From assembly GCA_001038565.1 (NCBI GenBank), contig LFJO01000005.1, positions 344,764-408,763 on the forward strand: DNA of 64,000 nt. Reading direction: 5' to 3'. Below the pieces are notes generated by a model. The model was not told where the DNA came from, searched no databases, and saw only the letters and a list, made by a program, of their open reading frames with translations. The translations under genes and the position numbers were made by a program. Numbering within the stretch: position 1 is the first letter of the stretch; the number at the start of each line of letters is the position of its first letter. This stretch comes from Alkalihalobacillus pseudalcaliphilus (GTDB taxonomy: Bacteria; Bacillota; Bacilli; Bacillales; Bacillaceae_D). Positions 1 to 64,000 of this stretch are shown here, one piece after another.

Positions 1-2
1 AT

Positions 3-92
3 GAAATCGGTGGTACCTTACATATTATAACGGTTCCAGAAAAAGGTACCCAAATTGAAGTAAAGATTCCAATCGCTTGGAGGGGAGAGTAA
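3..92 (+). CDS. liaS: C-terminal end of a LiaS/VraS-type sensor histidine kinase (partial)
   Basis: Only the last 29 codons are present. They read GGTLHIITVPEKGT, then a lysine-rich strand ending in IPIAWRGE, which is the usual end of the HATPase domain of NarL-type kinases. The stop TAA at 90-92 lies 2 bases before the next ATG. The LiaR-like regulator that follows makes a LiaS-type kinase the likely identity. This is inference from context, because no diagnostic kinase motif (H-box or N-box) is inside the window. Confidence 0.6.
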   Translation, partial: EIGGTLHIITVPEKGTQIEVKIPIAWRGE

Positions 93-94
93 AT

Positions 95-727
95 ATGATT
101 CGTGTTTTATTAGTCGATGATCATGAGATGGTTAGAATGGGGTTAAGTGCTTTTTTATCAACTCAATCTGATTTAGAAGTTGTTGGTGAGGCACCGAATG
201 GGGAAGAAGGGGTAAAAAAGGCACTTCAGTTAAAACCTGATGTCATATTAATGGATTTAGTTATGGAGAAAATGGACGGAATAGCGGCTACAGCTGCTAT
301 TACAAAAAAATTACCCACAGCAAAAATTATTGTACTAACAAGTTTTATTGATGACGAAAAAGTATATCCAGTTATTGAAGCGGGTGCTTTTAGCTATTTA
401 TTAAAAACATCTAATGCTCCAGAAATAGCGAGTGCGATTAGGGCGGCTGCAAAAGGTGAGGCTGTGGTCGAGGCGAAAGTGACCAATAAAATGATGACAA
501 GAATGCGGCAGGCAAAGGAAGAGAAATTACACGAACAATTAACACCAAGGGAATTAGACGTTTTACGGTTAATTGGTGACGGAAAAACCAATCAAGAAAT
601 TGCCGATATGTTGTACATAGGCATTAAAACGGTCAAAACTCATGTGAGTCACATATTAGATAAGTTACATTTAGATGATCGCACGCAAATTGCGATTTAT
701 GCCCATCGTCAAGGCTTAGTTCAATGA
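95..727 (+). CDS. liaR: LiaR/VraR-type response regulator
   Basis: A 210-aa NarL/FixJ-family response regulator. The receiver domain (about 1-120) has DD at 8-9, phospho-acceptor D54 in ILMDLVM, the T/S at 82-83 and K104 in YLLKTS. A LuxR-type helix-turn-helix follows at about 145-205 (LTPRELDVLRLIGDGKTNQE). The sequence closely follows B. subtilis LiaR, including the IRVLLVDDHEMVRMGL start. The family answers cell-wall antibiotics and envelope stress through a membrane kinase. ATG 95 was chosen over an upstream in-frame TTG at 77, because GGAGGGGAG at 79-87 is its Shine-Dalgarno. It is followed by a wall-synthesis enzyme but separated from it by a terminator. Confidence 0.85.
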   Translation: MIRVLLVDDHEMVRMGLSAFLSTQSDLEVVGEAPNGEEGVKKALQLKPDVILMDLVMEKMDGIAATAAITKKLPTAKIIVLTSFIDDEKVYPVIEAGAFSYLLKTSNAPEIASAIRAAAKGEAVVEAKVTNKMMTRMRQAKEEKLHEQLTPRELDVLRLIGDGKTNQEIADMLYIGIKTVKTHVSHILDKLHLDDRTQIAIYAHRQGLVQ

Positions 728-779
728 TGGGTCGAACTAAAGGTGAATGGATGATTATGAATAAGCCTTCCTTTTATTA

Positions 780-817
780 AGCAGAATGATTCCGAGACCG
801 GAGTGATTCTGCTTTTT
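780..817 (+). terminator. Intrinsic terminator after liaR
   Basis: AGCAGAAT pairs with ATTCTGCT, with a further inner stem TTCC/GGAG, followed by TTTTT. It ends the liaSR transcript before pbpF. Confidence 0.85.
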
Positions 818-913
818 GTTATTGTCGTCGTTTGATTAAAAATAAGTGAAACATTTTGATAGATTTGTCGTATATACATATACTAAAGAGTGAGGTTTGT
901 GAGGAGGGGTGTT

Positions 914-3061
914 ATGAAACGTAAACTATTCCTAGTGGGTTCTTTAGTCATGCTTACATTAATGATTGCCTTTATAAGCTATTTATTTATTATATTATTT
1001 GGAAATTATGCGATTGATGAGGAACAGCTACAATTTAATGAAACTAGTGTTATTGTTGATCAATCCGGAGAGACTATCAGTAAATTATTTATAGAGAATC
1101 GAGACGTTGTAACCATTGAACAGATTCCTGAACATATTAAGCATGCATTTGTAGCTGTAGAGGATGTGCGCTTTTATGAACATCATGGCTTTGACTTACG
1201 AGCTATTGGTCGTGCGCTGTATCGCGATATTTTAGCGGGTGCAAAGGTTGAAGGAGGTAGTACGTTAACACAGCAACTTGTGAAAAATGTCTATCTCTCT
1301 AATGAAAAGTCGTGGCTTAGAAAAACGAAAGAAGTTTTAATTGCCATTAATGTGGAAAGAAGATATAGCAAAGATGAGATATTGACGATGTATTTAAATA
1401 GTATTTATTTTGGTCACGGTAATTATGGGATCCAAACAGCTTCTCAATACTTTTTTAATAAAGATGTGAACGAATTAACTGTAGAAGAAGGGGCGTTACT
1501 TGCCTCTATTCCTAAGGCACCTTACCATTATTCGCCTGTAGTAGACAAAGAAAAAAGTGGGGAGCGAAGAAACCTGGTATTAGCTTTAATGGCCCAGCAC
1601 GGGTTTATTTCTGACAAAGAAAAAGAGAAACATCAGGCTGCTGAGATTCGTTTGGATATTCAGGAAAGCGAAGAACAACAAGCTTATTATACGTACCTCG
1701 ATATGGTTATTGCTGAAGCCAGTGAAAAATATAATATTACTAGTGAGGAATTACTCACAAATGGTTATCAGATTGTTGCACCGATTGATCAAACTCTTCA
1801 AAAACAAGCGTATCAAGTCATCCAAGATGAAAGGTACTACCCAGAAGGAAGCACGGACGCAGAAAGTGCTTTTGTCTTGATGGATACTGAAACGGGTGGG
1901 GTACTGGCTGTTCAAGGTGGTAAGGAATATGTACGCCTTGGCTTGAACAGGGTTAACGTAAAGAGGCAACCTGGTTCTACTTTAAAGCCCTTATCTGTAT
2001 ACGCACCCGTTATGGAAAAAGGGGATTACCATCCATATTCTCTCGTCAATGATGAAGAAATGACATTTGCAGGAGGGTATGCGCCGAAAAATGCAGGTGG
2101 TATATACCGAGGAGAAATTACGGTCTATGAGGCTTTAACACACTCAAGTAATGTACCAGCAGTTTGGTTGTTAAATGATATGGGAATTGATACGTCATTG
2201 GATTATTTACAGAAATTTGGTTTTCATATCGATGAACGTCAATTAGGCATTGCTTTAGGAGGTTTGAATGAAGGAGTTACTCCATTCGAGTTAACAAAGG
2301 CTTATCGAGCATTTGCTGCTGAAGGTAAAATCATTGAACCTTATTTTATCGAAAAAATTTATGACTCAGGTGGACATTTGATTGCGGAGAATAAATCTGA
2401 AGAAAAGGAAGTCATAAGTGAACAGACGGCTTGGGATATGACTCGTATGCTTGAATCGGTCGTGGAGCAAGGAACAGGAACAGCTGGCTTCTCTCAGAAC
2501 TCATTAGCGGGGAAAACTGGGACGACTTCTTTTGAAGGTGTGAGTGGTGGAACGAGAGATGCTTGGTTTGTCGGTTATAATCAAGAGGTTGTTGGAGCGA
2601 TGTGGCTGGGATATGACCGAACAACAGAGGACTCGTATTTAACAGGCGGGAGTTCTTATCCGACTAAAATGTTTAAGGAAATCCTTAATGAATCTCCTAG
2701 TCATTTTCAGCAGGTTGCTTGGAGGGTACCTAGTACCGTTGACGATCTTGAACCTCCTGTAAAACTACCAGAGGTAAATGATTTAGTGGCAATTCAATCT
2801 TTTGGTGGTGAAGGGCTAGTGAGTGTGGCATTATCGTGGAGTGCTTCAGAAGATAGTCGCGTTCAATATCGCGTGTATGAGGTGAACGGCGAGGAAAGAA
2901 CGTTATTGTCTACGGTTGTCGGTGGCAATTTCTATTATCAACCAAAGTTGAATATTTTTTCGACAAGTCACTATGAGGTTGTTCCTTATGATTCCCTCAC
3001 ACATCAGGAAGGAACCCGTTCTAATATAGCTGCATCCGAGTTTAAGTTTGGATTTCATTAA
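914..3061 (+). CDS. pbpF: Class A penicillin-binding protein (PBP2c-like)
   Basis: A 715-aa bifunctional peptidoglycan glycosyltransferase/transpeptidase anchored by one N-terminal membrane segment (about 8-30). The glycosyltransferase domain holds EDVRFYEHHG (catalytic E83) and GGSTLTQQLVKN at 114-125. The transpeptidase domain has the SxxK serine in GSTLKP (S355, K358), SSN at 411-413 and KTGTT at 534-538. A short beta-rich tail follows. Length matches B. subtilis PbpF (714 aa), and pbpF also precedes hemEHY there. ATG 914 with GAGGAGG at 901-907 is preferred to an in-frame GTG at 890 that lies upstream of that site. In B. subtilis PbpF acts mainly in spore-wall synthesis; that role here is inferred. 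Confidence 0.88.
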   Translation: MKRKLFLVGSLVMLTLMIAFISYLFIILFGNYAIDEEQLQFNETSVIVDQSGETISKLFIENRDVVTIEQIPEHIKHAFVAVEDVRFYEHHGFDLRAIGRALYRDILAGAKVEGGSTLTQQLVKNVYLSNEKSWLRKTKEVLIAINVERRYSKDEILTMYLNSIYFGHGNYGIQTASQYFFNKDVNELTVEEGALLASIPKAPYHYSPVVDKEKSGERRNLVLALMAQHGFISDKEKEKHQAAEIRLDIQESEEQQAYYTYLDMVIAEASEKYNITSEELLTNGYQIVAPIDQTLQKQAYQVIQDERYYPEGSTDAESAFVLMDTETGGVLAVQGGKEYVRLGLNRVNVKRQPGSTLKPLSVYAPVMEKGDYHPYSLVNDEEMTFAGGYAPKNAGGIYRGEITVYEALTHSSNVPAVWLLNDMGIDTSLDYLQKFGFHIDERQLGIALGGLNEGVTPFELTKAYRAFAAEGKIIEPYFIEKIYDSGGHLIAENKSEEKEVISEQTAWDMTRMLESVVEQGTGTAGFSQNSLAGKTGTTSFEGVSGGTRDAWFVGYNQEVVGAMWLGYDRTTEDSYLTGGSSYPTKMFKEILNESPSHFQQVAWRVPSTVDDLEPPVKLPEVNDLVAIQSFGGEGLVSVALSWSASEDSRVQYRVYEVNGEERTLLSTVVGGNFYYQPKLNIFSTSHYEVVPYDSLTHQEGTRSNIAASEFKFGFH

Positions 3062-3067
3062 GAAGAA

Positions 3068-3098
3068 ACAGGTATGAGTCGGGGCTCATACCTGTTTT
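3068..3098 (+). terminator. Intrinsic terminator after pbpF
   Basis: A perfect 11-bp stem ACAGGTATGAG/CTCATACCTGT with a 6-base loop, then TTTT. The T-tract runs into TTTTGTATG, the end motif of the TATGAAAG repeat family seen elsewhere in the window. Confidence 0.9.
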
Positions 3099-3160
3099 GT
3101 ATGTAGGTGTACTAAAGATAATATATGCATCTTCCATGATCGCTGCGTGAGTCGGCCACC

Positions 3161-3221
3161 CCATTCCCTACGCCACCAACAAAGATGAAAGTCATCTATC
3201 ACCATCTCAACGTTCCATAAT
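3161..3221 (-). repeat. TATGAAAG-family dispersed repeat, partial copy with conserved junction
   Basis: Reads CCATTCCCTACGCCACCAAC then AAAGATGAAAGTCATC, nearly matching 39176-39211 and the reverse complement of copies at 20700, 21240 and 45682. The 30 bases after it (CATCTATC, then CAACTTAACG-like) are also shared with the 39 kb locus. At both places they lead into a 52-bp hairpin array. No gene lies in 3099-4260; apart from this copy, the array and the hemE promoter I see nothing else. Confidence 0.7.
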
Positions 3222-3909
3222 GTTTGTGTAGATGCTGGGTCGGGATGACGGAGTATCTACACAAAGAGAAGGTTAATGTGCAGATACGGAGCCCGAATCA
3301 TGGAGTATCTGCACAAAGAGGTGGTTAATGTGTAGATAAGGAGTCCAACCCAAGGAGTATCTGCACAAAGAGGTGGTTAATGTGCAGATAAGGAGGCAAA
3401 ACCTTGGAGTATCTGCACAAAGAGGTGGTTAATGTGCAGATAAGGAGTCCAACCCAAGGAGTATCTGCGCACAAAGAGAGGGTTAATGTGCAGATAAGGA
3501 GCCCGAATCATGGAGTATCTGCACAAAGAGAGGGTTAATGTGCAGATAAGGAGCCCGAATCATGGAGTATCTGCACAAAGAGGTGGTTAATGTGCAGATA
3601 CTGAGGCAAAACCTTAGAGTATCTGCACAAAGGGGTGGTTAATGTGCAGATACTGAGGCAAAACCTTGGAGTATCTGCACAAAGGGGTGGTTAATGTGTA
3701 GATAAGAAGTCCAAATCATGGAGTATCTGCACAAAGGAGTGGTTAATGTGCAGATACTGAGGCAAAACCTTGGAGTATCTGCACAAAGGGGTGGTTAATG
3801 TGTAGATAAGGAGTCCAACCCAAGGAGTATCTGCACAAAGGGGCGGTTAATGTGTAGATACGGAGCCCAAATCATGGAGTATCTGCACAAAGGGGTCATT
3901 CATGTGTAA
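3222..3909 (+). repeat. Tandem array of about 13 hairpin units, 52-bp period (family A, array 1)
   Basis: Each unit is a 10-bp inverted repeat TGTGCAGATA ... TATCTGCACA around a 19-base loop, joined by a 13-base linker of the type AAGAGGTGGTTAA. The total is 52 bp, for example 3381-3432. Thirteen right arms can be counted between 3253 and 3890, a few at 53-55 bp spacing. Three loop types recur in mixed order: GGAGCCCGAATCATGGAG, GGAGTCCAACCCAAGGAG and GAGGCAAAACCTTGGAG. The period is not a multiple of three and no ORF runs through. Some arms carry TGTGTAGATA, so drift is visible. Confidence 0.95.
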
Positions 3910-4047
3910 GTAGGGTATCGTTTGTTATAGCGGTGCTTTTATGGCTTTTGATTGGATGTTTTTATTTTCTTTTTTTGGATAAAATAATAGAGTTGGAAAA
4001 AATTACGAGCGAATATTTCCTTTTTATAGGAGGACTTTGCATATCAA

Positions 4048-4076
4048 TTCACAAACTTCTTTTAATCGTCTAAAAT
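4048..4076 (+). promoter_or_regulatory. Probable sigma-A promoter of hemEHY
   Basis: TTCACA, 17 bp, TAAAAT; each hexamer is 5 of 6 to consensus. The predicted start is near 4083, giving a leader of about 178 nt before hemE. Confidence 0.55.
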
Positions 4077-4078
4077 AG

Positions 4079-4091
4079 AATAATCATTATT
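4079..4091. promoter_or_regulatory. Fur/PerR-like palindrome at the hemE promoter
   Basis: AATAATCATTATT is a perfect 6-1-6 palindrome immediately downstream of the -10 and over the predicted start. It resembles the 7-1-7 boxes of Fur-family regulators, of which PerR and Fur control haem and iron genes in Bacillus. Which regulator binds is inference. Confidence 0.45.
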
Positions 4092-4260
4092 AATAAAGAA
4101 TGAGTAAAAACGGAACAATTTATGACAGTTCGCGAAAAGACTATACAAGCTTGGCTTAGAACTTTATAGTAGTACATGTTGAAAGTTTTTTGTCGGTTAC
4201 GAACGAATGATAGTCGTTCGAACATAGTAAATTGTACATAGTGCTGCAAATGATTAAGGG

Positions 4261-5322
4261 ATGGTGTTTGTTTTGGAGAAAACGTTTAATGATTCATTTT
4301 TAAAAGCCTGTTTAGGTCAAGAACATGACCGTGTACCTGTATGGTATATGAGACAAGCAGGGCGCTCACAGCCAGAATATCGCAAAATTAAAGAGACGCA
4401 TTCACTTTTTGATATTACTCATGATCCTGAGCTTTGTGCGTACGTGACAAAGCTACCTGTTGATCAATATGATAATGACGCGGCGATTCTTTATAAAGAT
4501 ATCATGACGCCATTACCAGCAATAGGTGTTGATGTGGAAATCAAAGCTGGAGTTGGTCCAGTTATTTATAATCCAATTACTTCTAAGGCTGATGTAGAGC
4601 GACTTGGAGAAATTTCACCTGAGCAGGATGTACCTTATGTTCTTGAGACGATTAAGCTTCTCCGTGAACAATTAACGGTTCCTTTAATTAGCTTTGCAGG
4701 TGCACCTTTTACAACAGCAAGTTATATGATTGAAGGAGGCCCATCGAAAAACTACCATAAAATGAAAGCTTTTATGTATGGACAACCAGATGCTTGGTTT
4801 TTATTGATGGACAAATTAGCAGATACCACAATTACATATGTGAAGGCTCAAATTAAGGCTGGAGCACAGGCGATTCAAATTTTTGATTCATGGGTAGGAA
4901 CTCTAAATGTTGCGGATTATCGGAAATATGTGAAGCCCGTGATGGAACGTATTTTCCGTGAGTTGAGGGAAGAGAATGTGCCTTTAATTACATTTGGTGT
5001 TGGTGCAAGTCATTTAGCTAATGAGTGGAATGATTTACCGGTTGATGTCGTTGGACTTGACTGGAGATTATCGATTGATGAAGCAAGACAGCGCGGTATC
5101 AAAAAAACGGTGCAAGGAAATTTAGATCCAGCTATTTTATTATCAAATTGGTCAGTGATTGAAGCGAAAACAAAAGAGATCTTAGACCAAGGGATGAAAA
5201 CGCCTAACTTTATTTTTAACTTAGGACACGGAGTTACCCCGGAAATTAGTCCGGACACGCTTAAGAAATTAACAGCATTTGTTCATGATTATTCCCAAAA
5301 TAATAAGAGAGTTACCTATTGA
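4261..5322 (+). CDS. hemE: Uroporphyrinogen III decarboxylase
   Basis: A 353-aa cytosolic enzyme that removes four acetate carboxyls of uroporphyrinogen III to give coproporphyrinogen III. The signature [16 protein letters not shown] is at about 21-36, with further family motifs [21 protein letters not shown] and FNLGHGV near the C-terminus. Length equals B. subtilis HemE. The start is uncertain: ATG 4261 directly abuts AAGGG, whereas an in-frame TTG at 4273 has AAGGGATGG (4256-4264) at a better distance and also fits the family N-terminus. It is first gene of a tight hemE-hemH-hemY operon, and its stop overlaps the Shine-Dalgarno region of hemH. Confidence 0.95.
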
Positions 5323-5339
5323 AGGAGATGAGTTTCATC

Positions 5340-6269
5340 ATGAAGAAGAAAACAGGTTTATTAGTTATGGCATACGGAACACCTCGAAAAAAAGAGGAAA
5401 TTGAACCGTATTATACCCATATTCGTCACGGACGCAAGCCTTCAGAAGAAGCACTTCAAGACTTAACGGATCGTTATGAGGCGATTGGTGGCACAAGTCC
5501 GCTTGCAAAAATTACGGAAGAGCAAGCGTCTAACCTTGAACAACATTTAAATGAAATCTTTGAAGACCGTGAATTTAAAGCTTATTTAGGTCTTAAACAT
5601 ATCGATCCTTTTATTGAAGATGCTGTTGCAAGTATGAAAGCAGATGGTATTGAAGAAGCGGTAAGTATTGTATTGGCTCCTCATTTTTCAACATTTAGTG
5701 TGAAATCCTATAATGGTAGAGCAAAAGAAGAATCAGAGAAAATGAATGGTCCTGTGATTCATAGTGTCGAAAGTTGGTACAAAGAGCCAAAGTTTATTCA
5801 ATACTGGTCTGATCAAGTGAAGCAAACGATGGAAAAAGTATCAAAGAAAGATAATACATGTGTTATTTTCTCTGCCCATAGCTTACCTGAAAAAATTATT
5901 CAACAAGGAGATCCTTACCCGGAACAGTTGCAAGAGACGGCAGACTTAATTGCAAAAGAATCAGGTATTACGAATTATGCAGTTGGTTGGCAAAGTGAAG
6001 GGAATACACCAGAACCTTGGTTAGGACCTGACGTGCAGGATTTAACAAAAGATTTATATGAAAAGCATGGATATTCTGCAATGGTTTATTGCCCAGTAGG
6101 GTTTGTAGCGGATCATCTGGAAGTGCTTTATGATAATGACTATGAATGTAAGGTTGTAACAGATGAGCTAGGCATTGATTATTATCGACCTGAAATGCCG
6201 AATGCCAAGCCAGAATTTATTGATTGTCTCGCTACTGTTATTGAAAAAAAATTAGCGGAGCAAGCGTAA
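5340..6269 (+). CDS. hemH: Coproporphyrin III ferrochelatase
   Basis: A 309-aa enzyme that inserts Fe2+ into coproporphyrin III (the Gram-positive pathway) or protoporphyrin IX. Motifs: [10 protein letters not shown] at the N-terminus, SAHSLPEKI with the metal-site histidine near 183, and [21 protein letters not shown] 5340 is preferred over TTG 5319 and ATG 5328, since AAGGAGATGA at 5322-5331 is a near-perfect ribosome site 8 bases before it and the family starts at this point. The stop TAA shares a base with the hemY ATG (TAATG), so translation is probably coupled. Confidence 0.95.
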
Positions 6270-7687
6270 TGAGTGCTACGAGTAAAAAAGTAGCAATTAT
6301 TGGCGGCGGCATAACCGGACTAGCAGCGGCACATTGTTTACAATCCGCATTAAATCAACAAGAGTTATCATTGGACTATGATGTTTTTGAAGCATCTGAT
6401 CAGTTTGGAGGCAAAATTCAAACCTTTACGGAGAATGGCTTTGTGATCGAACGTGGTCCTGATTCGTATTTAGCTAGAAAAACGAGTATGACGAGTTTAG
6501 CCGAAGCTGTTGGTTTGGCTGATGACCTCATTTACAATGAAACAGGTCAAGCTTTTATACTCAAGGGAAGGAAATTGGAGCCCATTCCAAAGGGAGCTGT
6601 GATGGGGATTCCCACAAAATTTGGTCCATTTGTTGAATCAAAACTTCTTAGTCCTTTAGGTAAAGCGAGAGTACTTGCTGATTATTTTTTACCGAAGACA
6701 ACTTCAGAAGATGAAGATGTCTCAGCTGGTTATTTTTTTAGAAAGAGACTTGGGAATGAAGCTGTTGATTATTTAATCGAGCCACTCTTATCAGGTATTT
6801 ATGCGGGTGATATGAATCGGTTAAGCTTAAAGGCTACCTTTCCGCAGTTTCAACAACTTGAAAAAAGTCATCGTAGCCTTATGAAAGGAACGAAGATTAA
6901 CCAAGAGAAAGCAAAGGTTAAACTAGCGGATCAGCAAGGTAAAAAGAAAGGAAACTTTTTAACGTTTCGTCATGGATTAGAATCGTTTGTTTCAGCGATT
7001 GTCAGCCACTTGCCTGCCGAAAAGTTACATGTGAATCGTCCACTTACGTCGATTGTTAAGAAGAAAGATGGTTATCAATTAACTTTTGAAAATGGTCGTA
7101 AGCTAGACTACGATAATGTGATTGTTACAACACCGCCACACCAAACTGGACAGTTGCTCCAAGGTTATAAGGAGTTTGATTATTTACGTGAAATGGAGCT
7201 CTCAACTACCGCAACTGTTGCACTTGCCTATCGGAAAGAAGATGTGAGTAATCCTTTTGATGGTACAGGGTTTGTCGTTTCGAAAAAAAATGATGTATCC
7301 ATTACGGCTTGTACATGGACTGATAAAAAGTGGCCACATACAACGCCAGAAGGTTATACTCTTTTGAGGTGTTATGTCGGTCGTTACGGTGATTCAGAGA
7401 TAGTTCACCGCTCGGATGGAGACATTGTCAAGAGTGTGCTAGCTGATTTAGAGCTTGTCATGAATATGAAAGCAGAGCCTCTATTCTTTAAAGTTACAAG
7501 ATGGCATGAGGCTATGCCACAATATCAAGTCGGTCATCCTTATAAAATTGAAAAGCTGAAGGAAGATTTACATAAAAAGTTTAGTGGTTTATATGTTGCG
7601 GGTGCAGCAATAGCAGGTGTAGGTCTTCCAGATTGTATTGATCAAGGAGAAGCGGCGGTTAAAGATATTCTTTTGAAGTATCACTAA
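6269..7687 (+). CDS. hemY: Coproporphyrinogen III oxidase (protoporphyrinogen oxidase family)
   Basis: A 472-aa FAD-dependent oxidase of the HemY/HemG family that oxidises coproporphyrinogen III to coproporphyrin III in Gram-positive bacteria. An N-terminal dinucleotide fold IIGGGITGLAAAH is followed by FGGKIQTF and ERGPDSYL. A C-terminal FAD motif GLYVAGAAIAGVGLPDC sits at about 441-457. It overlaps hemH by 1 base and is the last gene of the operon. Length is typical (B. subtilis 470 aa). Confidence 0.95.
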   Translation: MSATSKKVAIIGGGITGLAAAHCLQSALNQQELSLDYDVFEASDQFGGKIQTFTENGFVIERGPDSYLARKTSMTSLAEAVGLADDLIYNETGQAFILKGRKLEPIPKGAVMGIPTKFGPFVESKLLSPLGKARVLADYFLPKTTSEDEDVSAGYFFRKRLGNEAVDYLIEPLLSGIYAGDMNRLSLKATFPQFQQLEKSHRSLMKGTKINQEKAKVKLADQQGKKKGNFLTFRHGLESFVSAIVSHLPAEKLHVNRPLTSIVKKKDGYQLTFENGRKLDYDNVIVTTPPHQTGQLLQGYKEFDYLREMELSTTATVALAYRKEDVSNPFDGTGFVVSKKNDVSITACTWTDKKWPHTTPEGYTLLRCYVGRYGDSEIVHRSDGDIVKSVLADLELVMNMKAEPLFFKVTRWHEAMPQYQVGHPYKIEKLKEDLHKKFSGLYVAGAAIAGVGLPDCIDQGEAAVKDILLKYH

Positions 7688-7753
7688 TTAATCATGAGCC
7701 TGATAGGTCTGTCATGCAGGATAGGCATTCTACGTATCTGAGAAAATCTTTTT

Positions 7754-7793
7754 AGGATAGGGTAATCGTGCAAACGATATCCTATCCTTACTT
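7754..7793 (+). terminator. Probable terminator after hemY
   Basis: AGGATAGG pairs with CCTATCCT and an inner ATCGT pairs with ACGAT. The following T-tract is weak (TACTTTAT). The gap 7688-7929 is also where gene order departs from B. subtilis. Confidence 0.6.
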
Positions 7794-7929
7794 TATGGCT
7801 ATAGGTTGGTTATTAAAGGATGGAGAATTGCGGGTGTTTTCTCTCGTGTTTGTTTTGCACAAACGGTGTCTTTCCTTAAGCACTTTGTGTTATGATGGAT
7901 ACAATGTATTTTTATAAAGATAAGGGGTT

Positions 7930-8487
7930 ATGAATATGACGAAAGAAATAAATGTAATAGAAGCACTTCGTCATAATCGTCATGATTGGTTAAATGTGAT
8001 GCAACTAGTTAAAACCAATTTAGCTTTAGGAAATTACGAAAGGATTGAGGAATTAATACAACAGACGGTACAAACATGTGTCAATGAATCAAAGCTTTCA
8101 AGTTTAGGAATTCCTAAAGTTGCAACAAAATTGTTGACGTATAATTGGTTATATGGAAAAGAGAGTTCTTTACATGTCGAAGTGAATGTTGCTGGTAATG
8201 AAGCAAATCTAAATAAACGTGAAGACTTGATAGATGGGCTTGTAACAGAGTTACTTTCATCATTTTCTAAATATAGTGATTGGCGGACAGAAAATCATTT
8301 ATTAATTACGTTTGTTTTGAATGAGAGCTGTTGTGAATTACTTTTTCAGTACGAAGGTGACCTTCAAGTAAGTTCAGAGAATCTCTTCGTATTTGATCAT
8401 GGAAATGAGTTTAAAATAGAGATAGTGGAATGGCAGCGTGATACATGCTTATTAAGGGTGCAGCTGCCCATTAATAGAGGTGAATGA
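7930..8487 (+). CDS. spo0B: Spo0B sporulation phosphotransferase
   Basis: A 185-aa protein that relays phosphate from Spo0F to Spo0A in the sporulation phosphorelay. The motif [10 protein letters not shown] near the N-terminus carries the phospho-accepting histidine, here H18. It is followed by the helical-hairpin consensus [17 protein letters not shown] and [11 protein letters not shown] degenerate kinase-like alpha/beta domain without ATP-binding motifs completes it, as expected for Spo0B. AAGGGG at 7922-7927 supports ATG 7930. The stop lies 1 base before the obg ATG, so the two are co-translated as in B. subtilis. The usual upstream rplU-rpmA cluster is absent. Confidence 0.9.
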
Positions 8488-8488
8488 A

Positions 8489-9769
8489 ATGTTTGTAGAT
8501 AAGGTAAAGGTATATGTAAAAGGTGGAGACGGTGGTAACGGTATGGTTGCTTATCGCCGAGAAAAATATGTTCCAGATGGTGGCCCGGCTGGTGGAGATG
8601 GTGGCCGTGGTGCGAGTGTTGTTTTTGAAGTGGAGGAAGGTCTACGTACGTTAATGGATTTTCGTTATAACCGCCATTTTAAAGCATCTAAAGGAGAGAA
8701 TGGGCGTTCTAAAAGTATGCACGGAAAGAATGCACAAGATATGATTGTAAAGGTTCCACCAGGTACGACAGTTATTGATGATAAAACAGGACAAGTACTT
8801 GCTGATTTAACTGAACATGGTCAAAAAGCAACAATAGCAAAAGGTGGTCGCGGTGGCCGCGGTAATATTCGATTTGCGACACCGGCAAACCCAGCACCAG
8901 AAATTGCTGAAAATGGAGAGCCGGGAATTGAGCGAGAAGTTACAGTAGAGCTAAAAGTACTTGCTGATGTTGGTTTGGTAGGATTTCCAAGTGTAGGAAA
9001 GTCAACGTTATTATCGGTCGTATCTGCTGCAAAGCCAAAAATCGCTGATTATCATTTTACAACGATTACGCCAAATTTAGGGGTTGTTGAAACAGATGAT
9101 CAACGCAGTTTTGTTATGGCAGATTTACCTGGTTTAATTGAGGGAGCACATGAAGGAATAGGTCTAGGTCATCAATTTTTGAGACATATTGAACGGACAA
9201 GGGTAATTGTTCACGTTATCGATATGTCTGCCTTAGAGGGGAGAGATCCTTACGAGGATTATGTAAAGATTAACGACGAACTTAAACAATATAATTTAAG
9301 GTTACTTGAACGTCCACAACTCATTGTCGCTAATAAAATGGACATGCCTGAAGCTGAGGAAAACCTTCGTATTTTTAAAGGGAAATTAACAGATGACGCA
9401 CCCATTTTCCCTATTTCAGCCTTCACAAAACAAGGTGTACGAGAATTGTTGCTCGCTGTTGCTGATAAAATTGAGGAAACGCCTGAATTCCCACTGTACG
9501 AAGAGACAGAGGAGGCGCGCGTTGTTTATAAGCATGAGAAGAAAGAGGAGCCATTTATCATTACGCGTGCAGATGATGGGGTTTTTGAATTAGCTGGAGC
9601 GGAGTTAGAACGACTCTTTAAAATGACTGACTTTTCAAGAGACGAATCCGTCAAACGCTTTGCGAGACAGATGCGCGGAATGGGCGTTGATCAAGCGCTT
9701 CGTACAAAAGGAGCAAAAGACGGCGACCTTGTCCGTATCATGAAGTTTGAATTTGAGTTTATCGAATAG
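8489..9769 (+). CDS. obgE: GTPase Obg
   Basis: A 426-aa essential GTPase involved in ribosome assembly and stress signalling, and linked to sporulation entry in B. subtilis. The glycine-rich Obg fold (1-158) begins [18 protein letters not shown]. The G domain has GFPSVGKS at 165-172, DLPG, NKMD and SAF. A C-terminal OCT domain (about 345-426) ends EFEFIE. ATG 8489 is chosen, not the in-frame GTG at 8480, because AGAGGTGA (8476-8483) is its ribosome site and homologues start MFVD. Confidence 0.97.
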
Positions 9770-9797
9770 ATGTAAGTAAACAACTACCTACACTAAT

Positions 9798-9827
9798 GCC
9801 CATGACCAAGTAGCATGGGCTTTTTTT
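9798..9827 (+). terminator. Intrinsic terminator after obg
   Basis: GCCCATG pairs with CATGGGC and is followed by seven T. Confidence 0.9.
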
Positions 9828-9876
9828 GCGAAAAGAGAAGCGCCTATCGGTTTGGTTAGTAACAGGCAAGGCCATA

Positions 9877-10262
9877 ATGTGCAAATATGGAAGCTGGTGT
9901 GGAGCGTATTTCAAAGAGAGGCAGTTAATGTGCAGATACGGGAGAGGAAGTAGTCGGTATCTGCACAAAGAGCCGGTTTATGTACAGATACGGGAGAGTA
10001 AGTAGCCAGTATCTGCACAAAGAGTCGGTTTATGTGCAGATAAGGAAGAGTAAGTAGCCAGTATCTGCACGAAGAGCCGGTTTATGTACAGATACGGGAG
10101 AGGAAGTAGTCGGTATCTGCACGAAGAGTCTGTTTATGTGCAGATAAGGAAGAGTAAAGAGCCGGTATCTGCACAAAGAGTCGGTTAATGTGCAGATAAG
10201 GAAGAGTAAGTAGCCGGTATCTGCACAAAGAGGCAGTTAATGTGTAGATACTGGAGAGAACC
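9877..10262 (+). repeat. Tandem array of hairpin units, 52-bp period (family A, array 2)
   Basis: Right arms TATCTGCAC start at 9958, 10010, 10062, 10114, 10166 and 10218, exactly 52 bp apart. A decayed unit lies before them and a left half after. Arms are TGTGCAGATA or TGTACAGATA against TATCTGCACA/G. Loops are GGGAGAGGAAGTAGTCGG or AGGAAGAGTAAGTAGCC types, unlike array 1. The linker is AAGAGCCGGTTTA. Orientation is the same as array 1. It fills most of the gap between obg and pheB. Confidence 0.95.
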
Positions 10263-10379
10263 AGTACAGTAACTTAACAATAAACATCACATTTACAAAA
10301 CCAAAATGGTAGAGTCAATACCTCTATACAATCAGCAGGACAAATGTCTATCCAATATATACATTTTCGTTTAAAGTGG

Positions 10380-10408
10380 TTGTCAAAAAGTTTCGTCAAT
10401 TCTATAAT
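10380..10408 (+). promoter_or_regulatory. Sigma-A promoter of pheB-pheA
   Basis: TTGTCA, 17 bp, TATAAT. The predicted start is near 10415, giving a leader of about 60 nt. It also rules out an upstream start for pheB at 10376. Confidence 0.85.
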
Positions 10409-10474
10409 AGAAAGAAGCTCATAAAAAGTGTTAATCATTTAATAACGATTGGCACACATAGAGAGGGATATAAT

Positions 10475-10924
10475 ATGTCAGAATCACAAAAACAATTTTA
10501 TCTCGTACGTGAGGATATCCTAACAGACGCGATGGAAAAAACATTAGAAGTAAAGTCCCTATTAGAGTCTGGGAAAGTTAAAAAAATAAATGAAGCAGTT
10601 CACCGTGTGGGCTTAAGTCGAAGTGCTTTTTATAAATATAAAGATGGTATTTTTCCTTTTCATACAATGATGAAAGAAAAAATAATTACACTATCTTTGA
10701 ATTTAGTCGATCGCTCGGGAACACTTTCACAACTATTAACCTTGATCGCAGAATCAGGTGCAAACATTTTAACGATTAATCAATCAATTCCCTTACAAGG
10801 TAGGGCACATATTACACTTTCGATCAATACCTCTTCAATGAAAATGGATTTATCTAGTTTAAAAATAAAGATAGAAGAACTAGAAGCAGTGGAGAAAGTG
10901 GAGTTAGTCGGATCTGGCTCCTAA
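10475..10924 (+). CDS. pheB: ACT domain-containing protein PheB
   Basis: A 149-aa protein with N-terminal QFYLVREDILTDAMEKTLEV, a LSRSAFYKYKD helix-turn-helix-like segment (about 45-55) and an ACT domain (LNLVDRSGTLSQLLTLIAE, about 72-145). ACT domains bind amino acids, here presumably phenylalanine or another aromatic. PheB was once annotated as chorismate mutase, but that activity is not evident from the sequence. GAGAGGGA at 10461-10468 supports ATG 10475, and the promoter at 10380 excludes a longer protein. It is co-transcribed with pheA 18 bases downstream. Confidence 0.9.
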   Translation: MSESQKQFYLVREDILTDAMEKTLEVKSLLESGKVKKINEAVHRVGLSRSAFYKYKDGIFPFHTMMKEKIITLSLNLVDRSGTLSQLLTLIAESGANILTINQSIPLQGRAHITLSINTSSMKMDLSSLKIKIEELEAVEKVELVGSGS

Positions 10925-10942
10925 AAAGAGAGGGAGAAACCA

Positions 10943-11830
10943 TTGACACAAGTAGCATATTTAGGTCCAAAAGGAACTTTTACAGAAATAGCAGCACGTG
11001 CAGCTTTTCCTGATTACTCGCATAAGCCATTTCAAACGATTCCAGCTTGTATTGATGCTGTCAGTGACGGCGAAGCTGAATTAGCAATTGTTCCTATTGA
11101 AAATGCAATAGAAGGCTCTGTAAACTTAACATTAGACTATTTAATTCACAAAAAAAGATTACCGATTATAGGGAGTATGACGGTACCGGTAGCTCAGCAT
11201 TTATTTAGAAGTAATTGGCAAAAGGAAACAAAGGAAGAACCAGTTAAAGTGTTATCACATCCACATGCCATTGCTCAATGTCATGATTATCTGCAAATGC
11301 GTTACCCAAATATAGAATTTGAGTATACGAATTCAACAGCACAAGCAGCTAAATGGATTGCTGATAACCCGAAAGAACATGTAATTGGAATCGGAAATGA
11401 ACTCGCAGCTGCTGAATATGGTCTAGATATTTTAGAGTATAATATTCATGACTTCGATAATAATCGTACCCGTTTTTTTGTATTAGCAAAAAATAAGGAT
11501 GTATACCGAGTGAGTGGACCATTTAAGTTAGGTGATAAGACGACACTTATGATTACTTTGCCATCTGATTATTCGGGGGCACTTCATCAAGTATTATCGG
11601 CATTTGCTTGGAGAAAGCTGAATTTATCTAAAATTGAGTCAAGGCCAACTAAAACAGGTCTTGGTAATTATTTCTTTTTGATTGATGTTGACTATCGTCT
11701 CGACGATATCCTTATACCTGGTGTTGTCGCTGAGCTGGAAACATTAGGCTGCGGAGTAGATATACTAGGTAGTTATGAGAGCTTTTCTGTAACAGCTATC
11801 CAAGAAAATGTATCCCATGAAGTTCTATAA
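10943..11830 (+). CDS. pheA: Prephenate dehydratase
   Basis: A 295-aa monofunctional enzyme converting prephenate to phenylpyruvate in phenylalanine synthesis. The catalytic domain starts TQVAYLGPKGTFTE and contains the NNRTRFFVL motif with the catalytic threonine near 175. The regulatory ACT domain carries the phenylalanine-binding ESRPTK near 235. It uses a TTG start at 10943 behind AGAGAGGGAGA. The stop codon lies in the loop of its own terminator. Confidence 0.94.
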   Translation: MTQVAYLGPKGTFTEIAARAAFPDYSHKPFQTIPACIDAVSDGEAELAIVPIENAIEGSVNLTLDYLIHKKRLPIIGSMTVPVAQHLFRSNWQKETKEEPVKVLSHPHAIAQCHDYLQMRYPNIEFEYTNSTAQAAKWIADNPKEHVIGIGNELAAAEYGLDILEYNIHDFDNNRTRFFVLAKNKDVYRVSGPFKLGDKTTLMITLPSDYSGALHQVLSAFAWRKLNLSKIESRPTKTGLGNYFFLIDVDYRLDDILIPGVVAELETLGCGVDILGSYESFSVTAIQENVSHEVL

Positions 11831-11850
11831 ATGAACTTCATGGTTTTTTT
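11815..11850 (+). terminator. Intrinsic terminator overlapping the pheA stop
   Basis: CCATGAAGTTC (11815-11825, the last pheA codons) pairs with GAACTTCATGG (11833-11843), followed by seven T. Confidence 0.9.
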
Positions 11851-11868
11851 GTTAGGATCGGGAGCAGA

Positions 11869-12411
11869 TTAGCTATTTTCATTTAAAATAAATCCATGTT
11901 CTGATAACGCGATGGTTGCTCTTTCGATATCTGCTTCTGTTTGTGCTTCAAGTGTATGCAAATGTACGCCATCTGTAAGAAGAGAAAGAAGAGTAGCATT
12001 TGTATGAGCTATTTTATCACAAAAGGCTTTAACTTCTTGACGATTAGAAATTTGTAAAGACGCAGTAATTTCACCATAAATAGGGTGTTCAATAATGACA
12101 TCTTTAATTGTTACGCCATGGTCGACAAGAAGATTTAATTCGTCCATGGTCTGTTCAGGGGTATGATAGCAAGCGACTATTTTAGTGAAACGCGGCCATG
12201 TATATGGTTGTTGATATATATAGCCCTGAGAAGTCGCAAGGATCGGTTCGTTCTTTGCTTTGAGAATGGAGATATCCTGAACAATGACTTGCCTACTCAC
12301 ATGTGTACGGTTTGAAAGTTCCGTTCCTGTTAAAGGTTTATTTTCTGAGCGTAGCCATTGGATAATTTGATTACGGCGTTCTTCTCCCAACAATTTCTTT
12401 GATTTCTCCAT
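11869..12411 (-). CDS. niaR: NiaR transcriptional repressor of NAD synthesis
   Basis: A 180-aa niacin-responsive repressor (B. subtilis YrxA). An HTH_11 domain (about 8-62; GTELSNRTHVSRQVIVQD) is followed by a 3H domain. The metal ligands known for the family, H-E-H-H, fall at H83, E91, H150 and H152 with the same spacing. The start ATG 12411 follows AGGAGGATTTAC on the minus strand. It overlaps the 3' end of nifS by 41 bases, so the two are one operon. It should repress nadBCA and its own operon through the palindrome at 13566-13607. Confidence 0.92.
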   Translation of the reverse strand: MEKSKKLLGEERRNQIIQWLRSENKPLTGTELSNRTHVSRQVIVQDISILKAKNEPILATSQGYIYQQPYTWPRFTKIVACYHTPEQTMDELNLLVDHGVTIKDVIIEHPIYGEITASLQISNRQEVKAFCDKIAHTNATLLSLLTDGVHLHTLEAQTEADIERATIALSEHGFILNENS

Positions 12412-13543
12412 GTAAATCCTCCTTATAGGTTGCTGATATTTCTAATAATGCTTGGCTTAATGTATGTATATCTTCTTCTGTTGTTTGCTGACCGAAAGTA
12501 ATACGAATGAATTCGTGTGCCTCGGTGATACTTCGTCCGATTGCGAGTAATGAGGCTGGTGGTTCGGAAAAGTGGGCTCGGCATGCAGAGCTCGTAGATA
12601 TCGCTATCCCTTTCCGTTTACACTCTAACATTAAAAGTTGTCCCTCCATACCTATTCTTCTTAAAGCGATGTGAAAAGGTAATCGATTGAGTCGATCGCC
12701 CTCTAAGACAAAAAGCTTATCTTGTGTAAGAACCAACGATATTAATAAGGCTTGTAGTTGCTTAAGTCTTTTTTCTTCTTTGACTTGATTCGCTGTAATT
12801 TCTTCAGCAGCCTCTGTAAAAGCAACGATCGCTGGTATATCGACGGTGCCAGCTCTAAATCCAAATTCGTGCGAAGTTCCGGTTAAAAAAGGTTGCCATT
12901 GTACGGTGTTTCTTAATATAGCGACTCCTAATCCTTTTGGGCCATAAATTTTGTGACTTGACAGAGTGAACGCATCAAGGGACTCAAAGGGAATTTCGGT
13001 TTTACCAAAGCTTTGCACACAGTCACTCACTAAGAGTATATCATGTTTTTTTAAAAGCCACGAAAGATGTCCCAAATCTTGAATCGTACCTAATTCACTA
13101 CTTGCATGCCCAATAATCGCCATACTTGTATCATGCTTTATCGATTTCTCAAGCTGGCTCTTTACCACCTTGCCCACGGAATTTAAAGGGATTGCTGTAG
13201 AGGTAAAACCGAACCTCTTTAGATAGTGCAGTGCTTGTTTGACGGAATGATGTTCAGTTTCTAAATAGATGATATGTTTACCCTTATGTATGGAAGCTAG
13301 GGCAATAGAAACAATCGTTAAAAAATTTGCCTCACTACCAGAGCCGGTAAAATAAATAGAGTGGTGTGGAACATTTAGTAATTGCATGAGTGAATTTCGG
13401 CACAACTGTAACACGTTGTCAGCCTCCTCGCCATCATGGTGTAGACTTTGGCTATTTCCGTAATAATGTCTGGCTGCGTGTATGTAAGCTTTTAGGGCGG
13501 TTTCGCTCATAGGTGTTGTCGCACTATAGTCAAAATAAAGCAT
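12371..13543 (-). CDS. nifS: NifS-type cysteine desulfurase of the NAD cluster
   Basis: A 390-aa PLP enzyme that mobilises sulfur from cysteine. PLP lysine K198 is in LSSHKIYGPKG and the active cysteine C321 in STSSACRAHF. The short-loop, SSAC-type active site and position next to nadBCA match B. subtilis NifS, thought to build the [4Fe-4S] cluster of quinolinate synthase NadA. A second desulfurase, at 56452, serves tRNA thiolation. The gene diverges from nadB across a 96-base gap that holds the NiaR-type operator. Confidence 0.92.
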   Translation of the reverse strand: MLYFDYSATTPMSETALKAYIHAARHYYGNSQSLHHDGEEADNVLQLCRNSLMQLLNVPHHSIYFTGSGSEANFLTIVSIALASIHKGKHIIYLETEHHSVKQALHYLKRFGFTSTAIPLNSVGKVVKSQLEKSIKHDTSMAIIGHASSELGTIQDLGHLSWLLKKHDILLVSDCVQSFGKTEIPFESLDAFTLSSHKIYGPKGLGVAILRNTVQWQPFLTGTSHEFGFRAGTVDIPAIVAFTEAAEEITANQVKEEKRLKQLQALLISLVLTQDKLFVLEGDRLNRLPFHIALRRIGMEGQLLMLECKRKGIAISTSSACRAHFSEPPASLLAIGRSITEAHEFIRITFGQQTTEEDIHTLSQALLEISATYKEDLHGEIKEIVGRRTP

Positions 13544-13565
13544 CTTTAATCACCTCTAAAAAAAT

Positions 13566-13607
13566 TCTTGTCAGTATCTTTATTTTATGTAAAGATAGGT
13601 GACAAGA
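13566..13607. promoter_or_regulatory. Bidirectional nifS/nadB control region with NiaR-type palindrome
   Basis: TCTTGTCA-TATCTTTA ... TAAAGATA-TGACAAGA form a near-perfect 42-bp inverted repeat around a 7-base centre. Each TTGTCA can serve as a -35, with TAAAGAT as a weak -10 for the opposite arm, so both divergent promoters lie inside the operator. The TGTCTTGTCA-like arms resemble known NiaR sites. The assignment rests on the adjacent niaR. Confidence 0.75.
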
Positions 13608-13639
13608 CAACTGTAATTTTAAAAAAAGGGTGTGAGTAG

Positions 13640-15187
13640 GTGTCAAAAGCCGGTGTAATAGTGATAGGTAGTGGCATTGCAGGGTTAATGACAGCACATT
13701 TATTAGCTGATCAATTTCATGTGATTATTCTCACAAAACATTCATTAACTACGTCGAATTCCTATTTAGCTCAAGGTGGAATTGCTGCAGCTATAGGTAA
13801 AGATGATGATTGGAGTAAACATTATGAAGATACAGTTACGGCAGGTTATGACCATCATCATGAAAAACATGTGGAGGAAATGGTTCGGCATGCACCCAGG
13901 ATCATTGATTCCTTAATAAAGTTGGGTGTACCTTTTGACCGTGACTTACATAAACAAATCAGACTAGGCAAAGAAGCGGCTCACCGAGTAAGGAGAATTG
14001 CTCATGTACATGGTGATGGAACCGGGGCAGCATTTATAGATTGTTTGTTAGGACAGCTAAAAAATCGAGTTGAAATCATGGAAAACTCAAGAGTGGAACG
14101 ACTTTTGGTGGATGATGAACAAGTTGTCGGTGTTCAAACAAATAATTGTAAGTTATACGCAGATTATACCGTGTTGGCAACGGGTGGATTCGGACAGCTT
14201 TACACATATACATCCAATTCAATAAGTGCTACAGGAGATGGCGTGACTTTAGCCTATCGTGCAGGTGCAAAACTAATTGATTTGGAATTTATTCAATTTC
14301 ATCCAACGGTCATCATACAAGGGGGAAAAGCGATTGGCTTAGCGAGTGAAGCTTTACGTGGAGAAGGAGCTTATCTCATTAATGACGAAGGCAAGGCATT
14401 TATGAATAGCTTTCCTCAAAAGGATTTAGAAGCTAGAGATATTGTAAGTCGGGAGATTGAAAAACAGCTTGCTGCTGGAAGAAAAGTGTATTTGGATATT
14501 AGTTTGGTCAACCATTTTGCTACACGCTTTCCGCAAATCGAGCGAATCTGTCAAAGAAATAACATCAATACAAAAAAAGGAATCGTAGAAGTAGCTCCAG
14601 GTGCTCACTTTACCAATGGTGGAGTTCAAACAGATTCTTCAGCTAGAACCTCTCTGTCAAATCTATATGCGGTTGGTGAAGTCGCTTGTACGAAAGTTCA
14701 TGGTGCAAATCGCTTAGCAAGTAACTCATTACTAGAAGCTCTCTTTTTTGCGGAAAAAGCGGCCACTGATATGTTGAACAGAGCAGTAACTGGCAATGAG
14801 ATAGGATTGAAATGGATCAATGAAACAGGCAAAATGGACTCGATAAAATCATCTCTTTTCCTGATACCGAGTATAGATGAATTGCGAAAACGCATGTTTC
14901 ATGCTGTTGGAATACATCGTGAGTCTCGTTCATTAGTGGAGTTTCTAAATTGGTTAGAGGTTTATAAAAATTGGTTTATGGATGAAGAAAAAATTGATTC
15001 TACACAAAGAGAGGAAGCCAATCAATATTTATTAGCATATTTGGTTACGAGTGCTGCATTGGGACGAAAAGAGTCACGCGGTGGCCATCATCGACTTGAC
15101 TTCCCGGAGACAGAATCAGATTGGAATCAGAAAACCTTACAATGGGGCTTATCAAAAAATCGAACAAAATTGACAACGTACATATAG
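13640..15187 (+). CDS. nadB: L-aspartate oxidase
   Basis: A 515-aa flavoprotein oxidising L-aspartate to iminoaspartate, first step of de novo NAD synthesis. The N-terminal FAD fold IVIGSGIAGLMTAHLL is followed by SYLAQGGIAAA and catalytic-region motifs RRIAHVHGDGTG, FIQFHPT and CTKVHGANRLASNSLLEA near the C-terminal third. GTG start at 13640 after GGGTGTGA. The next gene starts 12 bases downstream. The substrate is passed to NadA. Confidence 0.95.
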   Translation: MSKAGVIVIGSGIAGLMTAHLLADQFHVIILTKHSLTTSNSYLAQGGIAAAIGKDDDWSKHYEDTVTAGYDHHHEKHVEEMVRHAPRIIDSLIKLGVPFDRDLHKQIRLGKEAAHRVRRIAHVHGDGTGAAFIDCLLGQLKNRVEIMENSRVERLLVDDEQVVGVQTNNCKLYADYTVLATGGFGQLYTYTSNSISATGDGVTLAYRAGAKLIDLEFIQFHPTVIIQGGKAIGLASEALRGEGAYLINDEGKAFMNSFPQKDLEARDIVSREIEKQLAAGRKVYLDISLVNHFATRFPQIERICQRNNINTKKGIVEVAPGAHFTNGGVQTDSSARTSLSNLYAVGEVACTKVHGANRLASNSLLEALFFAEKAATDMLNRAVTGNEIGLKWINETGKMDSIKSSLFLIPSIDELRKRMFHAVGIHRESRSLVEFLNWLEVYKNWFMDEEKIDSTQREEANQYLLAYLVTSAALGRKESRGGHHRLDFPETESDWNQKTLQWGLSKNRTKLTTYI

Positions 15188-15199
15188 GGGGTAGGAAGA

Positions 15200-16027
15200 A
15201 TGAATCAGATTAAGCTTGAACAGCAATTACGGGATTTTTTAGAAGAAGATATAGGTGATGGAGATATAACAAGTCAAGCGTTGCCACAAGGGTTAAAGAA
15301 AACGGCTTATATTTTTGCAAAGGAGGATGGCGTTTTTGTTGGTGCATCCATCTTAAAGGTTGGATACTCGATCATAAACCGTCATATAAACGTAAGGTTG
15401 ATGAAAGCAGATGGTCAATTTGTGGAAAAAGGAGAAACAGTTGCAGAAGTAACAGGTGCTGTTGATCAACTTTTATTAGGTGAGCGTGTTTTTTTAAATC
15501 TAATTCAGAGGTTATCAGGTATTGCCACATTAACGAAGAAGTCCATTGAGGCATTAAATGACCCGACGATAAGAGTGTGTGATACAAGAAAAACAACTCC
15601 AGGCTTAAGGATGTTAGAGAAATATGCGGTTCGATGTGGAGGAGGATTTAATCATAGAAGAGGTTTAGATCAAGCTGTTTTATTAAAAGAAAATCATCTT
15701 GCAGCGTATGGGGGAATTCGTCAAGCTGTTTCTCGTGTGAAAGAAACGTTAGGTCATATGACAAAAATTGAGGTTGAAATTACGAATAAGCAAGAATTAA
15801 TTGACGTAATCGAAGCCGAAGTGGATGTGATCATGTTTGATAATTATTCATCACAACAAGTAAAAGAACAACAGCCTTTAGTACCCTCAAATATTGTTAC
15901 AGAGGTTTCGGGTGGAATATCACTGAAAACTATTCGTGAATTCGCTGGATGTGGGGTTAACTATATATCTTTAGGTTTCCTAACCCATTCATACAAGGCC
16001 ATTGATTATAGCTTCTTACTAAAATAA
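15200..16027 (+). CDS. nadC: Nicotinate-nucleotide pyrophosphorylase (carboxylating)
   Basis: A 275-aa quinolinate phosphoribosyltransferase that makes nicotinate mononucleotide from quinolinate and PRPP. Motifs include EEDIGDGDITSQ at 14-25, the active-site TRKTTPGLR near 133-141, GGGFNHRRGL, LLKENH and the C-terminal SGGISLKTI. Ribosome site GGGGGTAGGAAG. It sits between nadB and nadA in a three-gene operon. Confidence 0.95.
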   Translation: MNQIKLEQQLRDFLEEDIGDGDITSQALPQGLKKTAYIFAKEDGVFVGASILKVGYSIINRHINVRLMKADGQFVEKGETVAEVTGAVDQLLLGERVFLNLIQRLSGIATLTKKSIEALNDPTIRVCDTRKTTPGLRMLEKYAVRCGGGFNHRRGLDQAVLLKENHLAAYGGIRQAVSRVKETLGHMTKIEVEITNKQELIDVIEAEVDVIMFDNYSSQQVKEQQPLVPSNIVTEVSGGISLKTIREFAGCGVNYISLGFLTHSYKAIDYSFLLK

Positions 16028-16055
16028 TTTTTCATGATGAAAAAGGAGGGCTAGA

Positions 16056-17165
16056 ATGAGTATTTTGGAGGAATTAAAGAGAGTAGAAAGGTTACCGAAG
16101 GAATATTTGAAGATGACAATGTCAGAAAAAGAACAAAGAATCAAGGAAATCAAACAAAAGTTCGGAGACAAACTATTGATACCGGGTCATCATTACCAAC
16201 GAGATGAAGTCATTCAATTCGCTGATGTAACAGGTGACTCACTTCAGCTAGCTCAAGTAGCTCAGCAAAATCAATCAGCTGAATTTATCGTATTTTGCGG
16301 TGTTCATTTCATGGCGGAAACCGCCGATATGTTAACCAATCATAAACAAAAAGTCATCCTACCTGACTTACGTGCAGGCTGTTCTATGGCTGATATGGCA
16401 ACGATTACTCAAACTGAAAAGGCTTGGGAAAAGCTCATCAATTTGTTTGATGAAACGATCTTACCTATTACATATGTTAACAGTACAGCTGCGATTAAAG
16501 CTTTTTGTGGAGAACATGGAGGAGCAACCGTTACGTCGTCCAACGCCAAAAAAATGGTAGAATGGGCCTTTACTCAAAAGCAAAGGTTGTTATTTTTACC
16601 AGATCAACATCTAGGGAGAAATACAGCCTATGATTTAGGCATTTCACTTCACGAAATGGTCGTTTGGGACCCGTTAGAAGAAGTAATCGTTAATGAATAT
16701 CAAACACCTCTACAAGACGTAAAAGTAATACTTTGGAAAGGACATTGCTCAGTCCATGAGAAATTTACAGTCGGCCAAATTGAGGATTTACGAAAACATC
16801 GTCCTGAAATGAATATACTCGTTCATCCAGAATGTACATATGAAGTTGTGCAAAAAGCCGATTTAAATGGTTCTACCCATTTTATTATTGAAACGATAAA
16901 AAAAGCCCCAAAAGGTAGTGCCTGGGCGATTGGTACGGAGATGAATCTTGTCTCTAGGTTAGCCAAGACTTTTAAAGAGGTAGAGATTATTTCTTTAAAT
17001 GCTACAATGTGTGCCTGCCTAACAATGAACCGAATCGATATCGATCATTTACTTTGGACACTAGAAGATTTGGAAAAAGGAAATTTGAGAAATGTGATTA
17101 CGGTTGATGAAAGGACAACGGCATTTGCTAACTTAGCACTTGAACGAATGTTAAAACAATCTTAA
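16056..17165 (+). CDS. nadA: Quinolinate synthase
   Basis: A 369-aa [4Fe-4S] enzyme condensing iminoaspartate with dihydroxyacetone phosphate to quinolinate. The long Bacillus-type NadA has N-terminal [10 protein letters not shown]. Cluster cysteines are probably those in RAGCSMADM (about 110), HPECTYEV (about 260) and MCACLTMN near 320. The gene depends on the desulfurase upstream for its cluster. It ends the nadBCA operon with a strong terminator 15 bases downstream. Confidence 0.95.
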
Positions 17166-17179
17166 ATCTTACACATAAG

Positions 17180-17212
17180 AGCTTATTGTTCATGAAACAA
17201 TAGGCTTTTTTT
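17180..17212 (+). terminator. Intrinsic terminator after nadA
   Basis: AGCTTATTGTT pairs with AACAATAGGCT (one G-T wobble) and is followed by T7. Confidence 0.88.
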
Positions 17213-17348
17213 CGTTCATGACAATTCGTAGCCCTGTCCACTGGTATAAAACAGTTAAATCTCACATACATTTGCGAATAAGTATAATTTCATTCTAGAC
17301 GTAATCTATAATTTGGGCACTTTTACAGTGTCAACTTGCCTATAATCT

Positions 17349-17356
17349 CATACAAT
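17349..17356 (+). promoter_or_regulatory. Possible sigma-E-type -10 element upstream of safA
   Basis: CATACAAT matches the sigma-E -10 consensus and lies 25 bases before the safA start. safA is a sigma-E gene in B. subtilis. The -35 region is not convincing, so this is tentative. Confidence 0.4.
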
Positions 17357-17380
17357 GTAATGAATGTAAGAGGAGGGAGC

Positions 17381-18526
17381 ATGATCGTGAAAATTCATAT
17401 TGTCCAAAAAGGAGAATCTCTTTGGAAAATAGCTCAAAAGCATGGAGTTAATTTTGAAGAATTAAAAAATGTGAACACACAACTAAGTAACCCAGATGTT
17501 TTAATGCCTGGCATGAAGGTGAAAATTCCAACTGGCAGTGTACCTGTAAAAAAAGAAGCACCGATATCGCCTCAAACTTTAATAAAAGAGCAACCTGTTG
17601 CTCCAGCTGTAAAGGAGCATCCTATTATGAAAAAAGAGCAACCGATTGCTCCAATTCAACAAATGCCTATACAGCAACAGCCAGCTTCGCCTAATTATGA
17701 GGCTAATATGAATGTATTTCTATATAACCCACAGCCTAAAAAAGTAATGCCAGCCAAAAAAGAGCAACCAGTTATTCAAGCGAAGGAAAAGCCGGTGGCA
17801 CCCAAACCAATAAAAGAAAAGCCGATCGCTAAGCCGCCAAAACCGCAACCTCAAGTACAACAAATGCCACAGATGCCTGTGCAACCACAAATGGAAGCAC
17901 CAGAATATTGTGAGCCAGTTATGCCGCAACCATGTCCACCGATGAATATGGTTCCAATTAGTCCTATGATGCCAGGTTGTGCTAATTGTGGGCACCCTGT
18001 TCAGCCTATGCCTTATGGTCAAAAAGGTCATTGGTTTGCTCCACCACCAATGCATCATCAAGGGCATCATCATTATGGGAATATGGGTGGTACTCAGATG
18101 CATCAATCAAAAGAGGAATGTGTGGTGGAACCTGTTCACCATCATCCGCCGGCCCAAACATTTCCATCGTTTAACCATCATTACCAACCAGACCATCATG
18201 GGAACGGAATGATGCCAATGCCGGGTCAAAACGGAAACGGAATGATGCCAATGCCGGGTCAAAACGGAAATGGAATGATGCCATTCCCAGGCCAAAACGG
18301 AAACGGAATGATGCCATTCCCAGGCCAAAACGGAAATGGAATGATGCCGATGCCAGGTCAAAACGGAAATGGAATGATGCCATTCCCAGGCCAAAATGGA
18401 ATGATGCCAATGCCTGGTAACCAAGCTGGAATGTTCCACAGTATTCAAGATCAATTTATGCCAAGACATCAGGAGCCAAAGGCGAATATGAAGCATTATA
18501 GTGAAGAAGACGATTATGAAGATTAA
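17381..18526 (+). CDS. safA: Spore coat morphogenetic protein SafA
   Basis: A 381-aa protein with an N-terminal LysM domain (about 1-50; HIVQKGESLWKIAQKHG) followed by long low-complexity Pro/Lys/Gln and His/Met-rich regions. LysM anchors SafA to the spore cortex-coat interface, where it organises inner-coat assembly. The position after nadA and before coxA, and the length (B. subtilis 387 aa), agree. ATG 17381 follows AGGAGGGA; an in-frame ATG at 17336 lies upstream of the promoter region and is rejected. The C-terminal third contains an 11-residue repeat described separately. The acidic tail is SEEDDYED. Confidence 0.9.
   Translation: MIVKIHIVQKGESLWKIAQKHGVNFEELKNVNTQLSNPDVLMPGMKVKIPTGSVPVKKEAPISPQTLIKEQPVAPAVKEHPIMKKEQPIAPIQQMPIQQQPASPNYEANMNVFLYNPQPKKVMPAKKEQPVIQAKEKPVAPKPIKEKPIAKPPKPQPQVQQMPQMPVQPQMEAPEYCEPVMPQPCPPMNMVPISPMMPGCANCGHPVQPMPYGQKGHWFAPPPMHHQGHHHYGNMGGTQMHQSKEECVVEPVHHHPPAQTFPSFNHHYQPDHHGNGMMPMPGQNGNGMMPMPGQNGNGMMPFPGQNGNGMMPFPGQNGNGMMPMPGQNGNGMMPFPGQNGMMPMPGNQAGMFHSIQDQFMPRHQEPKANMKHYSEEDDYED
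18200..18420 (+). repeat. 33-bp in-frame tandem repeat inside safA
   Basis: Six copies of an 11-residue unit GNGMMP(M/F)PGQN and a shortened seventh (GMMPMPGN). Nucleotide copies are nearly identical (for example CCGGGTCAAAACGGAAACGG), which suggests recent slippage or recombination. It makes the coat protein locally glycine-, methionine- and proline-rich. Confidence 0.95.
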
Positions 18527-18529
18527 AAG

Positions 18530-18555
18530 AGCAGCCTCATGAGCTGCTTTTTTTA
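18530..18555 (+). terminator. Intrinsic terminator after safA
   Basis: AGCAGC pairs with GCTGCT around CTCATGA, followed by T7. Confidence 0.85.
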
Positions 18556-18668
18556 TTACTTAAGAAAATGTTGCGAAGATGAAAACTTTTTTATTCCTGT
18601 TAAAAATTTAATGCAAAACCCAATAAACTCCATGGTACGTAAGATGTAACAGACTAAAATGTAGTTTG

Positions 18669-18700
18669 GAAAGCCACCATATTAGTGAAAGGGGGCTTTC
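18669..18700 (+). promoter_or_regulatory. Hairpin overlapping the coxA ribosome site
   Basis: GAAAGCC (18669-18675) pairs with GGCTTTC (18694-18700). The right arm overlaps the end of the Shine-Dalgarno AAAGGGGG (18688-18695), so the structure could hide the ribosome site. A regulatory effect is inference. Confidence 0.45.
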
Positions 18701-18704
18701 AAAT

Positions 18705-19550
18705 ATGAGAAAATTTGCTTTGTCAATTGCATCTGTTATGGTGCTAGCAAGTAGTTTAGTCGCTTGTAATAATACGGATCAAGCGGGTGTACGAAATCAT
18801 TCCATTACAGGGATGGAAATGAGTGAGACGCGTCATGAAATGAATGGCCACCGTACGAATACTTTTTCTAATAAAGGGTATTATGGTGGTTCAGAATTTG
18901 GATCAACTCAAGCACCGAGTCAAGACAATCAAAACACTTATGGACCAAAAGGTTTTGGGCACAGTCCTTATCGTATGAACAATAATCAAATTGGTCATCA
19001 TGATAAGCGTAGTGGTTTTTGGACGAATGGTGTAACCGGTAATGACCGTGCTCGTATGGTTGATGAGAATGGTGTTGTCAATAAGCGTGCCAATCATCGC
19101 AACTTTGGTGTCCGTAATTCTCATCATAATGGTATGAATGTTGAGAATTTCCGCGGTAACCATTCAATTGGTCGTGATCACAACACTGGATTAAGAGCAA
19201 CTCAAACACATCGTGGTCAAGCCGCATCTAAAATTGCTAAGCATGTAGAAGCTATTGATGGTGTAAATGAATCCCATGTTATTATTCATGGTAATGATAT
19301 TGTGGTTGCAGTTGATGGTAACGTTCAAGGTACAGAAGATAAAATCAAACGAACAGTACGAGGGTTAACAAACGGAGACCGTGATATACATGTGGTGACA
19401 GATAAAGACATGTATGGTCGAGTTCAAGGTTTGAATAACCAACTTCGTCAAGGCACCGGTGAAGCTGTTGATGAAATCGGCTCAACGTTTGAAGCCATGT
19501 TAAAAGATATTGGACGTGCCGTCCAACGACCTTTTGAACGTACACGATAA
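18705..19550 (+). CDS. coxA: CoxA-like spore cortex lipoprotein (YhcN/YlaJ family)
   Basis: A 281-aa lipoprotein. The signal peptide MRKFALSIASVMVLASSLVAC ends in lipobox LVAC with the lipidated cysteine at 21. A long Asn/His/Gly-rich linker follows. The C-terminal YhcN/YlaJ domain (about 165-280) contains KIAKHVEAIDGVNESHVIIH and DIVVAVDGNV. It sits between safA and bofC as in B. subtilis, where CoxA (YrbB) is a cortex-associated spore protein. It is longer than B. subtilis CoxA (198 aa), the excess being linker. ATG 18705 with AAAGGGGG is chosen over TTG 18666. Confidence 0.85.
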   Translation: MRKFALSIASVMVLASSLVACNNTDQAGVRNHSITGMEMSETRHEMNGHRTNTFSNKGYYGGSEFGSTQAPSQDNQNTYGPKGFGHSPYRMNNNQIGHHDKRSGFWTNGVTGNDRARMVDENGVVNKRANHRNFGVRNSHHNGMNVENFRGNHSIGRDHNTGLRATQTHRGQAASKIAKHVEAIDGVNESHVIIHGNDIVVAVDGNVQGTEDKIKRTVRGLTNGDRDIHVVTDKDMYGRVQGLNNQLRQGTGEAVDEIGSTFEAMLKDIGRAVQRPFERTR

Positions 19551-19582
19551 TTTGAACATTTGATTTCAACCTTTCTAAAATG

Positions 19583-19636
19583 AATGAACAAGGCCATTTA
19601 TGGGAACGCTGAACCCATAAATGGTTCATTTTTTTT
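19583..19636 (+). terminator. Intrinsic terminator after coxA
   Basis: CCATTTATGGG pairs with CCCATAAATGG, extended outward by AATGAAC/TTCATT, followed by T8. Confidence 0.9.
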
Positions 19637-19658
19637 ATAAAAGGATAGGTGGAGACAA

Positions 19659-20237
19659 ATGAAAATCATTAAATTTTTAATCAACAAAAAAGAATATCCT
19701 ATTATCCTTGGCTTGTTGTTTTTTATAGGGCTAAGTTGGTTTTTATTATTGGATCAAGAAGATGTAGTCGAACCAAGTGATCATAGTACTTTAGATGTTC
19801 GAGAAGAGAAAACCGTTGGAGCCTATGCTCCGTTGACAATGAAGGTTGTCTTAGAACGGCTTTATTTAGATGGAAATGTGCAGAAGGAAGTCATTGAGGA
19901 AACGATTTGGTCCATGGAAGACTTTTGGGCCCAGTATGAGGGTTGGGATCTAATTGACCAGAATCAAGATGAAATGGTTTTTCAAACAGAAGTAGATGAT
20001 GTTTCTCCCATTGTTAAAATTAATGGCTTTTTTGGTTTAACAGACGATAATTATTTACACATTTATGAAGGTATACCAGAAGAAGACCAAATTATTCATT
20101 CGTTTTTTCAGATTGATACCGAAAAACTTGAAACGAAACAGTATCAGCAATTAAAAGAAGGGGTTCGGATTCAAGATAAAGCTCATTTTCAAAAGGTTAT
20201 TGATATGTTAAGGGCTATGCAAAAAGAAGAAAGCTAA
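19659..20237 (+). CDS. bofC: BofC, bypass-of-forespore protein C
   Basis: A 192-aa protein with a short cytoplasmic start and one hydrophobic signal/anchor (about 14-31; YPIILGLLFFIGLSWFLLL), then an exported domain. In B. subtilis BofC is a forespore-made intermembrane protein that restrains the SpoIVB protease and so times pro-sigma-K processing. Identification rests on the N-terminal beta region VVLERLYLDGNVQKEVIEET, the FFGLTDDNYLHIYEG segment and the position before ruvA. The stretch GGTGGAG supports ATG 19659. It is slightly longer than B. subtilis BofC (about 170 aa). Confidence 0.85.
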   Translation: MKIIKFLINKKEYPIILGLLFFIGLSWFLLLDQEDVVEPSDHSTLDVREEKTVGAYAPLTMKVVLERLYLDGNVQKEVIEETIWSMEDFWAQYEGWDLIDQNQDEMVFQTEVDDVSPIVKINGFFGLTDDNYLHIYEGIPEEDQIIHSFFQIDTEKLETKQYQQLKEGVRIQDKAHFQKVIDMLRAMQKEES

Positions 20238-20281
20238 TTGTATGGTTATAGCTCGAGGCAAGAGGAACGAATAACTTTTCT

Positions 20282-20320
20282 AAAGCACAAAGACACGTAT
20301 AAGGTGATTTGTGCTTTTTT
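20282..20320 (+). terminator. Intrinsic terminator after bofC
   Basis: AAAGCACAAA pairs with TTTGTGCTTT, followed by T6. The T-tract continues directly into TTTTGTATGAAAGTTAG, the end motif of the dispersed repeat family. Confidence 0.88.
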
Positions 20321-20370
20321 GTATGAAAGTTAGTACTCATTTCTCGAGATAACTTGACATTTCGGTCTTT

Positions 20371-20502
20371 GTTTTTGGTCCGTTTTTGAAAATAGAAATG
20401 ACCTCACAGACGAATGAATTCGTCTGAAGGTTCATTTCTATTTTCAAAACTTCACGCAGTCGCGTGAAGTAGCCAAGCAAGCTTGGCTAACGGTCCAAAA
20501 AC
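20371..20502. other. Multi-stem structured intergenic sequence (possible structured RNA)
   Basis: Outer arms GTTTTTGGTCCG (20371-20382) and CGGTCCAAAAAC (20491-20502) pair with one mismatch. They enclose a long stem GAAAATAGAAATGA/TCATTTCTATTTTC capped by CAGACGAAT/ATTCGTCTG, then TTCACGC/GCGTGAA, then TAGCCAAGC/GCTTGGCTA. This closed three-branch fold has no ORF and no clear promoter. Both strands fold equally, so the strand is unknown. It lies in the 1.15-kb gap between bofC and ruvA. Confidence 0.65.
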
Positions 20503-20589
20503 ACTTGGATTTTAGATGCTAATCCTGATGAGTTATTACTCTCTCTTTTTTTTTGTTGGTGGTGGCTGTTTGTCAGTGCGCTGAATCTT

Positions 20590-20695
20590 TTTAGGAAAGC
20601 TCTTGCGAGCTCCTTTCTAAAAAGCGGCGGGGTTACGGCAAAATGTGAGAATCCTCAAAACCGTTATGAATGAAAAACCACCAGTTAAAGAACAA
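20590..20695. repeat. Hairpin plus repeat block also found inverted near 39.5 kb
   Basis: A hairpin CTTTTTAGgAAAG-AGCTC/GAGCT-CTTTCTAAAAAG occupies 20588-20625. It is followed by GGGTTACGGC ... GAATCCTCAAAACCGTTATG ... CCACCAGTTAAAG. The latter (about 20630-20690) matches the reverse complement of 39470-39537 with few differences. Confidence 0.7.
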
Positions 20696-20699
20696 AATC

Positions 20700-20766
20700 A
20701 CACTTTCATATTTGTTGGTGGCGTAAGTGAATCTGTGCTTCACCATGTGAGTTTTGTATGAAAGTT
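20700..20766 (+). repeat. TATGAAAG-family palindromic repeat, full copy
   Basis: CACTTTCATATTTGTTGGTG, GCGTAAGTGAAT, GCTTCACCATGTG, GTTTTGTATGAAAGTT. The ends CTTTCATA/TATGAAAG are inverted and the centre can form a second stem. Copies occur at 21240, 39151 (inverted), 3161 (inverted, partial) and 45682. Confidence 0.8.
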
Positions 20767-21196
20767 ACCCTAAAGGTGATGGGCACTTCTTCGAAAATCG
20801 GTGCCCTTTCCTCCTGCAGGAGTTGGCCCCAATCCCTCCGCTAGGGTTCGTGCAGGCTTCTTGGTTAGTGAGTTTCTCTCATATAAAACTTGCATGATAA
20901 CTTGCTAAGCAACTCATCACCACAAAAACGAAAGTTGGATATTGTTATTGGCTCGGTGGCTCCTCATTCACTTTGTTTTTGTTGTTATTTACTTTAATGA
21001 AAGTTATTTGTATTTGAGAATGAGCAGTCACCTAGCGGACGAAAACATGCGGAGACTCCCATGGGGGGTAGTGGCAGAGCTGAAATCCACTAGCGAAGCT
21101 AGTTAGTTCGGCGCCACCCCATAGGACGCGGAGCATGATTTTCGGTAGCGGCAATTAGTGCTCCACATTTCAGCGTTAGTCAACTTTCATACAAAA
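20752..21196. repeat. Dispersed element with 15-bp terminal inverted repeats (element C)
   Basis: TTTTGTATGAAAGTT (20752-20766) and AACTTTCATACAAAA (21182-21196) are perfect inverted repeats bounding 445 bp with no ORF of note. The right 250 bp (GGTGGCTC-TCATTCACTTTG ... GTGGCAGAGCTGAAATCC ... GGAGCATGATTTTCGGTAGC) recur at 32396-32636 with about three-quarters identity by eye. The layout resembles a non-autonomous, MITE-like element; no transposase is present in the window. Confidence 0.75.
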
Positions 21197-21235
21197 TAAA
21201 TAAAAAGTTATCAAAATCCGTTTAGTAAAGAAAAA

Positions 21236-21307
21236 ACACTACTTTCATATTTGTTGGTGGTGAAGTGAATAAATAGGACTTCACTTCACCATAAGCGTTT
21301 TGTATGT
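21236..21307 (+). repeat. TATGAAAG-family palindromic repeat, second copy
   Basis: CACTACTTTCATATTTGTTG, GTGGTGAAGTGAAT, GGACTTCACTTCACCATAAG, CGTTTTGTATG. It has a strong inner stem GTGAAGTGAA/TTCACTTCAC. It lies about 75 bases before the ruvA start. Confidence 0.8.
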
Positions 21308-21384
21308 GTGTAAAAAGCTATTCGGGAGATGGGGGATATGCTAAAATAGAAATAAATGTTCGTATTTAGAGGAGAGTTTATCAA

Positions 21385-21996
21385 TTGATAGAATATGTAT
21401 CAGGAAAATTAGTGAGTGTAGAAACGCCATATATCGTTATTGACCATCACGGATTGGGTTATCAAGTTTTTTGTGCGAATCCATTTGTATTTGAGAAGAG
21501 TATGAATGAGCACATTCAAGTTTATACCTATCATTATGTGAAGGAAGATTTAATCCGTTTGTTTGGATTTCAGTCAAAGTCAGAACGAGACTTGTTTGAG
21601 AAGCTCTTAAATGTATCAGGTATTGGACCAAAAGGTGCCTTAGCCATTTTGGCTTCAGGACAGCCTGATCAAGTCGTCTCAGCCATTGAATCAGAAGATG
21701 AAGCTTTTTTAGTCAAGTTCCCTGGTGTTGGTAAAAAAACAGCAAGGCAAATTATCCTTGATTTAAAAGGTAAATTAGAAGAATTTACGATTACATTATT
21801 AACGCCTGCTGCTGACGTAAAAAGAACGGCGAAAGTCACAGCAAATAATGAGGCTTTGGAAGAAGCATTTGAAGCGTTGCGTGCTTTAGGTTACGTAGAA
21901 AAGGAACTCAAAAAGGTGCGACCAACATTATCAGAGGAAACCCTCTCAACAGATGCCTATATAAGAAAAGCGTTACAGCTTATGCTTAAAGCGTAA
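21385..21996 (+). CDS. ruvA: Holliday junction helicase subunit RuvA
   Basis: A 203-aa junction-binding subunit. Domain I (OB fold) begins [28 protein letters not shown]. Domain II has two helix-hairpin-helix motifs ([16 protein letters not shown] at about 74-89 and [20 protein letters not shown]). The C-terminal domain III contacts RuvB. Translation starts at TTG 21385 behind AGAGGAGAG. RuvB starts 14 bases downstream, and the two drive branch migration of recombination intermediates. Confidence 0.96.
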
Positions 21997-22010
21997 AAGG
22001 AGGTAAAGTC

Positions 22011-23012
22011 ATGGAAGAGAGAATGGTTTCGGCCAGTCAGCAGTGGGAGGATCAAACCGCTGAACAATCAGTGAGACCATTACGCTTATTAGATTATATT
22101 GGTCAAGAGGATGTTAAGAAAAATTTAGAAGTATTTATAGAGGCTGCTAAAATGAGAGAGGAAAGCCTCGATCATGTCTTATTGTACGGTCCTCCTGGGC
22201 TTGGAAAAACAACGTTATCAACGATTATTGCAAATGAAATGGATGTACAAATTCGAACGACGTCTGGCCCGGCTATTGAGAGACCGGGTGATTTAGCAGC
22301 CATTTTAACGGCTCTAGAACCAGGTGATGTACTTTTTATAGATGAAATTCATCGATTAAATCGGATCGTCGAAGAGGTATTATACCCGGCAATGGAGGAT
22401 TTCTGTCTCGATATTGTGATTGGTAAAGGACCTACAGCACGTTCAGTGCGGTTAGATTTACCTCCTTTTACGTTAGTCGGTGCTACAACGAGGGCTGGTA
22501 TGCTCTCAGCTCCTTTACGCGATCGTTTTGGGGTTTTAGCCCGACTTGAGTTTTATAACGTGGATGAATTAACACAAATTGTCAAGCGGACGGCAGACGT
22601 ATTAGATATTGAAATGGACCACGAAGCGGCAATAGAAATGGCAAGTAGATCGCGTGGCACACCAAGGATTGCCAATCGCCTTTTACGGAGGGTGAGGGAC
22701 TTTGCCCAAGTGCAGGCAGATGGGGCTGTTTCCTATGAAATTGCCAGTCATGCTTTGCAAAAACTTCAAGTTGATGAATTAGGACTCGATCATATCGATC
22801 ATAAACTTTTATTTGCGATGATGGACCGATTTAATGGTGGTCCAGTTGGTATTGAAACGATTTCTTCGACCATTGGGGAAGAGGCTGATACGATTGAAGA
22901 TGTCTATGAACCATATCTTTTACAGATTGGATTTATTCAAAGAACACCACGTGGACGAATTCTGACGCCGTTATGTTATCAGCATTTTCAACGGGAGGAA
23001 CCATCGAAATGA
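22011..23012 (+). CDS. ruvB: Holliday junction branch-migration motor RuvB
   Basis: A 333-aa AAA+ ATPase. Walker A is [12 protein letters not shown] (about 57-68), Walker [10 protein letters not shown] near 110, an arginine-finger region follows, and sensor 2 is [14 protein letters not shown]. The C-terminal winged helix contains [16 protein letters not shown] and [19 protein letters not shown] precedes ATG 22011. The stop overlaps the start of the next gene (ATGA). Confidence 0.97.
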
Positions 23013-23227
23013 ATACCATCCCTAAGTTCATTATTACGATTGGAGTCGTTTTGATTGTAGTCGGCATTTTGTGGCAACTATTTGGACGTTTTATCCCACT
23101 TGGCAAGCTACCAGGTGATATTGTCATTAAAGGAGAGAATACAAGCTTTTATTTTCCTGTTGTTACATGTCTACTTATAAGTGTGGTACTGTCACTTATT
23201 TTTATTTTGATTGGTCGCTTTCGCTAA
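23009..23227 (+). CDS. DUF2905 family small membrane protein
   Basis: A 72-aa protein with two predicted membrane helices (about 5-23 and 47-68) separated by [20 protein letters not shown], the DUF2905 signature. Function is unknown. It is routinely found after ruvB in Bacilli. The ATG at 23009 shares ATGA with the ruvB stop and follows GGGAGGA, so a longer in-frame start inside ruvB (22973) is not favoured. Confidence 0.85.
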
Positions 23228-23231
23228 ACTC

Positions 23232-23260
23232 TTGATTAATTGTTAAAGTTTCGATAAAAT
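23232..23260 (+). promoter_or_regulatory. Sigma-A promoter of queA-tgt-yajC
   Basis: TTGATT, 17 bp, TAAAAT. The predicted start is near 23267, which argues against an ATG at 23268 being the queA start. Confidence 0.65.
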
Positions 23261-23306
23261 TATTAAGATGCCCAATTTTGAACGGATAGAAAAGGTGACC
23301 TTACGA

Positions 23307-24350
23307 ATGCACGTAGAAGATTTTGATTTTCATTTACCTGAACATTTAATCGCACAGACGCCGCTACAAGACCGAACGGCGTCTCGTTTGCTTGTCTTAA
23401 ATAAACAAACTGGAGAGATTCAGGACGATCATTTTCCTGATGTTTTAGCTTATCTTCAACCTGGAGATTGTTTGGTATTAAACGATACCCGCGTTTTACC
23501 AGCAAGGTTATTTGGTGTAAAAGCCGAGACCGGTGCTAAGGTTGAGGTTTTATTACTAAAGCAAGTAGAAGGTAATAGTTGGGAAACATTAGTAAAGCCC
23601 GCTAAACGGGTGAAGGTTGGAACAGAGCTTGACTTTGGTGAAGGCATGTTAAAAGCTCGATGTACGGAAGAGTTAGAACATGGTGGCCGTGTGATGGAGT
23701 TGCATTTTGAAGGCATTTTGCATGAAGTGTTAGATAAGCTTGGAGAAATGCCGCTACCACCGTATATTCGTGAACAACTTGATGACCGCGAACGTTATCA
23801 AACCGTGTTTGCTGAAAAGAGGGGTTCTGCAGCGGCCCCGACTGCTGGGTTACACTGGACGGAAGATTTACTAGCAGAAGTAAAAAAGATGGGAATTCAA
23901 ATCGCTAAAATTACGTTACATGTTGGTTTAGGTACTTTTAGACCAGTGAGTGTGGATTCTTTAACTGACCATGCTATGCATGCAGAATTTTATGAAATGA
24001 GTAAAGAAACGGCTGGAATCTTAACAGCAACACAAAAAAATGGCGGTAAAATTATAGCAGTAGGGACAACCTCTGCAAGAACACTTGAAACCATTATGCA
24101 AGAGCACGGTCGTTTTTGTGAGGCATCAGGATGGACCTCTATCTTTATTTACCCGGGGTTTCAATTCAAAGGGTTAGATGCTTTATTAACCAATTTCCAC
24201 TTACCCAAGTCAACATTAGTTATGTTAGTGAGTGCCCTTGCGGGTCGGGAAAATGTATTACATGCCTATCATCACGCCATTTCAGCTCAGTACAGATTTT
24301 TTAGTTTTGGCGATGCGATGCTCATTACTGACCGGAATCGAGAAAAATAA
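23307..24350 (+). CDS. queA: S-adenosylmethionine:tRNA ribosyltransferase-isomerase
   Basis: A 347-aa enzyme that transfers and isomerises the ribose of SAM onto 7-aminomethyl-7-deazaguanine in tRNA, giving epoxyqueuosine. Landmarks are the N-terminal [62 protein letters not shown] and the C-terminal [19 protein letters not shown] 23307 with AAGGTGA at 23292-23298 matches homologous N-termini. It operates in the same pathway as tgt, 31 bases downstream. Confidence 0.96.
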
Positions 24351-24381
24351 TAAGAAGGTTTTTGAAGGAGGATTTACTTAG

Positions 24382-25521
<1,140 letters not shown>

Positions 25522-25567
25522 TCATATATAAAGATAAGTTTTACTAAATGAAAGGGGTGAATAAAGA

Positions 25568-25831
25568 ATGGAAATGTTAATTTCTTTACTGCCATTAATT
25601 TTAATGTTTGTCGTATTTTATTTCTTATTAATTCGACCGCAACAAAAGAAACAGAAACAAATTCGTGAAATGCACAGCGCGTTATCGCGTGGTGACAAAA
25701 TTATTACAATCGGTGGATTACACGGAACGATTGACGCTGTTGATGATGAAGTGATGGTTATCTTAGTTAATGATAATCGTAAGCTTACATTTGACAAATC
25801 AGCAGTACGTGAAGTAGTTAATCCTGACTGA
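25568..25831 (+). CDS. yajC: Preprotein translocase accessory subunit YajC
   Basis: An 87-aa single-span membrane protein (helix about 3-23, LISLLPLILMFVVFYFLLIR) with the RPQQKKQKQ motif and a cytoplasmic domain containing GDKIITIGGLHGTI. It associates with SecDF-YidC at the Sec translocon; secD and secF lie 3.5 kb downstream. Ribosome site AAAGGGGTGA. Confidence 0.93.
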   Translation: MEMLISLLPLILMFVVFYFLLIRPQQKKQKQIREMHSALSRGDKIITIGGLHGTIDAVDDEVMVILVNDNRKLTFDKSAVREVVNPD

Positions 25832-25843
25832 TGAACCAAAAGT

Positions 25844-25882
25844 AGCTGACAAGTGGGACTTCCCATGCTTGTCAGCTTTTTT
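25844..25882. terminator. Bidirectional terminator between yajC and the yrzE-like gene
   Basis: AGCTGACAAG pairs with CTTGTCAGCT, with an inner GGG/CCC stem and T6 on the + strand. The convergent gene ends 2 bases beyond. Confidence 0.88.
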
Positions 25883-25883
25883 A

Positions 25884-26267
25884 TTAGGAATGACCGCCAA
25901 ATAAATTAACTCCTACCATACCTCCAAATGCACCACATACGATATATGCGCCATGAAATAAATATTGCTCAAGTGTAAAGCTTTGATCAAACCCAAGAAA
26001 CTGGACGAAAAATGTAATCAGGCAAAAAACAAGTGTGGTTGTGGCACCGATTAAAAGCCCCTTGGACTTTGATTTTGCACCGGCGGCAATTCCGCCAATT
26101 AAAATGGTTATAAAGGCAACGATTTTTGTGACTAAACTTAATGACTCCTCAGTCAACTGTGTCAATGACAAAATCGTTGCAGCTATTAGACTAAACACAA
26201 CTGCTATAGAAAAAATGGTGAGTAATCCAATTAGTATAGCTGGAAAAAAGTGACGATACGACTCCAC
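25884..26267 (-). CDS. yrzE: TIGR04086 family membrane protein (YrzE-like)
   Basis: A 127-aa protein with four predicted membrane helices (about 8-30, 43-63, 68-90, 103-123) and small-residue-rich segments GGIAAGAKSKSKGLLIG and GAFGGMVGVNLFGG typical of the family. Function is unknown. Its place between yajC and the DUF421 gene matches B. subtilis. It is read against its neighbours and shares the bidirectional terminator with yajC. Confidence 0.8.
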   Translation of the reverse strand: MESYRHFFPAILIGLLTIFSIAVVFSLIAATILSLTQLTEESLSLVTKIVAFITILIGGIAAGAKSKSKGLLIGATTTLVFCLITFFVQFLGFDQSFTLEQYLFHGAYIVCGAFGGMVGVNLFGGHS

Positions 26268-26343
26268 AATACTTCCCCCTCTCGGTTCTCATATAACAGC
26301 TTATTCAGGCTTGTTCAAAAAAATGATTTCAATTACGAATTTG

Positions 26344-26391
26344 CCTCATTCGTTTTTCCAAAAGCTACATGGTACAAAAAAATGAATGAGG
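26344..26391. promoter_or_regulatory. Inverted repeat upstream of the yrbG-like gene
   Basis: CCTCATTCGTTTTT and AAAAAATGAATGAGG form an imperfect 14-bp stem with an 18-base loop. It could be an operator or a terminator; I cannot tell. Confidence 0.3.
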
Positions 26392-26439
26392 ACAAACTAA
26401 AGGTAAAATCAATCATATTTGTAAAAGGGGAGAAAGTTA

Positions 26440-27102
26440 GTGGATATTTCAACAATTGTATTACGAACATTCCTCGTTTACTTTATTATATTGATTGTCT
26501 TACGGTTTATGGGGAAAAGAGAAATTGGACAGTTGTCTGTGTTAGACTTTGTTGTTTCGATTATGATAGCTGAGTTAGCGGTTATTTCCATTGACGATGA
26601 GCAGTCTTCTATGCTTCATTCCTTAGTACCTTTAGTTGTTTTAGTATTGATTCAAATTGTATTTGCTTATTTATCACTAAAGAGTAGTTGGTTTAGAAAA
26701 TTAGTGGATGGCAAACCAACTGTCCTTATCAATGCCGGAAAAATTGATGAACACGAGATGAGAAAGCAACGCTATAATTTTGATGATCTTCTCATGCAGC
26801 TAAGACAAAATAAAGTGAGTAAAGTTTCTGATGTAGAGTTCGCCATTTTAGAACCTTCAGGAAAATTGTCTGTAATCGAAAAAGACAAAAAAGATAAGCA
26901 ATCCAATCACAAGCCAAAATTACCATTGCCGATTATTTTGGATGGCAAGATACAGGATGATAATTTAGAGCAGATCGGAAAAACACCGCTTTGGGTAAGA
27001 CAACAAATGAGGAAGCTTGGATATCGTGATATCAAAAAGATTTCCTATTGTTCATTAAAAGATGATGACACATTTTTTGTGGATTTAAAAGATGAGAAAT
27101 GA
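26440..27102 (+). CDS. yrbG: DUF421 family membrane protein (YrbG-like)
   Basis: A 220-aa protein with N-terminal membrane helices (about 5-22, 32-48, 58-78) and a cytoplasmic YetF-type domain. The domain carries GKPTVLINAGKID, RYNFDDLLMQLRQN and VEFAILEPSGKLSV, all standard DUF421 motifs. Members include spore proteins (the SpoVA-associated YetF type), but the role of this one is unknown. It uses a GTG start at 26440 after GGGGAGA. Confidence 0.82.
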   Translation: MDISTIVLRTFLVYFIILIVLRFMGKREIGQLSVLDFVVSIMIAELAVISIDDEQSSMLHSLVPLVVLVLIQIVFAYLSLKSSWFRKLVDGKPTVLINAGKIDEHEMRKQRYNFDDLLMQLRQNKVSKVSDVEFAILEPSGKLSVIEKDKKDKQSNHKPKLPLPIILDGKIQDDNLEQIGKTPLWVRQQMRKLGYRDIKKISYCSLKDDDTFFVDLKDEK

Positions 27103-27119
27103 GCGATGTTTGACACAGA

Positions 27120-27167
27120 CAAATACACCACAAAGGCTCGCCCATAAAAGAGCTTGTGGTGTATTTG
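27120..27167. terminator. Probable bidirectional terminator between yrbG-like and spoVB
   Basis: CAAATACACCACAA pairs with TTGTGGTGTATTTG, extended by GGCTC/GAGCT. The T-tracts are weak on both strands. Confidence 0.65.
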
Positions 27168-27198
27168 AGTTACTTCAACACATGATTATAGTAGTCAT

Positions 27199-28764
27199 TT
27201 AACGGACAAAACGGCCTAATATCTTGCCAAAGAGTGGGAGCCTGTTTACTTCGTGTTTGTTAACGAGCTTTAATAGGAAGGTGAGTGCGATGTAAAAAAT
27301 GGCTGTTAGGATAATTGCTATACTAGTATCAAGCAATAAAGAGTTGGATATGTCAATAAATTGATTACTAGCATAACTGAATAGCGTCGTTGCAGCTAAT
27401 AAAACTAACATTTTTGCGATTAAGCGTATTTCGAGTGTAAAGCCAATCGTTTTTACGACAGTGGCAAAATGAAGGAGCGTAACAAGTACAAAACCGATAA
27501 TGACAGCTAATGTGGCTCCCATGATACCAAGCTCAGGCTGCGAGGCTAAAGCGAAAATCGCGGCTATTTTGATGATGGCACCAAATAAACTATTCATCAT
27601 CGCTGCTTTGGCTAAATCAAGGGCTTGGAGAACGGCTTGAAGAGGCCCTTGTAAATATAGAAATATGCTGAACGGGGCTAACAACTTAATATACATAGCA
27701 ACATTGGGTGCATTGTACATGAGTGTTACTACTTGTTCGGCAAAAATATATAAAACGACACAAGAGATGCCCCCTGAAAGAAGAGCTAGTCTTAATGCTT
27801 GAGTTAACCTATAATGAATCGTTTTAAAATGCTTATGTGCAGCTGCTTCGCTAATGGCGGGTACGAGAGAAACCGATAAAGATTGCGTGATAAAAGTGGG
27901 AAGCATAAGTAATGGAATGGCAAACCCAGCTAGCTCACCATATTGTTTTGTAGCCATAACCGTTGCCATGCCAGCAATAGCTAAGCTTTGAGCGACGACA
28001 ATCGGTTCAAAAAATAAAGCGATTGAACCAATGAGTCGACTGCCGGTAGTAGGAATGGCAATGCGCATTAAGTCAGATAAGGTTTGCTTGCCCCCTTTTG
28101 CATAGGTCATAAACTGTTGTCTTAATCGAAAAGCTTTTTTTTGTTTGAATGCCCAAATCATATAAATTAATGAAATAAACTCTCCGGCTACAACCGAAAT
28201 CATCGCCCCAGCTGCTGCATATTCAACCCCTAATGGCAAAAAGGCGGTCGTAGTAACAGCAACGAGTGTAATCCGTACAATTTGTTCGATTACTTGGGAA
28301 ATGGCGGTTGGTGTCATATTCTGTTTTCCTTGGAAATAACCGCGTATAATAGCTGATACAGCGACGATTGGTACGATAGGTGTAATGGCTATGAGTGGGA
28401 AGAAGGCACGCTCGTCTGTTAAAAGATGGGCAGCAACTAAAGGGGCGAATACAATCATTAATGTTGTAAACACAACGGTAAGGGTTAACGTAACACTTAA
28501 AGAAACAACGAGCACTCGTTTGACTCGTACCCCGTCATTTTTGGCTGCAGCCTCAGCGACAAGTTTTGAAATAGCAACAGGTAATCCGAGTTGGGTTAAG
28601 GTCATGACAAGTAATAGGGTCGGGATGGCCATCATATAAAGGCCGACCCCTTCAGCTCCCATGATTCTAGCGACAACGATTCGATTTATAAATCCAAGAA
28701 TTTTGGTGATAAAGCTTGCGACAATTAAAATAAAAGCCCCTTTTAAAAAGGTTTGCTTGGACAT
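27199..28764 (-). CDS. spoVB: Stage V sporulation protein B, MATE/MOP-type flippase
   Basis: A 521-aa polytopic membrane protein with about 14 helices, of the polysaccharide/lipid II flippase superfamily (MurJ-like). N-terminal SKQTFLKGAF and ILGFINRIVVARIMGAEGVGLYMM match B. subtilis SpoVB, which is needed for spore cortex synthesis. ATG 28764 is preferred over an in-frame GTG at 28770, because the Shine-Dalgarno-like AGAAAGTAGGGTGA leaves no spacing for the GTG and homologues start at this methionine. Transcription is opposite to the flanking genes. Confidence 0.92.
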   Translation of the reverse strand: MSKQTFLKGAFILIVASFITKILGFINRIVVARIMGAEGVGLYMMAIPTLLLVMTLTQLGLPVAISKLVAEAAAKNDGVRVKRVLVVSLSVTLTLTVVFTTLMIVFAPLVAAHLLTDERAFFPLIAITPIVPIVAVSAIIRGYFQGKQNMTPTAISQVIEQIVRITLVAVTTTAFLPLGVEYAAAGAMISVVAGEFISLIYMIWAFKQKKAFRLRQQFMTYAKGGKQTLSDLMRIAIPTTGSRLIGSIALFFEPIVVAQSLAIAGMATVMATKQYGELAGFAIPLLMLPTFITQSLSVSLVPAISEAAAHKHFKTIHYRLTQALRLALLSGGISCVVLYIFAEQVVTLMYNAPNVAMYIKLLAPFSIFLYLQGPLQAVLQALDLAKAAMMNSLFGAIIKIAAIFALASQPELGIMGATLAVIIGFVLVTLLHFATVVKTIGFTLEIRLIAKMLVLLAATTLFSYASNQFIDISNSLLLDTSIAIILTAIFYIALTFLLKLVNKHEVNRLPLFGKILGRFVR

Positions 28765-28893
28765 ATTCACCCTACTTTCTCAAAAAAAGTGATGGAAATT
28801 TTACGTATTTATATATATGCTAGAAAGTGGGGCAAGCATGACAAGCTTTTTGATGGAGTGATTGCTCAATTCGTTTACATAGGCGGTGATGAT

Positions 28894-29181
28894 ATGGGGG
28901 AAAAACAGCAGTTTGATGGATGGCGTAATGCTGTTGAACCAGCCTTAGACAGTAAGGTTGATGAGTTTCATTTATTAGGATATGAGCGAGTTACGAAAGA
29001 CGAGATTTGGGATTGCCTAATGTATGAGCTTCGTAAACCAAAGGAATTTATACATATCAACCAATTTGTGAACAAGCTTTTATTATTAAAACCACAAGCG
29101 TATATGAATTGGCTAACAGTAAAGGCTTATCAGGATCCAACAGATTGGTTTGCAGACTTTGAAAAGGACGCACAATCGTAA
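28894..29181 (+). CDS. comN: ComN-like post-transcriptional regulator
   Basis: A 95-aa small soluble protein with GYERVTKDEIWDCLMYELRKP and the C-terminal YMNWLTVKAYQDPTDWFADFE. This matches the ComN (YrzD) family, which acts on comE mRNA in B. subtilis. The genomic slot between spoVB and secD is the same. ATG 28894 follows AGGCGGTGA; an in-frame ATG at 28753 would overlap the divergent spoVB start and lacks a ribosome site. Confidence 0.8.
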   Translation: MGEKQQFDGWRNAVEPALDSKVDEFHLLGYERVTKDEIWDCLMYELRKPKEFIHINQFVNKLLLLKPQAYMNWLTVKAYQDPTDWFADFEKDAQS

Positions 29182-29203
29182 ATTAGGACTATACGAGTAT
29201 TTG

Positions 29204-29232
29204 AAACCAAGTCAAATGAACTTGGTTTTTAA
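29204..29232 (+). terminator. Intrinsic terminator after comN
   Basis: AAACCAAGT pairs with ACTTGGTTT, followed by a T-rich tail. Confidence 0.85.
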
Positions 29233-29312
29233 TCTTGGTCAATTATGGTATTATGTTAGAAAAGTGTATTTAGAAGTATGAGCGTTTTGTTTTTTTATAA
29301 AGGGAGGTCATA

Positions 29313-30623
29313 GTGGGTATGGTCAAAAAGGGTCGAATTGCCGCTTTTTTTGTCATTGTTGCGGCTATTGCGGTCTTAATTAGCACAACCGTGATGGACA
29401 TAACAAAGGATGTAAATTTAGGCTTAGACCTTCAAGGTGGTTTCGAAATTTTATATGAAGTCGAGCCTGCCAATGAAGGAGATGTCATTGATCATAATGC
29501 ATTAGTAGCAACAGTAGCTGCATTAGATCAACGAATTAATGTTATTGGAGTATCTGAACCAAATATTCAAATTGAAGGAGACGATAGAATTCGTGTCCAG
29601 CTTGCTGGTGTTGAAAACCAACAGCAAGCCCGTGAAATGCTCTCGACTGAGGCGGTTTTGACGATACGTGATGTTGACGACAACATTTTATTGGAAGGTT
29701 CTGATTTAAGGCAGAATGGGGCTAGTGTCGGCTTTGATGACCGTACTGGAGCACCAGTTGTTCAAATAACTTTAAGAGATGCAGAAAAGTTTGGAGACGT
29801 CACAAGGCAAATTTATGAAAGACGTGACACACAAGAAAACTTGATGGTGATCTGGTTAGACTTTGAAGACGGTGATTCCTTCTATGGGGAAACAGGTAAA
29901 GGGGATCCAAAATTTTTATCAGCAGCTACTGTAGGTGAAGTTTTCCGTACGACGCAGGTTCAAATTACCGGCGATTTTACGATGAACGAAGCTCAAAACC
30001 TAGCTGAACTTCTGAACGCTGGTTCTCTTCCTGTTAGTTTGACGGAGATTTATTCTAATTCTGTTGGAGCTTCACTCGGTGAGCAAGCGATGGAAAAAAC
30101 GATTTATGCTGGTTTTATTGGGGTAGCATTAATCTTTATTTATATGATAGTCTATTATCGCTTTGTTGGTGTGATTGCTGTCCTTACGCTTTCAGCTTAC
30201 ATATATTTAGTGTTATTAGTATTTAATTTAATGAATGCTGTATTAACTCTACCTGGAATAGCTGCCTTAATACTTGGGGTTGGTATGGCGGTTGATGCCA
30301 ATATTTTAACGGCAGAACGAATAAAAGAGGAGCTTCGAGCTGGTAAATCAGTGATGTCTGCGTTTAAAGCCGGAAGTAAACGAGCATTTACAACGATTTT
30401 AGATGCAAACTTAACGTCACTTATTGCAGCGGGTGTGATGTTTGCTTACGGGACAAGCTCTGTACAAGGATTTGCCGTTATGTTAATCGTTGGTATTCTT
30501 GTAAGTTTTGTCACTGCTGTATTTGGAGCACGTATATTATTAGGTTTATGGGTTAACAGTAGGGCCTTGAATAAAAAGTATTGGTTATTTGGGGTAAAGG
30601 AGGAACAAATCGATGAACTTTAA
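29313..30623 (+). CDS. secD: Protein translocase subunit SecD
   Basis: A 436-aa RND-type accessory subunit of the Sec translocon that helps pull exported proteins using the proton gradient. It has an N-terminal helix (about 9-27), then the motif NLGLDLQGGFEILYE at 36-50 and an extracytoplasmic P1-like domain. Five C-terminal helices contain GVGMAVDANILTAERIKEE, including the conserved aspartate of the proton path, and TTILDANLTSLIAA. GTG 29313 follows AGGGAGGT. In B. subtilis SecD and SecF are one fused protein; here the ORF ends before SecF. Confidence 0.95.
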   Translation: MGMVKKGRIAAFFVIVAAIAVLISTTVMDITKDVNLGLDLQGGFEILYEVEPANEGDVIDHNALVATVAALDQRINVIGVSEPNIQIEGDDRIRVQLAGVENQQQAREMLSTEAVLTIRDVDDNILLEGSDLRQNGASVGFDDRTGAPVVQITLRDAEKFGDVTRQIYERRDTQENLMVIWLDFEDGDSFYGETGKGDPKFLSAATVGEVFRTTQVQITGDFTMNEAQNLAELLNAGSLPVSLTEIYSNSVGASLGEQAMEKTIYAGFIGVALIFIYMIVYYRFVGVIAVLTLSAYIYLVLLVFNLMNAVLTLPGIAALILGVGMAVDANILTAERIKEELRAGKSVMSAFKAGSKRAFTTILDANLTSLIAAGVMFAYGTSSVQGFAVMLIVGILVSFVTAVFGARILLGLWVNSRALNKKYWLFGVKEEQIDEL

Positions 30624-31557
30624 TACACAGGATTTAAAGATTGATTTTGTTAAACATCGTAATAAATTCTTCCTTTTCTCAGGTTTATTTTCGTTACTAG
30701 GTGTGATTTTATTATTTACGTTAGGTTTTAATCTAGGCATTGATTTTCAGAGTGGTTCTCGAGTTGAAGTACTAAGCTCGGAAACACTTACAGCGGAAGA
30801 GGTGACAGAGCAGTTCGCTGCTATTGATGAAGCCTTAATTCCTGATGATATTGTACTTGCGGGTGATAATCGTGAAATTGCCAATGCTCGTTTTACAGAG
30901 GAACTGCCAAATGCTCAAATTGCTCAAATACAAAATCATTTTTTAGAAGAATATGGATCTGAACCAAATGTTAGTACCGTTTCACCAATGGTTGGGGAAG
31001 AACTAGCTCGTAATGCGATCATTTCTGTCATTCTAGCGTCGTTAGGAATTATGGTGTATATCGCTTTTCGATTTGAATACTTATTTGGAATTGCAGCGAT
31101 TGTTGGATTGATTCATGATGCGTTGTTTGTCTTAATGATTTTTAGTTTATTTCAGATTGAGATTAATATCCCGTTCATTGCTGCAATTTTAACCGTTGTG
31201 GGTTATTCGATTAATGATACGATCGTTACCTTCGATCGAATTCGTGAAAACATGAAGTTTGCTAAGAAAATTAAGGGATATAAAGATTTAGCGGATATTG
31301 TTAACAAAAGTATTGTACAAACATTAGCACGTTCGATTAATACAGCGTTAACGATTGCTTTTGCTGCCGCGGCGATTATGGTGTTTGGTGGCGAATCGAT
31401 TCGTTCGTTTGCTTTGGCACTCGTAATTGGTATCATTGCCGGAACATATTCTTCGATGTTCTTAGCCGCTCAATTATGGGTCGTATGGAAGGCAAAAGCT
31501 TTAAAGCGTCAAAAGAATAAACCAAAAAGAAGAGAAGAGGTTGAGCCAACGACGTAA
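30613..31557 (+). CDS. secF: Protein translocase subunit SecF
   Basis: A 314-aa partner of SecD. N-terminal KHRNKFFLFSGLFSLLG helix, NLGIDFQSGSRVEVL, NVSTVSPMVGEELARNA, and the helices containing GYSINDTIVTFDRIREN and SINTALTI. It starts at ATG 30613 inside the end of secD (11-bp overlap, different frame) with its own Shine-Dalgarno AAAGGAGG at 30597-30604. This supports a genuine two-gene arrangement rather than a sequencing frameshift of a fused secDF. Confidence 0.95.
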   Translation: MNFNTQDLKIDFVKHRNKFFLFSGLFSLLGVILLFTLGFNLGIDFQSGSRVEVLSSETLTAEEVTEQFAAIDEALIPDDIVLAGDNREIANARFTEELPNAQIAQIQNHFLEEYGSEPNVSTVSPMVGEELARNAIISVILASLGIMVYIAFRFEYLFGIAAIVGLIHDALFVLMIFSLFQIEINIPFIAAILTVVGYSINDTIVTFDRIRENMKFAKKIKGYKDLADIVNKSIVQTLARSINTALTIAFAAAAIMVFGGESIRSFALALVIGIIAGTYSSMFLAAQLWVVWKAKALKRQKNKPKRREEVEPTT

Positions 31558-31600
31558 CCTAGTTGTTAGAAGACTAGAAAGTGGATCCGTGATTATATGA

Positions 31601-31641
31601 GCCGGTGATTTTTTACTAATCGTAAAATATCACCGGTTTTG
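31601..31641 (+). terminator. Intrinsic terminator after secF
   Basis: GCCGGTGAT-TTTTTAC pairs with GTAAAA-ATCACCGGT, followed by TTTGATTT. Confidence 0.8.
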
Positions 31642-31691
31642 ATTTGGGAAGCAGTTCCTCATAGCTATAGGGATGTTGAAGAGGGTTCAAT

Positions 31692-32344
31692 ACTAATGTG
31701 GTTAGTAACTCAACAAAGAGGGCTGTTAATGTGCAGATAAGGAAGAAAAGGTAGTCAGTATCTGAACAAAGAGGCGATTAATGTGCAGATATGGAAGAGA
31801 AAAGAGCTAGTATCTGAACAAAAAGGGTGCTAATGTGCAGATGCGGAAGAGAAAAGAGCTAGTATCTGAACAAAGAGGGCTGTTAATGTGCAGATAAGGA
31901 AGAAAAGGTAGTCAGTATCTGAACAAAGAGGCGATTAATGTGCAGATATGGAAGAGAAAAGAGCTAGTATCTGAACAAAAAGGGTGCTAATGTGCAGATG
32001 CGGAAGAGAAAAGAGCTAGTATCTGAACAAAAAGGGCGTTAATGTGCAGTTAAGGAAGAAAAGGTAGTCAGTATCTGAACAAAGAGGCGATTAATGTGCA
32101 GATACGGAAGAGAAAAGAGCTAGTATCTGAACAAAGAGGCGATTAATGTGCAGATATGGAAGAGAAAAGAGCTAGTATCTGAACAAAAAGGGTGCTAATG
32201 TGCAGATGCGGAAGAAAAAGTAGTCAGTATCTGAACAAAGAGGCGATTAATGTGCAGATACGGAAGAGAAAAGAGCTAGTATCTAAACAAAAAGGGTGCT
32301 AATGTGCAGATGTGGAAGAGAAAAGAGCTAGTATCTGAATAAAG
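31692..32344 (+). repeat. Tandem array of 12 hairpin units, 52-bp period (family A, array 3)
   Basis: Right arms start at 31759, 31811, 31863, 31916, 31968, 32020, 32072, 32124, 32176, 32228, 32280 and 32332. Arms are TGTGCAGATA against TATCTGAACA, so nearly every unit carries the same C-to-A change, leaving one mismatch in the stem. Loops are AGGAAGAAAAGGTAGTCAG or GGAAGAGAAAAGAGCTAG. A three-unit block of about 157 bp is repeated almost exactly (31722 onward and 31879 onward). Confidence 0.95.
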
Positions 32345-32395
32345 AAAAATGTATTGTTCTGCTGGCACTTTGTTCAATTGAATTTTGCTTCTTTA

Positions 32396-32636
32396 CTTGG
32401 TGGCTCTTCATTCACTTTGTTCTTGTTCTTTTTAATATTTGTTGTAAGAATGATTTTGAACTAGAGAATCAGCAGTAACCCAACGGGCGAGTTATGCTCC
32501 CATGGGACATAGTGGCAGAGCTGAAATCCGCTGGCTGCACCGATTAGCTCAGCGCCACGCGATTGTCTCGGAGCATGATTTTCGGTAGCGGCAATTAACG
32601 CTCTGCACATGAGCTTTAGCCAACTTTCATACAAAA
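32396..32636. repeat. Dispersed element C, second copy (right part)
   Basis: Matches 20948-21196: TGGTGGCTCTTCATTCACTT, GAATCAGCAGTAACC, GTGGCAGAGCTGAAATCCGC, GGAGCATGATTTTCGGTAGC, and the terminal AACTTTCATACAAAA at 32622-32636. The left terminal repeat of the first copy is missing; array 3 lies there instead. The rest of the gap 32637-32766 shows nothing I recognise. Confidence 0.75.
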
Positions 32637-32766
32637 CAAACACACCATACGCATCGCATAAACATCAAGTATGATTTTGAGTACATGTTACTTGTTTAGT
32701 TATCACCAGAAAAGGGAATATTAATGTTAAATTTATCTAATTTTTTGTTGGGAGGTTGGTGGCTGG

Positions 32767-33105
32767 ATGAGAGGTCAGTGGGGAATTATAATCGGTCTTA
32801 TTGTGGCACTTATTATATCTGTTTTTGCTGTCATTAATGTTGATTCTGTTCGCGTGAATTATTTATTTGGAGAAGCAAATTGGCCGCTGATTTTGATTAT
32901 TTTAGGTTCCGTCTTAATGGGAGCATTAATAGTTGGAGCATTTGGGATGGTTAAGATTTATCAGTTGCAAACAGAAATTAAGAAGCTTAAAAAATCAGGT
33001 GCTAGTATACAAGAAAATATTCAACACCCTAACGTGCATAAGCCACAAATGGATGAGAATAAAGACCATGCACCTAAGCAACAAGAAAACAATATAAATA
33101 AGTAA
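32767..33105 (+). CDS. LapA-domain small membrane protein (YrvD-like)
   Basis: A 112-aa protein with two membrane helices (about 5-25 and 38-62) and a charged C-terminal tail (KIYQLQTEIKKLKKSG, then a Gln/Asn/His-rich end). The segment FAVINVDSVRVNYLFGEANWPLIL is typical of the LapA/DUF1049 domain. In other bacteria the LapA-LapB pair regulates envelope lipid enzymes; the Bacillus role is not known. It precedes recJ, as yrvD does in B. subtilis. Confidence 0.8.
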   Translation: MRGQWGIIIGLIVALIISVFAVINVDSVRVNYLFGEANWPLILIILGSVLMGALIVGAFGMVKIYQLQTEIKKLKKSGASIQENIQHPNVHKPQMDENKDHAPKQQENNINK

Positions 33106-33114
33106 ATATCAACA

Positions 33115-33143
33115 TTGTCACCCCTCGAACACTCCTGTATAAT
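33115..33143 (+). promoter_or_regulatory. Sigma-A promoter of recJ
   Basis: TTGTCA (33115-33120), 17 bp, TATAAT (33138-33143), with the predicted start near 33150 and a leader of about 16 nt. The -35 lies 10 bases after lapA. Confidence 0.85.
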
Positions 33144-33158
33144 GGGTAGGTCGAGGGG
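33121..33158. promoter_or_regulatory. Inverted repeat overlapping the recJ promoter
   Basis: CCCCTCGA (33121-33128) and TCGAGGGG (33151-33158) are perfect inverted arms. They flank the -10 and include the transcription start and the Shine-Dalgarno GAGGGGTG. This is a likely operator, or an artefact of selection on the ribosome site. Confidence 0.5.
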
Positions 33159-33165
33159 TGTTTGC

Positions 33166-35532
33166 ATGTTAAATTCAAAGGCAAGATGGAAAGTGCAAGA
33201 CCAGGAACAGGCAATGGTAGACCTTTTAGTAACCGAATTACAGGTCGCTCCATTAGTAGCAAAGTTACTCATTAATCGTGGGTTAACAACTCCTGAGATT
33301 GCATCAACTTTTTTAAATAAAAACCAAATTCATTATCATGATCCTTATGCTATGCATGGGATGAAAGAAACTGTAGATAGAATTCAATTAGCCGTTGAAA
33401 AGAAGGAAAAGATATTAATCTTTGGCGATTATGATGCTGATGGTGTTAGCAGTACATCGGTGATGATATATACGTTGCAAATGCTAGGTGCACAATTTGA
33501 TTATTATATTCCAAACCGTTTTACGGAAGGTTATGGACCGAACGAGCCGGCATTAAGATGGGCTAAGGAAGAGGGATTTAGTCTCGTTGTTACGGTAGAT
33601 ACAGGGATATCTGCCGTTCATGAAGCTAAAGTGGCAAAAGATATCGGTTTAGATTTTATCGTGACCGATCACCATGAGGCGCCTCCTGTCTTACCTGATG
33701 CGTATGCGATTGTTAATCCGAAGCAGCCTGGCTGTTCCTATCCGTTTAAGGGACTTGCTGGTGTCGGTGTAGCTTTTAAAGTGTCACAGGCATTGCTTGG
33801 TAGAGTACCTAAAGAATTATTAGACATTGTTGTCATTGGAACGATTGCTGATTTAGTACCGCTAGTGGACGAAAATCGCCTCTTAGCCATGGAAGGTTTA
33901 CACGCTTTGCAGTCTACCTCAAAGCCAGGTTTAATAGCTATAAAAAAAATCGCAGGCATTGATAAAGAAATGTTGGAAGCCGATCACGTAGGTTTTGCAA
34001 TTGGACCTCGTATGAATGCAGCTGGCCGACTAGGTTCAGCAAATCCTGCCGTTGAACTATTAACGACAGACAAAAGTGAGGATGCAGGCTTTCTTGCTGA
34101 AGAAATTGACCAATTAAACAAAGAGCGCCAACAAATTGTTAGTACGATTGCTAAGGAAGCTGTGGAGCTCGTTGAAACGCAATATCCACCTGATGAACAT
34201 GCCGTTTTAGTTATAGCTAAGGAAGATTGGAACGCAGGTGTCATTGGTATTGTTGCCTCCCGATTAGTTGAAAAGTTTTATCGTCCTACGATTGTGTTAA
34301 GTATTGACCATGAAAAAGGGGTTGCCAAAGGTTCGGCAAGAAGTATCGAAGGATTTGATATGTTTGCTGAGTTGTCAAAAAGTCGTGATATTCTTCCTCA
34401 CTTTGGTGGACATCCGATGGCAGCGGGATTAACCATTTCATTGGAACATCTAGATGAACTAAGGGATCGTTTGCAAAAGCAAGCGAGTGAAGTACTAAGT
34501 GAAGATGATTTCATTCCTGTAAAACAAATTGATCTAGTAGCCTCGGTTGATGAGATTAGCTTAGATATTATTAAGCAAATGAAATCGCTTGCTCCTTTTG
34601 GTGTTAGTAACCCAACACCAAAAATTATGCTGGAAAAGGCTCATATTAGTGAAATGAAAAAAATAGGTAGTGAATCTAATCATTTAAAGCTTCAATTTAA
34701 CCAAAATGGAACTAGCCTGGACGGGATAGGTTTTCATTTTGGTTATGCTTATGATCAGATTTCCGTACAGGACCAAGTTTCTGCTGTGGGTACTTTAAGT
34801 ATTAATGAGTGGAATGGGCATATTAAACCTCAACTGATGATTGAGGATATTGCTGTGACCGAATGGCAGTTGTTTGACTGGCGCAGCGTACAAATGAATT
34901 ATTTGCACAAGAAATTGTTACAAATTACAGTGCCTCATCAATATTTAGTTGCATTTCAAGAGGATACACAGGTAAAATTGGGACTGGAGTCTGAAAAAGT
35001 CTGGTCATTTGATCAACTTAAAGAAGAAGCGATCTCTTTTGAGCAGGCAGCCGTTATTTTGCTTGATCTGCCAATTAGTGAACAAGATCTCACACATTTG
35101 TTTGCTGAAAAAGGCCAACCTAGTCAATTGTATTGTTTGTTCTATCAAGAGGGTGATTCGTTTTTTTCAATGAGTCCAAACAGAGAGTCTTTTAAGTGGT
35201 TCTATGCATTTTTACGAAAGCAAAAGCAATTTTCTCTACAACAACAAGGTATGAAGCTTGTAAAATATAAAGGCTGGACAAAGGATACTATATCGTTTAT
35301 GGTACAAGTGTTTGTGGAACTTGGTTTTATTCGTTATGAAAATGGATGGATTACAGTGGAAGAGAACCCAGAGAAGAAAAGTTTATCAGACTCGATAACG
35401 TTCCAAAAGCAGGAGCAACAAAGAAAACTCGAGAATGACTTTGTTTATTCATCATTTGAGCATTTGAAATATTGGTTTAGTCAAGTGTTTGAAAAGGATC
35501 AAAGAGAAAGTACAATCAAGGAGACGGTATAG
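33166..35532 (+). CDS. recJ: Single-stranded-DNA-specific exonuclease RecJ
   Basis: A 788-aa 5'-3' exonuclease of the DHH superfamily, acting in recombination and repair. Catalytic motifs are [10 protein letters not shown] (D88, D90, D92), VTVDTGIS and DHH at 168-170, followed by the DHHA1 motif [13 protein letters not shown]-terminal region of over 200 residues is typical of Bacillus RecJ (B. subtilis 786 aa). ATG 33166 is the start; a longer frame from TTG 33115 would begin inside the promoter. apt follows 2 bases after the stop. Confidence 0.95.
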
Positions 35533-35534
35533 AC

Positions 35535-36056
35535 ATGGATTTTAAAGAGCATTTAACGATTGTAGAGGATTACCCAAAAGAAGGAATTCGCTTTATTGAT
35601 ATTACGACTTTAATGCAAAACGGTGAGGCTTATCGTCACGCTGTTGATCAAATGGCGGAGTATGCGAAGAGTAAACAAGCTGATGTAGTCATTGGTCCAG
35701 AGGCACGCGGTTTTGTAGTCGGCTGTCCAATTGCTTATTCTTTACAAAAAGGATTTGTACCTGTACGTAAAAAAGGAAAGCTTCCTCGAGAAGTTATTGA
35801 GGTTGATTATGGTCTTGAGTATGGGAAGGATTGTTTAACAATTCATAAAGATTCTATCCAAAAGGGTCAACGAGTTTTAATTGCTGATGATCTGCTAGCA
35901 ACAGGTGGTACGATTGAAGCGACAATTAAAATGGTCGAAGAGCTTGGTGGGGAAGTAGTTGGAATTGCTTTCTTAATTGAACTTGGCTTCTTATCTGGAA
36001 GAGAGCGTTTGAAAGGTTATGATATATTTTCACTAACGACCTATGATGAGGAATAA
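35535..36056 (+). CDS. apt: Adenine phosphoribosyltransferase
   Basis: A 173-aa purine-salvage enzyme making AMP from adenine and PRPP. PRPP motif [13 protein letters not shown] at about 114-126; the adenine-side motif [12 protein letters not shown] and the flexible loop [11 protein letters not shown] are intact. It is translated from an ATG right behind recJ (CAAGGAGACGG ribosome site overlapping the recJ end). relA follows, as in B. subtilis. Confidence 0.96.
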
Positions 36057-36064
36057 ATAAATCG

Positions 36065-36100
36065 AAGACAAGCGGTGTTAATTGCTGCTTGTCTTTTTTT
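36065..36100 (+). terminator. Intrinsic terminator after apt
   Basis: AAGACAAGC pairs with GCTTGTCTT, followed by T5. Confidence 0.88.
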
Positions 36101-36298
36101 ATATTCTAGCGAAATGAGCGAGCATTTGTATGTAGTTACTCATCTATAAAAAAATCTTTGCCTATCATTATTGTCTGTCGACTATTGTTTACGCGGTTAT
36201 GTTCGTGCGTGTCAAGTATACAAGTATCCACCTGAATAGAATTTCATTCAGCTGGTAAATATTTTTTTAGTTATTCCGACAAAATTCTTTTCTTTCTC

Positions 36299-36327
36299 TT
36301 TACATAGCTGTTAAACTTAATGATAAT
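36299..36327 (+). promoter_or_regulatory. Sigma-A promoter of relA
   Basis: TTTACA, 17 bp, GATAAT. The predicted start near 36334 excludes ATG 36337 as an SD-led start and supports ATG 36358. Confidence 0.65.
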
Positions 36328-36357
36328 AGAAATAATATGAACCTAACAGGTGATTCC

Positions 36358-38544
36358 ATGACAATCGATCAAGTATTACAAAAGGCGAGTCAGTATTTAA
36401 ATAAAGAGGACGTCGCTTTTTTAGAAAAAGCATATTTGTATGCAGAGAATGCTCATAGTGGCCAATATAGAAAATCAGGTGAACCGTATATTTTACACCC
36501 AATTCAAGTGGCGGGTATTATTATTGAGCTTCAACTTGACCCTAATACGGTGGCGGCTGCATTTTTACATGATGTTGTTGAAGATACAGATGTCTCAATT
36601 GAAGATATAGAAGAAGCATTTAATCAAGAAGTCGCCATGCTTGTTGATGGTGTAACGAAATTAAAGAAGTTTAAATATAAATCCAAAGAAGAGCAGCAGG
36701 CTGAAAATCATCGCAAAATGTTAATCGCCATGGCAAAGGATATTCGTGTCATTATGATTAAATTAGCCGATCGTCTTCATAACATGCGTACTTTAAAGTA
36801 CATGCCCCCAGAAAAGCAGCGTGTGACTTCTAATGAGACGTTAGAAATATTTGCACCACTTGCTCATCGATTAGGGATTTCCACAATCAAATGGGAACTA
36901 GAAGATACCGCCCTTCGTTATCTAGACCCGCAGCAGTATTATCGAATTGTGAACCTAATGAAGAAAAAGCGTGCCGAACGTGAAGAATATTTATCTGATG
37001 TGATGGAACGGGTAGATGATGATTTAAAGACGGTCTTTATCGAAGCGGAAATTTCTGGGCGTCCTAAGCATATCTATAGTATTTATCGTAAAATGGTCTT
37101 GCAAAACAAACAGTTTAATGAAATCTATGATTTATTAGCAGTCCGTATTATCGTGAAGAACATTAAGGATTGTTATGCCGTTTTAGGGGTTATTCACACG
37201 CTTTGGAAACCAATGCCAGGAAGATTTAAAGATTATATTGCGATGCCTAAAGCCAATATGTATCAATCCTTACACACAACGGTTGTTGGACCTCATGGAG
37301 ATCCTTTAGAAGTGCAAATTCGTACAGAAGATATGCACCGTGTAGCGGAGTTTGGGGTTGCTGCCCATTGGGCTTATAAAGAAGGAAAAGCTAATATTAC
37401 GACTTCTGGTTCATTTGAGGACAAGCTAAGTTGGTTTAGAGATGTCATTGAGTCACAGAATGAGACAAACGATGCACAAGAATTTATGGAATCACTCAAA
37501 ATGGACCTTTTTTCTGATATGGTTTTCGTTTTTACACCTAAGGGTGATGTGATTGAACTTCCTCGAGGTTCAGTTCCATTAGATTTTGCTTATCGCATTC
37601 ATAGTGAAATTGGTAATCGTTGCATTGGTGCAAAAGTGAATGGAAAAATGGTAACATTGGACCATGAGCTGAAAACGGGCGATATTGTGGATGTGATGAC
37701 ATCTAAGCATTCTTATGGACCAAGTCAAGATTGGATAAAAATTGCCCAGTCTTCCCATGCTAAAAATAAAATTAAGCAATGGTTTAAGAAAGAACGTCGT
37801 GAGGACAATATCGTCAAAGGAAAAGAGACGATTGAGCGTGAAATAAAAGCAATGGACTTCGAGCCTAAAGAAGTGCTCACACATGAGAATTTAGTAGAAG
37901 TAGCCAATAAATTCAGTTTTACTGGTGAAGAGGACATGTATGCAGCTGTAGGTTATGGCGGTATTAGTGCCAAACAAATTGTGAATCGTTTAACAGAGAA
38001 ATTACGTAAGCAATTAGACCAAGAACAAGAAGAGCAATCTTTGGCGGATGCTTTATCAGATGTTCCTTCGTTTACGCCAAAGAAAAAGACAAACACAGGA
38101 GTGCGTGTAAAAGGTGTCGATAATTTATTAATTCGATTATCAAGATGCTGTAATCCGGTTCCTGGGGATGAGATCGTTGGTTATATTACGAAAGGTCGGG
38201 GTGTATCTATACATCGGGCCGATTGTTCGAATATGCAAGAAGAAGGGCTTGAGGCTCGTCTACTTCCTGTTGAATGGGAAGGGAATTCTAATCAAGCTAA
38301 GTCCTATAATGTCGATATTGAGATTACCGGTTTTGATCGAAATGGCATGCTTAATGAAGTATTACATGCCGTTACAGAATCAAGAACGTCTATTAATGCC
38401 GTTTCAGGACGTTCTGATCATCGCAATAAAGTAGCAACAATTCATATGACGATTTTGATTCGCAATGTTGATCACTTACAAAAAGTAGTGGATAAAATCA
38501 AACAAATAAAAGATATTTATTCGGTTAGAAGAATCATGCATTAA
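36358..38544 (+). CDS. relA: Bifunctional (p)ppGpp synthetase/hydrolase
   Basis: A 728-aa Rel-family stringent-response enzyme. HD hydrolase domain with H47 (LHPIQ) and HDVVEDT at 71-77. The synthetase domain includes KHIYSIYRKM, YDLLAVRIIV and the YQSLHTTVVGP motif. Then TGS (VFTPKGDVIELP, about 380), the zinc-finger-like region with SRCCNPVPGDEI, and a C-terminal ACT/RRM domain. An intact HD motif indicates both activities. AGGTGA precedes ATG 36358; the upstream in-frame ATG at 36337 has no ribosome site. Single-gene promoter at 36299. Confidence 0.95.
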   Translation: MTIDQVLQKASQYLNKEDVAFLEKAYLYAENAHSGQYRKSGEPYILHPIQVAGIIIELQLDPNTVAAAFLHDVVEDTDVSIEDIEEAFNQEVAMLVDGVTKLKKFKYKSKEEQQAENHRKMLIAMAKDIRVIMIKLADRLHNMRTLKYMPPEKQRVTSNETLEIFAPLAHRLGISTIKWELEDTALRYLDPQQYYRIVNLMKKKRAEREEYLSDVMERVDDDLKTVFIEAEISGRPKHIYSIYRKMVLQNKQFNEIYDLLAVRIIVKNIKDCYAVLGVIHTLWKPMPGRFKDYIAMPKANMYQSLHTTVVGPHGDPLEVQIRTEDMHRVAEFGVAAHWAYKEGKANITTSGSFEDKLSWFRDVIESQNETNDAQEFMESLKMDLFSDMVFVFTPKGDVIELPRGSVPLDFAYRIHSEIGNRCIGAKVNGKMVTLDHELKTGDIVDVMTSKHSYGPSQDWIKIAQSSHAKNKIKQWFKKERREDNIVKGKETIEREIKAMDFEPKEVLTHENLVEVANKFSFTGEEDMYAAVGYGGISAKQIVNRLTEKLRKQLDQEQEEQSLADALSDVPSFTPKKKTNTGVRVKGVDNLLIRLSRCCNPVPGDEIVGYITKGRGVSIHRADCSNMQEEGLEARLLPVEWEGNSNQAKSYNVDIEITGFDRNGMLNEVLHAVTESRTSINAVSGRSDHRNKVATIHMTILIRNVDHLQKVVDKIKQIKDIYSVRRIMH

Positions 38545-38553
38545 GTAGAGTTT

Positions 38554-38586
38554 GTCAGCGTCTCTTATCGAACGCTGACTTTTTTC
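38554..38586 (+). terminator. Intrinsic terminator between relA and dtd
   Basis: GTCAGCGT pairs with ACGCTGAC, followed by T6. Since dtd starts only 33 bases downstream, read-through may provide part of dtd expression. Confidence 0.82.
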
Positions 38587-38618
38587 TTGAAAATTAATAG
38601 ATAATTGAGGTGTACATA

Positions 38619-39071
38619 GTGAGAATCGTATTACAACGTGTCAAACAATCATCTGTAACAGTTAATAATGAGGTTGTAGGAGAAATTGGTCATGGTTTCA
38701 TGCTTTTAGTAGGTATCACCCATGAAGATAGCGAAGCAGATGTAGATTATTTAGCAGAAAAGCTAGTGAATACACGAATCTTTGAAGATGAAGATGGAAA
38801 GATGAATTTATCGTTATTACAGGTCGGAGGGGCGATTTTATCCGTTTCGCAATTCACCTTATATGGTGATATCCGTAAAGGAAGACGACCTAATTTTATG
38901 GCAGCGGCGAAACCAGACCGTGCCAAGGAACTTTATGAACAATTTAACCGAAAGCTTCGAGAAAAAGGCGTTCAAGTCGAAACAGGAATTTTTGGAGCGA
39001 TGATGGATGTCTCCCTCATTAACGACGGACCCGTAACCTTAATTCTGGAAAGTCCTATAGAGAACAAGTAA
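38619..39071 (+). CDS. dtd: D-aminoacyl-tRNA deacylase
   Basis: A 150-aa enzyme that hydrolyses D-amino acids mischarged on tRNA. The conserved active-site motifs [10 protein letters not shown] (about 76-85) and [11 protein letters not shown] near the C-terminus (Gly-cisPro loop) are present. GTG 38619 follows TGAGGTG at 38606-38612. An in-frame GTG at 38610 overlaps that site and is not used. Homologues start MRxVLQRV. Confidence 0.95.
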
Positions 39072-39148
39072 AAATTAAACAGTCAAAAAAAGACCATCAA
39101 CGAGTATGAAAGAATAATTTTACCTGGTGGATTTACGGTCACTTTAAT

Positions 39149-39237
39149 TTTTATACAAAACCCATGGCTGTGCCCCATTCACTTCGCCACCAACAAATAT
39201 GAAAGTCATCTATCGCCAACTTAACGATATATTAAGC
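39149..39237 (-). repeat. TATGAAAG-family repeat, inverted copy, with conserved junction
   Basis: TTTATACAAAACCCATGG, then CCATTCACTTCGCCACCAAC, then AAATATGAAAGTCATC. The following CTATCGCCAACTTAACG matches the sequence after the 3161 copy, and both lead into a family A hairpin unit. Confidence 0.75.
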
Positions 39238-39384
39238 TTTGTACAGATACTGACTCAAACCTTGGAGTAATTACACGAAAAAGGCTGAACGCGACAGTTA
39301 CTCGAGTGGAGAGGGTGAGTAACTGCACAAAGAGAGGGTTAATGTGAAGATACGGAGGCAATTCCTTGTAGTAACTGCACAAAG
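39238..39384 (+). repeat. Degenerate family A hairpin units
   Basis: About three decayed units: TTTGTACAGATA ... AACCTTGGAGTAATTACACG; CAGTTACTC ... GAGTAACTGCACAAAGAG; TTAATGTGAAGATACGGAGG ... CCTTGTAGTAACTGCACAAAG. Loops GAGGCAATTCCTTG resemble the third loop type of array 1. Confidence 0.7.
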
Positions 39385-39406
39385 GCCACTCATGGATAGT
39401 GACGAC

Positions 39407-39552
39407 TTCTTAACCTGTTGATACGTTTACAACTAGTCCTCTCCAAATATATAAGTAGGGTTTCAATCTTTAACTGGTGGCTTTTCATTCATAAACGGTT
39501 TTGAGGATTCTACACTTTGCCGTAGCCCCGCCCATGTAACTTTCATACAAAA
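39407..39552. repeat. Mosaic of dispersed repeat fragments
   Basis: 39415-39440 (CCTGTTGATACGTTTACAAC) resembles part of element D. 39470-39537 is the inverted copy of the block at 20630-20690. 39538-39552 is the terminal AACTTTCATACAAAA. The gap between dtd and the next gene is therefore almost all repeat-derived. Confidence 0.65.
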
Positions 39553-39624
39553 ACAATTTATTAACGTGTGAAATCCCTCTTTTTTGGTCATGCTATAAAA
39601 AAAGCAAAAAAAGGGGAGCTTTTC

Positions 39625-39801
39625 ATGCGGGCAAGTCACAAACAACAAATGCATACACAACAGGTACAGCCAATCTTCCATGTTGATTATCATAACTTTA
39701 TGGAAAAAGAATCGCTACAAACAAATTTTGAACTAGCACAGGAATTTGGCTTATCATTACGTGAAATAAAAACGCTAAAACAAAAGCTCATGCGCAATTA
39801 A
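39625..39801 (+). CDS. Small HTH-like hypothetical protein (possibly YrzK)
   Basis: A 58-aa protein beginning MRASHKQQMHTQQ. Its C-terminal half, NFELAQEFGLSLREIKTLKQKL, reads like a helix-turn-helix of the sigma-factor/Trp-repressor type. ATG 39625 has a good ribosome site AAAGGGGAG. B. subtilis has a small gene, yrzK, just upstream of hisS, and this may be its counterpart; that match is from position, not from a checked alignment. No function is known. Confidence 0.6.
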   Translation: MRASHKQQMHTQQVQPIFHVDYHNFMEKESLQTNFELAQEFGLSLREIKTLKQKLMRN

Positions 39802-39805
39802 CCTA

Positions 39806-39835
39806 TTGACAAGAGAATCATTCATTTCGTATGAT
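39806..39835 (+). promoter_or_regulatory. Sigma-A promoter of the hisS T-box transcript
   Basis: TTGACA, 18 bp, TATGAT. The predicted start is near 39842, at the beginning of the T-box leader. Confidence 0.75.
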
Positions 39836-39841
39836 AGATAT

Positions 39842-40126
39842 CAATATTAACAAATGACCATTCCGGTGAAGAGGAATAGTAATCAAGACTCCAAATTTGT
39901 TAGAGAGGAGAGGCCGTGGCTGTAAGCCCTCCAAATTTGCCTTGATGAATGAACACCTTGGAGGAGTTTTTCTGAAAAGTTTCGAACTGAGTAGGAAAAG
40001 ACGTTTCGTAGGCGTTAACTACTTGAAAAGTGGAGTTTTATTTAAAACTCAATGAGGGTGGCACCACGGGAATATAAATCTCGTCCCTGATGATTTAGGA
40101 TAATCATCAGAGACGGGATTTTTTTA
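39842..40126 (+). ncRNA. T-box leader of hisS-aspS
   Basis: The T-box sequence AGGGTGGCACCACGG is at 40055-40069. Upstream is a long stem I with complementary CCAAATTTG/CAAATTTGC segments and AGAGGAATAGTAA near the base. A terminator (TCCCTGATGATT ... AATCATCAGAGACGGG then T7) is at 40079-40126. Uncharged cognate tRNA pairs with the specifier and the T-box bulge to prevent termination. The histidine codon CAC at 39954-39956 is a candidate specifier, but I did not prove its place in the specifier loop. Confidence 0.92.
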
Positions 40127-40272
40127 ATTGTCAGATGAAATAAAGGAAAGCATCTCATGTTCATGATGATAAGAAGAATACGCGGGGTGCGAGCAGAAAA
40201 AGCAGAAGGAAGCCTGAGCAATTAGAAATACACAATCGAGAAAAAAGAACCGAGCAAGTAGGAGGAAAAGTA

Positions 40273-41553
40273 ATGAACATTCAAATTCCACGTGGGACGC
40301 AGGATATTTTGCCAGGAGATGTGGAGATCTGGCAGTACATTGAAGAAACAGCAAAGAAGGTATGTGAGCGCTATAACTATCAAGAAATACGCACGCCTAT
40401 CTTTGAGCATACAGAATTATTTCAACGTGGTGTTGGTGATACAACGGATATCGTTCAAAAAGAGATGTATACTTTTACGGATCGAGGTGAACGAAGCCTG
40501 ACACTACGCCCTGAAGGAACGGCTGGTGTCGTTAGGGCATTCGTTGAGCATAAGCTTTTTGGACAACCGAGCCAACCAACGAAATTATTTTATACAGGCC
40601 CGATGTTTCGTTATGAAAGACCACAAGCAGGAAGAATGCGTCAGTTCGTTCAATTTGGCGTTGAAGCTTTAGGTAGTGCTGATCCGGCGATTGATGCAGA
40701 AGTATTAAGTTTGGTTATGCGGATTTATAAGGAGTTAGGTGTTTCAAACTTGAAGCTTGTCATTAATAGCTTAGGAGATACAGAAAGTCGTACAGCACAT
40801 CGTGATGCGTTAATGAATCACTTTAAGCCAAGAATTGATGAGTTCTGTACAGATTGCCAAAGTCGTCTAGAGAAGAATCCACTCAGGATTTTAGATTGTA
40901 AAAAAGACGCCAAACACCCATTAATGGGAACAGCACCATCAATTCTAGAATATTTAAATGAGGAGTCAAGTCAATATTTTGAGCAAGTGAAAGCTTACTT
41001 AGATGCGATTGAATTACCGTACGAAGTAGACCCAACTCTTGTTCGTGGTCTTGATTATTATAATCACACGGCTTTTGAGCTCATGGCTGAAGGTGACGGA
41101 TTTGGTGCAATTACAACGCTTTGCGGTGGTGGGAGGTACAATGGATTGGTAGAAAGTCTTGGTGGTCCATCAACACCAGGAATTGGTTTTGCTTTTTCAA
41201 TTGAGCGTCTCATTATGGCACTAAAAGGACAAAATCAATTACCTAATGTAACGAATCAAATTGATTGTTATTTAGTGGCATTAGGAGAGTCTGCTAAACC
41301 AAAAACGTTCGCATTACTTGACCAGTTACGTGCTAATGGTCTAAAAGCTGAAAAAGACTATCTAGATAGAAAAATGAAAGCTCAGTTTAAGGCAGCTGAC
41401 AGGTTGAAGGCTCGTTTTACAGCGATATTAGGTGAAGAAGAGTTAGAAAAAAAAGTGATTAATGTAAAAGATATGGAAACAGGAGAGCAAAAACAAGTAG
41501 AACTAGACAGCTTTGTTACTTATATAGAGAATCAGATAAAGGGAGGAAACTAG
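40273..41553 (+). CDS. hisS: Histidyl-tRNA synthetase
   Basis: A 426-aa class II synthetase. Motif 1 is in the N-terminal region ([12 protein letters not shown] start, [12 protein letters not shown]), motif 2 is [15 protein letters not shown] (about 107-121), and the histidine-specific motifs are [14 protein letters not shown] near 257 and [15 protein letters not shown]. Motif 3 ([12 protein letters not shown]) and an anticodon-binding C-terminal domain follow. Strong AGGAGGAAAAG ribosome site. The 146 bases between the T-box terminator and the start hold nothing else I recognise. Confidence 0.97.
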
Positions 41554-41554
41554 G

Positions 41555-43327
41555 ATGACTGTACGCACACATTGTGGCACCATCGTGGAAGGAAAAGTAG
41601 GAGAGCAAGTATTAATTAGAGGTTGGGTACAAAAGCGCCGTGATTTAGGTCAAGTTATCTTTTTGGATGTTCGTGACCGTTCTGGTATTGTTCAAGTTGT
41701 ATTTAGCCAAGAAACAAGTCAGGAAGCATTGGCTATTGCAGAAAAGATTCGTAATGAATATGTGTTAGAGATTGAAGGAACGGTTGTTGCTCGAAATGAG
41801 CATACGATTAACGAGAAATTAGCTACAGGTAAAATTGAAATTCATGCTAACCGAGTTGAAATTCTTAATGCATCAAAATCACTACCTTTTCAAATTGAGG
41901 CAAATACGGATGCTTCCGAAGATATTCGTTTGAAATACCGTTATTTAGACCTTCGACGTCCTGATATGCAAGAAACGTTTAAGCTTCGCCATCAAACAAC
42001 CAAAACGGTACGTGAGTTTTTAGATAATCAAAGCTTTATGGAAATTGAAACGCCAATGTTAACAAAAAGTACACCTGAAGGCGCCAGAGATTATTTAGTA
42101 CCAAGTCGAGTTCATCCAGGCGAATTTTATGCATTACCGCAGTCACCACAAATTTTTAAACAGTTATTAATGGTTTCGGGCTTTGAGCGTTATTATCAAA
42201 TTGTTCGTTGCTTCCGTGATGAGGATTTACGAGCTGACCGTCAGCCAGAATTCACACAAATTGATATAGAGACATCTTTTATGGATAAAGAAGAGCTTTT
42301 AGCAATGACAGAACAAATGATGGCAAAGCTCATGAAGGAAGTTCGTGGGATCGAAATCACCGTACCATTTGCTCGCCTAACGTATGATGAAGCTATGAAT
42401 CGTTATGGGTCAGACAAACCTGATACACGTTTTGGAATGGAGCTTATTGATTTAACTGAGGCTTTACATGATACAGATTTTAAAGTATTTAAATCGGCTT
42501 TAACTACAGGTGGTACAGTAAAAGGTTTGAACCTAGAAGGTGGTGCTGATCAATTATCACGTAAAGAAATTGATGCATTAGCTGACTTTGTTAAGCAATA
42601 CGGTGCCAAAGGACTTGCTTGGTTAAAGGTGGAGGAAGAAGGCCTAAAAGGACCAATCGCCAAATTTTTCACGGATGAGCAGGCGAAGAGACTTATAGAA
42701 ACCATGTCTGCTAAAACAGGGGATTTATTATTCTTTGCCGCAGATAAAAAACAAGTTGTCTGGGATAGCTTAGGTGCACTTCGCCTGAAATTTGGCAAGC
42801 AGTTTGGCTTAATTGATGAATCCAAATATAACTTCCTATGGGTTGTCGACTTCCCGTTAGTTGAATACGATGAAGAGGCGAAACGATTTGTTGCCTTACA
42901 CCATCCGTTTACAAGCCCATTAAAAGAAGATATGAGCTTACTTGCGACAGATCCTGGAAGTGTTCGTGCAAATGCGTATGACCTTGTTTTAAATGGTTAC
43001 GAATTAGGTGGAGGCTCACAACGGATTTACCAGCGTGACATTCAAGAGCAAATGTTTGCAGCACTTGGGTTCACACCAGAAGCTGCAAAAGAAGAATTCG
43101 GCTTTTTATTAGAGGCATTTGAATATGGTACACCGCCACACGGTGGAATCGCACTAGGGCTGGACCGAATGGTGATGTTATTTGCTGGACGTACGAACTT
43201 ACGTGATACGATTGCTTTCCCTAAAACAGCAAGTGCAAGTGATTTATTAACCAATGCACCGAGTGACGTAAGTTTAGAGCAACTACTTGATTTAAATTTG
43301 TCAGTGATTAGAAAGAAAAGCGAATAA
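41555..43327 (+). CDS. aspS: Aspartyl-tRNA synthetase
   Basis: A 590-aa bacterial-type class II synthetase. It has an N-terminal OB-fold anticodon domain ([24 protein letters not shown]) and catalytic motifs [30 protein letters not shown] and the C-terminal [11 protein letters not shown]. The bacterial GAD insertion domain lies at about 290-410. It starts 1 base after hisS, so hisS-aspS is a two-gene T-box-controlled operon as in B. subtilis. Whether it charges tRNA-Asn as well cannot be told here. Confidence 0.97.
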
Positions 43328-43344
43328 GAGTGTAGAAAACTCCA

Positions 43345-43374
43345 TTGACAAATCTAACAACTTAACGATATAAT
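43345..43374 (+). promoter_or_regulatory. Sigma-A promoter of the SAM-riboswitch transcript
   Basis: TTGACA, 18 bp, TATAAT, 17 bases after aspS. The predicted start is near 43381. Confidence 0.85.
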
Positions 43375-43399
43375 CTGAATAACTTAAAAATGACATGTG

Positions 43400-43550
43400 A
43401 ACTTATCTAGAGTGGTGGAGGGAACTGACCCGTCGAAGCCCGGCAACCTATTTGTTAGCCAAACAAATAAAGGTGCTACGTTCAGCAGAGTAAAGCTCTG
43501 AGAGATAAGAAAAGGCAGATGAAACCTTTCCTTATTGGAAAGGTTTTTTT
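43400..43550 (+). ncRNA. SAM-I (S-box) riboswitch
   Basis: The conserved core CTTATC-AGAG-GGTGGAGGGA, CCCGTCGAAGCCCGGCAACC and AGGTGCTACGTTC is present. P1 is CTTATCT (43402-43408)/AGATAAG (43503-43509). Terminator: AAACCTTTCC (43522-43531)/GGAAAGGTTT (43537-43546) then T's. Antiterminator: ATAAGAAAAGG (43505-43515) can pair with CCTTTCCTTAT (43525-43535). SAM binding stabilises P1 and permits termination, so hom is switched off when SAM is plentiful. Confidence 0.96.
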
Positions 43551-43582
43551 ACATAATGAAGCATATAAAGGGGTGCTGTTAA

Positions 43583-44851
43583 ATGAAAGTAGGTTTAATG
43601 GGTTTTGGGACGGTCGGTCTAGGTGTTGCAGAGCGATTAGCTACGGTTGCACACACATTGCAAGGCCAGTTTGGGGAGGCCTTGACGATTGAAGGCATAT
43701 TAATACGCGATAAAGATAAATATCAACAATCATTACAAGGAACAAGTTTTGTATCCGTTATTACGAGTGATTGGAATGAATTTTCGAAAAAGTGCGATTA
43801 TGATTTGGTATTTGAAGCGATTGGTGGGCTAGAGCCTGCCTACCAATATACAGAATTTTTCTTGGAAAAAGGTACACCCGTTATTACGGCAAATAAAAAG
43901 CTAGTGGCCGAGTATGGAGAAACTTTAGAGGACTTAGCTGAACAGAGGCAGACTTATTATGGTTACGAAGCCGCGGTTGCAGGTGGGATTCCGATTATTA
44001 ATGTGTTGCGTGGGATTATCCCGACGACTGAAATATTTCGGGTAAGTGGCATCTTAAATGGAACAACGAACTATATTTTAACTGAAATGAAGGAAAGGAA
44101 TCTTTCATTTGATGAAGCTCTAGCACAAGCACAGCAATTAGGGTATGCCGAGAATGATCCGACTGATGATATTGATGGATTTGATGCTTGGTATAAAATT
44201 AGGATTTTGACTAAATGTTGTTTCGGAATTTGGCCAAAAAAGGAGCAAGTAACAAGAGAAGGAATTCGGTATGTTGAGGGTTGGCAACTAGAATTAGCCC
44301 AACAACTTGGTTTACAGTTGAAGTTAATCGGGACATCTGAGTGTCATCAAGGACAAATCAAGGCCAAGGTAGAGCCTGTGTTTTTAGCAAAAGAGGAGTC
44401 ATATACAGCCGTTAATGGAGTGACGAATGCGATTCAAATTGAAGGACCAATGATTGGCGAGCTTTTATTTACAGGTCCCGGTGCTGGCAAGGAAGCAACT
44501 GCAAATAGTATGGTCGAGGATTTTCTGTTTTTGAGTAGGTTCGGAACGGGTAATTCTTATAATACGTATAAAACGAAAAAACAAGGTGAGGTAAGTAATG
44601 GTAAGTGGCAACCAGAAAAAGCTGAAAGGTATTATCTGGCCTTTAGTAAAGCTGCAAGCGTAGATATTCATCATTACCTCCATCCAGAAGCAATCGTTGT
44701 TCATAAACAACATGGTCTGGATGGGGACGCTTATTTAGTGAAAGGGGAGTTCAATGACGTAACAACGGGACTTGAGATTTTTTCGATTCAGGGCGAGCTA
44801 ACTGAAAAGAGCTGGCAAGAATCACTCGTACTCGGTCGTCTCACTTCTTAA
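43583..44851 (+). CDS. hom: Homoserine dehydrogenase under SAM riboswitch control
   Basis: A 422-aa NAD(P)-dependent enzyme reducing aspartate semialdehyde to homoserine. The nucleotide fold is VGLMGFGTVGLGVAERL. The catalytic region has GTPVITANKKLVAEYG, SGILNGTTNYILTEM and YAENDPTDDIDGFDAWYK with conserved acidic and lysine residues. A C-terminal extension of about 90 residues follows. Control by SAM rather than threonine, and the absence of thrC and thrB, suggest it feeds methionine synthesis. AAAGGGGTG precedes ATG 43583. The 3' end overlaps a convergent gene by 30 bases. In B. subtilis hom lies elsewhere with thrCB. Confidence 0.93.
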   Translation: MKVGLMGFGTVGLGVAERLATVAHTLQGQFGEALTIEGILIRDKDKYQQSLQGTSFVSVITSDWNEFSKKCDYDLVFEAIGGLEPAYQYTEFFLEKGTPVITANKKLVAEYGETLEDLAEQRQTYYGYEAAVAGGIPIINVLRGIIPTTEIFRVSGILNGTTNYILTEMKERNLSFDEALAQAQQLGYAENDPTDDIDGFDAWYKIRILTKCCFGIWPKKEQVTREGIRYVEGWQLELAQQLGLQLKLIGTSECHQGQIKAKVEPVFLAKEESYTAVNGVTNAIQIEGPMIGELLFTGPGAGKEATANSMVEDFLFLSRFGTGNSYNTYKTKKQGEVSNGKWQPEKAERYYLAFSKAASVDIHHYLHPEAIVVHKQHGLDGDAYLVKGEFNDVTTGLEIFSIQGELTEKSWQESLVLGRLTS

Positions 44852-45124
44852 TTTCTTGAAGACATTAATAAATTCAATCGGATTATGGCGAATATGAAAA
44901 GTACGAATACCTTTTGTTGTATGAATATATAAGTAACCTATTGCTTTTTCTTCTTTTAACCGAAAGGATATGTCTAAAATTGATTTAATAGAAAACCGTT
45001 CTGTTTTTGCATGTATGTATTCATGATCGATTTTTAAATCAAAAGAGGTTTCGACAATTTTCTTTTCAATTAAACCAATTTCTTGTTTGACTTCTATGCA
45101 ACGTTGAATGGCTAGTGGTTCCAT
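44822..45124 (-). CDS. Hypothetical protein, possible PH-like fold
   Basis: A 100-aa protein I do not recognise. The N-terminal third is mixed helix. The region ERFSIKSILDISFRLKEE, then AIGYLYIHTTKGIRTFHI and NPIEFINVFKKL, alternates strands and ends in an amphipathic helix, a pattern reminiscent of bacterial PH-like domains; this is inference. AAAGGATGTG precedes the ATG, and codon use looks ordinary. It converges on hom with a 30-base overlap of coding sequence. Its promoter region faces the 6S RNA gene. Confidence 0.6.
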   Translation of the reverse strand: MEPLAIQRCIEVKQEIGLIEKKIVETSFDLKIDHEYIHAKTERFSIKSILDISFRLKEEKAIGYLYIHTTKGIRTFHIRHNPIEFINVFKKLRSETTEYE

Positions 45125-45244
45125 TTATACACATCCTTTTAAAACTAATAATAGAAATTGCTCGTTCTAATTTGTATATCTAATGTACCATAGTGATAAA
45201 AAGGGTGGCAAATAGGATAATAGTCTGAAAATTATAACAAAAGG

Positions 45245-45273
45245 TTGAAATAGATGGTCAGTCATCGTATAAT
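45245..45273 (+). promoter_or_regulatory. Promoter of the 6S RNA gene
   Basis: TTGAAA, 17 bp, TATAAT. The predicted start is about 45280, some 9 bases before the likely mature 5' end. Confidence 0.88.
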
Positions 45274-45288
45274 AACGTTAATTATTAG

Positions 45289-45470
45289 AAATCCTGTGAT
45301 GTGCGTTATCATTAAACGTTTTGAGCCAACGTTTTTTGAACGGGAGCCAAAGGTTGCCTTTTGGATTACATGCCTAGTGAGAGCTTGGACTTAAAAAGAA
45401 GGGCACGGGGCACCCACCTGCTTGAGCAGGTTCAAAGCTTTAGTCGAACACGGCATTTACGGGATTTCTT
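45289..45470 (+). ncRNA. ssrS: 6S RNA (6S-1/bsrA type)
   Basis: About 180 nt. The closing stem pairs AAATCC (45289-45294) with GGATTT (45462-45467). Firmicute 6S hallmarks are GAACGGGAGCCAAAGGTTGC, GCACCCACCTGCTTGAGCAG and GAACACGGCATTTACGGG. 6S RNA mimics an open promoter and sequesters sigma-A RNA polymerase. The B. subtilis 6S-1 gene also lies between aspS and yrvM. The promoter start upstream of the stem suggests 5' processing, as reported for that RNA. Confidence 0.88.
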
Positions 45471-45482
45471 CACGTCTTAAAT

Positions 45483-45517
45483 AGGCTAGCTATCTTTATG
45501 GATAGTTAGCCTTTATT
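45483..45517 (+). terminator. Intrinsic terminator after 6S RNA
   Basis: GGCTAGCTATC pairs with GATAGTTAGCC and is followed by TTTATTTTAT, running into TATGAAAGTTAC of the next repeat. Confidence 0.85.
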
Positions 45518-45520
45518 TTA

Positions 45521-45674
45521 TATGAAAGTTACTTATGGGCGATAGTTTGTGCCGTGAAGTTAGCTGGTCATCTATCTCGCGATCAATGACCTTAGTAGGA
45601 CAGTGCTCCCAGTTTAGTCAGGCCGACTCCTAATGGTGATCGAGTTGTAAACGCTCCAACAGTTTGAACAGTCG
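45521..45674. repeat. Dispersed element D, copy 1
   Basis: TATGAAAGTTACTTATGGGC, GATAGTTTGTGCCGTGAAG, CTTAGTAGGACAGTGCTCCC, GGCCGACTCCTAATG, GAGTTGTAAACG, AACAGTTTGAACAGTC. It matches the reverse complement of 54192-54346 along its whole length. No ORF of note. Confidence 0.8.
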
Positions 45675-45679
45675 CCACT

Positions 45680-45724
45680 ACTTTCATCTTTGTTGGTGGC
45701 GAAGTGAATCGGGCTTCGCCATGT
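45680..45724 (+). repeat. TATGAAAG-family repeat, truncated copy
   Basis: ACTACTTTCATCTTTGTTGG, GGCGAAG-tgaatcggg-CTTCGCC stem, CATGTG. It ends 10 bases before the stop of the convergent metallo-hydrolase gene and may supply its terminator hairpin. Confidence 0.75.
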
Positions 45725-45734
45725 GCGATTGAAA

Positions 45735-46706
45735 TCAGCTTTTAGAACAGGCTATATAAATAGCAATCTGAGTCTGTGGGTGGAGCCGTTTTTCAATGAG
45801 GCCATTATACTCTAAATAATCAAGGTGACCAATGACCTCAGACATGACAAGTGGAAATTGGCTTTGATAACGGTGTGCATACATCTCAAGTGCAATTGCA
45901 TTACCTGTTTGAAAGCCTTGGCGAATTAACTTTAGAATACGCTCTGCTTTTTGATTAATTTGTTCAATTCGTTTTTGAATTAACTCCTGAGGAGAATCGA
46001 TTACTTGGCCATGACCGGCATACACTCTGGATAAAGGGAGTTTCAAACATTTTTCTAATGAGTGCTTATGTTCAATTAACGTTAAGAGGCGATTCCCTTG
46101 TTGGTCTGGTTCAACAAGGGCATTGCTAGAAATGTGCTCAATCAATAAATCTCCTCCAAATAAGATTTGCTGTTCTCTTAAATAAAAACCAACTTGATCC
46201 GGTGCGTGTCCCGGGAAAGTGACTACTTCAAAATCTTCATATTGTGTAGGTATTGTTTGTAAGTCTACGTCAATTTTTTGCTTCGCATTATCCATTATCG
46301 CTTTCTGTAAATACTTAATTTGCCTCTGTCCAGCTTCATTACAGTCCATTTCCCGATAAAGTTTTTCAAAAAAATCAATACGTGTTTGTAAAAAATCTAG
46401 GTCCCTTTTTAAACGGGGGAAGGCGATAGGGTGTACATAGACAGGCAGTGAATGCTGCTTCGTTATGTAGTTAACTAAACCAACATGATCAATATGGTGG
46501 TGAGTTAGTAAAATAGCAGTTAGATCATTTAATGAAAAGCCAAATTGTTGTAAAGCGGAATCAAAGGCTTTTTCGTATTTAGGATGGTGATAACCGGCAT
46601 CAATTAACAAGAGTTTTTGATTCATTTTTACAAGATACATGTTAATTGAATGTAAGCCCGATGTTTCTTCATTAATCATGATTGGAAAAATTTGTTGTTC
46701 ATCCAT
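45735..46706 (-). CDS. Metallo-beta-lactamase-fold hydrolase
   Basis: A 323-aa MBL-fold protein. The metal motif LTHHHIDHVG gives H69, H71, D73 and H74; further ligands are expected in FPGHAPDQ (about 164-171), GGDLLIEH and YAGHG (about 230). The C-terminal region, LMSEVIGHLDYLEYNGLI-type, looks like a winged-helix or BLACT-like tail often seen in MBL proteins. The substrate is unknown; hydroxyacylglutathione- or lactonase-like activities are possibilities. It is read divergently from tcdA. Confidence 0.85.
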   Translation of the reverse strand: MDEQQIFPIMINEETSGLHSINMYLVKMNQKLLLIDAGYHHPKYEKAFDSALQQFGFSLNDLTAILLTHHHIDHVGLVNYITKQHSLPVYVHPIAFPRLKRDLDFLQTRIDFFEKLYREMDCNEAGQRQIKYLQKAIMDNAKQKIDVDLQTIPTQYEDFEVVTFPGHAPDQVGFYLREQQILFGGDLLIEHISSNALVEPDQQGNRLLTLIEHKHSLEKCLKLPLSRVYAGHGQVIDSPQELIQKRIEQINQKAERILKLIRQGFQTGNAIALEMYAHRYQSQFPLVMSEVIGHLDYLEYNGLIEKRLHPQTQIAIYIACSKS

Positions 46707-46814
46707 TGGTTACCTCCGACCTTAGATAAGGGGCATTTTGAGTATATTACTTTTATTCTAATTGTACAAAAAGAGTAAAGTCTAGTAAAACCGTTGCTCA
46801 AGTATGATGTAATG

Positions 46815-46909
46815 TTGTAAGTAAGAAAGCGAGTGAGGAGTACCCTATATGAACTGTGTTAGGTTTTTTACGTATAGTTACTCACTACATTGTCTTAAAT
46901 TACTTACAA
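46815..46909. other. Long-range inverted repeat between the MBL gene and tcdA
   Basis: TTGTAAGTAA (46815-46824) and TTACTTACAA (46900-46909) pair perfectly. Inside, AGTGAG and CTCACT can also pair. It may be a leader structure or a double operator in this divergent region (46707-47028). No clear promoter was identified. Confidence 0.45.
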
Positions 46910-47028
46910 TGGAAAGCCGTTTAATTGTAGTTACTCAGCGACTTGTAAATGTTTTAGACTTTTCTAAGTGGCTATGATATAGTCAAAAACGTACACATAT
47001 CGATTGTTTGGAAGGGGTTATTGAAAGA

Positions 47029-47793
47029 ATGCTACATCAATTTTCACGAAATGAATTAGCGATCGGACATGATGGTTTGGATCGTTTAAAAAATAGCACC
47101 GTAGCAGTACTCGGAATTGGAGGCGTTGGTTCTTTTTCAGCAGAAGCACTAGCACGTTCTGGAGTCGGAAGATTAGTGCTAGTCGATAAAGACGACGTTG
47201 ATATTACTAATGTTAATCGTCAAATTCATGCTTTAGTTTCAACGGTAGGTCGTCAAAAAGTGGAGCTTATGAAAGAAAGAATCGCCGATATTAACCCTAA
47301 CTGTGAAGTGATTGCTTTAAAAATGTTTTACACAGAAGACACGTATGAGCAATTTTTCTCTTATGGGTTAGATTATGTTATTGATGCAAGTGATACGATC
47401 TCATATAAAATCCATCTCATTAAAGAATGTCTTTCACGAAAAATCCCGATTATTTCTAGTATGGGAGCAGCGAACAAAATGGATCCAACTCGTTTGCGTG
47501 TGACGGATATTTCTAAAACAAGTTACGATCCCATTGCTAAAGTCATTCGCACAAAATTACGAAAAGAGGGCATTCATAAAGGTGTCGAAGTTGTCTTTTC
47601 AGATGAACGTCCGATCAAAATTCGTGAAGATATACGAAAAGAAATCGTCTCAGAAGCGGCTGAAGAAGGGAAAATTCGTAAAGCCAAAATGCCACCTTCA
47701 TCGAATGCATTTGTACCTTCCGTTGCTGGACTGATTATGGCTGGCCATGTCATTACAAATTTACTAAACGGAATTGAAATATCAAGAGCATAA
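47029..47793 (+). CDS. tcdA: tRNA threonylcarbamoyladenosine dehydratase
   Basis: A 254-aa E1-like (ThiF family) enzyme that dehydrates t6A37 of tRNA to cyclic t6A. ATP site VAVLGIGGVGSFSAEALARSG (about 24-44), then DKDDVDITNVNRQ and the DASDT motif. C-terminal KAKMPPSSNAFVPSVAGLI is typical. ATG 47029 agrees with B. subtilis YrvM in start (MLHQFSRNELAIG) and length. Its Shine-Dalgarno AAGGGG lies 11 bases upstream, rather far. An in-frame TTG at 47008 lacks a site. Confidence 0.94.
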   Translation: MLHQFSRNELAIGHDGLDRLKNSTVAVLGIGGVGSFSAEALARSGVGRLVLVDKDDVDITNVNRQIHALVSTVGRQKVELMKERIADINPNCEVIALKMFYTEDTYEQFFSYGLDYVIDASDTISYKIHLIKECLSRKIPIISSMGAANKMDPTRLRVTDISKTSYDPIAKVIRTKLRKEGIHKGVEVVFSDERPIKIREDIRKEIVSEAAEEGKIRKAKMPPSSNAFVPSVAGLIMAGHVITNLLNGIEISRA

Positions 47794-47805
47794 TGAAGAT
47801 ATCAG

Positions 47806-47846
47806 CAGCTTTGTCTAGAGTTAAATCTAGATAAAGCTGTTTTTTC
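47806..47846 (+). terminator. Intrinsic terminator after tcdA
   Basis: CAGCTTTGTCTAGA pairs with TCTAGATAAAGCTG, one mismatch, followed by T6. Confidence 0.9.
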
Positions 47847-47975
47847 TTTGTATCCGTATAGCTCAAGTTGTTCTATTCTAAAAATGATCGGATATTTATA
47901 ACAGGTAGGTGTAACCTTTGCCTTTGAATTTATAAGAAAACGATAACTTCTGTAGAAGCATTTTATGATAAAAGG

Positions 47976-48004
47976 TTGAAATATTTTGATTACTTCATTA
48001 TACT
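47976..48004 (+). promoter_or_regulatory. Sigma-A promoter of lutABC
   Basis: TTGAAA, 17 bp, TATACT. The predicted start is near 48011. Confidence 0.75.
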
Positions 48005-48021
48005 GAGAGCAATTACATGAA

Positions 48022-48034
48022 GTGATCAGATCAC
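48022..48034. promoter_or_regulatory. Probable GntR/FadR-type operator of lutABC
   Basis: GTGATCAGATCAC is a perfect 6-1-6 palindrome about 11-24 bases after the predicted start, where a bound repressor would block transcription. LutR, the known lutABC repressor, is of this family. No lutR gene is in the window. Confidence 0.6.
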
Positions 48035-48064
48035 CTTATCAATAATGAGAGAGAGGGAATCAGA

Positions 48065-48781
48065 ATGAAAGTCTCGCTATTTATCACTTGTTTGAGTGAT
48101 ATCTTCTATACAGAAGTAGGAAAGGATGTTGTTGACGTATTAGAACGGCTTGGGTGTGAGATCGATTTCCCTAAGCAACAAACTTGCTGTGGTCAGCCTG
48201 CTTATAATAGTGGCTATCAAAAAGAAACAAGGGTTGTTGCTAAAAATATGATTCAAGCATTTGAACATGCTGAATATGTCGTATCACCATCTGGCTCGTG
48301 TGCAGCCATGTTTCATGAATACCCCCATCTTTTTAAAGATGATCAGGAGTGGAAAGAAAGAGCGAAAGCGTTAGCTAATAAAACGTTTGAATTCACGCAA
48401 TTTATTGTTGATGTATTAAAAGTGAAAGATGTGGGAGCAAAGCTTTCAGTAAAGGCTACATATCATACCTCCTGTCATATGACACGTTTATTAGGAGTGA
48501 AGGAAGCACCGCTGATTTTATTAGAAAACGTGGAAGGGTTAGAATTTACAAACTTACCTAATAAGGAGAATTGCTGTGGATTTGGCGGAACTTTCTCTGT
48601 GAAAATGGTGCCTATTTCTGAACAGATGGTCAACGAAAAAGTTGCCCATGTAGAATCTACCAACGCAGAAGTTCTCATTGGGGCTGACTGTGGTTGCTTA
48701 ATGAATATTGGTGGAAGGATCGATCGTCAAGGAAAACCGATAAAAACAATGCACATTGCACAAGTCTTAAATTCTAGATAA
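48065..48781 (+). CDS. lutA: L-lactate oxidation complex subunit LutA
   Basis: A 238-aa (Fe-S)-binding protein of the CCG family. Two cysteine-rich CCG domains are visible: [11 protein letters not shown] (about 38-48) with SPSGSCAAM, and [10 protein letters not shown] (about 164-173) with GADCGCLMN. LutA, LutB and LutC together oxidise L-lactate to pyruvate, supporting growth on lactate and biofilm formation in B. subtilis. GAGAGAGGGA precedes ATG 48065. lutB follows 18 bases after the stop. Confidence 0.94.
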
Positions 48782-48799
48782 ATAGGGAGCGAATGTAGT

Positions 48800-50230
48800 A
48801 TGGCCATGAAGATTGGAAATCAGGATTTTAATCGTCGGGTTGATATAGGTGTTAAAGACACTTTTATGCGGAACGCGGTCGTTTCTGCACAAGAACGTTT
48901 AAAGAACGGAAGAATTCATGCAGCTGAAGAGTTAGGGAATTGGGAGGACTGGCGTGATTTGGCAGAAGAGATACGTCAGCATACTTTAGAAAATTTGGAT
49001 TTTTATTTAGAACAGCTAGCCGAAAATGTGACGAAACAAGGTGGTCATGTCTTTTTTGCGGAAACGGCAGAGGAAGCCAATGAGTATATAAGGCATGTAG
49101 CAAAAGAGAAAGAAGCTAAAAAGATTATTAAATCAAAATCAATGGTAACTGAGGAAATTTCGATGAATGAAGCATTAGAAGAACTTGGCTGTGAAGTGAT
49201 TGAAACAGATCTAGGTGAATACATCTTACAAATTGACGATCATGATCCACCATCACATATTGTCGCACCAGCCCTTCACAAAAATAAGGAGCAAATTCGT
49301 GAAACATTTCAAGTGAAAAAGGGCTATACAAAGTCTTCCAAGCCTGAAGAGCTCGCTTTATTTGCCCGTGAACAGTTACGTGGTGAATTTTTAACAGCAG
49401 ACTTAGGTATCACAGGTTGTAACTTTGCTGTTGCGGAAACGGGGAGTATTTCTCTTGTTACAAATGAAGGAAATGCACGCTTAGCTTCATCATTACCTAA
49501 AACGCAAATAACGGTGATGGGGATGGAACGAATTGTTCCCACTTATCAAGAGCTGGATATTTTAGTGAGTATGCTTTGTCGAAGTGCGGTTGGGCAAAAG
49601 TTAACCAGTTATGTAACAGGATTAACAGGACCCAAAGGTGACGATGAAGTTGACGGACCGGAAGAATTTCATCTAGTTATCGTCGATAATGGACGATCAA
49701 ACATTTTAGGGACAGAGTTTCAGTCTGCCTTACAATGTATTCGTTGTGCAGCCTGTATAAATGTATGTCCTATTTATCGTCATATTGGTGGTCATGCCTA
49801 TGGTTCAATTTATCCTGGACCAATCGGTGCGGTTTTATCACCATTATTAGGTGGATATGATGATTATAAAGAGCTTCCATATGCATCAAGCTTATGTGCC
49901 GCCTGTACAGATGCGTGCCCGGTTAAAATCCCTTTACATGATCTCTTAATTCAACATCGTCGTCAAATTGTTGAGGAACAAGGTAGGGCGTCTGTTGGTG
50001 AGAAGTTGGCAATGAAAGGGTTTGGTATCGCAGCAAGCTCACCGAAGTTTTTTAGTAGTGCTAGTAAGTTTGCACCAACCGTGATGGGACCATTTTCGAA
50101 AGATGGAAAAATTTCAAAAGGGCCAGGTCCTGTGAAGCCTTGGACAGATATTCGTGATTTCCCTGAACCGGCGAAACAATCTTTCCGAAATTGGTTTGAA
50201 AAACGAGACAAAAAGGGTGAAAATTCATGA
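48800..50230 (+). CDS. lutB: L-lactate oxidation complex subunit LutB
   Basis: A 476-aa protein with an N-terminal LUD domain and two [4Fe-4S] ferredoxin motifs. Ligands are C313, C316, C319 and C323 in [11 protein letters not shown], and C366, C369 and C373 in [10 protein letters not shown]-terminal DUF3390-like tail follows. It shuttles electrons from lactate. Its last four bases overlap the lutC start (ATGA), so translation is coupled. Confidence 0.95.
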
Positions 50231-50946
50231 CGAAAGGGACTATTTATAATCAGGATACTTTTTTAGCTACTATAGCTTCTCGTTTAGGGAGAGAGCGTAA
50301 GCGTGATGGAGTTGTGCGTCCGCAATGGACAAAGGAACCGCAGCGTCAAGTGTTTGCCGATGAAACACCGGTTCAATTAGTGGAACGCCTGCAGGAACAA
50401 TGTTCAAGAATTCATACGACTTTTGAGCGCGTTACACAAGCTGGTTTAGCCAAGAAATTACATGAGGTTCTATCCCGTTATGATGGAAAAGAAGTCGTTT
50501 ATTGGGATGATGAGCGTTTTGAAACTTTCGGTGTGAAATCAGCCTTTGCAAGTTATCCGGTTGAGGGAGCCATATTTCATGAATGGGACCCTGCTAAGAG
50601 AGAAGAGAATATAAAAATAGCCGAGAGAGCCGACGTCGGGATTACTTTTTCTGATATGACCTTAGCAGAATCAGGGACGGTCGTGTTAATAAGTAATGAT
50701 AGAAAAGGGCGCTCTGTGAGTTTATTACCGACAAGTTATATCGCTATTATTCCAAAAAGCACAATTGTACCTCGTATGACACAAGCCACGGATATGTTAC
50801 ATGAGCTTGCTCAAGAGAAAGAGCGCTTTCCAAGCTGTGTGAACTTTATTTCTGGACCGAGTAATAGTGCAGATATAGAGATGAATTTAGTTGTGGGTGT
50901 GCATGGGCCAATTCGGGCGACGTATATAATCATTGATGATCAGTAA
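50227..50946 (+). CDS. lutC: L-lactate oxidation complex subunit LutC
   Basis: A 239-aa LUD-domain protein, third subunit of the lactate oxidation system. Recognisable segments are [39 protein letters not shown] and the C-terminal [20 protein letters not shown], all diagnostic for the family. It overlaps lutB by 4 bases and ends in a symmetrical terminator shared with rsfA. Confidence 0.94.
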
Positions 50947-50973
50947 AAACCAAGCAACGTTGCTTGGTTTTTA
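50945..50973. terminator. Bidirectional terminator between lutC and rsfA
   Basis: AAAACCAAGCAACGTTGCTT ends a near-perfect palindrome AAAACCAAGCAAC/GTTGCTTGGTTTT, giving T-tracts on both strands. Confidence 0.9.
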
Positions 50974-50987
50974 TTATTGGATACTAT

Positions 50988-51620
50988 TTATTTAGCAACT
51001 CGTTCAAGGTTACCGTTCTTATCCATCTTAAAAGTTGGATGAGCTGTCTCTTCGTCATCCTCAAGAACAGCCATACGGCGAGCTCGATTCATAATTTGAA
51101 TAAGAGATTGGTAATCTTCTTCAATAATCGTAGAATCCTGTTTTAATTTTTGTAATTCCTTTTGTAGTTGAGAAACTTCCATTTTTAAACTCTCATTTTC
51201 CTTTTCAAGCACATCAGCCTTCACCTGCCACATAGAAGTCGATTGCTTGTTCTGAGCGAGTGATTGTAGATATTGAATAACATTTTGAATATCCATTTCT
51301 TCTGCCATTTCCGTTTGTAGTGGAGGTGTAAACTTCTTTGCCCACGTAGGGTTAGCAGGTGGTGCTGCATAATAATAGTTATAGCTGGAAGCTCTTTTAC
51401 GTTCTTTCCTCTCTTTTTTAGCTTGCTCAATTTGATTTAAATATTTCGCCCGGACGACGGCGTTCCAACGAAATCCACATGCTGCCGAAGTACGGTTAAG
51501 TTCATCTCCAACTTCATCAAAAGCCCTTAATTGAGTACTTCCCTCGGTAATATGGCGAAGCACAGTTTCCGCTAATAAAACATCGTCCTCGTGGGACCAA
51601 GCATCTTGTCTAACTTTCAT
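50988..51620 (-). CDS. rsfA: RsfA-family prespore transcription regulator
   Basis: A 210-aa protein. The N-terminal Myb/SANT-like DNA-binding domain (about 1-60) contains VRQDAWSHEDDVLLAETVLRHI and NRTSAACGFRWNAVVRAKY. A basic linker, KKERKERKRA, and a C-terminal coiled coil (about 125-170; LEKENESLKMEVSQLQKEL) follow. RsfA tunes sigma-F-dependent gene expression in the B. subtilis forespore. The start is taken at 51620 because AAGGAGATGA is correctly spaced for it; the ATG three codons upstream (51629) overlaps that site. Confidence 0.85.
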   Translation of the reverse strand: MKVRQDAWSHEDDVLLAETVLRHITEGSTQLRAFDEVGDELNRTSAACGFRWNAVVRAKYLNQIEQAKKERKERKRASSYNYYYAAPPANPTWAKKFTPPLQTEMAEEMDIQNVIQYLQSLAQNKQSTSMWQVKADVLEKENESLKMEVSQLQKELQKLKQDSTIIEEDYQSLIQIMNRARRMAVLEDDEETAHPTFKMDKNGNLERVAK

Positions 51621-51672
51621 TATTTTCATCTCCTTCAGTCTTTCTATCGTTTGTCTTTGATTTATAAGAGTT

Positions 51673-51701
51673 TTGACAAATTCACGTTTTTTATTTCTAC
51701 T
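51673..51701 (+). promoter_or_regulatory. Candidate promoter upstream of a short terminated transcript
   Basis: TTGACA, 17 bp, TCTACT (4 of 6). Together with the terminator at 51818-51852 it would produce an RNA of about 145 nt in front of the kinase gene. Confidence 0.35.
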
Positions 51702-51817
51702 AGTCTCTACTATGTCCAGATTCAGCTAGGAATATACGAGTCACTTAAAGAATTGTAGAAGTCGGGTAAGGATCATTTGTGATAACATCTCAATGGCCCT
51801 TAGTATTCAAAGAATTC

Positions 51818-51852
51818 AGAAGCAAACAAATTGTATTTTGCTTCTTTTTTTA
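51818..51852 (+). terminator. Intrinsic terminator in front of the sensor kinase gene
   Basis: AGAAGCAAA pairs with TTTGCTTCT, followed by T7. It is oriented toward the kinase although no + strand gene precedes it. It either ends a small RNA or attenuates kinase transcription. Nothing else is evident in 51621-51929. Confidence 0.75.
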
Positions 51853-51929
51853 TTGAAGGAGAACGTGTAGAATAAACGAGTAAGGGATAAAATTTGATTC
51901 CTTTCGACATTATTCGAGGGGAGATGCGG

Positions 51930-54083
51930 ATGTTTAAATCATTAAGAATGAAATTGCTTTTGTTTTTTATCGGTACAACATTTTTACCGTTACTTTTTAT
52001 TTCATATATTTCCTTTCAATCTCAAAAGCAAGATATAGAAAATCAACATAAGCAGCTCCTATACACATTAGGTGAAAGTGCTGCTGTTAATTTAGATGAT
52101 TTTATACAAGAACGATTTAGCGATGTGTATGCATTAAGTGAGAATCCGCTCATTATGGAGCGAGACGCGAATATAGAAGAGATTTCAGCAGAACTAAATA
52201 AATTTGTGCAAATTCATTCTCTGTATTATGGGGCCATTTTCCTTAATGAAGAGGGAGTTGTTATCGCTGATACCGATCAGACAATGGTTGGTACAGACCT
52301 GTCTTCTAGAGAATGGGTGCAAAATACATTAAATGGTGGTTTTTTCCTTTCAGATATTTATCAATCAGATATGATCCAAGGACCTATTCTTATATTATCT
52401 GCATCGGTAGAAGATGAATTAGGGAATGTAATCGGTGCTGTTTCGCCTTCTTTTAATTTAATTGAACTTTGGGAAAGAATTGAATTAATTACGCGACAGC
52501 AACAAAGCATTGGTTTAGGTGGCTTTGCTTTTTTAATGAACGGTGATGGGCACTTAATTGCTCACCCGGAGATTGATCGAATGACTGATTTTAATTATTT
52601 CCAAGCGAATAACCTCTCTCAAGAACAATTGAACCATATGGTTAGGAACAATTTGTATTTTGAAAATGAAGAGAGAGAGCATCATCAATATTTTGTGCAA
52701 CTAGATAAAACAAATGGTTTTGAGCATGACTGGTATATAGGAATATCGGTGCCAAAAAGTCATGTGGCAGAGCCGTTACAACAGCTAATCGGTAAGTATA
52801 TATTTCTCTTTAGCTGTGTATTTGTTATTGTTATTTTTGCGATTGTGAAATTATCCAATTATATTGTTAAGCCATTACAGAAACTAGTCTATGCCACGTC
52901 TGACTTTGCCTTTGGAAAAATCGTCGATCCATTATCAACGAACGCTTATCATGAGGTAAACACATTGACTCGTGCATTTAATATGATGACAAGGCGCCTA
53001 GTGGAACGTGAGAAGAGCCAACAAAAATCATCACTTATATTAGAGGCTACTAATAACGGCATATTCGCCTTTCAAAGAGATAGCCGCTTAATTACGACGT
53101 TTAATAAGACGTGTGAAGAGTTATTTGGAGTAAAAAAAGAAGCGGTCATAGGCTTGAGAATTGATGATTTAATTAAATATAACGAAGGCTTTGCTCAATT
53201 CATTTATTGTGCAAAGCTACACGATGCATTAGAAAAAAGGAAATTTAATGATCGTTATGAATTTTATTGTCAGCATAAGGAAGAAGCACGTTATTTCTTC
53301 ATGAGTGTTCAACCGCTGCCTTCAATGAATAACCAAGATGATTATGAAGGAATTTTGGTCGTATTTGATGATATTACCGATAAAAGAGAAATGGAGATGG
53401 AGCTTAATCGTTCTGAAAAACTGCAAATGGTTGGGCAATTGTCGGCAGGATTTGCCCATGAAATTCGAAACCCATTGACAACGATTCGTGGTTTTATGCA
53501 GGTTTTCAAAAGATCCGATGTGAACGTGGAGCAGCAAGAACATTATGATTTGATTTTGCAGGAAATTGACCGTGTGAACGATATTATTAGTGAGATGCTC
53601 AATATAGCTAATCCCAATGTTATAAGAAGTAAAGAAGAAACGAATATTAACGATGTAATTAAAGGGATTTTTTCTTTATATAAAACCGAGGCTGGTTGGC
53701 GTAGAACCCAAGTCATTCTTGAATTAGAGGATTTACCTACCTTATTTATAGAAAAAAATAAACTACACCAAATCATTATGAACCTAGTTAAAAATGGTTT
53801 AGAAGCGATCAATGTAGAAGGTGAACTGAAGATTCAAACCTATAAGTCTACAAATGGTGAGCAAGTTCTGATTAAGGTCATTGATAACGGAGAAGGTATG
53901 GATGAACGTACACTCGATAAACTGGGCACGCCATTTTTTACAACAAAAGAGTCTGGAACTGGATTAGGAATCATCACATGCTTCCGACTCGTAGAAGATC
54001 TTGGTGGGACCTTAAACGTTAAAAGTGAAAAAGAAAAAGGCACCATTTTCACAATTGAACTTCCGAACAAAAGAAGCAGTTAA
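51930..54083 (+). CDS. Orphan sensor histidine kinase with dCACHE, HAMP and PAS domains (sporulation kinase type)
   Basis: A 717-aa membrane kinase. Helix 1 is about 8-27 and helix 2 about 285-306, bounding an extracellular double-CACHE sensor. A HAMP (about 307-360), a PAS domain (about 368-485), a HisKA with H510 in GFAHEIRNPLTTIRG and a HATPase (NLVKNGLEA, DNGEGMD, GTGLG) follow. The H-box closely resembles that of the B. subtilis sporulation kinases KinA-E, and no response regulator is adjacent. Input to the Spo0F-Spo0B-Spo0A relay is therefore plausible, though inferred. ATG 51930 has GAGGGGAGA at good spacing. The stop TAA lies inside a family A repeat unit. Confidence 0.85.
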   Translation: MFKSLRMKLLLFFIGTTFLPLLFISYISFQSQKQDIENQHKQLLYTLGESAAVNLDDFIQERFSDVYALSENPLIMERDANIEEISAELNKFVQIHSLYYGAIFLNEEGVVIADTDQTMVGTDLSSREWVQNTLNGGFFLSDIYQSDMIQGPILILSASVEDELGNVIGAVSPSFNLIELWERIELITRQQQSIGLGGFAFLMNGDGHLIAHPEIDRMTDFNYFQANNLSQEQLNHMVRNNLYFENEEREHHQYFVQLDKTNGFEHDWYIGISVPKSHVAEPLQQLIGKYIFLFSCVFVIVIFAIVKLSNYIVKPLQKLVYATSDFAFGKIVDPLSTNAYHEVNTLTRAFNMMTRRLVEREKSQQKSSLILEATNNGIFAFQRDSRLITTFNKTCEELFGVKKEAVIGLRIDDLIKYNEGFAQFIYCAKLHDALEKRKFNDRYEFYCQHKEEARYFFMSVQPLPSMNNQDDYEGILVVFDDITDKREMEMELNRSEKLQMVGQLSAGFAHEIRNPLTTIRGFMQVFKRSDVNVEQQEHYDLILQEIDRVNDIISEMLNIANPNVIRSKEETNINDVIKGIFSLYKTEAGWRRTQVILELEDLPTLFIEKNKLHQIIMNLVKNGLEAINVEGELKIQTYKSTNGEQVLIKVIDNGEGMDERTLDKLGTPFFTTKESGTGLGIITCFRLVEDLGGTLNVKSEKEKGTIFTIELPNKRSS

Positions 54084-54130
54084 TGTGAAGATACGGAGGC
54101 AGGAAGAGTGGGTATCTGTACAAAGAACGT
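54075..54130 (+). repeat. Solo family A hairpin unit overlapping the kinase stop codon
   Basis: GCAGTTAATGTGAAGATACG, GAGGCAGGAAGAGTGG, GTATCTGTACAAAGAACG. The linker's GTTAATG supplies the TAA stop of the kinase at 54081-54083. The arms pair TGTGAAGATAC with GTATCTGTACA, imperfectly. Confidence 0.8.
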
Positions 54131-54191
54131 TAAACATATGTTCCTAAATTAAAAGACCATTCATCACCCAATATTAAGGAGCGAGCATCAG

Positions 54192-54346
54192 GACTGTTCA
54201 AACTGTTGGCACGTTTACAACTCGATCAGCATTAGGAGTCGGCCTGAACAAACAGGGAGCACTGTCCTACTAAGGGCATGGATCGCTAGATGGATGACGA
54301 GCTAACTTCACGGCACAAACTATCGCCCATAAGCAACTTTTATATA
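54192..54346. repeat. Dispersed element D, copy 2 (inverted relative to 45521)
   Basis: GACTGTTCAAACTGTTGGCA, CGTTTACAACTCGATC, CATTAGGAGTCGGCCTGA, GGGAGCACTGTCCTACTAAG, CTTCACGGCACAAACTATCG, CCCATAAGCAACTTTTATA. It is the reverse complement of 45521-45674 with modest divergence. It abuts the rarA terminator. Confidence 0.8.
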
Positions 54347-54390
54347 AAAGAGCAACCAGCAGCAATTAACTATTCTGCTAGTTGCTCTTT
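54347..54390. terminator. Terminator of rarA, possibly bidirectional
   Basis: AAAGAGCAACCAGCAG pairs with CTGCTAGTTGCTCTTT (one mismatch). On the minus strand it is followed by TTATATAAAAG. Confidence 0.82.
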
Positions 54391-55695
54391 TTAACGTTTT
54401 GAGGCAGACTCTTTGAGTGATTCTAATCGGTGAAATACTTTAGCGAGCATTTTCTCGTGACCACTCTCTTTTGGCTGATAATACACTTTATTAACAAGGG
54501 CGTTCGGTAGATATTGCTGGTTGACCCATGAATTTGGATAATCATGTGGGTATTTGTAGCCAACACCTTTTCCTAACTTTGATGCGCCTTGATAGTGGCT
54601 ATCTTGTAAATGCTCCGGAATTTCTCCTAGCTTTCCAGCACGTACATCGGCTATCGCAGCATCTAGGGCTTTATAAGCACTGTTGGACTTTGGCGATAAA
54701 CATTGTTCCACGACAACATTAGCTAAAGGGATTCGTGCTTCTGGTAAACCTAAGCGTTCGACCGCATCTACGGCAGAGACGGTATGAACAGCCACATCTG
54801 GTGCAGCAAGTGAAATGTCTTCATAAGCAATAACAATTAACCGTCTACAGATGGCGGCTAAATCGCCACCCTCTATTAATCGAGCTAAATAATGCAAGGC
54901 AGCTGAGACATCACTACCTCTAATCGACTTTTGTAAGCTGGACAGTAGATTATAATAAATGTCGCTTTGTTTGTCATGGGTGAATCCTTTATTTTCAATA
55001 CATTCTTCAATTGTGTGCTTGTGAACGATGGTTACACCTGCATCATTAGTTTCAGAAGCTTGAATCACTTCTTCTAGGACGGTTAAAGCCGACCTGGCAT
55101 CACCACTAATAGATTGAGAAAGAAAAGAAAGTAACTCATTAGAGATTTCAATGTTTTCTTTTCCGAGTCCTCTCTCCTCGTCCTCTAATGCACGATTTAA
55201 TAATTCTAGAATATCCTCTTGATTTAAAGGCTTTAATTCCTTTATTTGCCCACAGCGGCTTCTGATCGCGGGATTAACCTCATGAAATGGATTTTCTGTT
55301 GTTGCTCCGATGAGCGTAATAAGACCTCTTTCGACATGTGGTAATAAAAAGTCCTGTTGCAATTTATTAAAACGGTGAACCTCGTCAATAAATAAAATGA
55401 GGTTTCCTTCGGCTTTCGCTAGTTGGACAGCTTCTTCAATATCCTTTTTTCCGGCCGTTGTTGCATTTATAGCTTGGAATGGTTTTTCAACCGTGCCTGC
55501 AATGGCCTTAGCAATGGAGGTTTTACCCACACCAGGAGGACCATATAATAGCATGGAAGGAACATAACCCTTTTTTAACATTTTATAAAGCGATGTTTGC
55601 GTTCCAATCACATGCTTTTGACCGGCAACTTCGTCAATATTTCTCGGTCGCATGCGATAGGAGAGAGGCTCCGCTACTAGAGAATCAAAAAGCAT
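54391..55695 (-). CDS. rarA: Replication-associated recombination protein A (RarA/MgsA)
   Basis: A 434-aa AAA+ ATPase of the RarA/WRNIP1 family, active at blocked replication forks. N-terminal PLSYRMRPRNIDEVAGQKH. Walker A is LLYGPPGVGKTS (about 49-60), Walker B LFIDEVHRF, then GATTENPFHEVNPAIRSR with arginine fingers. The C-terminal tetramerisation region contains KSIRGSDVSAALHYLARLIEGG. ATG 55695 has AGAGGTG nine bases upstream; a start at 55725 has no ribosome site. It is convergent with the kinase and divergent from cymR. Confidence 0.92.
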   Translation of the reverse strand: MLFDSLVAEPLSYRMRPRNIDEVAGQKHVIGTQTSLYKMLKKGYVPSMLLYGPPGVGKTSIAKAIAGTVEKPFQAINATTAGKKDIEEAVQLAKAEGNLILFIDEVHRFNKLQQDFLLPHVERGLITLIGATTENPFHEVNPAIRSRCGQIKELKPLNQEDILELLNRALEDEERGLGKENIEISNELLSFLSQSISGDARSALTVLEEVIQASETNDAGVTIVHKHTIEECIENKGFTHDKQSDIYYNLLSSLQKSIRGSDVSAALHYLARLIEGGDLAAICRRLIVIAYEDISLAAPDVAVHTVSAVDAVERLGLPEARIPLANVVVEQCLSPKSNSAYKALDAAIADVRAGKLGEIPEHLQDSHYQGASKLGKGVGYKYPHDYPNSWVNQQYLPNALVNKVYYQPKESGHEKMLAKVFHRLESLKESASKR

Positions 55696-55831
55696 GTCTT
55701 TTGCACCTCTTTCATAATTTGACAATCATACGTTCGTATTCATTCTCGTAATCATAGTGTAGCTTAAAATAAAGAAATTGCCAATGATAGACAAACTTTT
55801 GAACAACACATACCATTCCGGTCTCTTTTCA

Positions 55832-55840
55832 TGATATAAT
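55832..55840 (+). promoter_or_regulatory. Extended -10 promoter of cymR
   Basis: TGATATAAT (extended -10, TGnTATAAT) with no strong -35. The predicted start is about 55847, 84 bases before the cymR ATG. Confidence 0.55.
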
Positions 55841-55930
55841 GGAAAGGATATAGATGAGTGTGTGTATAAGTATTTTTTAATAGATAATGAGCAAACGAGG
55901 TGCTGGACACCTGTCAGGAGGTATTTGATT

Positions 55931-56350
55931 ATGAAGATTTCAACAAAAGGCCGTTATGGTTTAACGATTATGATGGCATTAGCAAAAAAAGCAGGGGAAG
56001 GTCCGGTTTCACTTAAATCGATTGCGAAAGAAAATGATTTATCCGAGCACTACTTAGAACAATTAATAGCTCCTTTACGTAATGCGATGCTTGTTAAAAG
56101 TGTCCGTGGTGCATACGGAGGTTATATGTTATCTAAAGAAGCAAAGGATATTACAGCAGGAGATATTATTCGAGTGTTAGAGGGGCCTATTAGTCCTGTT
56201 GAGGTGATGGATAACGAAGAGCCAGCGAAACGAGATTTGTGGATTAAAATTCGTGATGCCGTCAAAAATGTATTAGATGAAACAACATTAGATGACTTGG
56301 CAAATTTTGAATCGGACGGGGAACAAGAGTATTATATGTTTTATATTTAA
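55931..56350 (+). CDS. cymR: CymR, Rrf2-family cysteine metabolism repressor
   Basis: A 139-aa winged-helix regulator. N-terminal MKISTKGRYGLTIMMALAK and the recognition region KSIAKENDLSEHYLEQLIAPLRNA, then VRGAYGGYMLSK (wing). In B. subtilis CymR with CysK represses sulfur and cysteine uptake genes. The sequence contains no cysteine, so it cannot hold an Fe-S cluster, unlike IscR. CAGGAGGT precedes ATG 55931; an upstream in-frame ATG at 55862 is rejected. A terminator separates it from iscS. Confidence 0.93.
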   Translation: MKISTKGRYGLTIMMALAKKAGEGPVSLKSIAKENDLSEHYLEQLIAPLRNAMLVKSVRGAYGGYMLSKEAKDITAGDIIRVLEGPISPVEVMDNEEPAKRDLWIKIRDAVKNVLDETTLDDLANFESDGEQEYYMFYI

Positions 56351-56376
56351 TGATCGATTGATAAAAAATGTACGCC

Positions 56377-56409
56377 AAGTGAGAGGGACTCCCTTTCACT
56401 TCTCTTTTT
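56377..56409 (+). terminator. Terminator between cymR and iscS
   Basis: AAGTGAGAGGG pairs with CCCTTTCACTT (3-base loop), followed by CTCTTTTT. iscS starts 43 bases later, so partial read-through is likely. Confidence 0.75.
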
Positions 56410-56451
56410 GCCAAGAAGTGATAAGATAAATGAATTTGAGGTGTCACAGTA

Positions 56452-57612
56452 ATGAAAAGTATTTATTTAGACCATGCGGCAACATCTCCCGTACATCCAG
56501 AAGTTGTACAAGAAATGTTTCACATATACGAGCATCAATTTGGGAACCCTTCTAGCATTCATCATGTAGGAAGGAAATCCCGCCAGTTATTGGATGAATC
56601 TCGTCGTTCTATTGCGAAACAATTAGGTGTTAACGACCATAGCTTAATTTTTACAAGTGGTGGAACAGAAGCAGATAATTTAGCCATTATTGGTTATGCG
56701 TTAGCGAATCGCGATAAAGGTAATCATATTGTTACAACAGCGATTGAGCATCATGCTGTGTTACATGCATGTGAGGAACTCGAAAAACATGGCTTTGAAG
56801 TGACGTATTTACCCGTTAATTCATATGGTCAAATTACACCTATGCAAGTAGAGCAAGCACTTAAAGAGGAAACGCTCTTAGTTACCGTTATGTTCGGAAA
56901 CAATGAGGTGGGTACTTTACAGCCAATCGCAGAAATTGGTAAGTTGCTACAAAATCATCAGGCTGTTTTACACACTGATGCTGTACAGGCTTGCGGGCTC
57001 GTTGATATAAATGTGATAGAGCTAGGCGTGGACTTCCTTTCTATAAGTGCCCATAAAATCAATGGACCTAAAGGTGTGGGGCTTCTTTATGCTAAGGAAG
57101 GACTAAAGTTGCAACCGGCTTTATTTGGTGGTGAACAAGAACGAAAGAAAAGAGCTGGAACTGAAAATGTAGCAGGAATTGTTGGTTTTGCTAAGGCGCT
57201 TGAGCTATCCTATCAAAATCTTACAGAAAAAGTTGAGCAATATAAGAGCTTTTCACAGTGTTTTTTTGATATTCTATTGAAGTCAGGATTAAGCTTTCAA
57301 TTTAACGGACATCAATCTGAACGCTTACCTCACATTTTTAATATAAGTTTTCCAGGTGTAAATGTTGAATCAATGCTCGTCAATCTTGATATGGAAGGCA
57401 TTGCTGCATCGAGTGGTTCGGCTTGTACAGCTGGTTCGATTGACCCATCTCATGTGCTTGTGGCGATGTATCCTAAACAAGTGGAAAAATATAGTTCATC
57501 CTTACGATTCAGCTTTGGCTTAGGTACTACGTTAGAGGATATTGAGTACGCAGCAAGTAAAACCGTAAAGGTTGTACAACGTTTACAGCAAGATAAACCT
57601 TTTATTGTTTAA
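56452..57612 (+). CDS. iscS: Cysteine desulfurase (IscS/YrvO type)
   Basis: A 386-aa PLP enzyme. PLP lysine K202 in SISAHKINGPKG and the persulfide cysteine C325 in SSGSACTAGS. Located directly before mnmA as in B. subtilis yrvO-mnmA, where it donates sulfur specifically for 2-thiouridine in tRNA. It is distinct from the NAD-cluster NifS at 12371. The ribosome site GAGGTG precedes ATG 56452. mnmA starts 64 bases after the stop. Confidence 0.93.
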   Translation: MKSIYLDHAATSPVHPEVVQEMFHIYEHQFGNPSSIHHVGRKSRQLLDESRRSIAKQLGVNDHSLIFTSGGTEADNLAIIGYALANRDKGNHIVTTAIEHHAVLHACEELEKHGFEVTYLPVNSYGQITPMQVEQALKEETLLVTVMFGNNEVGTLQPIAEIGKLLQNHQAVLHTDAVQACGLVDINVIELGVDFLSISAHKINGPKGVGLLYAKEGLKLQPALFGGEQERKKRAGTENVAGIVGFAKALELSYQNLTEKVEQYKSFSQCFFDILLKSGLSFQFNGHQSERLPHIFNISFPGVNVESMLVNLDMEGIAASSGSACTAGSIDPSHVLVAMYPKQVEKYSSSLRFSFGLGTTLEDIEYAASKTVKVVQRLQQDKPFIV

Positions 57613-57615
57613 TAA

Positions 57616-58782
<1,167 letters not shown>

Positions 58783-58872
58783 ACAAGGACCAAAACAAAG
58801 ACCGAAAAGTCATGATATCTTGAGAAATGAGCCTCACTTATGGAACTTTTTTTATAAAAACAAGCAATTTTC

Positions 58873-58914
58873 GGGGAAAGTGCCAGTTAGGCGTTTTCCC
58901 TTTCCTTATTTTTA
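58873..58914 (+). terminator. Intrinsic terminator after mnmA
   Basis: GGGAAAGTGCC pairs imperfectly with GGCGTTTTCCC, followed by a T-rich tail TTTCCTTATTTTT. Confidence 0.7.
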
Positions 58915-58979
58915 GGTACACTATAAGAGAGACTATTAACAAGCAGATAAACTGTGTAATAAACAAAGGGTGATAAGCG

Positions 58980-59642
58980 ATGAATTGGAATGAACAAGGT
59001 ATAGAAGCCATGAACGAACAAAATTACGAAGAAGCGGCTAAGGCTTTTACAAAAGCAATTGAAGAAGATAAAACGAATCCAATTGGCTATATTAACTTTG
59101 GCAATTTATTAGGGGCCGTGGGTGAAATAGAAAAAGCCCTCGTATTTTTTGATAAAGCAATTGAATTTGACGAAAAAGCTGCGACTGCGTATTACGGAGC
59201 AGGCACCATCTATTTCAAGCAAGATCAATTTGAACAGTCAGCTAAAATGTTTAAGCAAGCATTGACGCATGGGTTAAACGAGTCAGATGTTTATTTCATG
59301 TTAGGCATGAGCTATTATCAACTTGAAAGCTTGCCATATGCACAAGCGAATCTACAGCGGGCGGTTGAGCTAAATCCTGTGGATATTGATGCAAGATTTC
59401 AATATGGCTTAACACTTGCACAGTTAGAGTTAATTGATGAGGCGATTGAGCAATTTGAAGAGGTTATCAAACAAAACCCAGAACATGCAGATGCCTATTT
59501 TAATTTAGGCGTTGGATATGCGTACCATCAAAACCTCCCTAAGTCGCTCGAGGCTTTTAACAAGGCTTTAGACATTCAACCGACACATGGTTTAGCCGCT
59601 AATGGGAAAAGAACGATCGAAATAGCGTTAGAGCAAGGGTGA
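58980..59642 (+). CDS. yrrB: Tetratricopeptide-repeat protein (YrrB-like)
   Basis: A 220-aa protein made almost entirely of about six 34-residue TPR units, for example NEQNYEEAAKAFTKAIEEDK, GEIEKALVFFDKAIEFDEKA and ELIDEAIEQFEEVIKQNPEH. There is no signal peptide or membrane segment. TPR proteins mediate protein contacts; YrrB has been linked to recD2 and mnmA only by gene order. The stop precedes the recD2 start by 4 bases, indicating co-translation. Confidence 0.9.
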   Translation: MNWNEQGIEAMNEQNYEEAAKAFTKAIEEDKTNPIGYINFGNLLGAVGEIEKALVFFDKAIEFDEKAATAYYGAGTIYFKQDQFEQSAKMFKQALTHGLNESDVYFMLGMSYYQLESLPYAQANLQRAVELNPVDIDARFQYGLTLAQLELIDEAIEQFEEVIKQNPEHADAYFNLGVGYAYHQNLPKSLEAFNKALDIQPTHGLAANGKRTIEIALEQG

Positions 59643-59646
59643 TAAT

Positions 59647-61944
59647 GTGGAAAATGAACAACCAAACAAAGAAGTCGTTCAAGTGAATCAAGATAAAACG
59701 ATGGAGCAACCTTATATTAAAGGTGAGGTTGTTCATATCGTATTTCACAATGAAGAAAATTATTATACGGTTGCCCTTGTTCACGTGAAAAAAACGAATG
59801 AAGATTTAAAAGAAAAGAAAATTACCGTTGTTGGCATTTTGCCACAGCTTGAACCCGGCGAGCTTTATTTCTTTTATGGACAACTGACTCAGCATCCACG
59901 CTTTGGAAATCAATATAAAATCGAGACTTTTCAGCGAGCCTTGCCACAATCAAAAAATGGCGTTGTTCAATATCTAGCAAGTAGCCGCTTTCCTGGTATT
60001 GGGCAAAAGCGGGCGGAACAGATTGTGGAAGCTTTAGGAGAACGGGCTATTTCAAGAATTGTAGACGACCGCTCGGTTTTAAAACTAGTCCCTAAGCTAC
60101 CAGATGAAATTGCTGATAAACTTTATCAACAATTAATGGACCAACAAGGTGTCGAACAAGTGTTATTGACTTTATCTAAATATGGATTCGGTGTAGAGCT
60201 TTCCATGAAGGTTTATCAAGAGTATAAAACTCAAGCGTTGGATGTCATTCGTACGAACCCTTATCAATTAATTGAAGACGTTGAAGGAATTGGCTTTAGG
60301 AGGGCCGACCTTTTAGGTGCTGAAATTGGGGTGACGGGTAATCATCCAGACAGAATCAAAGCAGGTTGTTTATTTCTTTTACAGGAACTATGTCTACAGG
60401 AAGGGCATATGTTTTTAAATGAGCAGGCGTTAGTTGAGCAAGTATGTCAGCTTTTATCGGCACCAAATAGTGTCATTACAGAAGAAGAGGTTAAAGAAAG
60501 ACTCATGATGATGTCTGAAGAAAGTGACATTGTTATGGAAGATGATCGTGTTTATTTAAACTCCTTGTTTTTTGCTGAAAAAGGCATTGTTTCTAATGTG
60601 AGGCGTTTACTTAGTAGTGAGGTCGCTGATGAATTTCCAGAAGCAGAATTCTTAAAAGAACTAGGCCATGTGGAAGAAGAGTTTACGATTGAATATGCTC
60701 CCTCCCAAAGAGAAGCGATTCAAACGGCACTTTCCAAACCAATGATGATTTTAACGGGTGGCCCAGGTACCGGGAAAACGACAGTTATTAAAGGTATCGT
60801 TGAGTTGTATGCACGACTACATGGTATTTCGCTTGATCCAAAAGCTTATACGAGGAGTAATCCATTTCCTATCGTTTTAGTTGCCCCGACAGGTCGAGCT
60901 GCTAAACGAATGAGTGAGGCAACGGAGCTACCGGCAACAACGATTCACCGGTTACTTGGTTGGAAAGGGAATGCGGGTAGTTTTGAAAAAGATGAGACCG
61001 AACCAATACAAGGTTCACTTCTGATCGTAGACGAGGTGTCGATGGTTGATAGTTGGATTGCCAACCAATTATTGAGGTCTATTCCAAAATCCATGCAGGT
61101 GATTTTTGTAGGAGACCAAGATCAATTACCTTCTGTTGGACCAGGGCAAGTGTTAAAGGATTTACTTGATTCTACTGTTATTCCAACCGTTCCTTTAAAC
61201 GTCATTTATCGACAAGAAGAAGGTTCTTCCATTATCGAATTGGCTCATGCTATCAAAGAAGGTGTTATGCCGCAAACGTTACCAGAGCCAAAAGCAGACA
61301 AGCGCTTTTTTCCTTGTAGTACCGATCAAGTGAAGGATGCGGTTTGGCAAATTTGTGATAATGCGAGACGGAAAGGTTTTACGGCAAAAGAAATTCAAGT
61401 GCTGGCTCCGATGTATAAAGGTCCCGCGGGTATTACGGAACTTAATGTAATGCTACAAGATTTATTTAATCCCAAAACAGAGCAAAAACGAGAGATTAAA
61501 TTTGGTGAGGTTGCGTATCGGACTGGTGATGTGGTGTTACAGCTCGTGAATAATGCAGAAGAGAATGTTTATAATGGCGATCGTGGAGAAATCGTAGCGG
61601 TTTTTTATGCAAAAGAGAATGAAGAAAAGCAAGATCAACTCGTCATCTCCTTTGATGGTATTGAGGTTGTCTATTTGAAAAAAGACCTGAACCAGATTAC
61701 ACATGCTTATTGCTGCTCGATCCATAAATCACAGGGAAGTGAGTTTCCAATTGTGGTCATGCCGATAGTGAGGAGTTATCATCGCATGTTAAGACGTAAT
61801 TTAATTTATACGGGGATTACACGGGCCAAGCAATTTTTACTTTTATGTGGAGAATTGCCGGCTATTCATACAGCGATCACAAAAAAAAATGATACGACTC
61901 GTCATTCGATGTTAAAAGAAAAGTTACAAGAGCTACTGACATAA
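59647..61944 (+). CDS. recD2: RecD2-type ATP-dependent DNA helicase
   Basis: A 765-aa SF1B 5'-3' helicase. An N-terminal region with helix-hairpin-helix repeats (SSRFPGIGQKRAEQIVEALG, NPYQLIEDVEGIGFRRADLLG) is followed by helicase motifs: Walker A LTGGPGTGKTTV (about 374-385), motif II LLIVDEVSMVD, motif III FVGDQDQLPSVGPG, and C-terminal CSIHKSQGSEFPIVVMPI and YTGITRAKQFL. It acts in replication-fork repair without RecBC. GTG start at 59647 behind AGGGTGATA. The stop codon is in the loop of its terminator. Confidence 0.95.
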   Translation: MENEQPNKEVVQVNQDKTMEQPYIKGEVVHIVFHNEENYYTVALVHVKKTNEDLKEKKITVVGILPQLEPGELYFFYGQLTQHPRFGNQYKIETFQRALPQSKNGVVQYLASSRFPGIGQKRAEQIVEALGERAISRIVDDRSVLKLVPKLPDEIADKLYQQLMDQQGVEQVLLTLSKYGFGVELSMKVYQEYKTQALDVIRTNPYQLIEDVEGIGFRRADLLGAEIGVTGNHPDRIKAGCLFLLQELCLQEGHMFLNEQALVEQVCQLLSAPNSVITEEEVKERLMMMSEESDIVMEDDRVYLNSLFFAEKGIVSNVRRLLSSEVADEFPEAEFLKELGHVEEEFTIEYAPSQREAIQTALSKPMMILTGGPGTGKTTVIKGIVELYARLHGISLDPKAYTRSNPFPIVLVAPTGRAAKRMSEATELPATTIHRLLGWKGNAGSFEKDETEPIQGSLLIVDEVSMVDSWIANQLLRSIPKSMQVIFVGDQDQLPSVGPGQVLKDLLDSTVIPTVPLNVIYRQEEGSSIIELAHAIKEGVMPQTLPEPKADKRFFPCSTDQVKDAVWQICDNARRKGFTAKEIQVLAPMYKGPAGITELNVMLQDLFNPKTEQKREIKFGEVAYRTGDVVLQLVNNAEENVYNGDRGEIVAVFYAKENEEKQDQLVISFDGIEVVYLKKDLNQITHAYCCSIHKSQGSEFPIVVMPIVRSYHRMLRRNLIYTGITRAKQFLLLCGELPAIHTAITKKNDTTRHSMLKEKLQELLT

Positions 61945-61961
61945 GGGTCAGTAGTTTTTTG
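61933..61961 (+). terminator. Intrinsic terminator overlapping the recD2 stop
   Basis: CTACTGAC (61933-61940) pairs with GTCAGTAG (61947-61954), followed by T6. Confidence 0.9.
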
Positions 61962-62011
61962 TATGGAAAACGTTCCTTGTCATAATCATATCCATAAGGA
62001 GAAAACTAAAA

Positions 62012-62509
62012 ATGTTCGGAGGGGTGGCGAGTACTTTGCGAACATTTTCACTTCTTGAAGGTTTACCAGTCATTGATCTTGAATCTGGTGAGGATTTTGG
62101 GAAGGTCCTTGATTTAATTTGTGATGATGGTAAAGTATCCAGTATTGTCATTGATAAAAAGGGTTGGTTAAACCGCCACTTTCTAATTCCACTTGAAGAT
62201 ATTGATGCAATTGGGCATGAGGGGCTTATGGTGTCAGACTTAGCAAAGCTACACCATTACTCAAGTACAGAGAAAAAGAAACTTCATTTAAAGCATGGTA
62301 AACACCAATTTCGAGGAAAGCTACTGTTAAGTGCAGAAGGGGAAAAGTTCGGATTGGTAGAAGATGTATATTTTAATGAGGAATTGGGAACGATTACAGG
62401 GTATGAGGTGACAGATGGATTATTATCCGATTTTTTTGAGGGGCGAAAGGTGATCCGTGCTAGTGGGAAACTTGTCGTCGGTAAGGAAAAAGCCATCCTG
62501 TCTAGATAA
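62012..62509 (+). CDS. yrrD: PRC-barrel domain protein (YrrD-like)
   Basis: A 165-aa protein with two PRC-barrel-like repeats: LEGLPVIDLESGEDFGKVLDL (about 15-35) and LLSAEGEKFGLVEDVYFNEEL (about 105-125). PRC-barrels bind RNA or photosynthetic/ribosomal partners in other proteins; the role here is unknown. AAGGAGAAAAC precedes ATG 62012. It starts a run of three small genes between recD2 and the permease, matching B. subtilis yrrD-yrzR-yrzQ-yrrI. Confidence 0.85.
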   Translation: MFGGVASTLRTFSLLEGLPVIDLESGEDFGKVLDLICDDGKVSSIVIDKKGWLNRHFLIPLEDIDAIGHEGLMVSDLAKLHHYSSTEKKKLHLKHGKHQFRGKLLLSAEGEKFGLVEDVYFNEELGTITGYEVTDGLLSDFFEGRKVIRASGKLVVGKEKAILSR

Positions 62510-62523
62510 GGGAGGCCCTGTTA

Positions 62524-62712
62524 ATGCGTTGTCCTAATTGCCAAAGCAAAGATATTGGAAAGATAGGAACACATCAATACTATTGCTGGAACTGTTTTGT
62601 TGAAATGACTTTATCAAATGGTAAGCTTGCCATGCATCAAGTTGAAGAGGACGGAACCTTAAGTTCATTAGATGATTTGTTCGAGGACTCAGACCTGCAA
62701 GTAGGTTCATGA
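62524..62712 (+). CDS. Small zinc-ribbon protein (YrzR-like)
   Basis: A 62-aa protein with a four-cysteine ribbon, CPNCQSKD at 3-10 and CWNC at 21-24, then an acidic tail (SLDDLFEDSD). It is likely to bind one zinc ion. AAGGGAGGCC precedes the ATG. Its function is not known. The name rests on position next to the yrrD-like gene. Confidence 0.75.
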   Translation: MRCPNCQSKDIGKIGTHQYYCWNCFVEMTLSNGKLAMHQVEEDGTLSSLDDLFEDSDLQVGS

Positions 62713-62771
62713 TTCTAGTCTAAATCAATGACTAGTCGGTGAAGAAAAATCCAGAAAAGGATGTGACGCAC

Positions 62772-62966
62772 ATGCGTACAACAGCGATTAGTTCATTAGT
62801 AGCACTCGGTATCGGTGCAGCGGCCTATTCTTATTCAATGTCGAGTAGAAGGAATAAAAAGAAAGTCCAGTCTTTCTTTAAACCGGTAACCGATTTTGAC
62901 TTTGACCAAATCGTCGACAAGAAATCGTGGAAAAAAGCGAAGAAAAAAGTCGCGAAAATGTTTTAG
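62772..62966 (+). CDS. Small hydrophobic-basic protein (YrzQ-like)
   Basis: A 64-aa protein with an N-terminal hydrophobic segment (about 4-20; AISSLVALGIGAAAYSY) followed by a strongly basic region (RRNKKK, KKSWKKAKKKVAKMF). The layout matches small Bacillus proteins of the YrzQ/DUF3918 type. ATG 62772 has AAAGGATGTGA at correct spacing; an in-frame GTG at 62739 has none. Function unknown. Confidence 0.7.
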   Translation: MRTTAISSLVALGIGAAAYSYSMSSRRNKKKVQSFFKPVTDFDFDQIVDKKSWKKAKKKVAKMF

Positions 62967-62975
62967 TCAATCTTT

Positions 62976-63007
62976 GGCCCTAGAGGATTAATCTCTAGGG
63001 CATTTTA
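62976..63007 (+). terminator. Intrinsic terminator after the yrzQ-like gene
   Basis: GCCCTAGAG pairs with CTCTAGGGC, followed by ATTTTAT. Confidence 0.8.
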
Positions 63008-63029
63008 TGCTGGTTTTTTTGAGGGATAA

Positions 63030-63185
63030 TATGCAAAAGAAGTATGAAAAGAGGGTTCAATGCGACGTAAATGGAAATGCTCGGCAATGAAGTGCTGAAA
63101 AGAGCCGTCAATGCGGAGCAAATAGAAATACAGGGCAAAGAAGCGATAAAAAGCGCATACATTGCCGTGCAAACTAGCATATGTA
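63030..63185. repeat. Degenerate tandem repeat, 51-bp period
   Basis: Two full and two partial units: ATGC..AAATGGAAATGCTCGG, CAATGAAGTGCTGAAAAGAG; ATGC..AAATAGAAATACAGGG, CAAAGAAGCGATAAAAAGCG. Copies begin at 63060 and 63111. The sequence differs from family A but the period is nearly the same. Nothing else is seen between 63008 and the permease gene. Confidence 0.65.
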
Positions 63186-63270
63186 ACAAGGGTGTCTTAG
63201 AAAAGTACAAGCGAAATAAAAATGAATGAATCCGCCAAAGAGAGAGACACTATCGGTTGAGGTGAGTCTG

Positions 63271-64000
63271 GTGGAGAAGCAAAGAGTTTCGCAACTATTA
63301 TTATATGCCTTATTAGCACTTGTTATGTTGGCAATTATCTATGTGTTTATTGCTTTGGCACCTGCTTTTGAGCCTGTCTGGGTCGTGGCTCAAGCTTTAT
63401 TTTGGCCATTTTTACTAGCGGCTACGATAACCTATTTATTGCATCCGATTGTGGAAGGACTCCATCAATACGGGTTGTCCCGAACTTTAAGTGTGCTTAT
63501 AGTATTTCTAGTGCTAATTGGAACGATTGTTTTTGCTGCCATTTTAGGGGTGCCTTTTATCATTGAGCAAGTTCAAGAGGCAATGCAACTCCTGCCACAG
63601 CAATTTTCTCATTTACAGCAATATATTGAGCAAATCAGCGAGCAGATCGAACGCTTGCCAGCACCACTCTCCACCCATGTCGATGAATGGACAACACAAA
63701 TTGAAAAGCTAGGAATACGGGCTCTTGATCAAGTTGAAAAAGTGGCTATTTCAATCTTACAATCGGCACTCGCTTTGGCTGTTATTCCATTTTTAGTATT
63801 TTATTTTTTGAAAGATTACGATCTAATACAAAAGGTTGCTTGGTATCTGTCCCCTAAAAAATATCGTGCTTCGCTACATCGTTATGCCAAAGATGTCGAT
63901 CATTCGATTGGGAGTTATATTAGAGGACAAATTCTTGTATCAATTTGTGTCTTTATCCTCGCAACTGTAGGCTTATGGTTACTCGGTGTGCCTTATGCTA
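63271..64000 (+). CDS. yrrI: AI-2E family transporter (YrrI-like), 3' end outside the window
   Basis: The first 243 codons of an AI-2E/PerM family permease. Membrane segments lie at about 9-29, 33-53 and 63-85, followed by the periplasmic helix-rich region (QEAMQLLPQQFSHLQQYIEQ) and further helices at about 155-180 and 210-232. Family motif SIGSYIRGQILVS at about 212-224. GTG 63271 with GAGGTGAG at 63258-63265 is the start. In B. subtilis yrrI sits just before alaS. The substrate of this subfamily is not established. Confidence 0.88.
   Translation, partial: MEKQRVSQLLLYALLALVMLAIIYVFIALAPAFEPVWVVAQALFWPFLLAATITYLLHPIVEGLHQYGLSRTLSVLIVFLVLIGTIVFAAILGVPFIIEQVQEAMQLLPQQFSHLQQYIEQISEQIERLPAPLSTHVDEWTTQIEKLGIRALDQVEKVAISILQSALALAVIPFLVFYFLKDYDLIQKVAWYLSPKKYRASLHRYAKDVDHSIGSYIRGQILVSICVFILATVGLWLLGVPYA

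Follow-up and report, generated by a model that had tools for sequence, protein, structure and literature searches.

What is a tandem array of thirteen hairpin-like units with a 52-bp period, lying between two genes of Bacillus pseudalcaliphilus, an alkaliphile from soil, and what keeps its length and its arms? The array was noticed in a stretch of 64,000 nucleotides, analysed here at its full length and called the window. A sequence-only reading had seen in it a hairpin array of no named family, under selection for the pairing of its arms. The features needed to place it are these:

890-3061: penicillin-binding-protein gene (Pfam Transgly and Transpeptidase)
3067..3098, + strand: intrinsic-terminator-like hairpin, read directly in the sequence, after the penicillin-binding-protein gene and before the leader
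3131..3192, + strand: decayed leader (A) module directly 5′ of array 1, its 3′ part CACCAACAAAGATGAAAGTCATCTATC intact
3225..3908, + strand: array 1, 13 units of the 52-bp satellite with a partial linker at the end

A catalogued satellite family

Array 1 has the terminator-like hairpin of the penicillin-binding-protein gene on one side and the upstream region of hemE on the other. TRF reports it at 3250-3896 (period 52, 12.4 copies, 87% match), and reading by hand places 13 head-to-tail units between 3225 and about 3896, of which one measures 54 bp, with two additional bases in the 3′ arm (TATCTGCGCACA); both confirm the tandem array. Its geometry had been described correctly as a 10-bp arm, a 19-base loop, a second 10-bp arm and a 13-base linker. 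The arms, said to be conserved, are near-perfect but not identical: TGTGCAGATA or, with a G-T wobble, TGTGTAGATA faces TATCTGCACA, and the divergent first unit carries TGTGTAGATG/TATCTACACA. Three loop types (CGGAGCCCGAATCATGGAG, AGGAGTCCAACCCAAGGAG and CTGAGGCAAAACCTTGGAG) recur as claimed; to these are added the loop of the first unit and at least one mosaic loop (AGAAGTCCAAATCATGGAG). A coding repeat is ruled out by the period of 52 and by stops, as had been argued from the period. Elsewhere, a 15-unit array (L055 8760-9734) reads through without a stop as a frame of 324 aa that would encode a repeating peptide; this is likely fortuitous. In a genome of the same genus (G001) the spacer between the penicillin-binding-protein gene and hemE holds its own, unrelated 189-bp repeat in three copies (C12, L072 10269-10834).

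CRISPR arrays likewise alternate constant and variable segments. Unlike unique CRISPR spacers, the present loops recur and drift (three types within array 1), the variable part lies inside the dyad, and there are dozens of loci. The immediate neighbours of array 1 are the penicillin-binding-protein gene and hemE, and cas genes are absent next to it.

For B. pseudalcaliphilus, Subirana & Messeguer (2021; PMC8161180) give a satellite family 5_52_25 with the consensus GTTAATGTGaAGATACgGAgGCcAAACcttGgAGTAtCTGCACAAAGAGggG. The majority unit over 336 units, GTTAATGTGAAGATACGGAGGCCAAACCTTGGAGTATCTGCACAAAGAGGGG, equals this consensus at 52/52 positions. Array 1 (period 52, 12.4 copies) lies within the published bounds of 51-53 nt and at least four tandem copies, and the genome is of the same species, strain PN-137T. 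Judged by this identity of consensus, the 52-bp repeat of array 1 is already catalogued as Fam_5_52_25, and the statement that no named family has this unit was wrong. It had been allowed that the unit might turn out to be a known repeat with an assigned role; known it is, and the main text of the publication assigns no role to satellites, proposing nucleoid proteins or small RNAs. The same source describes 52-nt Bacillus satellites as present at many loci, 51-53 bp long and species-specific in sequence (PMC8161180).

A unit model applied to the examined stretches of the genome counted 370 units at 56 loci, 39 of which are arrays of at least three units. Genome-wide, 310 matches to the linker pattern lie on one contig strand and 20 on the other, against 0 for the reversed control, an abundance far beyond chance. 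The satellite is absent from all other genomes among 40 of the family. The exact arm pattern, put forward as a probe across Bacillaceae genomes, has no match in relatives and 15 single, scattered matches elsewhere in a contig database; in bare form it matches a single viral contig. A plasmid or phage source was rejected, with no match to array 1. Two further published families of the species (50 and 53 nt) are also present in the examined stretches, and the 52-nt family of B. alcalophilus was sought in G001 and not found.

Further copies in the window, and two other families in the genome, are as follows:

9917..10258, + strand: array 2, also of this family, with 6.6 units and a higher-order period of 156 bp (three units); it lies between obg (8480-9769) and an ACT-domain gene and has no leader
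31703..32345, + strand: array 3, also of this family, with 12.3 units and a higher-order period of 156 bp; it lies downstream of secF and has no leader
32378..32636, + strand: trailer-type interspersed repeat after array 3, terminating in the right-end motif (CAACTTTCATACAAAA)
39146..39206, + strand: leader (A) module
39240..39385, + strand: decayed 52-bp units after that leader
39386..39552, + strand: trailer, with the right-end motif TAACTTTCATACAAAA at 39537-39552
54070..54126, + strand: single 52-bp unit, whose GTTAATG holds the stop codon that ends the reading frame upstream
L032 3437-4439, L052 12115-12637 and L065 5537-6092: sites of a 51-bp family (3_50_31 in the published catalogue) whose arms are CTCGGGGTT/AACCCCGAG, with as many as 20 copies, leader usually absent
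L049 1118-1319, L057 17608-17859 and L044 8782-8923: sites of a 52-bp family GAGTAACT-N23-AGTTACTC-N13, with the 39+13 geometry of the array 1 family

Arrays 2 and 3, the decayed copy (39240-39385) and the single unit (54070-54126) had been overlooked. Array 2 is missing from the syntenic obg spacer of G001; this nearest compared relative is only about 70% identical, too diverged to offer a clean empty site. Hybrid units with the GAGTAACT-N23-AGTTACTC-N13 family stand at the 3′ ends of several main-family arrays. A further 51-bp family of unrelated sequence (AAAGAAGTGCTGAAAAGAGCCGTCAATGCG...), oriented with the leading strand, is found in the window at 63036-63143 and at L031 3115-3307 and L069 3190-3375. 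The window also contains an in-frame 33-bp coding repeat (18203-18401; NGMMPMPGQNG, in the ORF 17336-18526), an inverted pair of trailer module copies that are 92% identical (45516-45673 and 54192-54349), and Rfam matches to a T-box leader (39857), a SAM riboswitch (43400) and 6S RNA (45288).

Conservation of unit length and arms

The draft genome of strain PN-137T was assembled from Illumina 2×150 reads with K=71 (PMC4536690), several arrays of the family hold N runs or terminate contigs, and several contain stretches of near-identical units. The exact number and order of units are therefore unreliable, and with 150-base reads neither can serve, in a single array, as evidence of shuffling. 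That the arrays themselves are an assembly artefact, which these same features might suggest, is scarcely credible given 56 separate loci with differing units and unique flanks, and given 52-bp arrays in a single-contig genome and in published complete genomes. The doubt is confined to unit number and order only. Homogenisation within arrays, proposed from array 1, is borne out by loop identity, which is 0.854 within and 0.615 between arrays.

Across units the arms are conserved at about 93% and the loops at 74%. In 245 distinct units, paired arm cells amount to 89.1% vs a shuffled mean of 89.1%, and changes on both sides of a pair number 5 vs 4.7 expected; among 53 locus consensi there are none. 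The commonest arm pair genome-wide, TGTGAAGATA/TATCTGCACA, contains an A-G mismatch. Since arm changes occur without compensation above the level of shuffles, the claim that the array is selected for paired arms is not supported. The arms look conserved as sequence, through recognition or recent homogenisation.

The tendency to form an inverted repeat was assessed on 34 units between 50 and 54 bp long, of which 27 were taken from a published table (Subirana & Messeguer 2021) and 7 from the present analysis. Their folding energy lies below that of dinucleotide shuffles (mean z -1.41, Stouffer -8.3, a combined figure somewhat inflated because a few entries are related to one another), and in 16/34 the inverted repeat is longer than in 95% of shuffles. 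Thus, inverted repeats in the 50-54-bp class are common, not universal. A second species was sampled by taking 20 kb at each of 60 evenly spaced positions along a single-contig genome (G421), which, by the agreement of its repeats with a published consensus, is probably B. cellulosilyticus. All 13 sampled arrays are exactly 52 bp in period. This length is 4.95 helical turns, supporting the earlier remark that it comes close to five.

These observations agree with a protein that would recognise the dyad TGTG(A/C)AGATA-N19-TA(T/A)CTGCACA and polymerise or cluster at five-turn spacing, acting in nucleoid organisation or as a decoy. What is conserved in the arms is their sequence and not their pairing, the period holds in the second species, inverted repeats are enriched across the 34 families, and a protein was put forward, as a hypothesis, by Subirana & Messeguer. 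Turnover is, however, species-specific, and with no sequence common to the families or species, reading all of them by sequence is beyond any single protein; no candidate protein was found. We regard such an array as unlikely.

Leader, array and trailer modules

Directly upstream of 24/39 arrays of at least three units lies a leader of about 63 bp, laid out as AACTTTCATATAAAAC-NCNCATGGYGGAGCC-(loop)-GCTCCRCCACCAACAAAGATGAAAGT, followed by a short CATCTATCGCC...CTTAA... stretch and the first unit. The junction of leader and array (CATCTATCGCCACCTTAAGG...AAGG, then TGTG) is repeated at about 30 loci. On the other side stand trailers common to several loci, which end in TAACTTTCATATAAAA before unique DNA begins; the right-end motif has 225 copies vs 3 in the control. 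Leaders without an array are joined directly to trailers (for example AGTGGCGACTGTTCAAACTG...), and leaders with or without an array precede several trailer types. The element ends were examined for the marks of a MITE, terminal inverted repeats and target-site duplications: both ends bear ACTTTCATATAAAA, in most cases directly repeated, and no empty site was similar enough to reveal duplications. The leader was counted in at least 130 copies, all in the B. pseudalcaliphilus genome, with none in 40 other genomes of the family among the matches listed. Array 1 itself follows a decayed leader, and no trailer was recognised downstream of it.

The leader, the optional array and the varied trailers form a high-copy modular intergenic repeat family that resembles pneumococcal BOX elements. 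BOX elements (boxA-(boxB)n-boxC in S. pneumoniae and S. suis; PMC3049150) likewise enclose a tandem inner module, variable in number, between outer modules, and are likewise intergenic, of high copy and structured; in S. suis differing outer modules surround the same inner module, as here. The inner unit of 52 bp is unlike that of BOX, and the likeness is one of organisation.

For the leader hairpin we counted pairs on a structure named by the analyst: 48 both-sided changes keep the pairing, vs 20.6 in shuffled alignments and 4-10 with the partner slid, and six of the eight inner pairs contribute. RNAalifold returned no consensus structure on the leader alignment. Because only the leader hairpin covaries, it is the leader, and not the 52-bp unit, whose structure is conserved. 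This bears on the idea that the arrays are transcribed and that their RNA or excised hairpins serve as small RNAs or a sponge. The covarying leader speaks for it, as do the 52-nt satellites of B. coagulans, which are transcribed according to RNA-seq (PMC8625621). Against it, the arm pairs of the unit, unlike the leader, show no covariation, array 1 lies downstream of a terminator-like hairpin, and no Rfam family matched on the arrays. An RNA role thus appears distinctly improbable.

The remaining 15/39 arrays of at least three units, arrays 2 and 3 among them, have no leader, and most of the other 52-bp families are likewise without one; the frame is therefore not needed for the satellite to persist. 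Such standalone arrays would be expected of a neutral satellite without a mobile frame, arising by duplication, slippage and conversion and growing beside older leader/trailer intergenic repeats. Independent growth is disfavoured because the identical leader-to-array junction recurs at about 30 loci, and we consider this account rather improbable.

Mobile elements of two known kinds invite comparison. REP/BIME sequences with RAYT transposases are likewise intergenic palindromic repeats in clusters. IS200/IS605-type elements target the lagging-strand template, giving replication-polar insertion orientation (PMC6006769); this polarity and their terminal hairpins are a known route to such a bias, with the Y1 transposase missing here. 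Y1_Tnp (PF01797) has no match in the B. pseudalcaliphilus genome, five control genomes being positive, and a RAYT/IS200 origin is thereby ruled out. No transposase or autonomous partner was found in the search, which covered the Y1 family.

Orientation relative to replication

The leading strand was assigned by local GC skew. By this measure the array strand is the leading strand at 52/56 loci (93%; p 1e-11), and so are 108/130 leaders among the matches listed. For pneumococcal BOX, in contrast, the leading-strand share is only 60.8%, much as for genes (PMC3049150). Gene direction is rejected as the cause of the present orientation, since loci between opposed genes still agree: 18/19 arrays and, among the matches listed, 25/30 leaders remain on the leading strand where the two flanking genes run in opposite directions to each other. 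All four exceptions lie in negative-skew DNA, where 4/9 array loci disagree with the leading strand, and two of them are less than 20 kb apart (C14 467-486 kb). The element cluster opposed to local GC skew at C14:467000-487000 is possibly a recent inversion or island. Within the window, leaders without main-family arrays in the minority (lagging) orientation are found at 20702-20766(-), 21241-21306(-) and 45680-45731(-).

In the second species, the purine-rich strand is leading in 13/13 arrays of period 50-54, whose sequence is unrelated to the array 1 family. As background, 74-79% of array-free intergenic segments and 53/64 (83%) other non-coding arrays carry purines on the leading strand. 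Purine loading can therefore explain part of the orientation and not the whole; the excess over background is real, not absolute. We also considered GAGAAGGG, which we take to be the SpoIIIE recognition sequence of B. subtilis. It is skewed to the leading strand 22:3 in the examined stretches, and with only 4 copies in arrays it was rejected as an explanation.

Taken with the modular organisation, these data incline us to regard the array 1 family as, somewhat probably, a selfish or neutral satellite that has spread in part by belonging to a modular repeat polarised with replication. Array 1 is one locus of Fam_5_52_25, a family that is in part the optional, copy-number-variable inner module of an element ordered as leader hairpin (A), 52-bp array (B)n and one of several trailers ending in TAACTTTCATATAAAA. 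Leader and trailer copies would spread by a mechanism that senses replication polarity. The arrays may grow and homogenise through slippage and unequal exchange at the fork, with the purine-rich strand retained on the leading side, and the 52-bp length might be kept by a protein or a step in replication that gauges roughly five turns of the helix. We think that the arrays are mainly selfish or neutral DNA and not a dedicated host device. Against the selfish modular reading count the missing transposase or autonomous partner, with the Y1 family absent, the want of a clean empty site, the leaderless arrays and families, the share of the orientation that is background and the 4/9 disagreeing loci in negative-skew DNA. 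In addition, simple slippage does not explain a strict 52-bp length in unrelated species, and the B. coagulans satellites are transcribed.

A wider proposal, which we advance as decidedly speculative, is that Bacillales 52-bp satellites of any sequence may be replication-polarised elements, built or kept only with one strand leading and only at five helical turns by a process at the fork (the handling of ssDNA on the lagging strand, or a protein that forms filaments), and that in B. pseudalcaliphilus a modular mobile repeat, itself equipped with a structured leader, may have taken them up as cassettes. The modular frame, the covariation in the leader and the polarity by strand are new relative to the main text of Subirana & Messeguer (PMC8161180), which is without strand orientation, flanking modules or a leader hairpin, and our literature search found no paper joining them with 52-nt satellites.

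The 52-nt repeats of Bacillus have been a published puzzle, with constant length, no common sequence and no function. It can now be checked that length and inverted repeat are common to unrelated families and that arrays follow the direction of replication in two species; in B. pseudalcaliphilus many arrays belong, as modules, to a larger element whose leader is structured. Should further genomes show this polarity too, the replication fork, and not transcription or RNA, would be the place to look for the mechanism.
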